Part shown: piece by piece, positions 1-53,647 of the stretch
Position numbering within the stretch: position 1 is the first letter of the stretch
Layout: each line of letters opens with the position of its first letter
Source of the DNA: Betaproteobacteria bacterium
GTDB lineage: Bacteria; Pseudomonadota; Gammaproteobacteria; Burkholderiales; Casimicrobiaceae
Direction of reading: 5' to 3'
Length of the DNA: 53,647 nucleotides
Assembly (NCBI GenBank): GCA_029884335.1
Contig: JAOUIA010000022.1
Span: 1-53,647, forward strand
Translations under genes and position numbers: made by a program
Notes under the pieces: generated by a model
What the model saw: the letters and a program-made list of their open reading frames with translations, nothing else
Told to the model about the DNA's origin: nothing
The model's database searches: none

Positions 1-106
1 GCATCTCCCTCTCCCGCTCGCGGGAGAGGGTTGGGGTGAGGGGGAGGCGGCGCGACGATCGTGCGCATCTCCCTCTCCCGCTTGCGGGAGAGGGTTGGGG
101 TGAGGG
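1..106. repeat. Two copies of a dispersed GC-rich palindrome
   Basis: Two near-identical 42-bp copies lie at 1-42 and 65-106, 64 bp apart. They differ by one base in the loop. Each holds a hairpin (CTCTCCCGC/GCGGGAGAG) followed by a TTGGGGTGAGGG tail. The same pattern, with diverged arms, recurs at 32721-32769. Short repeats of this look are common between genes in many proteobacteria. The first copy may extend beyond the window. Confidence 0.8.
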
Positions 107-114
107 ACAAGCAA

Positions 115-139
115 GACGGCCCGCGCGAGGCGGGCCGTC
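115..139 (-). terminator. Hairpin terminator of the HD-GYP gene
   Basis: A perfect 10-bp stem (GACGGCCCGC at 115-124, GCGGGCCGTC at 130-139) with a 5-nt loop lies 40 bp past the stop codon of the response regulator. On the minus strand it is followed by TTGCTTGTC, which is only moderately T-rich. Confidence 0.55.
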
Positions 140-179
140 CGGCGATCTGGCGCGCCATCCGCGCGCTCAGTCGCCCGGA

Positions 180-1295
180 TCAGTCGCCGTACTCGGCGAG
201 GATCGCCTCGACCTTCTTCGGGTCGGCGAGGAAGGCGTCGACGCAACGCGGGTCGAAGTGCCGGCCGCGCTGGGACTTCAGGAACTCGACGCCCTCGGCC
301 AGCGGCCAGGCGTGCTTGTAGGGGCGCTTGCTGACCAGCGCGTCGAACACGTCCGCCACCGCGACCACGCGCGCCACCAGCGGGATGTCCTCGCCGTGCA
401 GGCCGTTCGGGTAGCCCGAGCCGTCGAACTTCTCGTGGTGGCCGAGCGCGATGATCGCGCCCATCGACAGGTACTTCGACGGGCTGCCCTTCAGGATGTC
501 GTAGCCGATGCGCGGGTGCGTCTTCATGACGTCGACCTCGGCCGGCGTCAGCGGGCCCTCCTTCAGCAGCACCGAGTCGGGGATGCCGATCTTGCCGATG
601 TCGTGCATCGGCGCAGCGACCTCCAGCACGTGCACGGTCTCGTGGCCGAGCCCGAGGTGCTGGCCGATCAGCGCCGAGTACTTGGCCATGCGCATCAGGT
701 GGTTGCCGGTCGTGCGGTCGCGGAACTCGCCGGCCTTGGCGAGCTTGGACAGCGTCTCGAGCTCGCGCTCGTGGATCTCCGCCACCGACTTGTCGACCTG
801 GTACTGCAGCACGCGCGCCTGGTCGGAGAGCACGATCTTGTGCCGGCGCAGCTCGAGCAGGTTCGCGCAGCGCGCCCGCGTCTCGTGCTCGTCGAGCGGC
901 TTGATCAGGAAGTCGGTCGCGCCGGCCTCCAGCGCCTCGTAGCGCACGCGGCGATCGTCGACGACGGTGATCACGACGATCGGCACGTCGACGCAGTGGG
1001 GGAGCGCGCGCAGCTGCTTGACGAGCTCGATGCCGTCGAACTCCGGCAGCTTGTAGTCGGTGAGGACGATGTCGACGCGGTTGCTGCGCGCGTACTCGAG
1101 CGCGCGGCTCGGCGTGTCGAAGAGCTCGAGCGCCAGCTTGCCGTCGATCTGGCGGACGATCTCGGCGAGCAGCAGCCGGCTGCTGAACAGGTCGTCGATG
1201 ATCAGGACCGTGTTGCGCTGCGCGCGGGCGAACGCGATCTCGGAGATCACGCCGTTGCCCTGCTGCGCGGTGCTGCGTGCCGGTGCCGTCATCAT
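180..1295 (-). CDS. Response regulator with HD-GYP domain (RpfG-like)
   Basis: A 371-aa two-domain response regulator. The N-terminal receiver domain (about residues 28-140) shows the acidic pair in VLIIDD, the phospho-acceptor Asp in LTDYKLPEFDG (about residue 80) and the conserved Lys in FLIKP. The C-terminal HD-GYP domain has HD at about 231-232 and the HHEKFDGSGYP motif at about 286-296. HD-GYP proteins hydrolyse cyclic di-GMP, so a cytoplasmic phosphodiesterase controlled by phosphorylation is likely. I chose the ATG at 1295; a second ATG follows directly, and an upstream in-frame start at 1334 adds 13 unconserved residues. No histidine kinase gene is adjacent, so its partner is unknown. 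Confidence 0.9.
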   Translation of the reverse strand: MMTAPARSTAQQGNGVISEIAFARAQRNTVLIIDDLFSSRLLLAEIVRQIDGKLALELFDTPSRALEYARSNRVDIVLTDYKLPEFDGIELVKQLRALPHCVDVPIVVITVVDDRRVRYEALEAGATDFLIKPLDEHETRARCANLLELRRHKIVLSDQARVLQYQVDKSVAEIHERELETLSKLAKAGEFRDRTTGNHLMRMAKYSALIGQHLGLGHETVHVLEVAAPMHDIGKIGIPDSVLLKEGPLTPAEVDVMKTHPRIGYDILKGSPSKYLSMGAIIALGHHEKFDGSGYPNGLHGEDIPLVARVVAVADVFDALVSKRPYKHAWPLAEGVEFLKSQRGRHFDPRCVDAFLADPKKVEAILAEYGD

Positions 1296-1640
1296 CGGTC
1301 CAAGAGGGGGCGCGAGGGCGCCGGGACCGTACAAGCAACTTCCGGACCTTTGTCGCCTACGGGCCGGCGCAGATCGTTCCGAGGAAGCCGGGCCGGTGCG
1401 GGAACGGCGTCTCGCCAGGCCGGTCGAGCGAGAATGGTATCAATTAATCAACAGGTTAGCGTACTGCCGCCTGGCGGTCGGCGGGTAGGCGCGCTTCCCG
1501 CGGGCCGAGGCCGCGATGCCGAGTCGCGGTTGCCGGGCTTTGCCACGCGAGCGCGAGGACTCGCGGCAGCGCTCCGGTGTGCCGCAGGCGGTCAAGCCAC
1601 CCATCGGCGCTTTGGGGTCCCGTCACGGGGCATCGGCGGG
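1296..1640. other. Intergenic region with an AT-rich patch
   Basis: About 345 bp between the start of the HD-GYP gene and the terminator of the tRNA-Pro transcript. I see no convincing gene. A conspicuous AT-rich stretch at about 1434-1457, in otherwise very GC-rich DNA, is the likeliest place for the promoter of the HD-GYP gene, but no clear -35/-10 pair can be fixed. Confidence 0.4.
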
Positions 1641-1676
1641 GCAAGAAAGAACGCCGGCACTTTGGGTGCCGGCGTT
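1641..1676 (-). terminator. Rho-independent terminator after tRNA-Pro
   Basis: An 11-bp perfect stem (AACGCCGGCAC at 1650-1660 with GTGCCGGCGTT at 1666-1676) and a 5-nt loop are followed on the minus strand by CTTTCTTGC. It lies 35 bp beyond the 3' end of tRNA-Pro and probably ends the long minus-strand transcript. Confidence 0.75.
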
Positions 1677-1711
1677 GCGCGATCGGTCGCGGCCGTCGCG
1701 GACTTGTCGAG

Positions 1712-1788
1712 TGGTCGGGGCGAAGTGATTCGAACACTCGACCCCCTGCACCCCATGCAGGTGCGCTACCAGGCTGCGCTACGCCCCG
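1712..1788 (-). tRNA. tRNA-Pro (GGG)
   Basis: A 77-nt cloverleaf with encoded CCA. The acceptor stem CGGGGCG/CGCCCCG is perfect. The anticodon arm CCTGC-ATGGGGT-GCAGG gives anticodon GGG, and the T-loop reads TTCGAAT. It lies 13 bp after the merR-like gene on the same strand. Confidence 0.95.
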
Positions 1789-1801
1789 ACCGAACCGCGA
1801 A

Positions 1802-2215
1802 TTATACGCCGCCCTCGGGCGGCGGCTCGAGCAGCTCGCGGATGCCGAGGAGTTCGTCGCGCAGCGCGGGCGCCGGCGGAACTGCGGCCACCGGCACGCT
1901 GGTGGTGGAGGGCTGCGGCCGGGCGGCCGCGCGCGGCTCGGCGACTTCGCTGTCGAGGCGGTGGCGCGCGCCGTTGATGGTGAAGCCCTGCTCGTAGAGC
2001 AGGTCGCGGATGCGGCGGATCAGCAGCACCTCGTGGTGCTGGTAGTAGCGGCGGTTGCCGCGCCGCTTGACGGGCTTGAGCTGCGCGAACTCCTGCTCCC
2101 AATAGCGGAGCACGTGCGGCTTGACCGCACAAAGGTCGCTGACCTCGCCGATCGTGAAGTAACGCTTGGCGGGGATCGGCGGGAGATCGATCCTAGCCCG
2201 GCTGTGGTCCGGCAT
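1802..2215 (-). CDS. MerR-family transcriptional regulator
   Basis: A 137-aa protein with an N-terminal MerR winged helix-turn-helix (about residues 18-88: [41 protein letters not shown]). The C-terminal 45 residues are Pro/Ala-rich and lack the metal-binding cysteines of MerR, CueR or ZntR, so it is not an obvious metal sensor. It overlaps ihfA by 23 nt and is the last protein gene of the thrS-pheST-ihfA operon, a position often held by a small MerR protein in betaproteobacteria. Its targets are unknown. Confidence 0.88.
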
Positions 2216-2497
2216 GGTTCGCGGCTTCGACCATGGCCTTCAGTTTCTGGGAGGCGTGAAACGTCACCACACGGCGTGCGGTGATCGGAATCTCCTCGCC
2301 GGTCTTGGGATTGCGGCCCGGCCGCTGCGGCTTCTCGCGCAACTGGAAGTTGCCGAATCCGGAGAGCTTCACGCTGTCGCCGGCCTCGAGCGAGATGCGG
2401 ATTTCCTCGAAGAAGCGCTCGACCATGTCCTTCGCCTCGCGCTTGTTGAGCCCGAGTTGCTCGAAAAGCAGGTCGGCCAGTTCGGCCTTCGTCAGCG

Positions 2498-2501
<4 letters not shown>
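2193..2501 (-). CDS. ihfA: Integration host factor subunit alpha
   Basis: A 102-aa HU/IHF-family DNA-bending protein that pairs with IhfB in the nucleoid. The start [18 protein letters not shown], the [22 protein letters not shown] arm (long loop with the Pro that intercalates into DNA) and [16 protein letters not shown] are typical of the alpha subunit. Its ATG overlaps the pheT stop codon by 4 nt (ATGA), so translation is coupled to pheT. The order pheS-pheT-ihfA is conserved in many proteobacteria. Confidence 0.97.
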
Positions 2502-6301
<3,800 letters not shown>

Positions 6302-6312
6302 GTCCGGGCTCC

Positions 6313-6510
6313 TTACGCGTAGGGCAGCATGGCCTTGACCGAGCCCGCGTTGGTCGCGTGGACGCCGGTCATGCCGCGCAGCTGCCGCTTGTTCTTGGTG
6401 GAGCGCTTCGTGAGGATGTGCCGCTTGCCGGCCTGGCCGCGCTTGACGCTGCCCGATCCCCGCACCCGCAGGCGCTTCTTCGCGCCCGACTTCGTCTTCA
6501 TCTTCGGCAT
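6313..6510 (-). CDS. rpmI: 50S ribosomal protein L35
   Basis: A 65-aa basic protein beginning [14 protein letters not shown] and containing [20 protein letters not shown], the L35 signature. It is the middle gene of the classic infC-rpmI-rplT set and starts 11 bp after the infC stop codon. Confidence 0.97.
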
Positions 6511-6521
6511 GTCGCCGTTCC

Positions 6522-7151
6522 TTATTTGCTGCCCACCGTGGTGCTCTCCTTCGGCTTGGCCGCCGGAGAGGCTTTGACCGCGCCCTGCGGCGCGGAACCA
6601 GCTTCGGGCTTGTTCGGGTGATGCTTCTGCACCTGCACCTTCTTCGGGGCCAGCAGCATCACCATTTGCCGGCCCTCCAGACGCGGAAACGATTCGACCA
6701 CCGCGTGCAACTCGAGATCCGCCTTGATGCGCTCGAGCAGCCGCACCCCGAACTCCTGGTGCGCCATCTCGCGCCCGCGGAAGCGCAGCGTGATCTTGGC
6801 CTTGTCGCCCTCGCTCAGGAAGCGGATCAGGTTGCGCAGCTTGATCTGGTAGTCGCCTTCGTCCGTGCCCGGACGGAACTTGACTTCCTTCACCTGGATC
6901 TGCTTCAGCTTGAGCTTGGCCTCGTGCTGCTTTTTCGCCTCCCGGTACTTGAACTTGCCGTAATCCATGATCCGGCAGACGGGAGGCTGGGCCGTCGGAG
7001 CGATCTCGACCAGGTCGAGCTCCTTCTCCTCGGCCTTCGCGAGGGCGACCGCGATGGGGACGATCCCCAGCTGCTCGCCGTCGTCGGCGACCAGGCGGAC
7101 TTCGGGACAGTTGATCTCGCCGTTCAGGCGCTGCGGCTTTTCGATTGCGAT
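6522..7151 (-). CDS. infC: Translation initiation factor IF-3, non-ATG start
   Basis: The full-length IF3 frame (209 codons) begins at an ATC codon at 7151, 8 nt after an AAGAGGAG ribosome-binding site. The first internal ATG, at 6968 ([13 protein letters not shown]), would remove the whole N-terminal domain. The conserved N-domain is clear upstream ([37 protein letters not shown]) and the C-domain follows ([21 protein letters not shown]). The C-terminus carries an extra Lys/Pro/Ala-rich tail. IF3 binds the 30S subunit and rejects non-standard start codons, so a rare start permits autoregulation, as the AUU start does in E. coli. A second ATC two codons on is an alternative start. Confidence 0.93.
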
Positions 7152-7243
7152 GTGTCGAACTCCTCTTGGACGACAAAAAACGGCCCTGGGACCCGGGGAG
7201 AGCGCCGCGTCGGATTCAAGGATTTCTCCTTTGAAATCAGACG
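7152..7243 (-). promoter_or_regulatory. thrS-infC intergenic leader
   Basis: This 92-nt spacer holds a hairpin just after the thrS stop (GATTTC/GAAATC arms, AAAGGA loop), a weak GC-rich hairpin followed by T6 at 7180-7175, and the AAGAGGAG ribosome-binding site of infC. The T-run ends 23 nt before the infC start, the same spacing as at thrS and pheS, but the hairpin is poor. Confidence 0.4.
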
Positions 7244-9151
7244 CTAGCGCCGCGCCTTCGCCTCGTCTTCGAGGCGGGCCGCCAAGGCCTCGAGCGCCAT
7301 CGCCCCGAGATCCTCGCCGCCGCGGGTCCGCACGGCCACCGTTCCTGCCTGCATTTCCTTGTCGCCGACCACCAGCTGGTAGGGCAGCTTCTGCAGGCTA
7401 TGTTCGCGAATTTTATAGGTAATTTTCTCGTTCCGCAAATCGGCGGCGACCCTGAGGCCGGCCGCCTTCAGGCGCGCCTCCACCGCTGCCGCGTAGGCAT
7501 TCTGGCGCTCGGTGATCGTCAGCACGACGGCCTGCAGCGGCGCGAGCCACAGCGGGAGCGCGCCGGCGTGGTGCTCGATGAGGATGCCGATGAAGCGCTC
7601 CAGCGAGCCGACGATGGCGCGGTGCAGCATCACCGGCACCTTGCGCGTGTTGTCCTCGGCGACGTACTCGGCGCCAAGCCGCCCGGGCAGCTGGAAGTCG
7701 ACCTGCATCGTGCCGACCTGCCAGGGCCGTCCGATCGAGTCGTTGAGGTGGTACTCGATCTTCGGCCCGTAGAAAGCGCCTTCGCCGGGCAGCTCGGTCC
7801 ACTGCGCGCCGCTCGCCCGCAGCGCGTCGCGCAGCGCCTCCTCGGCGCGGTCCCACTGCTCGTCGGTGCCGATGCGCGGGGTGGGGCGCAGCGCGAGCTT
7901 CACGACGATGTCGTCGAAGCCGAAGTCGCGGTAGACGGCGAGCGCCAGTTCGTGAAACGCGACGCACTCGGGCTGGATCTGGCGGGGCTCGCAGAAGATG
8001 TGGCCGTCGTCCTGCGTGAACGCGCGCACGCGCATGATCCCGTGCAGGGCGCCGGAGGGCTCGTTGCGGTGGCAGGCGCCGAACTCGCCGTAGCGCAGCG
8101 GCAGGTCGCGGTAGCTGCGCAGGCCCGCGTTGAAGATCTGCACGTGCCCCGGGCAGTTCATCGGCTTGATCGCGAAGTCGTGCTTCTCCGACTCCGTCGT
8201 GAACATGTTGTCCTTGTAGTTCTGCCAGTGGCCCGACTTCTCCCACAGCGTGCGGTCGAGCACCTGCGGCGTGCGCACCTCCAGGTAGCCGTGGTCGCGG
8301 TAGACGCGCCGCATGTACTGCTCGACCTCCTGCCAGATCGACCAGCCCTTCGGGTGCCAGAACACCATCCCCGGCGCCTCGTCCTGCAGGTGGAAGAGGT
8401 CGAGCGCGCGGCCGAGCTTGCGGTGGTCGCGCTTCTCCGCCTCCTCGATGCGGTGCAGGTACGCCTCGAGGTCTTCCTTCTTCGCCCACGCGGTTCCGTA
8501 GATGCGCTGGAGCATCTCGTTGCGCGAGTCGCCGCGCCAGTACGCGCCGGCGAGCTTGGTGAGCTTGAACACCTTGAGCTTGCCGGTCGACGGGACGTGC
8601 GGGCCGCGGCACAGGTCGGTGAAGCCGCCCTCGCTGTAGAGCGAGATGTCCTCGTTCGCGGGAATCGAGGCGATGATCTCCGCCTTGTAGTGCTCGCCCA
8701 GATTCTTGAAGTACGTCACCGCGTCGTCGCGCGGCATCAGCCTGCGCACGACCGGCTCGTCCTTCTTCGCCAGCTCCGTCATGCGCTTCTCGATCGCCGC
8801 GAGGTCCTCGGGCGTGAACGGCCGCTTGTAGCTGAAGTCGTAGTAGAAGCCGTCCTCGATCACCGGGCCGATCGTCACCTGCGCGTCGGGGAACAGCTCC
8901 TTCACCGCGTAGGCGAGCAGGTGCGCGGTCGAGTGGCGGATGATCTCGAGCCCCTCGGGGTCGCGGTCGGTGACGATGGCGACCGCCGCGTCGCGGTCGA
9001 CGACGTGCGAGGTGTCGACGAGCGTGCCGTCGACCCGGCCTGCGAGCGCGGCCTTGGCGAGGCCGGGGCCGATGGCGGCGGCGATCTGGGCGATGGTGAC
9101 GGGCGCGTCGAACGCTCGGACCGCGCCGTCGGGCAATCGTATGGCTGGCAT
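7244..9151 (-). CDS. thrS: Threonyl-tRNA synthetase
   Basis: A 635-aa class II synthetase of normal length. In order: TGS domain (1-63), editing domain with HSTAHLLA (73-80) and the editing-site Cys in DLCRGPHVP (about 181), catalytic core with [12 protein letters not shown] (zinc ligand Cys about 333), [15 protein letters not shown] (motif 2) and a C-terminal anticodon-binding domain. It charges tRNA-Thr and hydrolyses Ser-tRNA-Thr. It is the first gene of the translation operon and is preceded by a hairpin plus T8 that points to attenuation. Confidence 0.98.
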
Positions 9152-9174
9152 GGCTTCTCTTCCTTCCGCGGGCG

Positions 9175-9197
9175 AAAAAAAACGCGGTCGAGCCGCG
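9175..9197 (-). terminator. Terminator/attenuator hairpin before thrS
   Basis: On the minus strand CGCGG (9197-9193) pairs with CCGCG (9187-9183) across a CTCGA loop, followed directly by T8 (9182-9175). The T-run ends 23 nt before the thrS ATG. A promoter would hardly fit in the remaining space, so thrS transcripts must read through it unless the promoter overlaps the hairpin. Confidence 0.7.
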
Positions 9198-9251
9198 TGC
9201 CTTCGTGCGTGGCAGGCAGGTGCCTGCGCTTCGGGCGGGCTCGCCGTTCGT

Positions 9252-9284
9252 CTACCTCGGGAGGAAACGCGTTCGCGGTGTCAT
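9252..9284 (-). CDS. Possible thrS leader peptide (10 aa)
   Basis: A tiny frame, ATG at 9284 to TAG, encodes [10 protein letters not shown], with two Thr codons in ten. An AGGG lies 8 nt before the ATG. It ends 55 nt before the terminator hairpin of the thrS leader, as a ribosome-mediated attenuator would require. Two Thr codons are few for such a sensor, so this is a candidate only. It could equally be a chance frame between the HIBADH-like gene and thrS. Confidence 0.3.
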
Positions 9285-9370
9285 AACCGGGACCCTTTCG
9301 CGCCGGCCGCCTGGCAGCCGCCTCGCGTCCGCGGGCGCAGGCCCGGCGTGGCGGAGAAGCGCATTGTACC

Positions 9371-10225
9371 TCAGCGAGCGTCGGCGGCGAGGAACTGGAC
9401 GCCGGCCTCGGGGCCGTGGCGCGCGATCGCCGCATCGACCTGCCCGATCGCGAAGTCCGCGAGCGCGCTGGACGCGTGGCGCGAGGCCGCCTCGGCGCGC
9501 GCGAGGCCGAGGTCCTTGCGCAGCATCGCCAGCGTGAAAGTGGTCGCGCCGCCGGGAACGACCATGCGCTCCACGTACGAGTCGAAAAGCACGCCCGACG
9601 CGGTGCCGGTGCCGAGCGCGCTCCTGACGGCGGCGGCGTCGATGCCGCCCGCGCGGGCGAGCGAGGCGCCCGCGGCGAGCCCGAGCAGCACGCCGGCGAT
9701 CATCGTCTGGTTGACGAGCTTCATCCGGTAGCCGGCGCCGTGGTCGCCGCAGTGGACCACGCGGGAGCAGAACGCGTCGAGCAGCGGCCGCGCGCGCTCG
9801 AGCGCCGCGGCATCGCCGCCGACGAACGCCGTGAGCGTTCCGCGCTGCGCACCGGCGACACCGCCGGTGACGGGCGCGTCCACGACGTGCACGCCCGCGC
9901 GCTGCGCCAGCGCGCCCGACTCCGTCGCGTTGCCGGGCGCCGCGGTCGTCATCTCGACGAACACCGTGCCCGGCCGCGCGTGCGGGATCATGCGCCGGTG
10001 CAGTTCGCTCACGTCGGCAGGACCGCCGACGATCGTCGCGACGACATCGCAGCTTCGCGCCAGCGACTCCGGGTCGGCCGCCGCGGTCACGCCACCGGCC
10101 ACGGCCGGCCACGACCCGCGCGGGCGGCGCGACCACACCGCGAGCGGGAGGCCGGCCGCGGCGACGCGCTGCGCCATCGGCGCTCCGATGCGGCCGAGCC
10201 CGATCCAGCCGATGGCGGGCAGCAT
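9371..10225 (-). CDS. NAD(P)-dependent dehydrogenase, 3-hydroxyisobutyrate dehydrogenase family
   Basis: A 284-aa beta-hydroxyacid dehydrogenase. An N-terminal Rossmann fold starts with IGWIGLGRIGAPMAQRV (GxGxxG). The substrate motif DAPVTGGVAGAQRGTLTAFVGG (about 118-139) and the catalytic Lys in YRMKLVNQTMIAG (about 170) are present. Such enzymes oxidise 3-hydroxyisobutyrate or reduce tartronate semialdehyde and similar acids; the exact substrate cannot be told. It starts 9 bp after the TctC-type gene, so the two are co-transcribed, probably with the UroD-like gene. Confidence 0.85.
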   Translation of the reverse strand: MLPAIGWIGLGRIGAPMAQRVAAAGLPLAVWSRRPRGSWPAVAGGVTAAADPESLARSCDVVATIVGGPADVSELHRRMIPHARPGTVFVEMTTAAPGNATESGALAQRAGVHVVDAPVTGGVAGAQRGTLTAFVGGDAAALERARPLLDAFCSRVVHCGDHGAGYRMKLVNQTMIAGVLLGLAAGASLARAGGIDAAAVRSALGTGTASGVLFDSYVERMVVPGGATTFTLAMLRKDLGLARAEAASRHASSALADFAIGQVDAAIARHGPEAGVQFLAADAR

Positions 10226-10234
10226 CGCAGCGAT

Positions 10235-11215
10235 CTACTGCAGCTGGATCTTCGCCTCGCGCACGATGTTGCCCCACTTCACCGTCTCGGCGGCGAGGTG
10301 GTCGGCGAGCTGCTTCGGGGTGCTGCCGAGCGGCGTCGCCCCCATGTCGGAGAGGCGCTTGCGCACGCCCTCGTCCTTGAGGATCGCGTTGACGTCGGCG
10401 TTCAGCCGCTCGACGATCGCCGCCGGCGTGCCCTTCGGCGCGAGCAGCGCGAACCACGTCGACGACTGCAGCTTCGGCGCACCCAGCTCGACGGTGGTCG
10501 GCACGTCGGGCAGCGCCGGCGAGCGCGTCGGCGCCATCACGGCAATCGCGCGCACGCGGTTCGCCTTCACCTGGCCGACGACGCCCGGGATCAGCTGGAA
10601 CATGAGCTGGATGTCCCCGGCGATCAGGTTCGTCGTCGCGGTGCCCGGCGCGTTGTACGGGACGTGCACCATCTGCGCGCCCGTCTCGCGGGCGAACAGC
10701 TCGGCGGCGAGGTGCATCGAGCTGCCCTGGCCCGTCGAGCCGTAGTTGAGCTTGCCCGGGTTCGCCTTCGCGTGGCGCGTGAACTCGGCGAGGTCCTTCG
10801 CCGGCAGGTCGTTGTTGACGACGAGGATGTTCGGCACGTCGGCGATAAGCACGATCGGCACGAAGTCCTTCTGCGGGTCGAACTGCAGCCCCTTGTAGAG
10901 CGACGGGTTGACCGCGAGCGTCCCCGCCCACGAGAACAGCAGCCGGTAGCCGTCGGGCGCCGCCTGGGCCGCCGCCGCCGCGCCGATGTTGCCGTTGGCG
11001 CCCGGCTTGTTGTCGATCACCACGCTCGTCTTCAGGCTCTTCGCGAGCTCCTCGCCGATCACGCGCGCGATCGAGTCGCCGGTGCCGCCGCCGCCGGGGG
11101 CGGGCACGACGATGGTGACGGTCTTGCCGCCCGGCCAGTCCTGCGCGTGCGCAGGCAGCGCGAGAGCGGGTACGAGCGCGGCGGCGGCCGCGAGTTGCAG
11201 GAAGGTTCGGCGCAT
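10235..11215 (-). CDS. Tripartite tricarboxylate transporter substrate-binding protein (Bug/TctC family)
   Basis: A 326-aa periplasmic binding protein. The first 24 residues form a signal peptide ([24 protein letters not shown]). Mature motifs are family-typical: [50 protein letters not shown] and [16 protein letters not shown]. Bug proteins bind carboxylates with high affinity and are greatly expanded in Burkholderiales; many have no adjacent membrane subunits, as here. I chose ATG 11215 because GAGG lies 6 nt upstream; ATG 11227 is also in frame. It follows the UroD-like gene by a short gap. Confidence 0.9.
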
Positions 11216-11258
11216 GGCGGTCCTCATCGGGAGTGTCGGGAAACGTGGTGCGGGGAGG

Positions 11259-12263
11259 TCACGAAGCGGAAGCGGCGGCGCCGGCCGGCGCGTGCGCGGC
11301 GCCCAGCGCGGCCGCGATCGAGGCGTCGGCGACGGCGACCGGCACCACGCAGCCGGGGCCGATCATCAGCCTCCGGCCGCCGGTCTGGCGGATCGCATCG
11401 CCGACTTCCGCGGCGATCGCGGAGTCCTCGCCGGCGCACAGGGCGCCGTTCTCGTTCAGCCCGCCGACCAGCAGGCCGGGGAAGCGGGCCGCGGCGTCGC
11501 GCAGCGTCGGCGCGGTGACGCGGTCGTGCCAGTTGATCATCGCGACGGGATAGTCGGCGACGAGGTCGAACATGATGTCCTCGCCGTGCACGTGCAGCAT
11601 CGACAGCCGCGCCTTGCCCGCGATGGCGGCGAGCACCTCGAGGTCGTAGGCCCTGCCGAACTCCGCGTACTCGCCGCGCGTGAGCAGCCGGTCGCTGGCG
11701 AGCTGCGTGGCGAGGAAGACGCCGTGCGCTCCGGCCGCCAGCGCATCGAGCGCGAAGCGCACGGTCACGTCGGTGATCAGCCGCAGCGCCCGGTGCACGG
11801 CGTCGGGCGCGCGGCGCAGGTCGGCGAACAGCCGCTCGGTGGCGAGCTTGCGCGCGGTGGTCAGCGGCGAGAACACGGTCTGCAGGATCGGGACGCTGCC
11901 GCCAAGAGCCTGCGCCGCGCCGCGCAGCGCCTCGTTCTGCCTGCCGTAGACGCCCTCGCGCACGTCGAGGTCGGCCAGCGCGAGCCAGTCCTGCGTGCGC
12001 GTGACCGCGGGCCGCACCACGGCGCGGGCGCCGTTCGCCTGCCCGCCGTACGCGCTGACGGCGCCCCAGTCCTCGACGCCGTAGGTGCCCGAGGGCATGA
12101 ACTTGACGAGGTCGAAGTCCCACCGGCGCTGCCAGGCGAGCGTGTGCTCGACCAGCTTCCGCGGGTCCTGGTCGTCGACCGGGAAATGGCGCCACAGCGC
12201 GACCGGCACGCGGTCGACCTCCGCGCCCGCGATTGCGGCCTCGACGCGCTGCCAGTGGTCCAT
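11259..12263 (-). CDS. Uroporphyrinogen decarboxylase-family protein (UroD/methyltransferase-like)
   Basis: A 334-aa protein with the UroD TIM-barrel pattern: [11 protein letters not shown] near the N-terminus, [20 protein letters not shown], then [12 protein letters not shown] and [23 protein letters not shown], and a C-terminal [11 protein letters not shown]...[12 protein letters not shown]. This subset is closer to the methyltransferase-type relatives (MtaA/CmuA-like) than to haem-pathway HemE. It heads the operon with the TctC-type and HIBADH-like genes, suggesting catabolism of an organic compound. The start at 12263 gives [13 protein letters not shown]. Confidence 0.75.
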
Positions 12264-12332
12264 CGGCTTCAGGGCGGGCTCCGTGTGTCTCGCTTGTCGG
12301 CGATTATGCCCGATGGCAGACTGCATATCGCC

Positions 12333-13442
12333 ATGCCCGACGCCCGCGCCGACTCGCCCGCACGCGCCGCCGCGGTCTCGCGCGCCTGGGTTCGCGAGGC
12401 CGTGCGCTGCCTCGAGCGCGACGTGCAGCGCTCCGCGGACACGCACCTCTTCGCCGTCGACCTGCCGGCGCTCGACGGGGTCGCGATCTACCTCAAGGAC
12501 GAGTCGACGCATCCGACCGGCAGCCTGAAGCACCGGCTGGCGCGCTCGCTGTTCCTGTTCGGCCTGTGCAACGGCTGGATCCGCGAGGGCTCGACGATCG
12601 TCGAGGCCTCGTCGGGCAGCACCGCGGTGTCCGAGGCGTACTTCGCGCGCATGCTCGGCCTGCCGTTCGTCGCGGTGATGCCGCGCGGCACCTCGCCGGC
12701 GAAGATCGCGCAGATCGAGTTCTACGGCGGTCGCTGCCACTTCGTCGAGCGCGCGGGCGACGTCTACGCCGAGGCCGAGCGGCTCGCGGGCGAGCGCGGC
12801 GGCCACTACATGGACCAGTTCACCTACGCGGAGCGGGCCACCGACTGGCGCGGCAACAACAACATCGCCGAGTCGATCTTCGCGCAGATGAGCGCCGAGC
12901 CGCATCCGGAGCCGGCGTGGGTCGTCATCGGCGCGGGCACCGGCGGGACGTCGGCGACGATCGGGCGCTACCTGCGCTTCCGCGGCGCGGCCACGCGGCT
13001 CGCCGTCGTCGACCCGGAGCACTCGGTGTTCGCCGACTACTACGCGACGCGCGACGCTTCGCTGACCGCCGCGCGCGGCTCCGACGTCGAAGGCATCGGC
13101 CGCCCGCGCGTGGAGCCGTCGTTCGTGCCCGAGGTCATCGACCGGATGATCCGCGTCCCCAACGCCGCGACGTACGCGGCGCTGCGCGTGCTCGAAAGGC
13201 TGACGGGACGCCGCTACGGCGGCTCGACGGGCACCGACTTCTGCGGCGCGCTGGAGATCGCCTGCGAAATGGTCGCGCGCGGCGAGCGGGGGTCGATCGT
13301 CACGCTCGCGTGCGACGCGGGCGACCGCTATCTCGACACGTATTACAGCGACGCGTGGCTGGCGGCGAACGCTTACGACATCGCGCCGCATCTCGCGCGG
13401 CTGGAACGCGCCTGCGCGACGGGCCGGTGGAGCGCCGCCTGA
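12333..13442 (+). CDS. PLP-dependent cysteine synthase-family enzyme
   Basis: A 369-aa fold-type II PLP enzyme. The PLP-binding Lys is in [15 protein letters not shown], with [19 protein letters not shown] next and the glycine-rich phosphate loop [16 protein letters not shown] in the middle. It resembles a cysteine synthase-like group that includes L-cysteine desulfhydrases, but [25 protein letters not shown] is distinctive and substrate specificity is open. It is transcribed away from the UroD-like operon. An in-frame ATG at 12306 would add nine residues; neither start has a strong ribosome-binding site. Confidence 0.8.
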
Positions 13443-13449
13443 AAGGACA

Positions 13450-13471
13450 AGGGCCCCGGATCCGGGGCCCT
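13450..13471. terminator. Perfect 22-bp palindrome between convergent genes
   Basis: AGGGCCCCGGATCCGGGGCCCT lies 7 bp after the PLP enzyme's stop and 9 bp from the 3' end of tRNA-Val, which runs the other way. It is perfectly self-complementary and could fold on either transcript. There is no T-run on either side, so bidirectional termination is inferred from position. Confidence 0.5.
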
Positions 13472-13480
13472 CGTGAGTCT

Positions 13481-13556
13481 GGTAGGCGCGATTGGACTCG
13501 AACCAACGACCCCCACCATGTCAAGGTGGTGCTCTAACCAGCTGAGCTACGCGCCT
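13481..13556 (-). tRNA. tRNA-Val (GAC)
   Basis: A 76-nt tRNA with encoded CCA. The acceptor stem AGGCGCG/CGCGCCT is perfect, and the anticodon arm CCACC-TTGACAT-GGTGG gives anticodon GAC. The T-loop reads TTCGAGT. A second Val tRNA (TAC) is at 41677. Confidence 0.95.
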
Positions 13557-13601
13557 GCAGGGGCCGCATTATAGCCCGTTTCGCCATCCCCGGCCGCGCC
13601 G

Positions 13602-14357
13602 CTATCGCACGGCGTGCAGGGCGAGCCAGATCGCGCCCATCAGCAGCGGCTGGTGGACCATGTACACGGCGAGGCTGTGGCGCCCGGCCCAGCGCAGCCA
13701 CTGCGGCGAGCGCGCCAGCGCGGCGATCGGCGCGAATGCGCGCGCCGCCAGTGCGTGACCCAGGGCGATGCCGAGCAGCGCGACGCCGAGCCAGGGAAAC
13801 AGCGGCACGTAGTCCTGCGTGGCCGGCTTGTGCGTCGTGAACCCTATCCACGACGTCGCGCGCGTGTCGAAGAACGGATGCGACAACGCCAGGCCGGCGA
13901 CCAGCGCGGCGAGGCCCAGGACGAGGGCGAGACGGGGGCGCGCCGCCAGCGGCCGGATGAGGATCGAGGCCAGCGCGATGAAGTGCAGGATGCCGAACGT
14001 GATCCAGGTGGACGGGAAGATCGCGTAGCTCGCCGCCGATGCGGCGAGCGCGCAGGCGGCGATGACCGCCACGCGCTTCGCGAACGCGGCGGGCGGCACG
14101 CGCGCGCGCTCGGCGAGGACGAGCGAGACGCCGACAAGGAGCAAGAACGAGGACACGATCGCGGCGCGCGCGCCCAGCCAGAACGGGTCGTTCTCGAAGT
14201 CGGCGCGGATCGCGCCGAAGAAGCGCAGGTCGAACGCGAAGTGGTAGGCGATCATCGCGAGGATCGCGATGCCGCGCAGCGCGTCGACGGCGGGAACGCG
14301 CATCGACAGCGCGGCCGCCGGCGTGCCGCTCGCCGCGCGCTTCGGCTTGCGCGCCAT
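13602..14357 (-). CDS. DUF1624/HGSNAT-like membrane acyltransferase
   Basis: A 251-aa integral membrane protein with about seven hydrophobic segments. The N-terminal signature RVPAVDALRGIAILAMIAYHFAFDLRFFG and the C-terminal GRHSLAVYMVHQPLLMGAIW match the heparan-alpha-glucosaminide N-acetyltransferase-like catalytic domain (DUF1624). It probably moves an acyl group across or within the inner membrane; the acceptor is unknown. Its ATG overlaps the gspN stop by one base (TGATG), so it is translated with the type II secretion genes. Confidence 0.82.
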   Translation of the reverse strand: MARKPKRAASGTPAAALSMRVPAVDALRGIAILAMIAYHFAFDLRFFGAIRADFENDPFWLGARAAIVSSFLLLVGVSLVLAERARVPPAAFAKRVAVIAACALAASAASYAIFPSTWITFGILHFIALASILIRPLAARPRLALVLGLAALVAGLALSHPFFDTRATSWIGFTTHKPATQDYVPLFPWLGVALLGIALGHALAARAFAPIAALARSPQWLRWAGRHSLAVYMVHQPLLMGAIWLALHAVR

Positions 14358-15088
14358 CAGCGGAAGCGGCCGCGCAGGTCCAGCCGCACGACGCCCTGCG
14401 CGTCCGGGACGCCGAGCGCGGCACGCAGCAACGGCGGCGCATCAGGCTGCGGCACGACGGCCAGCCTCAGGTCCGAGCCGGCGCGGTCGATGCGCGCCTC
14501 GCCGTCGACGACGAGCACGCCGCCGCGCGCCTGGACCGGGCCGCGCCACGTCGCGCCGTCGCCGGCGAGCGTCGCGCTCACCGTGCCGAGATCGAACGAC
14601 CCGACCGCGGGCAGCGCGAGCCGCGCGCGCGTCCACTCGACGCGCACGCTGCCCTCGTTGCGCTCGGGCGCGTGCACCAGCGAGTCGGCCCGGAGGCGCA
14701 CCTCGCCGCCTGCAAGAACGCCCGGCGGCATGCGCAGCGACGCGGCCGGGATGTCGACCGCCACGTCGTGCGCTTCGATCCTGCCACCGCGGGCGACGAC
14801 GTCGGCACGCGCGCCGGCGGCGCCTTCCGGCGGACGCAGCGCAACACGGGCCTCGCCGCGCAGCAGCGGCAGCGCGTCGAGGCGCCACGTCGCCGGCACC
14901 GTCCAGCGCCCGTCGGCGGCGACGACGTCCGCCGCGCCGTTCCACGCGGTGCCCCGGGCGTTGGCGAGGCGCAGCTCGCCGCGCGTCGCTTCGGCCACCA
15001 GCGCGCCGACGAGCGCCGCAGGCGCAAACGCGGCGCAGACTGCCGCGAGGACGACGAGCCCGGCCAGCCAGGCGAGCGCGCGGGTCAC
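14357..15088 (-). CDS. gspN: Type II secretion system protein N
   Basis: A 243-aa inner-membrane-anchored periplasmic protein. It begins at a GTG that overlaps the gspM stop (GTGA). An N-terminal hydrophobic anchor (LAWLAGLVVLAAVCAAFAPAA) is followed by the GspN-like periplasmic region (RGELRLANARGTAWNGAADVV, WRLDALPLLRGEARV, RVEWTRARLALPAVGSFDLG). GspN is an accessory component absent from many systems. Weak sequence conservation makes position, last of the gsp run, part of the evidence. Confidence 0.8.
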   Translation of the reverse strand: MTRALAWLAGLVVLAAVCAAFAPAALVGALVAEATRGELRLANARGTAWNGAADVVAADGRWTVPATWRLDALPLLRGEARVALRPPEGAAGARADVVARGGRIEAHDVAVDIPAASLRMPPGVLAGGEVRLRADSLVHAPERNEGSVRVEWTRARLALPAVGSFDLGTVSATLAGDGATWRGPVQARGGVLVVDGEARIDRAGSDLRLAVVPQPDAPPLLRAALGVPDAQGVVRLDLRGRFR

Positions 15089-15579
15089 GGCGCTTCGCGC
15101 GCGAACGCGACCTCGGCGCGCACGCTCCCCGGCGCGGTGCGCGCGGCCAGCAGCGCCTCGACCGGGAACAGCCGCGCCTCGCGGCCGAGCGCGTCGACCA
15201 GCGCGGTGAGCGCGGCGAAGTCGATCGCCTCGAACGTCAACTCGATGCGCCGGTCCTTCGCCTGCAGCGCAGTGAGCGCCGGCAGCAGGCCCCGCTGCGC
15301 GAGCGCGCGCTCGACGGCGGGGCGCAGTTCGGTGTCGGGTGCCCGCGGTGCGGCCTTCGCGGCAGCAGCCAGTTCGGCGGCCTGCGCTCGCGCCTGTGCG
15401 AGTTGCGCGCGGCCGTCGCGCAGCGCCTGCTCGGCGGCGGAGGTTGCGCGCGCGAGCGGGTCGACCACGAACGCCCACGCCAGCGCGGCGGCGACCAGCA
15501 GCGCGCCGACGCCGATCAGCGCCTGCTCGCGCGGCGCGGTGCGCGAACGCCAGGACGCGAATGCCTCGCCGGGCCTCAC
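15085..15579 (-). CDS. gspM: Type II secretion system protein M
   Basis: A 164-aa bitopic protein with a GTG start overlapping the gspL stop (GTGA). One transmembrane segment (EQALIGVGALLVAAALAWAFVVDPL, about 19-43) is followed by an alanine-rich coiled coil (about 45-80) and a ferredoxin-like periplasmic domain with KDRRIELTFEAIDFAALTALVDAL. GspM partners GspL in the inner-membrane platform. Confidence 0.85.
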   Translation of the reverse strand: MRPGEAFASWRSRTAPREQALIGVGALLVAAALAWAFVVDPLARATSAAEQALRDGRAQLAQARAQAAELAAAAKAAPRAPDTELRPAVERALAQRGLLPALTALQAKDRRIELTFEAIDFAALTALVDALGREARLFPVEALLAARTAPGSVRAEVAFAREAP

Positions 15580-16757
15580 GCCTCCCCCTCGATGCGCACG
15601 CGCACGCCCGATGGCGAGCGCGCCGACACGCTGCTCAACCCCGCGGCGCGCAGGCGCGCGTCGAACGCCGCAAGCGTCGCGTCGTCGATTGCGCCCAACT
15701 CCAGCGTCCACGCGCCGCCGCTGAAGCGCGCCGTGCGCAGCGTGCCCGGCGGCAGCGCGGCGAGCGCGGGCGCCGCCTGCGCGAGGCGCGGCCAGGCATC
15801 CTGCGGCACCGTGGCGCCCGCGCGATGCCTCGCCGCGGCGTGACGTCGAGCGAGGTCGGCGGCGTCGGCGGCGCCGGCTTCGCGCGCAACTTGCGCGATC
15901 GCATCCTGCGTGCGTGATAGCTCGAGCTTGCGCCACGCCCAGGTGCCGGCGGTCGCGGCGACGTGCAGCACGCCGGCGATGGCGAGCGCGATCAGCGCGA
16001 ACGCGTAGGTGCGCCGCCGTTCCGGCGCGGCCGCCGGGACGGGCTCGCGCGCGAACGCGGGCAGGAGGTCGCCAGGCGGCACGCCGTCACCCGCTTCCCA
16101 GCGCCACGGCGTCGCGGCGGCGAACGGCACGCCGGACGCACGCGTCCACGCGTCGCGCTGCGCGTCGCCGGCTTCGACGCATGCCATCACGCGCTCCGGC
16201 GCGCGGCCCCCGCGCGCCGCCTGCTCGAGCGCTTGCCTCAAGTCGGCGGGCAGTTCGCCGCGCTCGGGCGCGCCGACGGCGAACGCCTCCCCGGTGGATG
16301 CCAGCACGAATCCGTGATCCGCGGACACGCACCAGCGCCACGTGCCCTCGGGCGGCAGTTGCGCAAGCTGCGGCTCGGCGAAGACGCGGTCGAATCGCGG
16401 CGCGTGCGCCGCAACTGCGCGGGCGAGGGCGCGCGAGGCGACGAGCGCGACGATGCGCCCGCTGGCGGACTGCGGCCCCGCCACCACCACCGACGCGTCG
16501 AGCGGCGTGGCGAGTCGCTCCTCCAATGCGAAGGCGACGGCCTGCTCGACGCGCCCGGGAGGCAGCGGCGGCAGGTCGAGCGCGAGCAGGCGCACCGCGC
16601 TCGCGGACAGCACCGCTTCGCGGCGCTCGGCGGCAGGCCAGCGCGACGGCACTTCGCGGCCCTGCCGCAGCACCTTGCCGCGCTCGTCGACGAGCGCCCA
16701 CGCGTCCGCGCGATCGGCGGCGGGCGGGGCGGGCAGCAGGACGCGCAACGTGGCCAC
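15576..16757 (-). CDS. gspL: Type II secretion system protein L
   Basis: A 393-aa inner-membrane platform protein that recruits the GspE ATPase. The cytoplasmic actin-like domain covers about 1-235 (LRVLLPAPPAADRADAWALVDERG, LALDLPPLPPGRVEQAVAFALEERL). A transmembrane segment near 250-270 (YAFALIALAIAGVLHVAATAG) leads to a periplasmic ferredoxin-like domain ending SVSARSPSGVRVRIEGEA. It starts 16 bp after gspK. Confidence 0.88.
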   Translation of the reverse strand: MATLRVLLPAPPAADRADAWALVDERGKVLRQGREVPSRWPAAERREAVLSASAVRLLALDLPPLPPGRVEQAVAFALEERLATPLDASVVVAGPQSASGRIVALVASRALARAVAAHAPRFDRVFAEPQLAQLPPEGTWRWCVSADHGFVLASTGEAFAVGAPERGELPADLRQALEQAARGGRAPERVMACVEAGDAQRDAWTRASGVPFAAATPWRWEAGDGVPPGDLLPAFAREPVPAAAPERRRTYAFALIALAIAGVLHVAATAGTWAWRKLELSRTQDAIAQVAREAGAADAADLARRHAAARHRAGATVPQDAWPRLAQAAPALAALPPGTLRTARFSGGAWTLELGAIDDATLAAFDARLRAAGLSSVSARSPSGVRVRIEGEA

Positions 16758-16773
16758 AGGCGAAGTCTAAGCG

Positions 16774-17625
16774 CTATTCGACGCTCTGCCAGACGACCTC
16801 GGGCAACTCGCGAGCGCGCCGCTGCAGCATCGCTCGGCCCTGCGCCAGCGTGGCGCCCTGGCGCGCGCGCACGGTCACGAGGAAGAAGTCGCTGCGCACG
16901 CCAAGCCCCGCGTCGGAGGCGAGCTTCGCACCGGAGGGAATCCGCGAGCGGAACTCGGCGAGGCTGCCGAAGGGCTTGCGCGCGCGCTCGGCGACCAGCG
17001 CGGCCACGGCCTCGGCGCTCGCGTCCCCCAGCACGGCAGCCAGCACTTCGGGCGGCGCCGTGTTGACGTTGATCGTCGCCGGCGCAGGCAGCGCGGTGAC
17101 GAAGCGCGCCACGCGTGCGTGGCCGGCCTCGCCGATTGCCTCCAGCGCAGCGATCTCCGCCGCGCGCACGAAACGCACGCCGTCGGGTCGCCCGGCGCCC
17201 AGCAGCGCATCCACCGCTCGCGCGTCGAGCCCGGCGGGCGCGAACAGGCGCGCCATCCTCTCGCGCGCCGCCTGCGTCTCGGGGCCCTCGCCGGCGAGGT
17301 GGTTGACGTCGAGGCGCCCCTGCGCGTCGACTATCACGCCGTCGACGACGCCGCCTTCGAGCGGCGTGGGCGGCAGCGGCAGCGCCCACGGCTCGCCGAG
17401 GTGGTCGACGGGCGCGCCCTGCGCGTCCTCCTGCAGCACCTGCCGCGTCCACGCGAGGCCCGCGAGGACGATCGCCTGCGCCTGCGCGCGGTCGCGACGC
17501 AGCTCCACGGTGCGCAGCCACTGCGACTGCCCGGCGGCGAGCGTGGCGACGACCGCGGCCGCCAGTGCGGCGATCAGCATCGCCGCGACCAGCGCCGCCC
17601 CGCGGTTCAGCGCAGCGCGAACCAT
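16774..17625 (-). CDS. gspK: Type II secretion system minor pseudopilin K
   Basis: A 283-aa minor pseudopilin, the large tip subunit. The N-terminal hydrophobic helix (RGAALVAAMLIAALAAAVVATLAAGQSQW) follows a short basic leader ending in Gly for prepilin peptidase. The GspK domain shows GRLDVNHLAG and INVNTAPPEVLAAVLG plus a helix-hairpin-helix-like FGSLAEFRSRI. It overlaps gspJ by 19 nt. GspK lacks the Glu5 of other pseudopilins, and none is seen here. Confidence 0.9.
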   Translation of the reverse strand: MVRAALNRGAALVAAMLIAALAAAVVATLAAGQSQWLRTVELRRDRAQAQAIVLAGLAWTRQVLQEDAQGAPVDHLGEPWALPLPPTPLEGGVVDGVIVDAQGRLDVNHLAGEGPETQAARERMARLFAPAGLDARAVDALLGAGRPDGVRFVRAAEIAALEAIGEAGHARVARFVTALPAPATINVNTAPPEVLAAVLGDASAEAVAALVAERARKPFGSLAEFRSRIPSGAKLASDAGLGVRSDFFLVTVRARQGATLAQGRAMLQRRARELPEVVWQSVE

Positions 17626-18194
17626 CGCTCGATCGCCTCCCCCGAGGCGAGCGTCAGGTGCACGCGCACCGCGCGCGGCAGCGCGGCGTCGCCGGACTGC
17701 GGCCAGCTCGCCACCCACTCGCCGCGCGACGACAGGTGATCGATGCGCAGCGCCGCCACGCCTTCGACCAGGGGCCAGGCCCGCGCGTCGCCGTCGCCGC
17801 CGCGCGCGCGATCCAGCGCGGGCCAATAGACGACCTGCAGCGCGCCGTCGCGCAGCCGGTAGCCGATGCGCTGGCCCGCCACGCCGGGCTCCGCGTCGAA
17901 CTCCGGCCCCGCGCGCGAGAACGCGATCGCGCTCGCGCCGTGGCTCTCGACGCCTGCGAGCCAAGCCGGCTCGATGGCGCCGCCGGCGCGCACCGCGCGC
18001 GGCACCGCCTGCCGCACGTCGGACTCCATGCGCGCGAGCGCAGCGTCGAGCGTGCGCCAGCGGCGCGCCTCGCCGGCCAGTCGCGTCTCGCCATCGACGA
18101 GCGATGCGGTGCCGCGATAGGCCAGCACGGCGACGAGCGCGAGGAGCGCCAGCGCGACCAGGATCTCGACGAGCGTGAAGCCGCGCTGGCGCAT
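17607..18194 (-). CDS. gspJ: Type II secretion system minor pseudopilin J
   Basis: A 195-aa minor pseudopilin. The leader MRQRG is cleaved before FTLVEILVALALLALVAVLAY, with Glu5 present. The GspJ region is recognisable by LDAALARMESDVRQAVPRAVR and GIRYRL-like GQRIGYRLRDGALQVVYWP. It overlaps gspI by one base (TGATG). With GspI and GspK it forms the pseudopilus tip. Confidence 0.92.
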   Translation of the reverse strand: MRQRGFTLVEILVALALLALVAVLAYRGTASLVDGETRLAGEARRWRTLDAALARMESDVRQAVPRAVRAGGAIEPAWLAGVESHGASAIAFSRAGPEFDAEPGVAGQRIGYRLRDGALQVVYWPALDRARGGDGDARAWPLVEGVAALRIDHLSSRGEWVASWPQSGDAALPRAVRVHLTLASGEAIERWFALR

Positions 18195-18556
18195 CAGCGC
18201 GGCACGGCGACGTAGCCGGTCAGCTGCGCGAGCGCGTAGCCCGGCGCGTCGGCGGCGGCGACCGTGATGTCGATGCGCCGGAATGCCGGGTTGGGCGTGC
18301 CGCCGGCGCGCACTTCCCAGACGAAGCGCGTGCCCGCCTGGATCGCCTCGCCGCGCGCGTTGCCCGGCGCGTCGGCCGCGAGCTGCGCCTGCGCGAGCCG
18401 GTTCTGCGCGACCCACAGCGCGAGCGTGCGTGCCTTGAGCGTGCCGGCGCCGTCCGCGGATTGCGCGAGCGCGCGCATGCCGGCGGCGAGCGCGACCGCG
18501 AGCAGCGACAGCGCGACCAGGACCTCGACCAGCGTGAAGGCGCGAACGCGTCTCAT
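18194..18556 (-). CDS. gspI: Type II secretion system minor pseudopilin I
   Basis: A 120-aa minor pseudopilin. It begins MRRVRAFTLVEVLVALSLLAVALAAG; the residue before the cleavage site is Ala, where Gly is usual. The GspI signature ALWVAQNRLAQAQL lies at about 45-58, and the C-terminal FRRIDITVAAAD is typical. It overlaps gspH by 4 nt (ATGA). Confidence 0.9.
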   Translation of the reverse strand: MRRVRAFTLVEVLVALSLLAVALAAGMRALAQSADGAGTLKARTLALWVAQNRLAQAQLAADAPGNARGEAIQAGTRFVWEVRAGGTPNPAFRRIDITVAAADAPGYALAQLTGYVAVPR

Positions 18557-19047
18557 CGCGGGAGCGCGTGCGGGCCGTCGATGGTCACGCGGTTGAGCGG
18601 ATCGCCGCTCACGGTCGCCGCGTAGTCGCCGGCGCGCAGCGCGAACGCGTACGGCTCGTTGCGCCCGCTGGCGCGCAGCGGCACGACCGCATCTGCCGGC
18701 AGCGGCCGGCCGGCGTAGGCCTGTGGGGCTGCCGCGACCGTCGCCGGCAGCGTGCGCGTCGCCAGCGCGTCGTCGCCGGTCAGGTGCACCCACTTGCCGT
18801 CGTCGCCGCGGCGCCAGAAGCGCCACTCGCTGCCCTGCGCCGAGACGCCGAGCGTCTCGTGCGCGAACTGCGCGCGCTGCGCCGCGTACTCGAGCGCGCC
18901 GGCGAAGCGCCGCGCCTCGCGCTCGAGCGTGCCGCGGTCGTCGCGCTCCAGCGTGGCGTAGCCGACGGCGGCCGCGATGCCGAGCACGGCGACGACGACG
19001 AGGATCTCGAGCAGCGTGAAGCCGGCGGCGGCGCCGCGCTGCGTCAT
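18553..19047 (-). CDS. gspH: Type II secretion system minor pseudopilin H
   Basis: A 164-aa pseudopilin with the prepilin leader MTQRGAAAG cleaved before FTLLEILVVVAVLGIAAAVGYA. The GspH/FimT-type C-terminal domain includes LEREARRFAGALEYAAQRAQFAHETLGVS and SEWRFWRRGDDGKW. It lies 7 bp after gspG. Confidence 0.9.
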   Translation of the reverse strand: MTQRGAAAGFTLLEILVVVAVLGIAAAVGYATLERDDRGTLEREARRFAGALEYAAQRAQFAHETLGVSAQGSEWRFWRRGDDGKWVHLTGDDALATRTLPATVAAAPQAYAGRPLPADAVVPLRASGRNEPYAFALRAGDYAATVSGDPLNRVTIDGPHALPR

Positions 19048-19054
19048 GCCCGGG

Positions 19055-19495
19055 TCAGAGGTCCCACGAGCCGACGTCGGCGTCGGCGCCGGTGCCGCCG
19101 CGCTTGCCGTCCGCGCCGAGGCTGAAGACGTCGACCTCGCCCTTGAGGCCCGGGTTCAGGTACTGGTAGGGCCGGCCCCAGGGATCGTCGCGCAGCTTCT
19201 CGAGGTAGCCGTTGGGCTTCCAGTTCGGAGGCACGGGGTCGGTCGCGGGCCTGGCCACCAGCGCCGCGAGGCCCTGCTCGGCGGTGGGATAGCGCTGGTT
19301 GTCGAGGCGGTAGAGCTTGAGCGCCTGCATGATCGCGGCGACGTCGCTCTTCGCTGCGACGACGCGCGCCTCGTCGGGGCGGTCGAGCACGCGTGGCACC
19401 AGCAGCGCCGCGAGCACGCCGAGGATCACGATGACGACCATGATCTCGATCAGCGTGAAGCCGCGCGGGCGCGCGGGGCGCAGCGGAACTCGCAT
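19055..19495 (-). CDS. gspG: Type II secretion system major pseudopilin G
   Basis: A 146-aa major pseudopilin. The leader MRVPLRPARPRG is cleaved before FTLIEIMVVIVILGVLAALLVPRV. The body shows AAIMQALKLYRLDNQRYPTAEQGL, WKPNGYLEKLRDDPWGRPYQYLNPG and the calcium-site C-terminus FSLGADGKRGGTGADADVGSWDL. It is the first of eight consecutive gsp genes; the system's gspC, D, E and F are not in the window. A TATAAT lies 7 nt upstream of the ATG, so the transcript may have almost no leader. Confidence 0.95.
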   Translation of the reverse strand: MRVPLRPARPRGFTLIEIMVVIVILGVLAALLVPRVLDRPDEARVVAAKSDVAAIMQALKLYRLDNQRYPTAEQGLAALVARPATDPVPPNWKPNGYLEKLRDDPWGRPYQYLNPGLKGEVDVFSLGADGKRGGTGADADVGSWDL

Positions 19496-19521
19496 GCGAC
19501 AATTATAGCCGTCACTCCGCC
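19496..19521. promoter_or_regulatory. 26-bp divergent gspG/mltG start region
   Basis: Only 26 bp separate the two divergent start codons. On the minus strand TATAAT occupies 19507-19502, which would place transcription initiation at or within a base or two of the gspG ATG at 19495. No convincing -35 box is found at the expected distance, inside mltG. Confidence 0.45.
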
Positions 19522-20529
19522 ATGGCGTTGCCCCGTCTCCTCCGCCCGCTGCTCGTCGCGCTCGCCGCCTCGGTGCTCGCGGCGCTCGCGGTCGCGCGCT
19601 GGTACCTCGACCGCCCGCTGCCGCTGCCGTCGTCGCCGTACGGGTTCGAGGTTTCCTCCGGCGCGACGCTCGGCCAGGTCGCGCGCGACCTCGCCGCGGC
19701 CGGCGTGCTGCCGCACCCCGCGCCGCTGGTGGCGCTCGCGCGCTTCAAGGGCGCGGATCGCGCGATCAAGGCCGGCAACTACGAGCTCTCCGAAGGCCTC
19801 ACGCTGCCGGGACTGCTCGCCCGGCTGACGCAGGGCGAGGTCTCGCAGGTCGCGATCACGTTCGCCGAGGGGACGACGGTGCGCGAGTTGCGCGAGGCGC
19901 TCCGCGCGAGGCGCGACGTCGCGCAGGAAACCGCCGGGCTCACCGACGCCGAGCTGCTCGCGAAGCTCGGCATCGCCGCGCCGCACGCCGAGGGCCAGTT
20001 CTTCCCCGACACGTACTTCTTCGCCGCGGGCTCCTCCGACGCGGCGATCCTCAAGCGCGCGCACCGCCTGCTGGGCGAGCGGCTCGATGCGGCGTGGGCG
20101 AAGCGCTCGCCGGACCTGCCGCTCGCCACCCCCTACGAGGCGCTGATCCTCGCGTCGATCGTCGAGAAGGAGACCGGGCGTCCCGCGGAGCGGCCGCTGG
20201 TGGCGTCGGTGTTCGTCAACCGCCTGCGGCTCGGCATGAGGCTGCAGACCGACCCGACCGTGATCTACGGGCTCGGCGAGGCGTTCGACGGCAACCTGCG
20301 CAAGCGCGACCTCGAGGCCGACGGGCCGTACAACACCTACACGCGCGCCGGCCTGCCGCCGTCGCCGATCGCGCTGCCCTCGCGCGCTTCGCTCGAGGCA
20401 GTGGTCAATCCACCGGCCACGCAGTACCTGTACTTCGTCGCGCGCGGCGACGGCACCAGCGAGTTCACCGCGAACCTCGCGGACCACAACCGCGCGGTGG
20501 CAAGATACCAGCTGAAGCGCGGGCGCTAA
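19522..20529 (+). CDS. mltG: Endolytic murein transglycosylase MltG (YceG)
   Basis: A 335-aa inner-membrane enzyme that cuts nascent peptidoglycan and may end glycan strands. One N-terminal transmembrane helix (LLVALAASVLAALAVARWYL) precedes a LysM-like subdomain (FEVSSGATLGQVARDLAAAGVL). The YceG catalytic part includes EGQFFPDTYFF, ILASIVEKETG (catalytic Glu), VFVNRLRLGMRLQTDPTVIYGLG and NTYTRAGLPPSPI. Length is normal. It leads the mltG-tmk-holB-pilZ-tatD group, an arrangement shared by many proteobacteria. Confidence 0.95.
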   Translation: MALPRLLRPLLVALAASVLAALAVARWYLDRPLPLPSSPYGFEVSSGATLGQVARDLAAAGVLPHPAPLVALARFKGADRAIKAGNYELSEGLTLPGLLARLTQGEVSQVAITFAEGTTVRELREALRARRDVAQETAGLTDAELLAKLGIAAPHAEGQFFPDTYFFAAGSSDAAILKRAHRLLGERLDAAWAKRSPDLPLATPYEALILASIVEKETGRPAERPLVASVFVNRLRLGMRLQTDPTVIYGLGEAFDGNLRKRDLEADGPYNTYTRAGLPPSPIALPSRASLEAVVNPPATQYLYFVARGDGTSEFTANLADHNRAVARYQLKRGR

Positions 20530-21173
<644 letters not shown>

Positions 21174-21174
<1 letters not shown>

Positions 21175-22214
21175 TGGCCGACGACCCCGACGTCCCGCCG
21201 CCGCGCGCGGCCTGGCAGCCGCTCCCGCCGTGGCTGGAGGCGATGGCGGCCGACACGCTCGCGCAGCGCGAGCGCTGGCCGCACGCATGGCTGATCGAGG
21301 GTGCCCGCGGCATCGGCAAGCGCGCGCTGGCGCTCGAGCTCGCGCGCTCGCTGCTTTGCGAGTCCCCCCGCCCGGGCGAGCGCGCGTGCGGCAGCTGCCC
21401 CGGCTGCACGTGGGTCGCCGCGGGCCAGCACCCCGACCTGCGGCTCGTCGAGCTGGTCGAGTTCGACGAGGAGGGCAACGCGACGCCGGTGGATGTCATC
21501 AAGATCGACGCGATCCGCCGGCTGGGCGAGTGGGCGCAGATCACCAGCCACCGCGGCGGCGCGAAGGTCGCAGTCGTCGTGCCGGCGGAGCGGATGAACG
21601 CGTCCGCCGCCAACGCGCTGCTCAAGACTCTCGAGGAGCCGCCCCCGGGCACATACCTGCTCCTGGTGGCGCACCAGGGCGGCCGGCTGCCGGCGACCGT
21701 CGTCAGCCGCTGTCGCCGGCTGCCGGTGCCGCGCCCGGCCACGGACGTGGCGGTCGGCTGGCTCGCGGGGCAGGGGGCAGCCGACCCGGCCACGCTGCTG
21801 GCGCAGGCCGCCGGCGCGCCGCTCGTGGCCCTCGAACTGGCCGACCCGGCGTTGCAGGCGGAGCGCGCGGTCTGGCTGGCTGCGCTCGCGCAACCGCGGG
21901 CGTTCTCGCCGGCGGCCCTGGCGGCCCGGATCGACCTGGGCGGCCGCGAGGAGCGGCGCGAGCGGCTGGCGGCTGCGATCGATTGGCTGCTGGCCTGGAC
22001 AGCCGACCTCGCGCGGGTCCGCGCGGGCGGCGAGGCGCGCCTCAACCCGGACCACGCGCAGGCGCTTGCGGCCAACGCGGCGTCGGTGGCACGGATTTCG
22101 CTTTTTCGCTATTATTCTCAATTGCTTGGACAACGGACGCTGCTTGCGCACCCGCTGCAGCCGCGTTTCGTGGCCGAAGCGCTTCTCGTCGACTACCGCG
22201 CCCTCTTCGCCTGA
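21174..22214 (+). CDS. holB: DNA polymerase III subunit delta'
   Basis: A 346-aa clamp-loader subunit with an AAA+ fold. The zinc-binding cluster CGSCPGCTWVAAGQHPD is clear, followed by VDVIKIDAIRRLGEWAQ, KVAVVVPAERMNASAANALLKTLEEPPPGTYLLL and the SRC arginine-finger motif (VVSRCRRLPVP). The P-loop GARGIGKRAL lacks the usual Ser/Thr after Lys, in line with delta' not hydrolysing ATP. Its last 130 codons contain an AT-rich patch near 22093-22125. Confidence 0.93.
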
Positions 22215-22222
22215 CCCCGCCC

Positions 22223-22603
22223 ATGGCCGACCGCCCCGGTGCTCACGCCGCTCCCGCCGCCGTCGCGCGGCCGGGGGTGCTGTCGCTCAACATCCGGGAG
22301 AAGGCCGCCCTCTACGCCGCCTACATGCCGTTCCTCAAGGGCGGCGGCATCTTCATCCCCACCTCGCGCGAGTACCGCCTCGGCGAGGAGGTTTTCATGC
22401 TGCTCTCGCTGATGGACGACCCCAACCGCATCGCGGTGCAGGGCAAGGTGGTGTGGATCACGCCAACAGGCGTGCAGGGCAATCGCACGCAGGGCATCGG
22501 CGTGCAGTTCACGCAGGACGAGACCGGCGGCGCCGCGCGCGCCACGATCGAGAAGCTGCTCGGCGAGTCGCTGGCCTCCTCGCGGCCGACGCACACTTTG
22601 TAG
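22223..22603 (+). CDS. PilZ domain protein, type IV pilus type
   Basis: A 126-aa protein whose PilZ domain covers about 20-115: LSLNIREKAALYAAYMPFLKGGGIFIPT, YRLGEEVFMLLSLMDD and VQGKVVWITPTGVQGNRTQGIGVQF. The RxxxR c-di-GMP-binding motif is missing at the N-terminus, as in the PilZ proteins needed for type IV pilus assembly that do not bind c-di-GMP. It lies 8 bp after holB, the standard place for this gene. Confidence 0.9.
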   Translation: MADRPGAHAAPAAVARPGVLSLNIREKAALYAAYMPFLKGGGIFIPTSREYRLGEEVFMLLSLMDDPNRIAVQGKVVWITPTGVQGNRTQGIGVQFTQDETGGAARATIEKLLGESLASSRPTHTL

Positions 22604-22610
22604 GAGCGCA

Positions 22611-22631
22611 AGGGGGGCGCGAGCGCCCCCG
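22611..22631 (+). terminator. GC-rich hairpin after the PilZ gene
   Basis: A GGGGGCGC/GCGCCCCC-type hairpin lies just downstream of the PilZ gene stop. No T-run follows, so it may pause or protect the transcript and not end it. Confidence 0.35.
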
Positions 22632-22727
22632 TTCGCGGCCGAGCTTTCCGTGCCCTGAACGCTCGCGAATCACGCGTCCCTTCGATCGGGCGCTCTCGTC
22701 TCCGATCTCTCGCCCCGCCTCCGCGCC

Positions 22728-23513
22728 TTGTACGTCGACTCCCACTGCCACCTCGATTTCCCGGAACTCGCCGCGGACGTCGACTCGCTGCTCGACGCGA
22801 TGCGTGCGGCGCGGGTGACGCACGCGTTGTGCATTTCGGTCGACCTCGCCGACTGGCCGCGCGTGCACAAGCTGGCGCAGGACCACGCGAACCTTTACGC
22901 GACCGCCGGCGTGCACCCCGACTACCCGGACACCGAGGAGCCGACGGTCGAGCGCCTGGTGGAGCTTGCGGCGCGGCCGAAGGTCGTCGCCATCGGCGAG
23001 ACCGGGCTCGACTACTACCGGCTGGAGGGCGACCTCGGCTGGCAGCGCGAGCGGTTCCGCACGCACGTGCGCGCCGCGCGCGTGGCGCGCAGGCCGCTCG
23101 TCGTGCACACGCGCTCGGCGGCGCAGGACACGCTCGCCATCATGGCCGAGGAGGGCGCGCGCGACGTCGGCGGCGTCATGCACTGCTTCACCGAGACCTG
23201 GGACGTGGCGAAGGCCGCGCTCGACCTCGGCTTTCACATCTCGTTCTCGGGCATCGTCACGTTCCGCAACGCCGCGGAGCTCAAGTCGATCGCGCAGAAG
23301 GTGCCGCTCGACCGCATGCTGATCGAGACCGACAGCCCGTACCTCGCGCCGGCGCCGCACCGCGGCAAGCGCAACCACCCCGCGCTCGTCGTCCACGTCG
23401 CCGAGGAGGTCGCGCGGCTGCGCGGCCTGCCCGTCGAGGACGTCGCCCGCGCCACCTCCCGCAACTTCTTCGAACTGTTCGGAATCCCCGATGAACCGAC
23501 GCCGCTTCACTGA
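22728..23513 (+). CDS. TatD-family metal-dependent deoxyribonuclease
   Basis: A 261-aa TIM-barrel hydrolase. Metal ligands appear in order: DSHCHLDFPEL (HxH near 6-8), AIGETGLDYYR (Glu near 91), VVHTRSA (His), MHCFTE (His) and ETDSPYLAP (Asp near 200). TatD enzymes cut single-stranded or damaged DNA from 3' ends. The TTG start at 22728 fits the family N-terminus (usually ML/MYVDSHCHL). It follows the PilZ gene by 124 bp, as in other proteobacteria. Confidence 0.93.
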   Translation: MYVDSHCHLDFPELAADVDSLLDAMRAARVTHALCISVDLADWPRVHKLAQDHANLYATAGVHPDYPDTEEPTVERLVELAARPKVVAIGETGLDYYRLEGDLGWQRERFRTHVRAARVARRPLVVHTRSAAQDTLAIMAEEGARDVGGVMHCFTETWDVAKAALDLGFHISFSGIVTFRNAAELKSIAQKVPLDRMLIETDSPYLAPAPHRGKRNHPALVVHVAEEVARLRGLPVEDVARATSRNFFELFGIPDEPTPLH

Positions 23514-24138
23514 ACGCTTCGCCGCGCTCTTCCTGCTGCCCGCGCTCGCCGCCGCGCAGCAGCGCGCGCCTACCCTCGACGACTTCGTCATCGCCGTGCG
23601 CAACGACAACCACGCGGCGGTGCGCGACGCGCTCGCGCGAGGGATGGACCCGAACTCCGTGGCACGCGACGGCTGGCCCGTGCTGGTCGTCGCGGCGCGC
23701 GAAGGGAACCTGCGCACGGTCGAGGCGCTGCTCGCCGCGGGCGCGAAGGTCGACGCGCGCAACCCGTTCGGCGACTCGGCGCTGATGCTGGCTTCGCTCA
23801 ACGGCCGCCTCGACGTCGCCAAGGCGCTGCGCGGCAAGGGCGCGGCGCTGAACCACGCCGGCTGGACGCCGCTCAGCTACGCCGCCACCGGAGGGCACGA
23901 CGACGTGGTGCGCTACCTGCTCGCCGAGGGCGCCAGCATCGACGCGCGCTCGCCCAACGGCACGACGGCGCTGATGATGGCCGTGCGCGAAGGCCGCTAC
24001 TCGACAGCGCTGCTGCTGATCGAGCGCGGCGCCAACGTGGGGTTCGCGAACGACGACGGTGCGACGGCGCTCGCGTGGGCCGAGCGCTCGGGCGACGAAA
24101 AGCTGGTGGCGCGCCTGCGGCAGGCCGGAGCGAAGTAG
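23491..24138 (+). CDS. Periplasmic ankyrin-repeat protein
   Basis: A 215-aa protein with a signal peptide (MNRRRFTERFAALFLLPALAAAQ) and about five ankyrin repeats, for example GWPVLVVAAREGNLRTVEALLAAGAKVDARN, GDSALMLASLNGRLDVAKALRGKGA, GWTPLSYAATGGHDDVVRYLLAEGASIDA and GTTALMMAVREGRYSTALLLIERGANV as shortened consensus units. Ankyrin repeats bind proteins; the partner is unknown. It overlaps tatD by 23 nt. Confidence 0.88.
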   Translation: MNRRRFTERFAALFLLPALAAAQQRAPTLDDFVIAVRNDNHAAVRDALARGMDPNSVARDGWPVLVVAAREGNLRTVEALLAAGAKVDARNPFGDSALMLASLNGRLDVAKALRGKGAALNHAGWTPLSYAATGGHDDVVRYLLAEGASIDARSPNGTTALMMAVREGRYSTALLLIERGANVGFANDDGATALAWAERSGDEKLVARLRQAGAK

Positions 24139-24148
24139 CGGCGGCCGC

Positions 24149-24181
24149 GTCCCCGCCCGCCGTTCCCGCCTGGGCGGGGAC
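24149..24181. terminator. Hairpin between convergent ankyrin and NlpC/P60 genes
   Basis: GTCCCCGCCC (24149-24158) pairs perfectly with GGGCGGGGAC (24172-24181). The inner sequence CCCGCCTGGGCGGGGAC resembles the dispersed palindrome at 43938-44141, so this is probably a degenerate copy serving as a bidirectional terminator. Confidence 0.55.
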
Positions 24182-24226
24182 GACTGCGGTGAAGCGGGCG
24201 TCGTCGCGGCGGCGCCGCGACGAGGC

Positions 24227-24811
24227 CTACGGTTGGTCGGCGGCGGCTGCCGGCGCCAGCGGCGCCGCCTCGGCGGAGGACACCAGCGCCGGGAGGACAC
24301 CTGCGAGGCGTCGCGCGCCGTCGAAGCGCTTCTGCCAGTAGCGGTTGTCGAACTGCGCGACCTCCACGTCGCGGCCGGTGCGCGGCGCGTGCACGAAGCG
24401 GCCGTCGCCGAGGTAGATGCCCACGTGCGAGAAGGCGAAGCGGCGCGTGTTGAAGAACACGAGGTCGCCCGGACGCAGCTCCCCCTTGCCGACGCGGTCG
24501 CCGACGCGGCTCATCTCCAGCGCGGTGCGCGGCAGCGTCACGCCGGCGACCTGCTGGAACACGTGGCGGACGAGCCCGCTGCAGTCGAGGCCGGAGGCGG
24601 GATCCTCGCCGCCGTACCGGTACTCGATGCCCACCATGCCTAGCGCGTAGAACACCAGGTCCTGCGCGCCGTGCCACACCCTGTCGATGACCGACGCGGG
24701 GCGCTCACCCGCCGGCGCGACCGGCTCGGCGGACGCCGGCAGCGCGCAGGCGGCCGACGTCGCGATGGCGACGACGGCGGCAAGGCGGCGCAGCGGCTTC
24801 CTCCCGGGCAT
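24227..24811 (-). CDS. NlpC/P60-family cell-wall peptidase
   Basis: A 194-aa secreted cysteine peptidase. A signal peptide (KPLRRLAAVVAIATSAACALPASA; a Cys is present but the lipobox is poor) precedes the NlpC/P60 domain with catalytic Cys in GLDCSGLVRHVF, His in FSHVGIYLGDG and a third polar residue at FVHAPRTG. Such enzymes cut D-Glu-diaminopimelate bonds in peptidoglycan. I chose ATG 24811; the frame stays open 21 codons further upstream to 24874, but that would bury the signal peptide. Confidence 0.9.
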   Translation of the reverse strand: MPGRKPLRRLAAVVAIATSAACALPASAEPVAPAGERPASVIDRVWHGAQDLVFYALGMVGIEYRYGGEDPASGLDCSGLVRHVFQQVAGVTLPRTALEMSRVGDRVGKGELRPGDLVFFNTRRFAFSHVGIYLGDGRFVHAPRTGRDVEVAQFDNRYWQKRFDGARRLAGVLPALVSSAEAAPLAPAAAADQP

Positions 24812-24870
24812 CGGCGGATTGTGGCGCGCCCGGAGGCTGCCGCCAAGCGGCCGCGACGGTCGGCGGAGGC

Positions 24871-25185
24871 TCATTCCCGTTTGCGGCGCCGTTTCGTGCG
24901 CGGCCGCGGTCGCGGCAGGGGGTTTTCCGCCGCCCGGGCGCGCCGCGCCGCCTTGGGGTCGGCGCGCAGCGGCCTCAGCAGTTCCACGCGATCGCCCTCG
25001 CGCAGCGGCGTTCCCGGCGCGGCGCGCTGCCCGAATATCGCGCAGGCGAGGCTGCCCGCGTCCAGGCGAAATCGCCCGACCAGCTGCGAGCGCTCGACGG
25101 CGTCGGCGAGCGTGGCGTGCGCCGGCAGGTCGAGCGCGACGATCGCCTCGCCTTCCGGCCCCGCGTAGGCGACCTCGACCTTCAT
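24871..25185 (-). CDS. RnfH-family ubiquitin-like protein
   Basis: A 104-aa protein with the RnfH beta-grasp domain (about 1-85: VEVAYAGPEGEAIVALDLPA, TLADAVERSQL, CAIFGQRAAPGTPLREGDRVELLRPL) and a basic Arg/Lys tail. Function is poorly known. It overlaps the ratA-like gene by 4 nt (ATGA), the usual RatA-RnfH pairing next to smpB. Confidence 0.9.
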   Translation of the reverse strand: MKVEVAYAGPEGEAIVALDLPAHATLADAVERSQLVGRFRLDAGSLACAIFGQRAAPGTPLREGDRVELLRPLRADPKAARRARAAENPLPRPRPRTKRRRKRE

Positions 25186-25613
25186 CCGTGCAGCCGCTCC
25201 GCGCGGCGCACGAACGCGTCGACGAACGTGTCGGCGATGTGCGAGAACACCGGGCCGACGACGCGCTCGAGCAGGTGCGTGGCGAACTCGTAGGCGAGCT
25301 CGAACTCGACCCTGCACGCGTCCTCGGCGAGCGCCACGAAGCGCCACTCGCCGTGCAGGTGGCGGAACGGCCCGTCCTGCAGCGTCACGACGATGGCGTC
25401 GGGCGGGCGGTTCTCGTTCGCGGTCGTGAAGTGCGCGCGGACGCCGTGGTAGTCGATGTCGATGCGCGCGGTCTTGCCGTTCTCGTGCTCCTCCAGCACC
25501 GCGGTGCCGCCGCACCAGGGCAGGAACTGCGGGTAGTCGGCCACGCCGTCGACCAGCGCGAACATGCGCGCCGCGGAAAACGGGACCAGGACCGACTTGC
25601 GGACGCTGCGCAC
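25182..25613 (-). CDS. RatA-like START-domain protein (ubiquinone-binding/toxin family)
   Basis: A 143-aa SRPBCC/START-fold protein (VPFSAARMFALVDGVADYPQFLPWCGG, FRHLHGEWRFVAL, FELAYEFATHLLERVVGPVF). Relatives are the coenzyme Q-binding COQ10-like proteins and E. coli RatA, described as inhibiting 70S assembly. The start is GTG. The gene is divergent from smpB, 38 bp away, matching E. coli. Whether it acts as a toxin here is not shown. Confidence 0.88.
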   Translation of the reverse strand: MRSVRKSVLVPFSAARMFALVDGVADYPQFLPWCGGTAVLEEHENGKTARIDIDYHGVRAHFTTANENRPPDAIVVTLQDGPFRHLHGEWRFVALAEDACRVEFELAYEFATHLLERVVGPVFSHIADTFVDAFVRRAERLHG

Positions 25614-25651
25614 GGGATGTTGGGTAGAATCGGCCGCGGGACGTCCAACTG

Positions 25652-26098
25652 ATGAGCATCGTCGAGAACCGCAAGGCCAGGCACGACTATTTTATCGAGG
25701 AACGCTTCGAGGCCGGCCTGGTGCTCGAAGGCTGGGAAGTGAAGGCGATCCGGGCCGGCCGCGCGAACCTCAAGGAAGCCTACGTCGTGGTCAGGGGAGG
25801 CCAGATCGTGCTGCTCGGCTCGCACATCTCGCCGCTGGCCACGGCCTCGACGCACGTCAAGCCGGACGCCACGCGCACGCGCACGCTGCTGATGCACCGC
25901 GAGGAGATCAACCGCCTGATCGGCAAGGTCGAGCGCGCCGGGTACACGCTGGTGCCGCTGGACCTGCACTTCACGAAGGGGCGGATCAAGCTCGAGATCG
26001 GGCTGGCGAAGGGCAAGAAGCAGCACGACAAGCGCGCGGCCATCAAGGAGCGCGAGTGGAACCGCGAGCAGCAGCGGCTCGTCCGCTCGAGGGCGTGA
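25652..26098 (+). CDS. smpB: SsrA-binding protein SmpB
   Basis: A 148-aa protein that carries tmRNA to stalled ribosomes. Conserved blocks: [40 protein letters not shown] as a run of short motifs, [19 protein letters not shown] and the basic C-terminus with [18 protein letters not shown]. It overlaps the acyl-CoA ligase start by one base. The tmRNA gene is not in the window. Confidence 0.97.
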
Positions 26099-27729
26099 TG
26101 GACGACCGCGACCTCGTCCGCAACGCGGCCAATCACGTGCCGCTGTCGCCGGTGACGTTTCTCGAGCGCAGCGCGCTCGTCTATCCCGGGAAGGTCGCCG
26201 TGCGCCACGGCCGCCTTGCCTACACCTACGCCGAGTTCGCCGCCCGCTGCAGGCGGCTCGCGAGCGCGCTCGCCGCGCGCGGTGTCCGCCGTGGCGACAC
26301 GGTGGCGATCCTCGCGCCCAACGTGCCGGCCATGCTCGAGGCGCACTACGCGGTGCCGGCGCTGGGTGCGGTCCTGAACCCGCTCAACATCCGCCTCGAT
26401 GCCGGCGCCATCGCCGTGTGCCTCGCGCACGGCGAGGCGAAGCTGCTGCTCGCCGACGCGGAGTTCGCGCCCGTGCTGCGCGATGCGTTGGCGCGGCTCG
26501 GCCGGCCGATCGACGTCGTCGACATCGACGACAGCGAAGGGCCGGGACACGGCGATGCTGCCTCCCGGCTGGGGCAGGTCACCTACGAGGAGCTGCTGGC
26601 ACGGGGCGACCCCGCCTTCGCGTGGCCGGGGGTCGACGACGAGTGGGCGCCGCTCGCGCTGCTCTACACGTCGGGCACGACCGGCGACCCGAAGGGCGTG
26701 GTCTACCACCACCGCGGCGCGTACCTCAACGCGCTCGGCAATGCGCTGGCCTTCGGCCTCGCGCCCGACAGCGTGTACCTGTGGACGCTGCCGATGTTCC
26801 ACTGCAACGGCTGGACGTACACGTGGGCGGTGACCGCGGTGGGCGCGACGCACGTCTGCCTGCGTCGCGTGGACCCGGCGCTGATCTTCCCCGCGATCGC
26901 CGCGCACGGCGTCACGCACCTGTGCGGCGCGCCGATCGTGCTCAACCTGCTGATCCACGCGCCGGAGAGCGTCAAGCGGCGGTTCGAACGCGTGGTCGAG
27001 GTGGCCACCGGCGGCGCGGCGCCGCCCTCCGCGGTGATCGAGGCGATGGAGCGCATGGGCTTTCGCGTGACGCACCTCTACGGCCTCACCGAGTCCTACG
27101 GGCCGGCCACGCTGTGCGAGCCGCAGCCGGGCTGGAGCGACCTGCCGCTCGCCGGGCGCGCGCAGAAGATGGCGCGGCAGGGCGTGCCGCTGCCCACGCT
27201 GGCGAGTCTCGTCGTCGCCGACCCGCGCACCGCGCGCAGCGTGCCGCGCGACGGGCGCACGATGGGCGAGGTGCTGCTGCGCGGGAACACCGTCATGAAG
27301 GGCTACCTGCGCAATCCCGCGGCGACCGCCGCCGCGTTCGAGCACGGCTGGTACCACACCGGCGACCTCGCCGTGTGGCACGAGGACGGCTACATCGAGA
27401 TCAAGGACCGCAGCAAGGACGTGATCAACACGGGCGGCGAGAACGTGAGCTCGCTCGAGGTCGAGGAGTGCCTCTACCGGCACCCCGCGATCATGGAGGC
27501 CGCGGTCGTCGCATGCCCCGACAGCCACTGGGGCGAGACGCCGTGCGCGTTCGTCACGCCGAAGGAAGGCGCCGCGGTGACGGCCGAAGAGGTCGTCGCG
27601 TGGTGCCGCGAGCGGATCGCGCACTTCAAGGTGCCGCGCCACGTCGTCTTCGGCCCGCTGCCGAAGACCGCGACGGGCAAGATCCAGAAGAACGTGCTGC
27701 GCGACCGCGCGAAGCCGCTGGCGCGTTAG
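26098..27729 (+). CDS. Acyl-CoA synthetase (AMP-forming, fatty-acid type)
   Basis: A 543-aa ANL-superfamily ligase that makes an acyl-adenylate and then acyl-CoA. Motifs in order: P-loop LLYTSGTTGDPKGVVYHHRG (about 183-202), HCNGWTYTW, VTHLYGLTES (A5), YHTGDLAVWHEDGYIEIKDRSKD (A7/A8) and the C-terminal Lys in PKTATGKIQKN (A10). The HCNGW motif is typical of medium/long-chain fatty acyl-CoA ligases. Its start overlaps smpB (TGATG). An acyl-CoA dehydrogenase follows, suggesting a fatty-acid oxidation pair. Confidence 0.92.
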   Translation: MDDRDLVRNAANHVPLSPVTFLERSALVYPGKVAVRHGRLAYTYAEFAARCRRLASALAARGVRRGDTVAILAPNVPAMLEAHYAVPALGAVLNPLNIRLDAGAIAVCLAHGEAKLLLADAEFAPVLRDALARLGRPIDVVDIDDSEGPGHGDAASRLGQVTYEELLARGDPAFAWPGVDDEWAPLALLYTSGTTGDPKGVVYHHRGAYLNALGNALAFGLAPDSVYLWTLPMFHCNGWTYTWAVTAVGATHVCLRRVDPALIFPAIAAHGVTHLCGAPIVLNLLIHAPESVKRRFERVVEVATGGAAPPSAVIEAMERMGFRVTHLYGLTESYGPATLCEPQPGWSDLPLAGRAQKMARQGVPLPTLASLVVADPRTARSVPRDGRTMGEVLLRGNTVMKGYLRNPAATAAAFEHGWYHTGDLAVWHEDGYIEIKDRSKDVINTGGENVSSLEVEECLYRHPAIMEAAVVACPDSHWGETPCAFVTPKEGAAVTAEEVVAWCRERIAHFKVPRHVVFGPLPKTATGKIQKNVLRDRAKPLAR

Positions 27730-27737
27730 GATGAAGC

Positions 27738-27809
27738 GCCCCCACGCTCACTTCGTTCGCTGCCCCCCGAGGGGGCGGGTCAGTCCCTCGGGGCGGCCCG
27801 TCGGGACTG
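27738..27809. repeat. Two intergenic palindromes between the acyl-CoA genes
   Basis: The first, 27738-27777, has arms CGCCCCC/GGGGGCG around a GCTCACTTCGTTCGCTG centre, a pattern common between genes in Burkholderiales. The second, 27781-27809, is a hairpin with arms CAGTCCC/GGGACTG and a core TCGGGGCGGCCCGTC. A second copy of that core with different but still complementary arms is at 29107-29140. Confidence 0.7.
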
Positions 27810-27821
27810 AGGGGACGACGC

Positions 27822-29024
27822 GTGGACTTTAGCCTGCCGCGCGAGATCGAGGGCTTCCGGGCGGCGGTGACCGCGTTCGTGCGCGATCGCGTGCTGCCCG
27901 TCGAGGCCGATCGCGCGAACTGGGACGAGCACGAGAACATCCGCGAGGACGTGCGCGACCGCCTGCGCGCCGAGGTCAGGGCCCGCGGCCTGTGGGCGCC
28001 GCAGGTGCCGAAGGCGCTGGGCGGGCAGGGGCTGCCCATGATCGGCCTGGCCGCTTGCTACGAGGCGATGAACGAGTCGATCTTCGGCCCGGCGTGCTTC
28101 AACTGCGCCGCGCCCGACGACGGCAACATGCAGCTGCTCGCGAAAGTCGCAACACCCGCGCAGCAGGAGCGCTTCCTCGCTCCGGTCGTCGCCGGCCGGG
28201 CGCGCTCGGCGTTCGCGATGACCGAGCCGCACCCCGGCAGCGGCTCGGATCCCGCGATGACGCTGACCACGGCGCAGCGCCGCGGCGACCGCTGGGTCGT
28301 GCACGGCCGCAAGTGGTTCATCACCGGCGCGGAAGGCGCGCAGACGTTCGTGCTGGTCGCGAAGACCTCGGAGGATCCGCGCAAGGGCCTCACCGCGTTC
28401 CTGCACCACCGCGACGATCCCGGCTGGCGCATCGCGCGGCGCATCCCGATCATGGGCCCCGAGGAGCACGGCGGCCACTGCGAGCTGGTCTACGAGGGCC
28501 TCGAGATCCCCGACGAGAACCGGCTGATGAACGTCGGCGACGGGCTCAAGGTCACCCAGATCAGGCTCGGCGCCGCGCGGCTGACGCACTGCATGCGCTG
28601 GCTGGGCCTCGCCAAGCGCAGCCTCGCCATCGCGCTCGACTACACCGACACGCGCATGGCGTCGGTCGGCCGGCGGCTCGCCGACCTCGACAGCGTGCGG
28701 GGGCTGCTTGGCGAAGCGGCGATGCAGATCGAGATCGGGCGCCTGCTGACGATGCGCGCGGCCCGCAAGCTGGACATGGGCGACTTCGCGCGCAAGGAGG
28801 TGTCGATGGCGAAGGTCGTCGTCGCCGACGCGCTGCACAAGGCGGTCGACACGGCGATCCAGCTGAACGGCGCGCGCGGCTACTCGCAGGACACGGTGCT
28901 CGAGTGGATCTACCGCTACGCGCGTCAGGCGCGGCTGGTCGACGGCGCGTCGGAAGTGCACAAGGCCGTGCTGGCGCGCTTCCTGCGCGAGGAGCGCGAC
29001 GGCTTCTGGCGCTGGGACGAGTAG
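27822..29024 (+). CDS. Acyl-CoA dehydrogenase family protein
   Basis: A 400-aa FAD enzyme. N-terminal helices (1-120), FAD/substrate motifs FAMTEPHPGSGSDPAM and KWFITGAEGAQTFVLVAKTS, then a C-terminal domain with RLGAARLTHCMRWLGLAKRS and QLNGARGYSQDTVLEWIYRYARQARLVDGASEVHK. The catalytic base area reads VLEWIYRYARQARLVDGASE, so a Glu can be placed either at VLE or in GASE. Likely introduces the alpha,beta double bond in an acyl-CoA. The start is GTG with GAGGGG upstream; 92 bp from the ligase gene. Confidence 0.92.
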   Translation: MDFSLPREIEGFRAAVTAFVRDRVLPVEADRANWDEHENIREDVRDRLRAEVRARGLWAPQVPKALGGQGLPMIGLAACYEAMNESIFGPACFNCAAPDDGNMQLLAKVATPAQQERFLAPVVAGRARSAFAMTEPHPGSGSDPAMTLTTAQRRGDRWVVHGRKWFITGAEGAQTFVLVAKTSEDPRKGLTAFLHHRDDPGWRIARRIPIMGPEEHGGHCELVYEGLEIPDENRLMNVGDGLKVTQIRLGAARLTHCMRWLGLAKRSLAIALDYTDTRMASVGRRLADLDSVRGLLGEAAMQIEIGRLLTMRAARKLDMGDFARKEVSMAKVVVADALHKAVDTAIQLNGARGYSQDTVLEWIYRYARQARLVDGASEVHKAVLARFLREERDGFWRWDE

Positions 29025-29028
29025 CAGA

Positions 29029-29140
29029 TCGATGCAAGAGGCGTTCGAGGACGCGGTGGATGCCGTGACGTCGACGTCGCGCCTTTTGCATCGAGTCGGG
29101 GATCACGCGAGCGCCCTCGGGGCGGCCCGTCGGGCGCTCG
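29029..29140. repeat. Inverted repeat and variable-arm hairpin after the acyl-CoA dehydrogenase gene
   Basis: TCGATGCAAGAGGCG (29029-29043) is repeated in inverted form at 29080-29094 with one mismatch, across a 36-nt spacer that contains GACGTCGACGTC. A second hairpin at 29107-29140 has 9-bp arms CGAGCGCCC/GGGCGCTCG around the same core as at 27781. The acyl-CoA dehydrogenase and SDR genes converge here, so both hairpins could end transcripts. No gene is seen in 29025-29249. Confidence 0.65.
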
Positions 29141-29249
29141 CCGGCAACGGCACGCAACAACGTGCGCCGTGCACGCGCTCGTGTCCCAAGTGTCGTTTGG
29201 CATCATGCTGCTGGGGCCTGTGCGCGCTACGGGCGCGCCCATCGGCCCG

Positions 29250-30017
29250 CTAGAGCAGCGACGAGTAGCCGCCGTCCAGCGGGATGGCGGTGCCGGTGAG
29301 AAAGTCGGATGCGGCGCCGGCGAGGAAGACCGCGATTCCCGCGAAGTCGTCGATGCGGCCCCAGCGGCCGGCCGGCGTGCCGGCGAGGACCTTGGCGTCG
29401 AGCCCGGGGATCTCCTCGCGACCCCTGCGGGTGAGGTCGGTGTCGACCCAGCCGGGCAGCACGGCGTTGACCTGTATGTTGTCCGCCGCCCACGTCACGG
29501 CCAGCGACTTCGTCAGCTGCACGATCCCGCCCTTGCTCGCGCCGTACACCGGCCCGAACGCGGCGCCGAAGATCGACAGCATGGAGCCGATGTTGACGAT
29601 CTTGCCCGCGCCCGCGGCCTTCATGTGCGGGTGGACGGCGCGCGAGCACAGGAATGCCCCGGTGAGGTTGGTGTCGAGCACGCGCCGCCACTCGTCGAGC
29701 GAGAGGTCGTGCGCCGGCTTGCGGATGTTGATGCCGGCGTTGTTGACCAGGATGTCGATCCGGCCGCGCCACGCGGCCGCCTCGCCGACCATCGCGCTCA
29801 CCGAAGGCTCGTCGGTGACGTCCACGCCGATCGCGAGGGCATCGGCCCCGAGCGACCGGAGTTCCTCAACCGCCGCGCGCGACTTCTCCGCATTGCGCGC
29901 GGCGACGACGACGCCGGCCCCGGCACGGGCGAGGCCCCGCGCCATGCCCAATCCGATCCCGCCGTTGCCGCCGGTCACGAGTGCCACGCGGCCGCGGAGG
30001 TCGAACAGGTTTTCCAT
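29250..30017 (-). CDS. SDR-family oxidoreductase
   Basis: A 255-aa classical short-chain dehydrogenase. Cofactor motif VTGGNGGIGLGMARGLA (about 13-29), NNAG at about 89, catalytic Ser in IGSMLSIFGAAFGPVYGASKGG with the YxxxK (YGASK), and a C-terminal SDFLTGTAIPLDGGYS. It resembles FabG and gluconate/2-deoxygluconate dehydrogenases; the substrate is not clear. ATG 30017 is preceded by a strong GGAGGAG. Confidence 0.92.
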   Translation of the reverse strand: MENLFDLRGRVALVTGGNGGIGLGMARGLARAGAGVVVAARNAEKSRAAVEELRSLGADALAIGVDVTDEPSVSAMVGEAAAWRGRIDILVNNAGINIRKPAHDLSLDEWRRVLDTNLTGAFLCSRAVHPHMKAAGAGKIVNIGSMLSIFGAAFGPVYGASKGGIVQLTKSLAVTWAADNIQVNAVLPGWVDTDLTRRGREEIPGLDAKVLAGTPAGRWGRIDDFAGIAVFLAGAASDFLTGTAIPLDGGYSSLL

Positions 30018-30132
30018 CGCAACTCCTCCAGCTGTTGTCGCCGGGGATTCTACGGCCGCCGGCGGAACTTGACGCGGGAGCCCGGATTGGCCATCGTGCG
30101 CGCTCCCCAACGCATCGTGAGAGAGTCAGCCC

Positions 30133-30561
30133 ATGAAAGTCCTGTCCGCCGTCCTCGCCGCGCTCGCCCTCGGCGTTCTGGTCAACCTCCCGGCGGCGGC
30201 CCAGTCGGCGCCGGGCGCGAAGGAGCGCGTCATCGTCCAGGTCAGCACGCCCGAGCCGCGGATGTGGAACCAGGCGCTCAACTACGTCGAGAACCTGCAG
30301 GACCTCTACGGCAAGGACAACGTCGAGGTCGAGATCATCGCGCTCGGCTGGGGCATCGACATGCTCAAGTTCGACTCGGCGCTCGCCACGCGCGTCGCGG
30401 ACTCGACGAAACGCGGCGCGAGGATTTCCGCCTGCGAGGTGACGATGGGCCGGCGGAAGCTCACGAAGCAGGACATGCTGCCCGACATCGGCTACGTGCC
30501 GGCGGGGCTGGGGCAGATCATCAAGCGCCAGAAGGAAGGCTGGTCGTACATCAGCGGGTGA
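30133..30561 (+). CDS. Secreted DsrE/DsrF-like protein
   Basis: A 142-aa protein with a signal peptide (MKVLSAVLAALALGVLVNLPAAAQS). The rest resembles the DsrE/YchN fold: RVIVQVSTPEPRMWNQALNYVENLQDLYG, VEIIALGWGIDMLKFDS, RGARISACEVTMGRRKL. The Cys in ISACEVTM is at the place of the functional Cys of sulfur-carrier DsrE proteins. Its role is unknown; it may take part in periplasmic sulfur handling. Confidence 0.8.
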   Translation: MKVLSAVLAALALGVLVNLPAAAQSAPGAKERVIVQVSTPEPRMWNQALNYVENLQDLYGKDNVEVEIIALGWGIDMLKFDSALATRVADSTKRGARISACEVTMGRRKLTKQDMLPDIGYVPAGLGQIIKRQKEGWSYISG

Positions 30562-30577
30562 AGCTGCCCGCCGCCGT

Positions 30578-31003
30578 TCACTCGTCCGCGACTCTCCTGC
30601 GGCCGGCCTTCGTCTCGCCGCGCCTGACCTTGGCCTCCACGCGCCGCCGCTGCGATCCCTTCGTCGGCCGCGTCGGCCGGCGCGCAGGCGCGACGTAGGC
30701 CGCCTTCTCGACCAGCTCGGAGAGCCGCGCGAGCGCGTCCTCGCGATTCCTCTCCTGGCTGCGATGGCGCTGCGCCTTGATGACGACCACGCCCTCGCTG
30801 GTGATCCGCTGATCGCCGCACTGGAGCAGCCGGTCCTTGACCGCCTGCGGCAGCGAGGACGCACGGATGTCGTAGCGCAAGTGCAGCGCGGTCGACACCT
30901 TGTTGACGTTCTGGCCGCCCGCGCCCTGTGCGCGCACCGCCGACCACTCGACCTCGTCGGGGTCGATGCGGATCGCGCCGGGCGGGCGTGGCGAAGCGGG
31001 CAC
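30578..31003 (-). CDS. arfB: Alternative ribosome-rescue peptidyl-tRNA hydrolase ArfB
   Basis: A 141-aa protein with the release-factor GGQ motif in RAQGAGGQNVNKVSTALHLRYD (about 24-45) and the basic C-terminal tail (VEAKVRRGETKAGRRR) that enters the empty mRNA channel of stalled ribosomes. GTG start at 31003, 4 bp after the hpnE stop. It backs up the tmRNA/SmpB system, whose smpB gene is also in this window. Confidence 0.92.
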   Translation of the reverse strand: MPASPRPPGAIRIDPDEVEWSAVRAQGAGGQNVNKVSTALHLRYDIRASSLPQAVKDRLLQCGDQRITSEGVVVIKAQRHRSQERNREDALARLSELVEKAAYVAPARRPTRPTKGSQRRRVEAKVRRGETKAGRRRVADE

Positions 31004-31007
31004 GGCG

Positions 31008-32321
31008 TCAGGCGGCCAGTGCGCGAGCCGCGGCCAGGCCGCTGCGCACCGCCGCCTCGAGCGTGGCAGGGTACTCGGCGTCGATCCAGTCGCCGGCGAG
31101 CGCGGCGCGCGGGTGCGGGAGGAGCGACGGCGCGCGCGCACGGTGGGGCGTGCAGGCGTAGGTCGCGCGCCGCTCGACGATCGCCTGCGACCAGGCCAGC
31201 GGCGGAAGCCCGGGCAGCAGGCGGCGCAGCTGCGCGTCGCACGCGGCGCCGAGTTCCGGCGCGGCGAGCGCGTCGTGCGGTCCGCTCGCGCTGATCACCA
31301 CCGAGACGAGCTGCGCGAGCGCGGGACGCGACGCGTCGGGCGCGGCGCGCGCGAGCACGTCGGGACGGTCGAACGCCCATTGCCCCGGGGCATCGTCGAG
31401 CCGCGCGATCCGCGCGGGCAGCGCGACGGGTGCGCCGTAGCCCAGCCACGCCGTGGCGATCGGTTCGTAGCCGAGTTGCGCCGCGGCCGCGGCGGCATGC
31501 GCGAGCGCCGGGACGTCGCCGATCGCGGAGGCGAGCTGGTGCGGGCCGACGGCGACGACCACGGCATCGTGCCGCTCTCGCGACCCCGCGACTTCGAGGG
31601 ACACGCCATCGTCGGCGATGGCGGCCACGCGAGCGGCCGTGCGCAGCCGCACGCTGCCGCCGCGCGCGGCCACGAGGCGCAAGGCCGCCTCGGGGTAGAG
31701 CGCGGTGAGGTCGGTCGCGGCGATCAGGTAGTCGCTCGCGCCCCCGTCGGCGGCGAACGCGGCACGCAGCACGTTGGCGAAGACCTGCGCGCACGCGCGC
31801 TCGGGCGCCGTGTTGAGCGCCGCGAGGCACAGCGGCCCCCACAGCGCGCGCTCGGCGGCGCGCGGCCCGCTCGCACACAGCTGTGCGACCGTGGTGCCCG
31901 GGGTGACGCGGAATCCTCCCGCGCGCAGGCGCGCGAACCAGCGCGCGGTGGCCAACCTGTCGGCGAACGACATCCCGCGCGCGCGCAGCAACCCGGCGGC
32001 GAGCCCGAACGGAGCGGGCAGGTGACGCGCCCGCATCGCGAAGCCTTCCCCCGCGGGAACCACGGCCAGCGGCGTGCGCGCGAGCAGCCCGCGCTCGCCG
32101 TCGCCGCCGTGCACCAGGGCGAGCTGGGCGCGCACCTGCTCGTACGCGCCGAGCAGGAGGTGCTGCCCGTTGTCGAGCGGCAGGCCGTCGCGCACGACCC
32201 GCCGTGCGCGGCCGCCGGGAACCGCCGCGGCTTCGAACACGGTCACCGCGCAGCCGCGCTCGGCGAGCGCGACGGCCGCCGCGCAGCCGGCCCAGCCGGC
32301 GCCGACGACGGCGACCCGCAT
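31008..32321 (-). CDS. hpnE: Hydroxysqualene dehydroxylase HpnE
   Basis: A 437-aa FAD-dependent amine oxidase-like protein. The dinucleotide fold VAVVGAGWAGCAAAVALAERG opens the chain, then FEAAAVPGGRARR and LDNGQHLLLGAYE. The C-terminus contains ALAGDWIDAEYPATLEAAVRSGLAAA. With HpnC and HpnD it converts farnesyl diphosphate to squalene for hopanoids. The start MRVAVVGAGW at 32321 is preferred to the upstream ATG at 32348. It is separated from hpnD by a tandem repeat. Confidence 0.92.
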   Translation of the reverse strand: MRVAVVGAGWAGCAAAVALAERGCAVTVFEAAAVPGGRARRVVRDGLPLDNGQHLLLGAYEQVRAQLALVHGGDGERGLLARTPLAVVPAGEGFAMRARHLPAPFGLAAGLLRARGMSFADRLATARWFARLRAGGFRVTPGTTVAQLCASGPRAAERALWGPLCLAALNTAPERACAQVFANVLRAAFAADGGASDYLIAATDLTALYPEAALRLVAARGGSVRLRTAARVAAIADDGVSLEVAGSRERHDAVVVAVGPHQLASAIGDVPALAHAAAAAAQLGYEPIATAWLGYGAPVALPARIARLDDAPGQWAFDRPDVLARAAPDASRPALAQLVSVVISASGPHDALAAPELGAACDAQLRRLLPGLPPLAWSQAIVERRATYACTPHRARAPSLLPHPRAALAGDWIDAEYPATLEAAVRSGLAAARALAA

Positions 32322-32390
32322 CACTGGACCGCCCTCGGCGCTGCGCACTCCGGGGATCGTTTGCCCTTGGCTCGGCCCGGCGGACGCGCG

Positions 32391-32769
32391 CTCCCCTCGC
32401 CCCGCGGAAGCGGGGAGGGAGCGGCGCGAGCAGCCGGCGAGGGGCCCCGCGAAGCGGGGATCGACGGCAAAAGCGAGTCGCCGCAGCCCGCCGACTCGCG
32501 ACGCTGCGGGTCCGCGCTGCCCGTGCGGAGGCGGGGTCGGGGGTGAGGGCTCGTGCTCCCCTCGCCCCGCGGAAGCGGGGAGGGAGCGGCGCGAGCAGCC
32601 GGCGAGGGGCCCCGCAAAGCGGGGATCGACGGCAAGAGCGAGTCGCCGCAGCCCGCCGACTCGCGACGCTGCGGGTCCGCGCTGCCCGTGCGGAGGCGGG
32701 GTCGGGGGTGAGGGCTCGTGCTCCCCTCGCCCCGCGGAAGCGGGGAGAGGGGTCGGGGGTGAGGGCTCA
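32391..32769. repeat. 165-bp tandem repeat, two full copies and one partial
   Basis: Units start at 32391, 32556 and 32721, an exact 165-bp period. The first two are complete and differ at very few positions. The third is truncated to its two ends (CTCCCCTCGCCCCGCGGAAG and the GGGTCGGGGGTGAGGG tail). Each contains hairpins of the same family as positions 1-106. It fills the gap between hpnD and hpnE and has no gene. Confidence 0.9.
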
Positions 32770-33600
32770 CGCGAGCAGCGCCGTCTTCCACGCGATCCAG
32801 AGCTTGCGCACCGGCGTGAGCGCGATGCGGCGATCCAGCACGCGGTAGCCGTCGCGCTCGATCTCGGCGAGCAGCGCGCGGTAGATCGCCGCCATGGCGA
32901 GCCCCACGCGCTGCGCGCGGCGTTCGCCGCGCGGCAGCTGCGAGAGCGCGCGCTCGTACCAGTCGCGGGCGCGCTGCACCTGGAACGCCATCAGGGCCGC
33001 GAAGTTGCCGCCCGCGTCGCGCTTGAGGATCTGCGAGGCGGGCACGCCGAAGCGCGCGAGGTCTTCCTGCGGCACGTAGATGCGCCCGCGCATCGCGTCC
33101 TCGCCGACGTCCCGCACGATGTTGGTGAGCTGAAACGCGATGCCGAGGTCGCGCGCGTAGCCCTCGGTGGCCTTGTCCGAATAGCCGAAGATGCGCGCGG
33201 CGAGGAGCCCCACCACGCCCGCGACCCGGTGGCAGTAGCGTTCCAGCGACGCGAAGTCGAGGTAGCGCGTCTGCTCGAGGTCCATCTGCATGCCGTCGAC
33301 GACTGCATGGAAGTGCTCGCGCGGCAGGTCGTGCTCGCGCGCGACGCCGGCGAGCGCGCGCCCGACCGGGTGCTCCGGCGTGCCGTCGAACGCCGCGTCG
33401 ATCTCGCGCCGCCACCATGCGAGCTTGGCCTGCGCCACCGACGGCTCGTGGACATCGTCGACCGCGTCGTCGACCTCGCGGCAGAACGCGTACACCGCGG
33501 TGATCGCGCGCCGCTTCTCCGGCGGCAGGAACAGGAAGCTGTAGTAGAAGCTCGACCCGCTCGCCGCCGCCTTCTGCTGGCAGTACTCGTCCGGGCTCAT
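32767..33600 (-). CDS. hpnD: Presqualene diphosphate synthase HpnD
   Basis: A 277-aa trans-isoprenyl diphosphate synthase. The two Asp-rich motifs are present: YAFCREVDDAVDD (about 38-50) and QLTNIVRDVGEDAMRGRIYVPQEDLARFG. It condenses two farnesyl diphosphates to presqualene diphosphate. It overlaps hpnC by 4 nt (ATGA). The last codons lie at the edge of the tandem repeat. Confidence 0.94.
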   Translation of the reverse strand: MSPDEYCQQKAAASGSSFYYSFLFLPPEKRRAITAVYAFCREVDDAVDDVHEPSVAQAKLAWWRREIDAAFDGTPEHPVGRALAGVAREHDLPREHFHAVVDGMQMDLEQTRYLDFASLERYCHRVAGVVGLLAARIFGYSDKATEGYARDLGIAFQLTNIVRDVGEDAMRGRIYVPQEDLARFGVPASQILKRDAGGNFAALMAFQVQRARDWYERALSQLPRGERRAQRVGLAMAAIYRALLAEIERDGYRVLDRRIALTPVRKLWIAWKTALLA

Positions 33601-34430
33601 GGCATTCCGGGAGCGGGGCGAGCCGGGAACAGCGCGCGGAACGCGACGGCCAGCCAGTCGGCCGTGCGGAGCACCGGCCGCCGCGTGAAGACGTCGCCGC
33701 CGACGCGGTCGATGCGCGCGAGCACGCGGCGCCCGCCGGCGATCACGCCGGCGATCTCGAGCCGCAGCCGCAGCGGCAGCGCACCCAGCAGCGGCCGGCC
33801 TTCGTCGAGCAGCGCGCGGGCACGCGCCGTTTCGTGCGACATCAGGGCCCGCCAGTTGCCGTCGGCGCGACCCTCGGCGATCTGCGCCTCTGTCACGCCG
33901 AAGCGCGCGAGGTCGTCCTGCGGCAGGTAGACGCGCCCCTTCGCCCAGTCGACGGCGACGTCCTGCCAGAAGTTCGTCAGCTGCAGCCCGGTGCAGATCG
34001 CGTCGCTGGCACGCTCGTTGGCGTCGCCGCCGCGGCCGTAGAGCGCGAGCATGAGGCGCCCGACCGGGTTCGCCGAGCGCGCGCAATAGCCGAGCAGCGC
34101 GGGAAGGTCGGCGTAGCGGGTCGTCGTCACGTCCTGGCGAAATGCCCACAGGAGGTCGTGCAGGGGCGCAAGCGGCAGTCCGTGCCCGCGCACGGCTGCG
34201 GCCAGCTCCGGGAACGGCGCGAGCGCGGGGGTTTCGCCCCGTCCGATCGCGTCGAGCGCCTGGCCGAACGCGTCGAGCGCGGACAGCCGCTCGCCGGCGC
34301 TCGCGTCGCCCTCGTCGGCGATGTCGTCGGCGGCGCGCGCGAAGCGGTACACCGCGACGACGGCGGGGCGGATGCGCGCGGGCACGAGCACCGAGGCGAC
34401 CGGGAAGTTCTCGTAGTGGCCGACCGACAT
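33597..34430 (-). CDS. hpnC: Hydroxysqualene synthase HpnC
   Basis: A 277-aa paralogue of HpnD. It has the first Asp-rich motif in YRFARAADDIADEGD and the second in QLTNFWQDVAVDWAKGRVYLPQDDLARFG. HpnC turns presqualene diphosphate into hydroxysqualene. The start MSVGHYENFPVAS at 34430 is typical; the extra 17 codons upstream (to 34481) translate the heptamer repeat and are not real coding sequence. No hopene cyclase gene is in the window. Confidence 0.94.
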   Translation of the reverse strand: MSVGHYENFPVASVLVPARIRPAVVAVYRFARAADDIADEGDASAGERLSALDAFGQALDAIGRGETPALAPFPELAAAVRGHGLPLAPLHDLLWAFRQDVTTTRYADLPALLGYCARSANPVGRLMLALYGRGGDANERASDAICTGLQLTNFWQDVAVDWAKGRVYLPQDDLARFGVTEAQIAEGRADGNWRALMSHETARARALLDEGRPLLGALPLRLRLEIAGVIAGGRRVLARIDRVGGDVFTRRPVLRTADWLAVAFRALFPARPAPGMP

Positions 34431-34432
34431 GA

Positions 34433-34535
34433 CAGGGGACAGGGAACAGGGAACAGGGAACAGGCAAAAGCGTTCGCGCATCCGCGAGGGGCTCAGGGGT
34501 CGCTGCGGCCCCTGTTGCCTGTTGCCTGTTCCCTG
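34433..34535. repeat. Heptamer repeats in inverted arrangement
   Basis: Five CAGGGAA-type heptamers run head to tail at 34433-34467 and four in reverse orientation (TTGCCTG/TTCCCTG) at 34509-34535. The two arrays could pair into a stem around a 41-bp middle. They sit between divergent hpnC and tRNA-Leu. Confidence 0.8.
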
Positions 34536-34540
34536 AATGC

Positions 34541-34546
34541 TATACT
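34541..34546 (+). promoter_or_regulatory. -10 box of tRNA-Leu
   Basis: TATACT lies 19 bp before the tRNA-Leu 5' end, a suitable distance for a -10 element. The -35 is uncertain: TTGCCT copies from the heptamer array fall 13 or 20 bp upstream, off the optimum. Confidence 0.45.
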
Positions 34547-34565
34547 GCGCCGCTTTGCCGCGGCC

Positions 34566-34654
<89 letters not shown>

Positions 34655-34722
34655 CGGTCCGCGTCGCGTCCCTGCGCCCTTCCTGCGGCGCGGCCGACCC
34701 CAAGCAAGGAACACTGCAAGCG

Positions 34723-36036
34723 ATGGCAACGACCCTGGAAACCACGGGCCAGCTGGAGCGGCGCCTCAACGTCGCAGTGCCGCTGGGCGAGATCGATGGC
34801 GAGGTGCGCAAGCGCCTGTCGCGGCTGGCGAAGACGGTGAAGGTCGCGGGGTTCCGCCCCGGCCACGTGCCGATGAAGCTCGTCGCGCAGCAGTACGGAC
34901 CGCAGGTGCGCTCGGACGTGATCTCCGACGCCGTGCAGAAGAGCTTCAGCGACGCCGTGCGCGAGCAGAACCTGCGCGTGGCGGGCTACCCGCGGATCGA
35001 GCCGCGCCAGGACGGAGCTTCGGCGGACGCGCTCGAGTTCTCCGCCGTGTTCGAGGTCTACCCCGACGTCGCCCTCGGCGACCCGGCGCAGATCGCCATC
35101 GACCGCCCGCAGGTCGAAGTGACCGCGGCCGACGTCGATCGCACGATCGAGGTGCTGCGCAAGCAGCGGGCGACCTGGCGCGCCGCGGCGCGGCCGGCAG
35201 CGCAGGGCGACCGCGCGATCGTCGACTTCACCGGCACCATCGACGGCGCCGAGTTCCCCGGCGGCCAGGCGAAGGACTTTCCCATCCTGCTCGGCGAGGG
35301 CCGCATGCTGCCCGAGTTCGAGGCCGCGCTCGCCGGCATGAGCGCGGGCGAGTCGAAGACGTTCACGCTCACGTTCCCCGCCGACTACCACGGCAAGGAA
35401 GTGGCCGGGAAGGCCGCGCAGTTCGCGCTGACGCTGAAGGACCTGACCGAGCCGGTGCTGCCGGTGCTCGACGACGAGTTCGCGCGCGCGTTCGGCGTGC
35501 GCAGCGGCAGGGTGGAAGACCTGCGCGCCGAGGTCGAGGCCAACCTGAGGCTCGAGCTCAAGCGCAAGGTCGAGGGCGTGCTCAAGGACCAGGCGTTCGG
35601 GGGCCTGCGCTCGCTGGCGAACTTCCCGCTGCCGAAGTCGCTGATCGACATCGAGGCGCGGGGCATGATGGAGCGCATGGCGCGCGACCTCGTGCAGCAG
35701 GGCATGAAGGCCGAGGACCTGAAGCTCGGCCCCGAGATGTTCCGCGCGCAGGCCGAGAACCGCGTGGCGCTGGGCCTCGTGGTCGGCGAGCTGGTGCGCG
35801 TGCACGGCCTCGCGGCGCAGCCCGAGCAGGTCAAGGCGATGGTCGCGGAGAGCGCGCAGACCTACGAGCAGCCCGAGGCGGTCGTGCGCTGGCACTACGA
35901 GAAGCCGGAGCGGCTCGCCGAGTTCGAGGCGCTGGCCGTCGAGCGCAACGTCGTCGACTGGGTGCTCGCGCGCGCCCGTGTCGTCGACAAGCCGACCACG
36001 TTCGAAGCGCTGATGGGCCCCGCGCGGGGCCGCTGA
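34723..36036 (+). CDS. tig: Trigger factor
   Basis: A 437-aa ribosome-associated chaperone. The N-terminal ribosome-binding domain (1-115) has the signature [19 protein letters not shown]. The FKBP-like PPIase domain is at about 155-245 ([44 protein letters not shown]). The rest is the helical chaperone domain. The gene opens the tig-clpP-clpX-lon protein quality-control cluster. Confidence 0.97.
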
Positions 36037-36042
36037 CGCCCG

Positions 36043-36065
36043 CCCGGCGCCGGCCGGGCGGCGGC
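36043..36065 (+). terminator. GC-rich hairpin after tig
   Basis: Self-complementary GCCCGGC/GCCGGGC arms follow the tig stop codon by a few bases. There is no T-run. It may reduce read-through into clpP, which seems to have its own promoter. Confidence 0.35.
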
Positions 36066-36130
36066 AGGGAGCACGGTCGTCGGGGCGGGCGAGCCGCCCG
36101 GCGGGCGGCGCCTCCGGCGGTAGGCAGGCA

Positions 36131-36160
36131 CTTGACGCGCGCGGCGGCGCGTCCCATCGT
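36131..36160 (+). promoter_or_regulatory. Candidate heat-shock (sigma-32) promoter of clpP
   Basis: CTTGAC at 36131-36136 and CCCAT at 36153-36157 are separated by 16 nt, close to the sigma-32 pattern (CTTGAAA, then CCCCAT). It lies about 50 nt before the clpP start. A nearly identical arrangement precedes lon. Assignment is by eye. Confidence 0.45.
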
Positions 36161-36209
36161 TGACGAAACAGCGCCCGGCCCCGCGCCGGGCGCGACCCCT
36201 GGAAGGCAC

Positions 36210-36821
36210 ATGGAAGAGACGACGGCGCTGGGACTGGTCCCGATGGTGATCGAGCAGAGCGGACGCGGCGAGCGCGCGTACGACATCTACTCGCGCCTGC
36301 TCAAGGAACGCGTCGTGTTCCTGGTGGGACCGGTGAACGACTCGGCGGCGAACCTCATCGTCGCGCAGATGCTGTTCCTCGAGTCCGAGAACCCGGACAA
36401 GGACATCCACTTCTACATCAATTCCCCGGGCGGCTCGGTGTCCGCCGGCATGGCGATCTTCGACACCATGCAGTTCATCAAGCCGGACGTCTCGACGCTC
36501 TGCGTCGGGATGGCGGCGTCGATGGGCGCGTTCCTGCTCGCGGCGGGGGCGAAGGGGAAGCGCTACGCGCTGCCCAATTCGACGGTGATGATCCACCAGC
36601 CCTCGGGCGGGTTCCAGGGCCAGGTCTCGGACATCGAGCGCCACGCCCAGTTCGTGATCGACCTCAAGAAGCGGTTCATCACGCTGATGGCGCAGTTCAC
36701 CGGCCGGTCGGTCGAGCAGGTCGAGCGCGACCACGACCGCGACAATTTCCTCTGGGCCGAGGCCGCGCGGGAGTACGGCATCGTCGACAAGGTCTTGCAA
36801 AAGCGGGCGACGGGCGCGTAA
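36210..36821 (+). CDS. clpP: ATP-dependent Clp protease proteolytic subunit
   Basis: A 203-aa serine protease that forms the 14-mer chamber used by ClpX and ClpA. The catalytic Ser is in [14 protein letters not shown] (residue 104) and the His in MIHQPSGG (residue 129); the third residue, Asp, is in the C-terminal part ([19 protein letters not shown]). ATG 36210 follows a GGAAGG box; an upstream TTG frame at 36132 reads through the promoter and is not supported. Confidence 0.97.
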
Positions 36822-36855
36822 AGTCGCCCTGCGCCAACCCGTCCCAGGTCCTTGA

Positions 36856-38124
<1,269 letters not shown>

Positions 38125-38288
38125 TCAAGCGCAGGGTCTTTCGGGTCCTGCCCCGCGGTCGGCGCCGGCCGGCCGTCCCGCGTTGAGAGGGGGGGCGCCC
38201 CTGCCGGTAAACCGTTTTAGCTCGCGCCGGGAACCCCCGGTGGCGTTTGCTACTCTGGGCATGCTTCCGCCGGAACAGGCTCCGGCGC

Positions 38289-38317
38289 CTTGACTCCGTC
38301 CTGCGTCGGCCCCAACT
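38289..38317 (+). promoter_or_regulatory. Candidate heat-shock (sigma-32) promoter of lon
   Basis: CTTGAC (38289-38294) and CCCCAACT (38310-38317) have the same 16-nt distance from CTTGAC to CCCA as the element before clpP. It lies 30 nt before the lon ATG. In E. coli both lon and clpP are sigma-32 genes, which supports the reading. The rest of the 223-bp gap after clpX shows only GC-rich hairpins. Confidence 0.4.
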
Positions 38318-38347
38318 GGGCAGCCAGGGCTCCTGCACTGGAACGAG

Positions 38348-40801
<2,454 letters not shown>

Positions 40802-40804
<3 letters not shown>

Positions 40805-41072
40805 GGCCTGTTCACGCTATGGCCGCGCGCGCGAGCGGGCCCTTGGGCGTGTCCATCGCGACGCTCGCCGCCGCGAAGACCGGGTGTCTTCGCAAGGCGA
40901 GCAACAATGAGGGGCGCGCCCAGGGGCCCGCTCCCTTCGGGTTGCGGCTGGAAAGGCCATGCGCGGTGTTGCGAAGCCTCGCCGGGTTCCCGACCCGCCT
41001 TCGGCTTCGCGCCTGGCGCATGGCCTTTCCAGCTTCGCAACGCGCACGTGTCCATAGCGTGAATAGGCCCTA
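40802..41072. mobile_element. MITE-like element with TA flanks and internal hairpins
   Basis: Terminal inverted repeats of 19 bp, 40804-40822 (GGGCCTGTTCACGCTATGG) and 41052-41070, differ at one base and are flanked by TA on each side, consistent with a TA target duplication (IS630/mariner or IS5-type ends). Inside are two large folds: 40833-40933 (17-bp arms with a second nested stem at 40863-40902) and 40947-41033 (perfect 18-bp arms, inner GCGAAGCC/GGCTTCGC and CGGGT/ACCCG). No transposase frame fits, so it would be non-autonomous. Confidence 0.7.
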
Positions 41073-41096
41073 ATCCGCGGCGCCGCCGACGCGACG

Positions 41097-41131
41097 GGGC
41101 CGGCCGCGAGCCGGCCCTGTCGTTTCTTGCG
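41097..41131 (+). terminator. Probable lon terminator
   Basis: GGGCCGGC (41097-41104) pairs with GCCGGCCC (41110-41117) over a CGCGA loop, then TGTCGTTTCTTG. It lies past the MITE-like element, so it was probably the original terminator of lon before that element inserted. Confidence 0.55.
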
Positions 41132-41239
41132 CGGGGCCGGATGCGCGAGTGTCGCGCAGTCAGGCGCTTGCGCGCGCAACCGCACGCCGCTTCGCAGCGG
41201 CGCCGTGGCCCGAGCCCTCGGGCGGGAGCGCGGCGCGTA

Positions 41240-41269
41240 TTGACACGGCGAAAACGCGAGCGCTATATG
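41240..41269 (+). promoter_or_regulatory. Sigma-70 promoter of hupB
   Basis: TTGACA at 41240-41245 is an exact -35 consensus. TATATG at 41264-41269 (or CTATAT one base earlier) is 17-18 bp downstream. The expected transcript start, about 41276, gives a leader of about 75 nt for hupB. Confidence 0.8.
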
Positions 41270-41350
41270 GTTGCTTTTCGCCCAGGGCGACGCCGCGCGC
41301 AAGCCGCCGACCGCGCGAGGCGCCAGACAAGCTGCCGAAGGGGGGAACAA

Positions 41351-41623
41351 GTGAACAAGTCCGAGCTGATCGACGCCGTCGCGCGCCACGCCGACATCTC
41401 CAAGGCCGCCGCGGGGCGCGCGATCGACGCGCTCGTCGGCTCCATCAAGGAGTCGCTGCGCAAGGGCGACATGGTGACGCTGGTGGGTTTCGGCTCGTTC
41501 TACGTCGGCAAGCGCAGCGCGCGCTCCGGGCGCAACCCGCGCACCGGCGCGACGATCGACATCGGCGAGGCGAAGGTCCCGAAATTCCGGGCTGGCAAGG
41601 AGCTCAAGGATTCGCTAAACTAG
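41351..41623 (+). CDS. hupB: HU-family DNA-binding protein (HU-beta)
   Basis: A 90-aa nucleoid protein. [28 protein letters not shown], the [21 protein letters not shown] arm and [16 protein letters not shown] are typical of HU. The start is GTG at 41351, preceded by AAGGGGGG. A position after lon is the standard one. It differs from ihfA in this window by its shorter C-terminus. Confidence 0.97.
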
Positions 41624-41676
41624 CGTTTTCTCGCCGTCGGGGCATTTTCCCGGACAAACGGGGATTCCGGCGGGTC

Positions 41677-41752
41677 GGGTGCTTAGCTCAGCCGGTAGAG
41701 CGTCGCCCTTACAAGGCGAATGTCGGGAGTTCGATCCTCTCAGCACCCACCA
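41677..41752 (+). tRNA. tRNA-Val (TAC)
   Basis: A 76-nt tRNA with encoded CCA. The acceptor stem GGGTGCT/AGCACCC is perfect. The anticodon arm TCGCC-CTTACAA-GGCGA gives TAC. It follows hupB by 53 bp. Confidence 0.96.
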
Positions 41753-41855
41753 GCAGTCGCGGCGGCGCCGGCAGGGTTGGGCAGCGCGAAGCCCGGTGGA
41801 CGCCACGGTCGCCCGGGCGCGTTCCGAGGCAGTTCGTGGTTCGATTACGTGGTTC

Positions 41856-41932
41856 GGAGTGGTAGTTCAGTTGGTTAGAATACCGGCCTGTCACGCCGGG
41901 GGTCGCGGGTTCGAGTCCCGTCCACTCCGCCA
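41856..41932 (+). tRNA. tRNA-Asp (GTC)
   Basis: A 77-nt tRNA with encoded CCA. The acceptor stem GGAGTGG/CCACTCC is perfect. The anticodon arm CCGGC-CTGTCAC-GCCGG gives GTC. A terminator follows at once. Confidence 0.96.
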
Positions 41933-41943
41933 GATTCCAAACG

Positions 41944-41971
41944 AAAGGGCGAACTTCGGTTCGCCCTTTTT
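41944..41971 (+). terminator. Rho-independent terminator after tRNA-Asp
   Basis: An 11-bp perfect stem (AAAGGGCGAAC, 41944-41954, with GTTCGCCCTTT, 41959-41969), a stable TTCG tetraloop and a T5 run (41967-41971). Confidence 0.93.
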
Positions 41972-42015
41972 GACATGAGGGCGCAGCGCCCCGGAAGGGG
42001 CGGCGCACGCACGCG

Positions 42016-43920
42016 ATGTTCGATCTCGTCCACAAGCACAAGCGCGTCGCGCAGATCATCCTCGCGCTGCTCATCGTCCCGTTCGCGTTCGTCGGCGTCG
42101 ACTACTACTTCCGCCGCGACGCGTCGACGGCCGCGGTCGCGACGGTGTCCGGCGAGGAGGTCTCGCGCGCGGAATTCGACGACCTCGTGCGCCAGCAGCA
42201 GGACCGCCTGCGCCAGCAGATGGGCCGCGCGTTCGACCCGGCGATCTTCGACAACCCCGAGGTGCGCTACTCGCTGGTCGAGCAGCTCGTCGCGCAGCGC
42301 GTGCTGCAGGGGCAGGCGCGCGGCCACCGCTTCCGCGTCGCCGACACGGAGGTCGCCCGCGCGATCGCCGAGATCGAGGCGTTCCGCGTCGACGGCAAGT
42401 TCTCGAAGGAGCGCTACGTCGCGCTGCTCGCGCAGCAGAACATGACGCCGGCGATGTTCGAGCGGCGGCTGCGCGAGGAGCTGCTGCTCGCCCCGCTGCA
42501 GGAGCCGCTCGCGGCGGCGAACATCGTCGCCGCGCCCACGGCCGAGCGCTTCCTCGCGCTGCTCGCGCAGCAGCGCGAGGTCGCCGTCGCGACGATCGAC
42601 GCCGAGCCGTTCGCGAAGGACGCGAAGGTCGCCGACGCGGACGTCAAGGCGTTCTACGACCAGAATCCCGCGGCGTTCCAGACGCCCGAGCAGGCGAAGG
42701 TCGAGTACCTGCTGCTCACGCTGCCGGCGCTCGAGGGCAAGGTGACGGTGGACGCCGCGGAAGTGCGCAAGGCCTATGAGGAGCGCCAGGCGACGTACGC
42801 CAAGGCGGAGGAACGCAAGGCCTCGCACATCCTCGTCGCCTCGAAGCCCGACATGAAGGACGCGGACCGCGAGGCGGCGAAGGCGAAGGCCGAGAAGCTC
42901 GCGGCACAGGCGCGCGCCAACCCGGCGAAGTTCGCCGAGCTCGCCAAGGCGAGCTCCGAGGACCCCGGCTCGGCGGCGCAGGGCGGCGACCTCGGCGCCT
43001 TCGCGCGCGGCTCGATGGTGAAGCCGTTCGAGGACGCGGTGTTCGCGGCGAAGGAGGGCGACATCGTCGGCCCGGTCGCCACCGACTTCGGCTGGCACGT
43101 GATCATGGTGACCGGCATCGAGAGGGCGCGGCAGCGCGCGTTCGACGAGGTGAAGGGCGAGATCGAGGCGGACGTGCGGCGGCAGAAGGCGCAGGCGCGC
43201 TTCGCGGCGGCCGCCGACCAGCTGCAGAACCTCGTCTACGAGCAGGCCGACTCGCTCGCGCCGGCGGCGAAGGCGCTGGACATGAGCGTCACCACGACGC
43301 CGTTCGTGACGCGCTCGCAGGTGCAGCAGCTGGCGATGGGCAACGCGAAGCTGGTGGCCGCGCTGTTCGCGCCCGAGTCGGTGCAGGCGAAGCGCAACAC
43401 CGAGGCGATCGAGGTCGGCACCAACGCGCTGATGGCCGCGCGCATCGCCGAGTACAAGCCGGCGGCGCCGCGGCCGTTCGACGAGGTGCGCGACGAGATC
43501 CGCCGCCAGCTCGTCGCCCGATCGGCCGCCGAGCAGGCCGCCAAGGTCGGGCGCGAGGCGCTCGCGAAGCTCGAGGCCGGCGCGTCGGAAAAGGAAGCGG
43601 GCGTGACGTTCGGCAAGGCGGTCTCCCTGCAGCGCAACCAGCCGCAGCCCGGCTTCACGGCGGAGGCCGTCACGCGCGTGTTCCAGGCCGATGCCGCGAA
43701 GCTGCCGCGCTACGTCGGCGCGACCTCCGACAAGGGCGGGTTCGCGATCTACAAGCTCGTCGAGGTCAAGGCCCCCGAGGCCGCCGACCCGCGGCGGGCC
43801 GAGGCCGCCGCCGCGCAGCTCGGCGACCAGATCGGCCGCGAGCTCACGAACGCCTACGTCGCCAGCCTCAAGGCGGCGGCGGACGTGAAGATCAACCAGA
43901 AGGCCCTGGAAGCAAAGTGA
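42016..43920 (+). CDS. ppiD: Periplasmic folding chaperone PpiD (SurA-N and parvulin domains)
   Basis: A 634-aa protein anchored by one N-terminal transmembrane helix (VAQIILALLIVPFAFVGVDYYF, about 11-32). A SurA-like chaperone domain follows (ASTAAVATVSGEEVSRAEFDDLVRQQQ; VALLAQQNMTPAMFERRLREELLL), then a parvulin PPIase domain (about 265-365: ASHILVASK, ELAKASSEDPGSAAQGGDLGAFARGSMVKPFEDAVF, TDFGWHVIMVTG). PpiD helps fold proteins leaving the Sec translocon. The place after hupB matches E. coli. Confidence 0.95.
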   Translation: MFDLVHKHKRVAQIILALLIVPFAFVGVDYYFRRDASTAAVATVSGEEVSRAEFDDLVRQQQDRLRQQMGRAFDPAIFDNPEVRYSLVEQLVAQRVLQGQARGHRFRVADTEVARAIAEIEAFRVDGKFSKERYVALLAQQNMTPAMFERRLREELLLAPLQEPLAAANIVAAPTAERFLALLAQQREVAVATIDAEPFAKDAKVADADVKAFYDQNPAAFQTPEQAKVEYLLLTLPALEGKVTVDAAEVRKAYEERQATYAKAEERKASHILVASKPDMKDADREAAKAKAEKLAAQARANPAKFAELAKASSEDPGSAAQGGDLGAFARGSMVKPFEDAVFAAKEGDIVGPVATDFGWHVIMVTGIERARQRAFDEVKGEIEADVRRQKAQARFAAAADQLQNLVYEQADSLAPAAKALDMSVTTTPFVTRSQVQQLAMGNAKLVAALFAPESVQAKRNTEAIEVGTNALMAARIAEYKPAAPRPFDEVRDEIRRQLVARSAAEQAAKVGREALAKLEAGASEKEAGVTFGKAVSLQRNQPQPGFTAEAVTRVFQADAAKLPRYVGATSDKGGFAIYKLVEVKAPEAADPRRAEAAAAQLGDQIGRELTNAYVASLKAAADVKINQKALEAK

Positions 43921-43938
43921 CCCGCGCTGTTGCGCGGG
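43921..43938 (+). terminator. Hairpin after ppiD
   Basis: CCCGCG and CGCGGG arms around a CTGTTG loop lie directly at the ppiD stop codon. No T-run follows; it abuts the repeat element at 43938. Confidence 0.4.
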
Positions 43939-44141
43939 TCATCCCCGCGTAGGCGGGGATCCAGCGTCTTTGCCCGTAGGCGGGGATCCAGCGTCTTTGC
44001 CCGTAGGCGGGGATCCAGCGTCTTTGCCCGTAGGCGGGGATCCAGCGTCATTGCCCTTAGGCGGGGATCCGGCGTCTTTGCCCCTAGGCGGGGATCCAGC
44101 GTCTCTGAACGACACTGGGCCCCCGCCTGCGCGGGGGCGAC
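43938..44141. repeat. Palindromic element with a 27-bp tandem expansion
   Basis: The left end (43938-43964) and right end (44115-44141) are 27-bp inverted repeats of each other, matching at about 23 positions, each itself palindromic (CCCCGCGTAGGCGGGG; CCCCCGCCTGCGCGGGGG). Between them a 27-bp unit (GTAGGCGGGGATCCAGCGTC plus TTTGCCC) repeats from 43949 six times, at 43949, 43976, 44003, 44030, 44057 and 44084; later copies are diverged. The ends match a family of small intergenic palindromes widespread in proteobacteria. No gene or spacer structure is present. Confidence 0.85.
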
Positions 44142-44153
44142 GGACTCCCCGAT

Positions 44154-44642
44154 CTAGCCCGGCGGGGCCGGCGGGCACTTCCTCTCGCGCATCAGCGCCT
44201 CGAGCTTGTCCGCCTCGGCGCGCCGGCCGGCCTCGTCGAGCTCCACGCGCTCGCCCTTGTCGTTCAGCCGGTACATCGCGATGTCGGCGCGGCGCAGCCC
44301 CGCGGCCTGCGTGCGCGCCTGCGTGCAGAACGTGGCGAGCTTCTGGGCCTCGGCGCGCGACTTCTCGGTCTTCTTCGCGTCGTCGGTGCGGTCCATCTGC
44401 CGCTTGCGGAACTCGGCCTCGCGGTTGGCCATGTCCTTCACGGCGTCGGGATTCGCCGGCGGCGGCGCGCCGCCGATGACCTCGGACTTCACGTTCGGCG
44501 GCGGCGGCTGGTCGGAGTAGACGGTCCGGCCGTTCGCGTCGGTCCACTTGTACAGCGCCGCCGACGCCGGCACGGCGAGCGCGAGCGCCGCCAGCACGGC
44601 GAGGCCGGCTTGCAGGCTGCGGGCGCGGAAGGCGGAGGGCAT
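44154..44642 (-). CDS. Secreted DUF4124-domain protein
   Basis: A 162-aa exported protein with a signal peptide (AGLAVLAALALAVPASA). DUF4124 is at the mature N-terminus (ALYKWTDANGRTVYSDQPPPP). The rest is a charged helical region with KDMANREAEFRKRQMDRTDDAKKTEKSRAEAQKL and a single Cys pair (FCTQ, ERKCPP). Function is unknown. It is convergent with ppiD and divergent from guaB. Confidence 0.88.
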   Translation of the reverse strand: MPSAFRARSLQAGLAVLAALALAVPASAALYKWTDANGRTVYSDQPPPPNVKSEVIGGAPPPANPDAVKDMANREAEFRKRQMDRTDDAKKTEKSRAEAQKLATFCTQARTQAAGLRRADIAMYRLNDKGERVELDEAGRRAEADKLEALMRERKCPPAPPG

Positions 44643-44743
44643 CGCGGGGCCGGGGCGGACTTATGACATTGGCAACCTACCCCAATCGCCGCCGCGCAGT
44701 CAACCGATGCCCGACGCCCGACGAGGCGGGGTGTTGCGGCGGC

Positions 44744-44749
44744 TATAAT
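44744..44749 (+). promoter_or_regulatory. -10 box before guaB
   Basis: An exact TATAAT sits 26 bp before the guaB ATG, inside a small inverted repeat (GGCGG...CCGCC). I could not find a convincing -35 partner at 16-18 bp upstream. Confidence 0.5.
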
Positions 44750-44775
44750 CCGCCTTTGCGCGAGAGGTTTCTCCC

Positions 44776-46251
44776 ATGCGTATCGCCCGCAAGGCCCTGA
44801 CGTTCGACGACGTCCTGCTGGTTCCCGCCCACTCCACCGTCGTCCCCCGGGAAGTCTCGCTCGCCACCCGCATCACGCGGGGGATCGCCCTCAACATCCC
44901 GCTCGTCTCGGCAGCGATGGACACCGTGACCGAGGCGCGGCTGGCGATCGCGGTGGCGCAGGAGGGCGGCATCGGCATCGTGCACAAGAACATGCCGCCG
45001 GCGCGGCAGGCCGCCGAGGTCGCCAAGGTCAAGCGCTTCGAGTCCGGCGTGGTCAAGGATCCGATCACGATCCCGCCGACGATGAGCGTGCGCGAGGTGC
45101 TCGCGCTGACGCACAAGCACCGCATCTCCGGCCTGCCCGTCGTCGAGGGCCGCAAGGTCGTCGGCATCGTCACCAACCGCGACCTGCGCTTCGAGACGAA
45201 CCTCGACCAGCCGGTCTCGGCGATCATGACCCCCGGCGAGCGGCTGGTGACGGTGCGCGAGGGCACCGACCTCGAGACGGCGAAGCAGCTCATGCACCGC
45301 CACCGCCTCGAGCGCGTGCTGGTGGTCGACGGCGACCGCGAGCTGCGCGGCCTCATCACGGTCAAGGACATCCAGAAGTCGACCGAGCACCCCAACGCGT
45401 GCAAGGACGACCTCGGGCGGCTGCGCGTGGGCGCGGCGATCGGGGTCGCCTCCGACAACGAGCCGCGCTGCGAGGCGCTGGTCGCGGCGGGCGTGGACGT
45501 GATCGTCGTCGACACGGCGCACGGCCACTCGCAGGGCGTGCTCGACCGCGTGCGCTGGGTCAAGCGCCGCTTCCCGAACGTGCAGGTGATCGGCGGCAAC
45601 GTGGCGACGGCGGACGGCGCGAAGGCGCTCGCCGACCACGGCGCCGACGGTGTCAAGGTCGGCATCGGACCCGGCTCGATCTGCACGACGCGCATCGTCG
45701 CCGGCGTGGGCGTGCCGCAGATCACCGCCGTGCAGATGGCGCTCGAGGGCGCGGCGCAGGCCGGCGTGCCGGTCATCGCCGACGGCGGCATCCGCTACTC
45801 CGGGGACGTGGCGAAGGCGATCGCCGCCGGCGCGTCGTGCGTGATGCTGGGCAGCCTGTTCGCCGGCACCGACGAGTCGCCCGGCGAGATCGAGCTCTAC
45901 CAGGGCCGCTCGTACAAGAGCTACCGCGGCATGGGGTCGCTCGGTGCGATGCAGCAGGGCAGCTCGGACCGCTACTTCCAGGAGCTCGAGGCCGAGGACC
46001 CCATCGCTGCCGCCGAGAAGCTCGTGCCCGAGGGCATCGAGGGCCGCGTGCCGTACAAGGGCGCGCTGGTCAACGTGATCCACCAGCTGATGGGCGGCCT
46101 GCGCGCGGCGATGGGCTACTGCGGCTGCGCGACGATCGACGACCTGCGCACGCGCGCCGAGTTCGTCGAGATGTCCTCGGCCGGCGTGCGCGAGTCGCAC
46201 GTGCACGACGTGCAGATCGTCAAGGAAGCGCCGAACTACCGGGTCGAGTAG
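44776..46251 (+). CDS. guaB: Inosine-5'-monophosphate dehydrogenase
   Basis: A 491-aa enzyme that oxidises IMP to XMP, the committed step to GMP. The barrel opens with [16 protein letters not shown] and [36 protein letters not shown] pair is inserted at about 93-205 ([33 protein letters not shown]). The catalytic Cys is residue 303 in GPGSICTTR, followed by [20 protein letters not shown] and the flap [11 protein letters not shown]. It is followed by guaA. Confidence 0.98.
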
Positions 46252-46265
46252 TCCCACCCTCCGCC

Positions 46266-46289
46266 AGGCCGGCCGCGTGCCGGCCTTTT
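46266..46289 (+). terminator. Terminator-like hairpin between guaB and guaA
   Basis: AGGCCGGC (46266-46273) and GCCGGCCT (46279-46286) form a perfect 8-bp stem with a CGCGT loop, followed by T4 (46286-46289). It ends 16 nt before the guaA ATG. It may lower guaA expression relative to guaB. Confidence 0.65.
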
Positions 46290-46305
46290 CGCTTCCGACG
46301 TCCCC

Positions 46306-47898
46306 ATGCCTGCCCCATCGCACTCCCGCATCCTCATCCTCGACTTCGGCTCGCAGGTCACGCAGCTGATCGCGCGCCGCCTGCGCGAGGCGCACGTCTA
46401 CTGCGAGATCCACCCGTGGGACGCGGGCGACGCGTTCGTGCGCGAGTTCGCGCCGCGCGGCATCGTGCTCTCGGGCAGCCACGAGAGCGTGCACGACGCG
46501 GGGTCGGGCCGGGCGCCGCAGGCGGTGTGGGAGCTCGGCGTGCCGGTGCTCGGCATCTGCTACGGCATGCAGGCGATGGCGCTGCAGCTCGGCGGCCAGG
46601 TGGCGCCCGGCGACGTCCGCGAGTTCGGCCATGCCGAGGTGCGCGCGCGCGGGCACTCGGCGCTGCTGCGCGACCTGCAGGACCGCGGGAACGCCGAGGG
46701 CCACGGGCTGCTCGACGTGTGGATGAGCCACGGCGACCACGTCGTCGAGCTGCCCGCGGGCTTCAAGGTCATCGGCTCGTCGCCCTCCTGCGAGATCGCG
46801 GCGATGGCCGACGAATCGCGACGCTTCTACGCGCTGCAGTTCCATCCCGAAGTCACGCACACGAAGCAGGGGGCGGCGATCCTCGCGCGCTTCGCGCACG
46901 AGATCTGCGGCTGCGGCGAAGACTGGAACATGCGCGACTACGTGCCCGAGGCGGTTGCGTCGATCCGCGCGCAGGTGGGCGCTGAGCATGTGATCCTGGG
47001 ACTGTCGGGCGGCGTGGACTCTTCGGTGGCGGCGGCGCTGATTCACAGGGCGATCGGCGACCAGCTGACCTGCGTGTTCGTCGACCACGGCCTGCTGCGC
47101 CAGAACGAGGCGGTGCAGGTGATGGACACGTTCGCGACGCACCTCGGCGTACGCGTGATCCACGTCGACGCCGCCGACGAGTTCCTCGGCGCGCTGGCCG
47201 GCGTGGCCGATCCCGAGGCGAAGCGCAAGATCATCGGCCGCCTGTTCGTCGAGATCTTCCAGCGCGAGGCCGCGAAGGTCGCCGACGCGCGCTGGCTCGC
47301 GCAGGGCACGATCTACCCGGACGTGATCGAGTCCGCGGGTGCCGCGACGAAGAAGGCGCACACGATCAAGTCGCACCACAACGTCGGCGGGCTGCCCGAG
47401 ACGCTGCACCTCAAGCTCCTCGAGCCGCTGCGCGAGCTCTTCAAGGACGAGGTGCGCGAGCTGGGCCTCGAGCTCGGCCTGCCGCGCAGCATGGTGTTCC
47501 GCCACCCGTTCCCCGGCCCGGGCTTAGGCGTGCGCATCCTCGGGGAAGTGTCGCGCGAGCACGCCGACCTGCTGCGGCGGGCGGATGCGATCTTCATCGA
47601 CGAGCTGCGCATGGCGGTGGATGCCGACGGGAAGTCCTGGTACGACAAGACGGCGCAGGCGTTCGCCGTGTTCCTGCCGATCCGCTCGGTGGGCGTGATG
47701 GGCGACGGTCGCACCTACGAGCACGCGGTGGCGCTGCGCGCCGTGCAGACGACCGACTTCATGACGGCGCACTGGGCGCCGCTGCCGCACGACCTGCTGG
47801 CGCGCGTCAGCAATCGCATCACCAACGAGGTGCGCGGCATCAACCGCGTGGTCTACGACGTCTCGTCCAAGCCGCCCGCGACGATCGAGTGGGAGTAG
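46306..47898 (+). CDS. guaA: GMP synthase (glutamine-hydrolysing)
   Basis: A 530-aa two-domain enzyme that aminates XMP to GMP. The class I glutamine amidotransferase has its Cys at residue 85 (GICYGMQAM) and the His-Glu pair in [10 protein letters not shown]. The ATP pyrophosphatase has the P-loop [15 protein letters not shown] (about 231). The C-terminal dimerisation domain ends in [18 protein letters not shown]. No clear ribosome-binding site precedes the ATG. The 3' end of this gene is a known integration site for genomic islands. Confidence 0.98.
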
Positions 47899-47900
47899 GG

Positions 47901-48006
47901 GTCTCTCGAGATCTATCGAGGTCTATCGAGATCTATCGAAAAGTGGGCCTGGCGCGTTGATTCGAGAGGCAAGTGCTTGCCGGGATGTCTGTCGAGATCT
48001 ATCGAT
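47901..48006. repeat. Decamer direct repeats after guaA
   Basis: Four head-to-tail 10-bp units at 47901-47940 (GTCTCTCGAG, ATCTATCGAG, GTCTATCGAG, ATCTATCGAA) and two more at 47987-48006 (GTCTGTCGAG, ATCTATCGAT). The spacing is one helical turn, as in iterons or operator arrays. It begins 3 bp after the guaA stop. Confidence 0.85.
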
Positions 48007-48690
48007 GGGATGACCTTCAATCTGACGACAAAAAAGTCGCGTTGAGTTCACGGGAAAGAATTACCGTCAGGCCAATCTCCGGGTTGACCGTACATTCCGG
48101 GCGCAAGATCCAGCATCCATGCGGGTCTCCGGGCGGTCGACGGGGTGAGTCGCGCTGACGGCAAATCCTTGCACTCCCAAGTGATATGACTCACCGGTGC
48201 GTCGCGCTTCGTGGCTCCGCCCCGAGCAAGGGAATGGAAGGGCAGGGGATGAGACAACTTGCCCGTCGTTGATTTTTGGAGATACATCATCAACAGCGGC
48301 CTCTCCGTGCGTCGATTCACCCGTTGCGACCGTCGCCGGCAATCGCCAGCCGTGGCGGCCGTTCATTCCCGACCCGGGAGCCCACGGCCACTGGTTGTTG
48401 AATGCCCGCAATGCGTTGGACAGCGGTCGCACGGGCGAGCGCAGTGGTCTGCTTGAGGGCAGCAGCCAAGAAGCCATCGCCTTGAATCCGGAGGCGCTGG
48501 TAGGAGAGACGATCGGTGAACACATTGGGCGGTGGCTGCTGTACGGCAGGTCACTGTCGCGCGAAGCGCTGGCACCAGGCCAAGGTCGCGCGGCAAGCGC
48601 CCAAGACCAACGTCTCCTATGATGGTGGGATTCGGCCGGATCGGGGGACCGACGTTGACCCTCTGCCCATGCACCCGAGGGATGATCTGC
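48007..48690. other. Gene-poor segment between guaA and the LysR gene
   Basis: About 680 bp in which several frames stay open on both strands, but none shows a recognisable domain, clear ribosome-binding site or codon bias like its neighbours. The longest minus-strand frame (48067-48525) and plus-strand frame (48197-48622) overlap each other. The segment is less GC-rich at its left end. It could be a decayed gene or insertion-sequence remnant; I cannot identify it. Confidence 0.4.
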
Positions 48691-49614
48691 TCAGGACCGC
48701 GCCAAACCGCTCCGCTTCGCCTTGTCGCTGCTGTAGGCAGCCTGAAGGTAGTGCTCGGCGCGTTCGCGGCAGTAGCTGAGATAGGCACGCACCAGGCTCG
48801 AAGGATGCCGGTGCGACGGATAGAGCAGGTGGAGGGAAACCTCGGGGAACTGCAGCCGTGGCAACACGCGCACCAGTTCGCCGCGAGCCAGCGCGTCGCG
48901 CGCCAGGAACGGCGGCAACTCGGTCACAACGTCTCCGCGGAGGGCGCACGCTCGAAGGTGCAGTGGGTCGTTTGAGGACAGCACTGCATCGGGTGCGAAT
49001 ACGGCTTCGCCCAAGTTCCAGACGCTTTGGGCGCTTGCTCCTGGCGCCCAGACGGCGCAGGGGAATCGGTGCAGTCCATCGGCCGTTCTCGGCGCACCGA
49101 GTCGTGACAGCAGCGTTGGCGACGCCACCAGCACGTGGCGGTACGACGCGACGCGGCTCGCCACCATGGACTCATCGACGATGGCGCCGACGCGCAGCGC
49201 CACGTCGATGCCGTCCTGGATCAGGTCCACCCGGCGCTCGGTGGAGAAGATGCTGAGCCGGATGTCCGGGAACTGCTGCTGGAAGTCACCCAGCAGTTCC
49301 CACCAGGGCTCCATTGACGGTGGAATCGACAGGCGCAGGCGCCCTTTCAAGCGCGCCTGATCACTACGAAGCGCCTGCGCCCCTTCGGCCAAGGCCTCCA
49401 GCCCGCGGCTCGCATGCTCGTACAGGCGCGCGCCCGCATCGGTCAGCGCAATGCCTTTGGGGGACCGCTCCAGCAGTTGGACTTTCAGCTCCTGCTCGAG
49501 CTGACGGATGCGCCGGCTGATCGTCGGCAGAGGCAGATTCAGGCGTGCCGCCGCGGCCGACAAGCTGCCTGCCTGCACGGCGCCAACGAACATTCGGGTC
49601 GAGTTGAGATCCAT
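48691..49614 (-). CDS. LysR-family transcriptional regulator
   Basis: A 307-aa regulator. The N-terminal winged helix-turn-helix (1-60: MDLNSTRMFVGAVQAGSLSAAAARLNLPLPTISRRIRQLEQ as family pattern) leads to a periplasmic-binding-protein-like effector domain (about 90-300), of the group with VDLIQDGIDVALRVGAI. It is divergent from the hydrolase gene at 49814, a layout where the LysR protein usually controls the divergent operon. An 18-bp palindrome lies 6 bp before its start. Confidence 0.93.
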   Translation of the reverse strand: MDLNSTRMFVGAVQAGSLSAAAARLNLPLPTISRRIRQLEQELKVQLLERSPKGIALTDAGARLYEHASRGLEALAEGAQALRSDQARLKGRLRLSIPPSMEPWWELLGDFQQQFPDIRLSIFSTERRVDLIQDGIDVALRVGAIVDESMVASRVASYRHVLVASPTLLSRLGAPRTADGLHRFPCAVWAPGASAQSVWNLGEAVFAPDAVLSSNDPLHLRACALRGDVVTELPPFLARDALARGELVRVLPRLQFPEVSLHLLYPSHRHPSSLVRAYLSYCRERAEHYLQAAYSSDKAKRSGLARS

Positions 49615-49619
49615 TTTTA

Positions 49620-49637
49620 CCTCTCATATATGAGAGG
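49620..49637. promoter_or_regulatory. 18-bp perfect palindrome, likely operator
   Basis: CCTCTCATATATGAGAGG is perfectly self-complementary and AT-rich at its centre. It sits between the divergent LysR and hydrolase genes, just upstream of the lysR ATG, so regulator binding there would repress lysR and could activate the divergent operon. A LysR T-N11-A site can be read within it only approximately. Confidence 0.65.
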
Positions 49638-49813
49638 AAAATTATCACAAATGTGCCTTCCATGCTGAATTAGAGAACCATAGACTTGCGGCATACCCTG
49701 GCAATCAGGGGCGTCAACGTCTCAACCTCTTTACCAAGGAGCCTGTCATGTCCATGGATCCAGCGTTACCTGTTTTCGACCACCCAGGCGTCCGCCACCA
49801 AGGAACAAGCACC

Positions 49814-50839
49814 ATGAAGCCATCGAAACTGCTCGCCACCCTCGCCGCGCTCACCCTGGCGCTGAGTCTCTCATTCACCACGGCCTCGCAAGCGCAGGAA
49901 GCCGACAAGCTGCCGAACTACGTGCCCGTGCTGCCGCAAGTCAAGGCGCGCGCGCTGGCCGTCGATCCGCAGAAGGGCTACCTCGTCAAGCAGGTCAAGC
50001 CGGACGTCTATGTCATCACCGACGGCATCTACCAGTCCGCTTTCGTGACCACCGGCAAGGGCGTGATCCTGTTCGATGCACCCGAGAGTTTTGCCCAGCA
50101 CATCGTCAAGGCGGTCACCGAGACCACGAAAGAGCCGATCGTGCAACTGGTCTACTCCCACGCGCATCTGGATCACATTGCCGGCGCCGGCCTGCTGGTC
50201 AAGCAGGTGCCGAAACTGGTGATCGTGGCGGAGGAAGGGACAGCGGCTTTCCTGCGTGAGAAGAAGGACCCGCGGCGACCCATCCCCACCAGCACGTTCA
50301 AGAACCAGCACACGCTGAAGCTGGGCACGATGACGGTGGAGTTGAAGAAGGGCCAGTGGCACTCCCCCGAAGGCGACCTGTTCGTCTACCTGCCCCAGCG
50401 CAAGTTCCTGATGGCCATCGACACCCTCGCCGCAGGCCATGTCCCGTTCATGGACTTCGATCTCAGCACCAACATGCACGCCTATCTGAAGGTGTTCGAC
50501 CAGTTGATGTCGTACGACTTTGATGTGCTGGTTCCCGGCCATCTGACCTACCTGGCCGACCGCCAGGATGTGCAGATGAGCAAGGACTATGCGCTCGACG
50601 TCTACAAGACGGTCAAGCGCATCCACGACGGCACCGACCAGATGAAGGTGATGTCGGCGGCGGCGCAGAAGTACAGCTGGGACAACAAGTTCGCGATCTT
50701 TCGCACGCTGCTCGACGGCGTGGTCGCGCAATGCGCCGCCGAGATCCAGGGGCGCTGGATCGACAAGCTTGCCGCTGTCGACGTGTTCGGCACCAGCCAC
50801 TGCCGCGCGGCGCTGATCTATGCGCGCTGGGACGACTGA
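49814..50839 (+). CDS. Periplasmic metallo-beta-lactamase-fold hydrolase
   Basis: A 341-aa MBL-fold enzyme with a signal peptide (MKPSKLLATLAALTLALSLSFTTASQAQ). The zinc motif HAHLDH occupies residues 116-121 in VYSHAHLDHIAGAG; further ligand regions include FVYLPQRKFLMAIDTLAAGHVPFMDF and LVPGHLTYL. The substrate is unknown. An in-frame ATG at 49748, preceded by a strong AAGGAG, would add 22 residues before the signal peptide; ATG 49814 also has AAGGA upstream. First gene of the LysR-controlled group. Confidence 0.85.
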   Translation: MKPSKLLATLAALTLALSLSFTTASQAQEADKLPNYVPVLPQVKARALAVDPQKGYLVKQVKPDVYVITDGIYQSAFVTTGKGVILFDAPESFAQHIVKAVTETTKEPIVQLVYSHAHLDHIAGAGLLVKQVPKLVIVAEEGTAAFLREKKDPRRPIPTSTFKNQHTLKLGTMTVELKKGQWHSPEGDLFVYLPQRKFLMAIDTLAAGHVPFMDFDLSTNMHAYLKVFDQLMSYDFDVLVPGHLTYLADRQDVQMSKDYALDVYKTVKRIHDGTDQMKVMSAAAQKYSWDNKFAIFRTLLDGVVAQCAAEIQGRWIDKLAAVDVFGTSHCRAALIYARWDD

Positions 50840-50875
50840 GCCTGCCAATTCGATCGATCGAAAGCGAGTCTTCGA

Positions 50876-51862
50876 ATGAAAGCCTATGTCATCGAATCCG
50901 CCGGCGGGCCGGAGGTCCTTCAACTGCGCGACATCCCCACGGTGCACCCGCAGGCCGACGAGGTGCGCATCCGCGTGCGCGCGTTCGGGCTCAACCGTGC
51001 CGAGGTCTACCGCCGCGCCGGCAAGATGGGGCCGATCACGGCGCCCGTGGTGCCCGGCATCGAAGCCGTGGGTGAAGTGCTCGAAGATCCTTCCGGCACC
51101 CTGCGCACCGGTCTGCGCGTGGCCACGGCGATGGGTGGATTGCAGTTTTCCCGCACTGGCAGCTACGCCGAAGAGGTGACGGTGCTGCGCAGCAACGTCA
51201 TCGAGCTCGATGGAACGTCCCTGTCGTGGGAGGAACTGGCGGCTCTGCCCGAGAGCTACCTCACGGTGTGGGGTGCGCTGGGCCGCCTGATCGACGCCAC
51301 GCCGGGCCAGACCCTGCTGGTGCGCGGCGCCAGCTCGTCGGTGGGGCAGGCGGCCGTGGCCTACGCCAAGGCGCGCGGCCTGCGCGTGGTGGCCACGACT
51401 CGATCGACGGCGAACGCCGGCCGGCTGACGGCCATCGGCGCCGACGCGGTGGTGATCGACAGCTCGGAAATCGCAGCCCAGCTGCGCGCGGCTGCGCCGC
51501 AAGGTATCGACATCGCCCTGGAAGTGGTCGGTGCCAGTACGGTACGCGACAGCCTCAAGGCGCTGAAGCCCTTTGGCACGGCCGTGGTGATCGGGCTGCT
51601 GGGCGGCGCACCCGTTCTGGAAAGTCTGCACCTGATGAACGATCTGCCCGCAGCCACGCGCCTGGCGTTCTTCCCCAGTGGCCTCTTTGGCACCGCTGCC
51701 CTGCCGGCATCCGACGCGCCGCTGAAGTGGATTGCCGGCCAGGTGGCCAGCGGGGCCATGCCCTCGCTGCGTGTTCAGACCTTCGACTTCGACGCCGTTC
51801 GGCGAGCCCACAGCCTCATCGAGAGCGACCGCGCCATCGGCAAGCTGGTAGTGATGGTCTGA
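50876..51862 (+). CDS. Zinc-type alcohol dehydrogenase-like/NADPH:quinone oxidoreductase
   Basis: A 328-aa medium-chain dehydrogenase. The GroES-like N-domain (MKAYVIESAGGPEVLQLRDIP, VRAFGLNRAEVYRRAG) lacks the catalytic zinc ligands, as in quinone reductases. The Rossmann domain has LLVRGASSSVGQAAVAYAKARGLRVVATTRS with the nucleotide-binding motif (about 145-175). It probably reduces quinones or enones with NADPH. It lies 36 bp after the hydrolase and is a paralogue of the gene at 52950. Confidence 0.88.
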   Translation: MKAYVIESAGGPEVLQLRDIPTVHPQADEVRIRVRAFGLNRAEVYRRAGKMGPITAPVVPGIEAVGEVLEDPSGTLRTGLRVATAMGGLQFSRTGSYAEEVTVLRSNVIELDGTSLSWEELAALPESYLTVWGALGRLIDATPGQTLLVRGASSSVGQAAVAYAKARGLRVVATTRSTANAGRLTAIGADAVVIDSSEIAAQLRAAAPQGIDIALEVVGASTVRDSLKALKPFGTAVVIGLLGGAPVLESLHLMNDLPAATRLAFFPSGLFGTAALPASDAPLKWIAGQVASGAMPSLRVQTFDFDAVRRAHSLIESDRAIGKLVVMV

Positions 51863-51919
51863 CCCATGGGCCGGCGGCAACCCTCGTCAACATCTCAGCA
51901 ATCACCAAAGGAGAGCAGC

Positions 51920-52834
51920 ATGTCTACGTCAAAGAAGATCATTGCCGTCATCGGCGCAACCGGGAATCAAGGTGGCAGCGTTGTGCGCGCGCTTCAGGCA
52001 AGTGGGCAATTCCACGTCCGCGCCTTGACCCGCAATCCCGGCAAGCACCGCGAACTCGGTGACGAGGTGGTCGAAGCGGACCTCAGTCGACCTGAGACAC
52101 TGAGAGCCGCCTTTGAAGGTGCCTATGGCGTCTTCGCCGTCACCAATTTCTGGGAGACAGGGACCGATGAGTGGGCGCAAGGAATGGCCGCCGTCAATGC
52201 TGCAAAGGCGGCCGGTGTCGAACACTTCATCTGGTCCACGCTGCCGAACGTCGAAAAGATCAGCGGCGGAGCCTTCGACGTACCGCATTTCACGCACAAG
52301 GCCAGAGTCGACGAGCTGGTCAGGCAGGCCGGTCTTGCGCATCACACGTTTGTGGTGGCACCGTTCTTCTACCAAAACTTGAACGGCATGCTCGCTGCTC
52401 AGCTGCAGCCTGATGGCTCAGCCGCCTGGACGCTGCCCATCGACCCGACAGTGAAAGCGATTCACGCGGGCGACATCACGGAACTAGGAGCGGTCGTGGC
52501 CGGTGCGTTTTCCAACCCTGCCGCAGCCGGGAACGGACAGGTCCTGCCGTTGGTCGGCGACCTCTTGAGTCTTGACGACATCGTCAACACGCTGAAGCGA
52601 CAAGGTCACAAGGTGGCCTTCAACCAAGTGCCCGCGAGCGTCTTCTCGACCTTCTTCGATGGCGCGGCCGAACTCGCCCAGATGTTTGCCTATTTCGAGA
52701 AACATACCTACCTGGGGTCAAACCACGATCGCCAGATCAAGCTGGCCAATGAGATCGCTGGCAAGCCTGCGACCGACTTCGCAAAGTGGGCCAGGACAAG
52801 TTTCTCGATGCCCGCTGCTGCGAAACCCACATGA
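51920..52834 (+). CDS. NmrA-family NAD(P)-binding protein
   Basis: A 304-aa atypical short-chain dehydrogenase. The nucleotide motif IIAVIGATGNQGGSVVRALQ opens it, followed by VRALTRNPGKHRELG, GAYGVFAVTNFWE, FIWSTLPNV and a C-terminal NmrA-like half (HAGDITELGAVVAGAFSNP). Members include redox-sensing NmrA/HSCARG proteins and true reductases; which applies is unclear. ATG 51920 has AAAGGAG upstream; a longer frame from 51866 lacks one. Confidence 0.9.
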   Translation: MSTSKKIIAVIGATGNQGGSVVRALQASGQFHVRALTRNPGKHRELGDEVVEADLSRPETLRAAFEGAYGVFAVTNFWETGTDEWAQGMAAVNAAKAAGVEHFIWSTLPNVEKISGGAFDVPHFTHKARVDELVRQAGLAHHTFVVAPFFYQNLNGMLAAQLQPDGSAAWTLPIDPTVKAIHAGDITELGAVVAGAFSNPAAAGNGQVLPLVGDLLSLDDIVNTLKRQGHKVAFNQVPASVFSTFFDGAAELAQMFAYFEKHTYLGSNHDRQIKLANEIAGKPATDFAKWARTSFSMPAAAKPT

Positions 52835-52949
52835 CCCGGCGGCAAGGAAGTTGTCCCACATCTGACGACCTTGTATCGCCTTACGCGAAGTGCGTTTCAG
52901 ACTCGCGTCAGAAGAAGTTGCGGTAACTCGAGGTCTGCGTGGAGTTGAA

Positions 52950-53647
52950 ATGACTGCGATCAGGCAGGAAGACAAGCAGCCTCCCACCCCACGATGCACG
53001 ATGCGCGCGGTGGTGCTGAGCCAGCCCGGCGGCCCCGAGAACCTGGTGTTGTCGACGGTGCCGCTGCCGCGCGCGCGGCCCGGCTGGGTGCGGATCGCGG
53101 TGCGCGCGTTCGGGCTGAACCGTTCCGAGTTGCACACGCGGCTGGGCCTGTCGCAGGGTGTCTCGTTCCCCCGCGTGCTTGGCATCGAGGCGGTGGGCGT
53201 GATCGACGAACTGCCCGAAGGGGAGAGCGATGGCGGCTTGTCCCGAGGCCAGCAAGTCGCCACGATGCTGGGCGGCATGGGCCGCGTCTTCGACGGTGGC
53301 TACGCCGAGTACGTGGTCGTACCGCGCCGGCAGGTGATCCCGTTCGACTCGACGCTGCCTTGGGCCGTGCTCGGCGCCGTTCCCGAGACGCTGCAGACGG
53401 CCCATGGCTCGCTGACCATCGGGCTCGACCTGCAGCGAGGGCAGACCCTGCTCATCCGCGGCGGCACCTCGGCGCTGGGCCTGGCCGCTACGACGCTGGC
53501 CAAGGACCGCGGCGCCACAGTGCTCGCCACGACGCGCCAGCCCGAGCGAGCTGCGGCACTGCGCGCCCAGGGCGTGGATCACGTGATCATCGACGACGGT
53601 CAGGTCGCGCGCGCCGTGCGCGCCATCGCACCCGAAGGCGTGGACGC
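52950..53647 (+). CDS. Zinc-type alcohol dehydrogenase-like oxidoreductase, partial
   Basis: The 3' end is cut by the window edge; 232 codons are visible without a stop. The GroES-like domain (MRAVVLSQPGGPENLVLSTVP, VRAFGLNRSELHTRLGLSQG, LGIEAVGVI) and the Rossmann motif TLLIRGGTSALGLAATTLAKDRGATVLATTRQ place it with the quinone reductases. It is clearly related to the gene at 50876. The ATG at 52950 has GGAG 5 nt upstream; an internal ATG at 53001 matches the usual N-terminus. Confidence 0.85.
   Translation, partial: MTAIRQEDKQPPTPRCTMRAVVLSQPGGPENLVLSTVPLPRARPGWVRIAVRAFGLNRSELHTRLGLSQGVSFPRVLGIEAVGVIDELPEGESDGGLSRGQQVATMLGGMGRVFDGGYAEYVVVPRRQVIPFDSTLPWAVLGAVPETLQTAHGSLTIGLDLQRGQTLLIRGGTSALGLAATTLAKDRGATVLATTRQPERAAALRAQGVDHVIIDDGQVARAVRAIAPEGVD

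Follow-up and report, generated by a model that had tools for sequence, protein, structure and literature searches.

The 271-bp element that follows lon in this betaproteobacterial DNA is one copy of a widespread, protein-free family in which a shared folded core is combined with variable ends. Each of its two hairpins carries one copy of this folded core of ~54 nt, and the two copies are inverted relative to each other. Taken as a whole, the evidence makes it probable that the element is a non-autonomous miniature transposon that inserts at TA and holds two inverted ~54-nt folded cores between terminal repeats. The family has many copies, a YTAR target and an over-representation at stop codons, and its core covaries strongly and occurs with the same spacing in elements that have other ends. 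We found no report of the shared core or of this element in the open-access literature, where subscription papers are mostly missing.

Structure of the element in the window

The window, the whole stretch of 53,647 nt that was analysed, contains the following features:

38348 to 40804, plus strand: lon gene, with CAC as its last codon just before the element's TAG
40802 to 41072, no strand assigned: whole element, 271 bp counting the TA at each end
40802 to 40833, plus strand: left terminal inverted repeat, whose TA plus G form the lon stop codon TAG
40833 to 40933, no strand assigned: first hairpin, outer arms 40833-40857 and 40909-40933
40856 to 40909, plus strand: core A, a diverged core copy, absent from the model training set
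40933 to 40945, no strand assigned: centre, CCCTTCGGGTTGC, which separates the two hairpins
40947 to 41033, no strand assigned: second hairpin, outer arms 40947-40964 and 41016-41033, pairing 18/18
40964 to 41017, minus strand: core B, a good core copy, among the 42 training sequences
41041 to 41072, minus strand: right terminal inverted repeat

The original prediction of 19-bp inverted ends (18 of 19 matching) with TA on both sides held up, as the 19-mer 3' of the left TA differed from the opposite end by one mismatch and direct reading placed TA at both ends. The full terminal arms (40802-40833 and 41041-41072, 32 nt) were 88% complementary, and the element's own ends read TAGGGCCTGTTMACRCTATG. 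Within the window, the 19-mer had three matches at ≤3 mismatches compared to 0.02 expected, one of them (29214) unrelated. The two predicted internal folds were also recovered, with outer arms of 25 nt pairing at 84% and of 18 nt pairing at 100%, and the RNA fold of the element reached -209.7 kcal/mol versus -131.0 (sd 5.1) for 200 dinucleotide shuffles (z -15.4). With the covariance model described below, core A scored 29.2 bits (E 3.3e-4 over the window), while the best match outside the element scored 16.4 bits; core B scored 49.4 bits, a score that is not independent because this copy is in the training set. No Rfam family reached its gathering score for the element, and sub-threshold matches to microRNA and SRP families were taken as chance.

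Two other features of the window were noted. Tandem repeats of ~27 bp lie at ~43970-44110, downstream of a ppiD-like gene, and in one frame read as repeats of PVGGDPASL. On the strand opposite lon, an open frame of 914 codons (38057-40801, minus strand) was taken as an artefact of GC-rich DNA.

The stop codon of lon

As predicted, the TAG stop of lon is formed where the left TA meets the element's first G. The further claim that insertion had set the last residue of Lon found no support when lon was compared among relatives. Thirty lon loci were fetched and 21 were readable including our own, giving 20 relatives, 15 of them of the same genus. Eighteen of the 20 also end in KH followed by the stop (TGA in 15, TAA in two and TAG in one), and the other two end in TH and AH, both with TGA; the last residue of Lon was probably not a product of the insertion. 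CAC-TA-ATCC is the probable empty site, present in exact form in none of the relatives read; one of them (G008) has CAC-TAA. At lon, the element would have entered a TAA stop (CAC-TA-A) and changed it to TAG, with the Lon protein unchanged.

The position of the element directly after lon, together with its strong fold, could point to a lon-specific regulatory RNA or terminator that was retained at this site. We regard this as highly improbable, since the element's end was absent within ~150 bases after the lon stop in all 15 same-genus relatives and other copies of the element follow unrelated genes, and a lon-specific role was dropped as largely refuted by the relatives.

Copies, mobility and host range

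The assembly from which the window comes (3.66 Mb, 120 contigs) contains eight copies of the element, six of 271 bp and two of 349-350 bp that contain an insert, plus a further solo end of 30 bp; the refuting outcome of the element having no second copy did not arise. All eight copies carry both cores according to the covariance model. A whole-element search of 61 genomes gave matches at E ≤1e-3 in 20, many of them short and possibly due to chance, and long or full copies in at least nine: our own, G007, G013, G015, G020, G021, G029, G031 and G032, the last counted on the strength of its ends.

The exact 20-base end motif occurred in at least 114 stretches of a genome collection, of which 80 were used for end pairing and alignment and the other 34 for core spacing. 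Among the matches listed, the hosts of those 80 were mostly beta- and gammaproteobacteria, including Thiomonas, Variovorax, Acidovorax, Dyella, Solimonas, Salinicola, Woeseiaceae and others, alongside a few hosts outside these groups, for example Desulfovibrio. At ≤2 mismatches the end 20-mer was present in 23 of the 23 genomes that hold 24 of those loci, and its backward control gave 0 in each. End pairs 263-291 bp apart (18-mer to 18-mer) were found at 27 of the 80 loci, shorter end pairs at 13 and one convincing end at 40. In an order-level sample, the exact motif occurred in 7 of 399 genomes (backward control 0), a patchy presence that is expected of a mobile element.

We aligned 52 full-length elements, of which 40 measure 268-272 bp, and 48 of 68 elements have a literal TA at each end. 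Several features of a MITE are present: terminal inverted repeats, a short target duplication, several copies at different sites, a length below 500 bp and no transposase gene, 271 bp being too short for one. This supports the original view of a MITE-like, non-autonomous element with a TA target. Carriage by phages or plasmids was rejected, since no viral contig contained the exact 20-mer and one Acidovorax copy matched 2 of 72,556 plasmid records, both of them Variovorax replicons of >1 Mb.

Several variants were seen among the copies. Two in our own genome (L004 and L005, on contigs C111 and C56) have a similar extra ~80 bp inside the second hairpin, and in a third (L006, on C7) ~107 bp within the second hairpin run in the opposite orientation to that in the other copies. 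Solo ends of ~20-40 bp occur at L160, L178, L185, L209 and C36:14560-14589 of our own genome, some of them just before a likely start codon, and by eye a ribosome-binding site may be provided by the one at L160. Two groups of loci, L155 and L159 and then L150, L183, L202 and L210, hold half elements with a single core and minimal copies of ~50 bp in which little remains besides the two ends.

A covarying core in each half

In the alignment of the 52 full-length elements, the ends are conserved along with a small number of inner blocks, and the stems vary. Each half of the element consists of GCAAGGCGC, a stem and loop, and GCAACGCCG, and the halves are mutually inverted. A letter search gave 106 candidate cores (the best per strand in 53 elements), of which a filter on position, length and score kept 65, each 52-56 nt long and 53-56 nt from its end; this strict filter was passed on both sides in just 19 elements. 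A covariance model trained on 42 hand-picked cores of the 65 then located both cores in 40 of the 52 full-length elements and one core in the remaining 12 (E ≤0.05, training sequences included). In 31 of 32 pairs the two core starts lay 105-110 apart; the remaining pair had 119.

All nine base pairs of the model had two-sided changes, and 88.3% of cells were paired. Covariation was 0.951, compared to 0.263 for shuffled and at most 0.180 for slid alignments, and a second set, with 79 distinct sequences among its 87 matches and leaning towards the model to which it was aligned, gave 1.000 versus 0.244 shuffled and at most 0.154 slid. The number of pairs with two-sided change was not above that of shuffles in either set, and the core sequences are related, so that covariation counts do not represent independent events. 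The two outer blocks also covary with one another, the third base of one with the seventh base of the other (p 8e-11 over 139 distinct but related sequences).

An excess of G-T over A-C cells is expected if one strand folds as RNA, and in the core these cells numbered 31 versus 3 in the first set and 54 versus 9 in the second. About half of this excess comes from a single base pair, which holds 29 of the 54 G-T cells; without it the count is 25 versus 9. By this measure the suggestion that an RNA copy is functional appears possible, given a covarying core in which G-U pairs far outnumber A-C. The folding could alternatively serve transposition as DNA, in the form of a cruciform or single strand, and the outer stems (G-T 55, A-C 65) and terminal pairs (G-T 30, A-C 54) do lack the bias. 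The RNA-type bias of the core hairpin speaks against this alternative, although RNA rules were used to predict the core structure and a mechanism using single-stranded DNA of one strand could give the same bias. On balance we consider a purely DNA role rather unlikely.

The same core with other ends

The model was run on 15 genomes, scoring 150 candidates per genome so that counts may be low, and had matches at E ≤0.1 in 12. Numbers ranged from 90 matches in Solimonas aquatica (G436), 53 in G433 and 29 in our own genome to single weak matches in G014, G040 and G079, where one or two single matches may be chance, and none at E ≤0.1 in G006, G163 and G264. We opened 20 regions from our own genome, G043, G439 and G436, plus one locus (L130) of G029. 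Among them are double-core elements of ~265-278 bp and single-core elements of ~144-164 bp with clearly different terminal repeats. End types, which were named by eye, include TAGAACCTATCTCACAATC and TAGGGAAGCTCTGCGTAAC in our own genome and TAGTGTAGTGTTTCACTCTG in Acidovorax; some, for example those starting TAGGGC(C/T)TGTT, are related to the ends of the window element.

Mean core identity was 0.713 within genomes for the same ends (104 pairs) and 0.574 for different ends (148 pairs), and between genomes it was 0.489 for the same ends (393 pairs) and 0.526 for different ends (1125 pairs), showing that ends predict core likeness poorly between genomes. The best core pairs across end types reached 0.91-0.94 (Solimonas, G043) and joined related end types. 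This identity pattern fits, with modest support from the sequences, a history in which ends changed within lineages.

These observations bear on whether the element is an ordinary MITE, that is, an internally deleted insertion sequence whose inside was kept by recent descent and has no function. Its non-coding nature, TA target, size variants, half elements and solo ends are all normal for MITEs. Recent descent, however, does not account well for inside positions that vary between taxa yet remain paired, for a core spacing held almost without exception across many hosts and several end types, or for an inside that is common to elements with other ends and absent from four related insertion-sequence loci (E ≤0.1). 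Since neutral decay would not preserve both blocks and the stem across different ends, an ordinary MITE is disfavoured and appears unlikely.

Target site and stop codons

Both flanks are present for 56 elements. C or T precedes the left end in all 56 of them, and A or G follows the right end in 53; 45 of the 48 elements with literal TA at both ends had a YTAR target. The stop codons TAA and TAG both fit within YTAR. In 38 of the 56 elements the longest abutting frame of at least 150 codons was in phase with the element's TAG, with a literal TAG in 37 of these and on both sides in six; in 11 such a long frame occurred in another phase only, and seven had none. At 257 YTAR control sites drawn from the same flanks of these 56 elements (the count including one-flank elements is 49 of 385), 37 were in stop phase, 142 in another phase and 78 without a long frame. 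Because the controls include coding sites, stop-phase sites were compared against sites without a long frame, and the elements differed from the controls at p 1.7e-9.

Long frames may be spurious in GC-rich DNA, so 20 frames (hand-picked from 68 with at least 60 codons and a literal TAG) were checked against Pfam. Seventeen matched a family, and several were complete or nearly complete to the C-terminus, among them YajQ/DUF520, a universal stress protein, archease, ribosome recycling factor and FlhB; three matched nothing in Pfam, two of them among the longest. Elements often sit on the stop codons of genes without truncating the protein. The stop-codon excess could stem from target choice or from selection against damage, and these data fit either.

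Candidate movers

Four insertion-sequence loci had ends like those of core-bearing elements. G015 contains a complete 836-bp IS5-type element (PF13340, PF01609) whose ends are of the TAGAACCTATCTC type, with one mismatch in 16 at each end. G029 contains a complete 1.6-kb IS1182-type element (PF05598, PF13751, PF01609) whose ends differ by one mismatch in 16 at each end from a TAGGAGCCTGTCGG element in the same genome. We take these to be IS5-type and IS1182-type from their Pfam domains. A PF01609 locus in G438 has two inverted ends near two Acidovorax types (2-3 mismatches in 16), and in G004 one end (one mismatch in 16 to a G043 type) lies near a PF13358 (IS630-type) gene. None of the four loci contains the core at E ≤0.1.

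The window element's own ends were sought by searching PF13358 and PF01609 in 13 genomes, with all 29 loci scanned, and PF01609 in 17 more genomes, with 30 loci taken from a longer match list. In these 59 transposase loci there was no convincing insertion sequence with the same ends, our own genome had no match to PF13358 or PF01609, and among the positions listed in 23 genomes no plus/minus pair of own ends lay 700-4000 bp apart. The full transposon with the same ends was thus not found in the loci and genomes sampled. The predicted IS630- or IS5-type character of the ends received indirect support only: other ends of core-sharing elements match IS5-type and IS1182-type insertion sequences and one such end type resembles the single end beside the IS630-type gene, while for the window element's own ends no such match was found.

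Five distant pairs of own ends with 2-4 mismatches at one end were seen (two at L140 and one each at L185, L203 and L210). The L210 pair, 2955 bp apart and the sole pair of the five inspected, has ordinary genes between its ends and was rejected. Also set aside were L304 and L317, lone or chance-like end matches with 2-3 mismatches in 16; L319, where an end with two mismatches is a remnant beside a transposase fragment; and L306, where an insertion sequence lies inside a remnant of a window-type element. Single TAGAACCTATCTC ends were seen at L132, L136 and L138 in loci with a PF01609 match, and by eye the IS630-type end at ~1358 of L118 also makes the TAG stop of an upstream oxidoreductase-like frame.

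Proposed mechanism

We suggest that transposases of TA-inserting insertion sequences move core-bearing elements in trans, and that the core lineage may have swapped ends more than once, which would mean that it used more than one transposase family. At its most speculative, the scheme would have transcription of the upstream gene yield a 3' untranslated region in which the core folds as RNA and might shield or process the mRNA end, with RNase III and RNase E as candidates. Two inverted cores would allow such a role to work in either orientation, and the RNA effects reported for Correia (RNase III) and ERIC (mRNA stability) make it plausible. The likeliest role to be guessed for the core is that of a processed or protective 3' end of the RNA.

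A broader reading is tentative, and we hold it as a conceivable extension rather than the expected one: a mobile 54-nt RNA module would borrow the ends of several TA-inserting families (IS5-type, IS1182-type and perhaps IS630-type), with Correia and many undescribed elements descending from it, and would survive as a 3'-end device. As a 3'-end processing or protecting RNA, it would cost the host little by landing at stop codons. If true, a small non-coding structure would outlive its transposase by switching ends, and host stop codons would serve a mobile element as landing sites.

Comparison with known elements

ERIC of enterobacteria is not known to have a transposase. Like the window element, ERIC has TA termini and a highly paired transcript, and it affects mRNA stability according to PMC2229807; ERIC measures 127 bp compared to 271 bp here, and the window element does not have the characters of ERIC. 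A likeness noted by eye was not significant in the one ERIC copy compared, which had 11 of 18 block positions at core spacing (reached by 1898 of 4000 shuffles), 13 of 18 at free spacing (257 of 4000) and no model match, and ERIC was rejected as a relative. REP and REPIN sequences resemble the element as palindromic repeats in many copies, but REPs are smaller, 20-40 bp according to PMC3733652, compared to 271 bp here.

RUP is thought to be moved in trans by IS630-Spn1 (PMC2229807), and the R0 and R2 MITEs of P. fluorescens by an insertion sequence (PMC2718517). Both are non-autonomous like the element, with a TA target in RUP, and both share ends with an insertion sequence, which here is true of core-bearing members with other ends. 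In contrast to RUP and R0/R2, the inside is here a covarying structure common to elements with different ends.

The closest comparison is with the Correia element (CREE/NEMIS), first described in the 1980s. Eight Correia loci were fetched and seven were tested with the model, leaving out one that is masked inside (L260). Two 107-bp copies matched at E 0.0054 and 0.026 over 56 kb, loci that lack such an element reached 0.5 at best, and five copies of 155-157 bp, with an extra 50 bp inside, gave no match at E ≤10. Each 107-bp copy had a block score of 16 of 18, reached by none of 4000 shuffles, with blocks and spacing chosen after the likeness was noticed. In G293, which has 241 forward and 244 reverse Correia end motifs, the model matched 10 times anywhere in the genome. 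The comparison supports the view that the 107-bp Neisseria Correia element has one core of a similar kind, CAAGGCG...GCAACGCCG with equal spacing; the likeness holds for the family consensus and the two 107-bp copies, whereas the window element's own cores have diverged.

Correia elements differ from the window element in their ends (TATAG[CT]GGATTAA) and in being 104-157 bp long (104-108 or 153-157) with one core, compared to 271 bp and two inverted cores. They lie mostly upstream of genes (PMC10969869), whereas window-type elements lie mostly at gene ends, and their literature describes an IHF site in the long forms and cutting by RNase III. Both have terminal repeats and TA termini, and according to PMC2649163 and PMC2229807 the mover of Correia is not determined; the former, from 2009, reports the element from Neisseria only. 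The covarying core shared across many beta- and gammaproteobacteria offers a new handle on this question, as some relatives of the element have ends that match intact insertion sequences, which become candidate movers.
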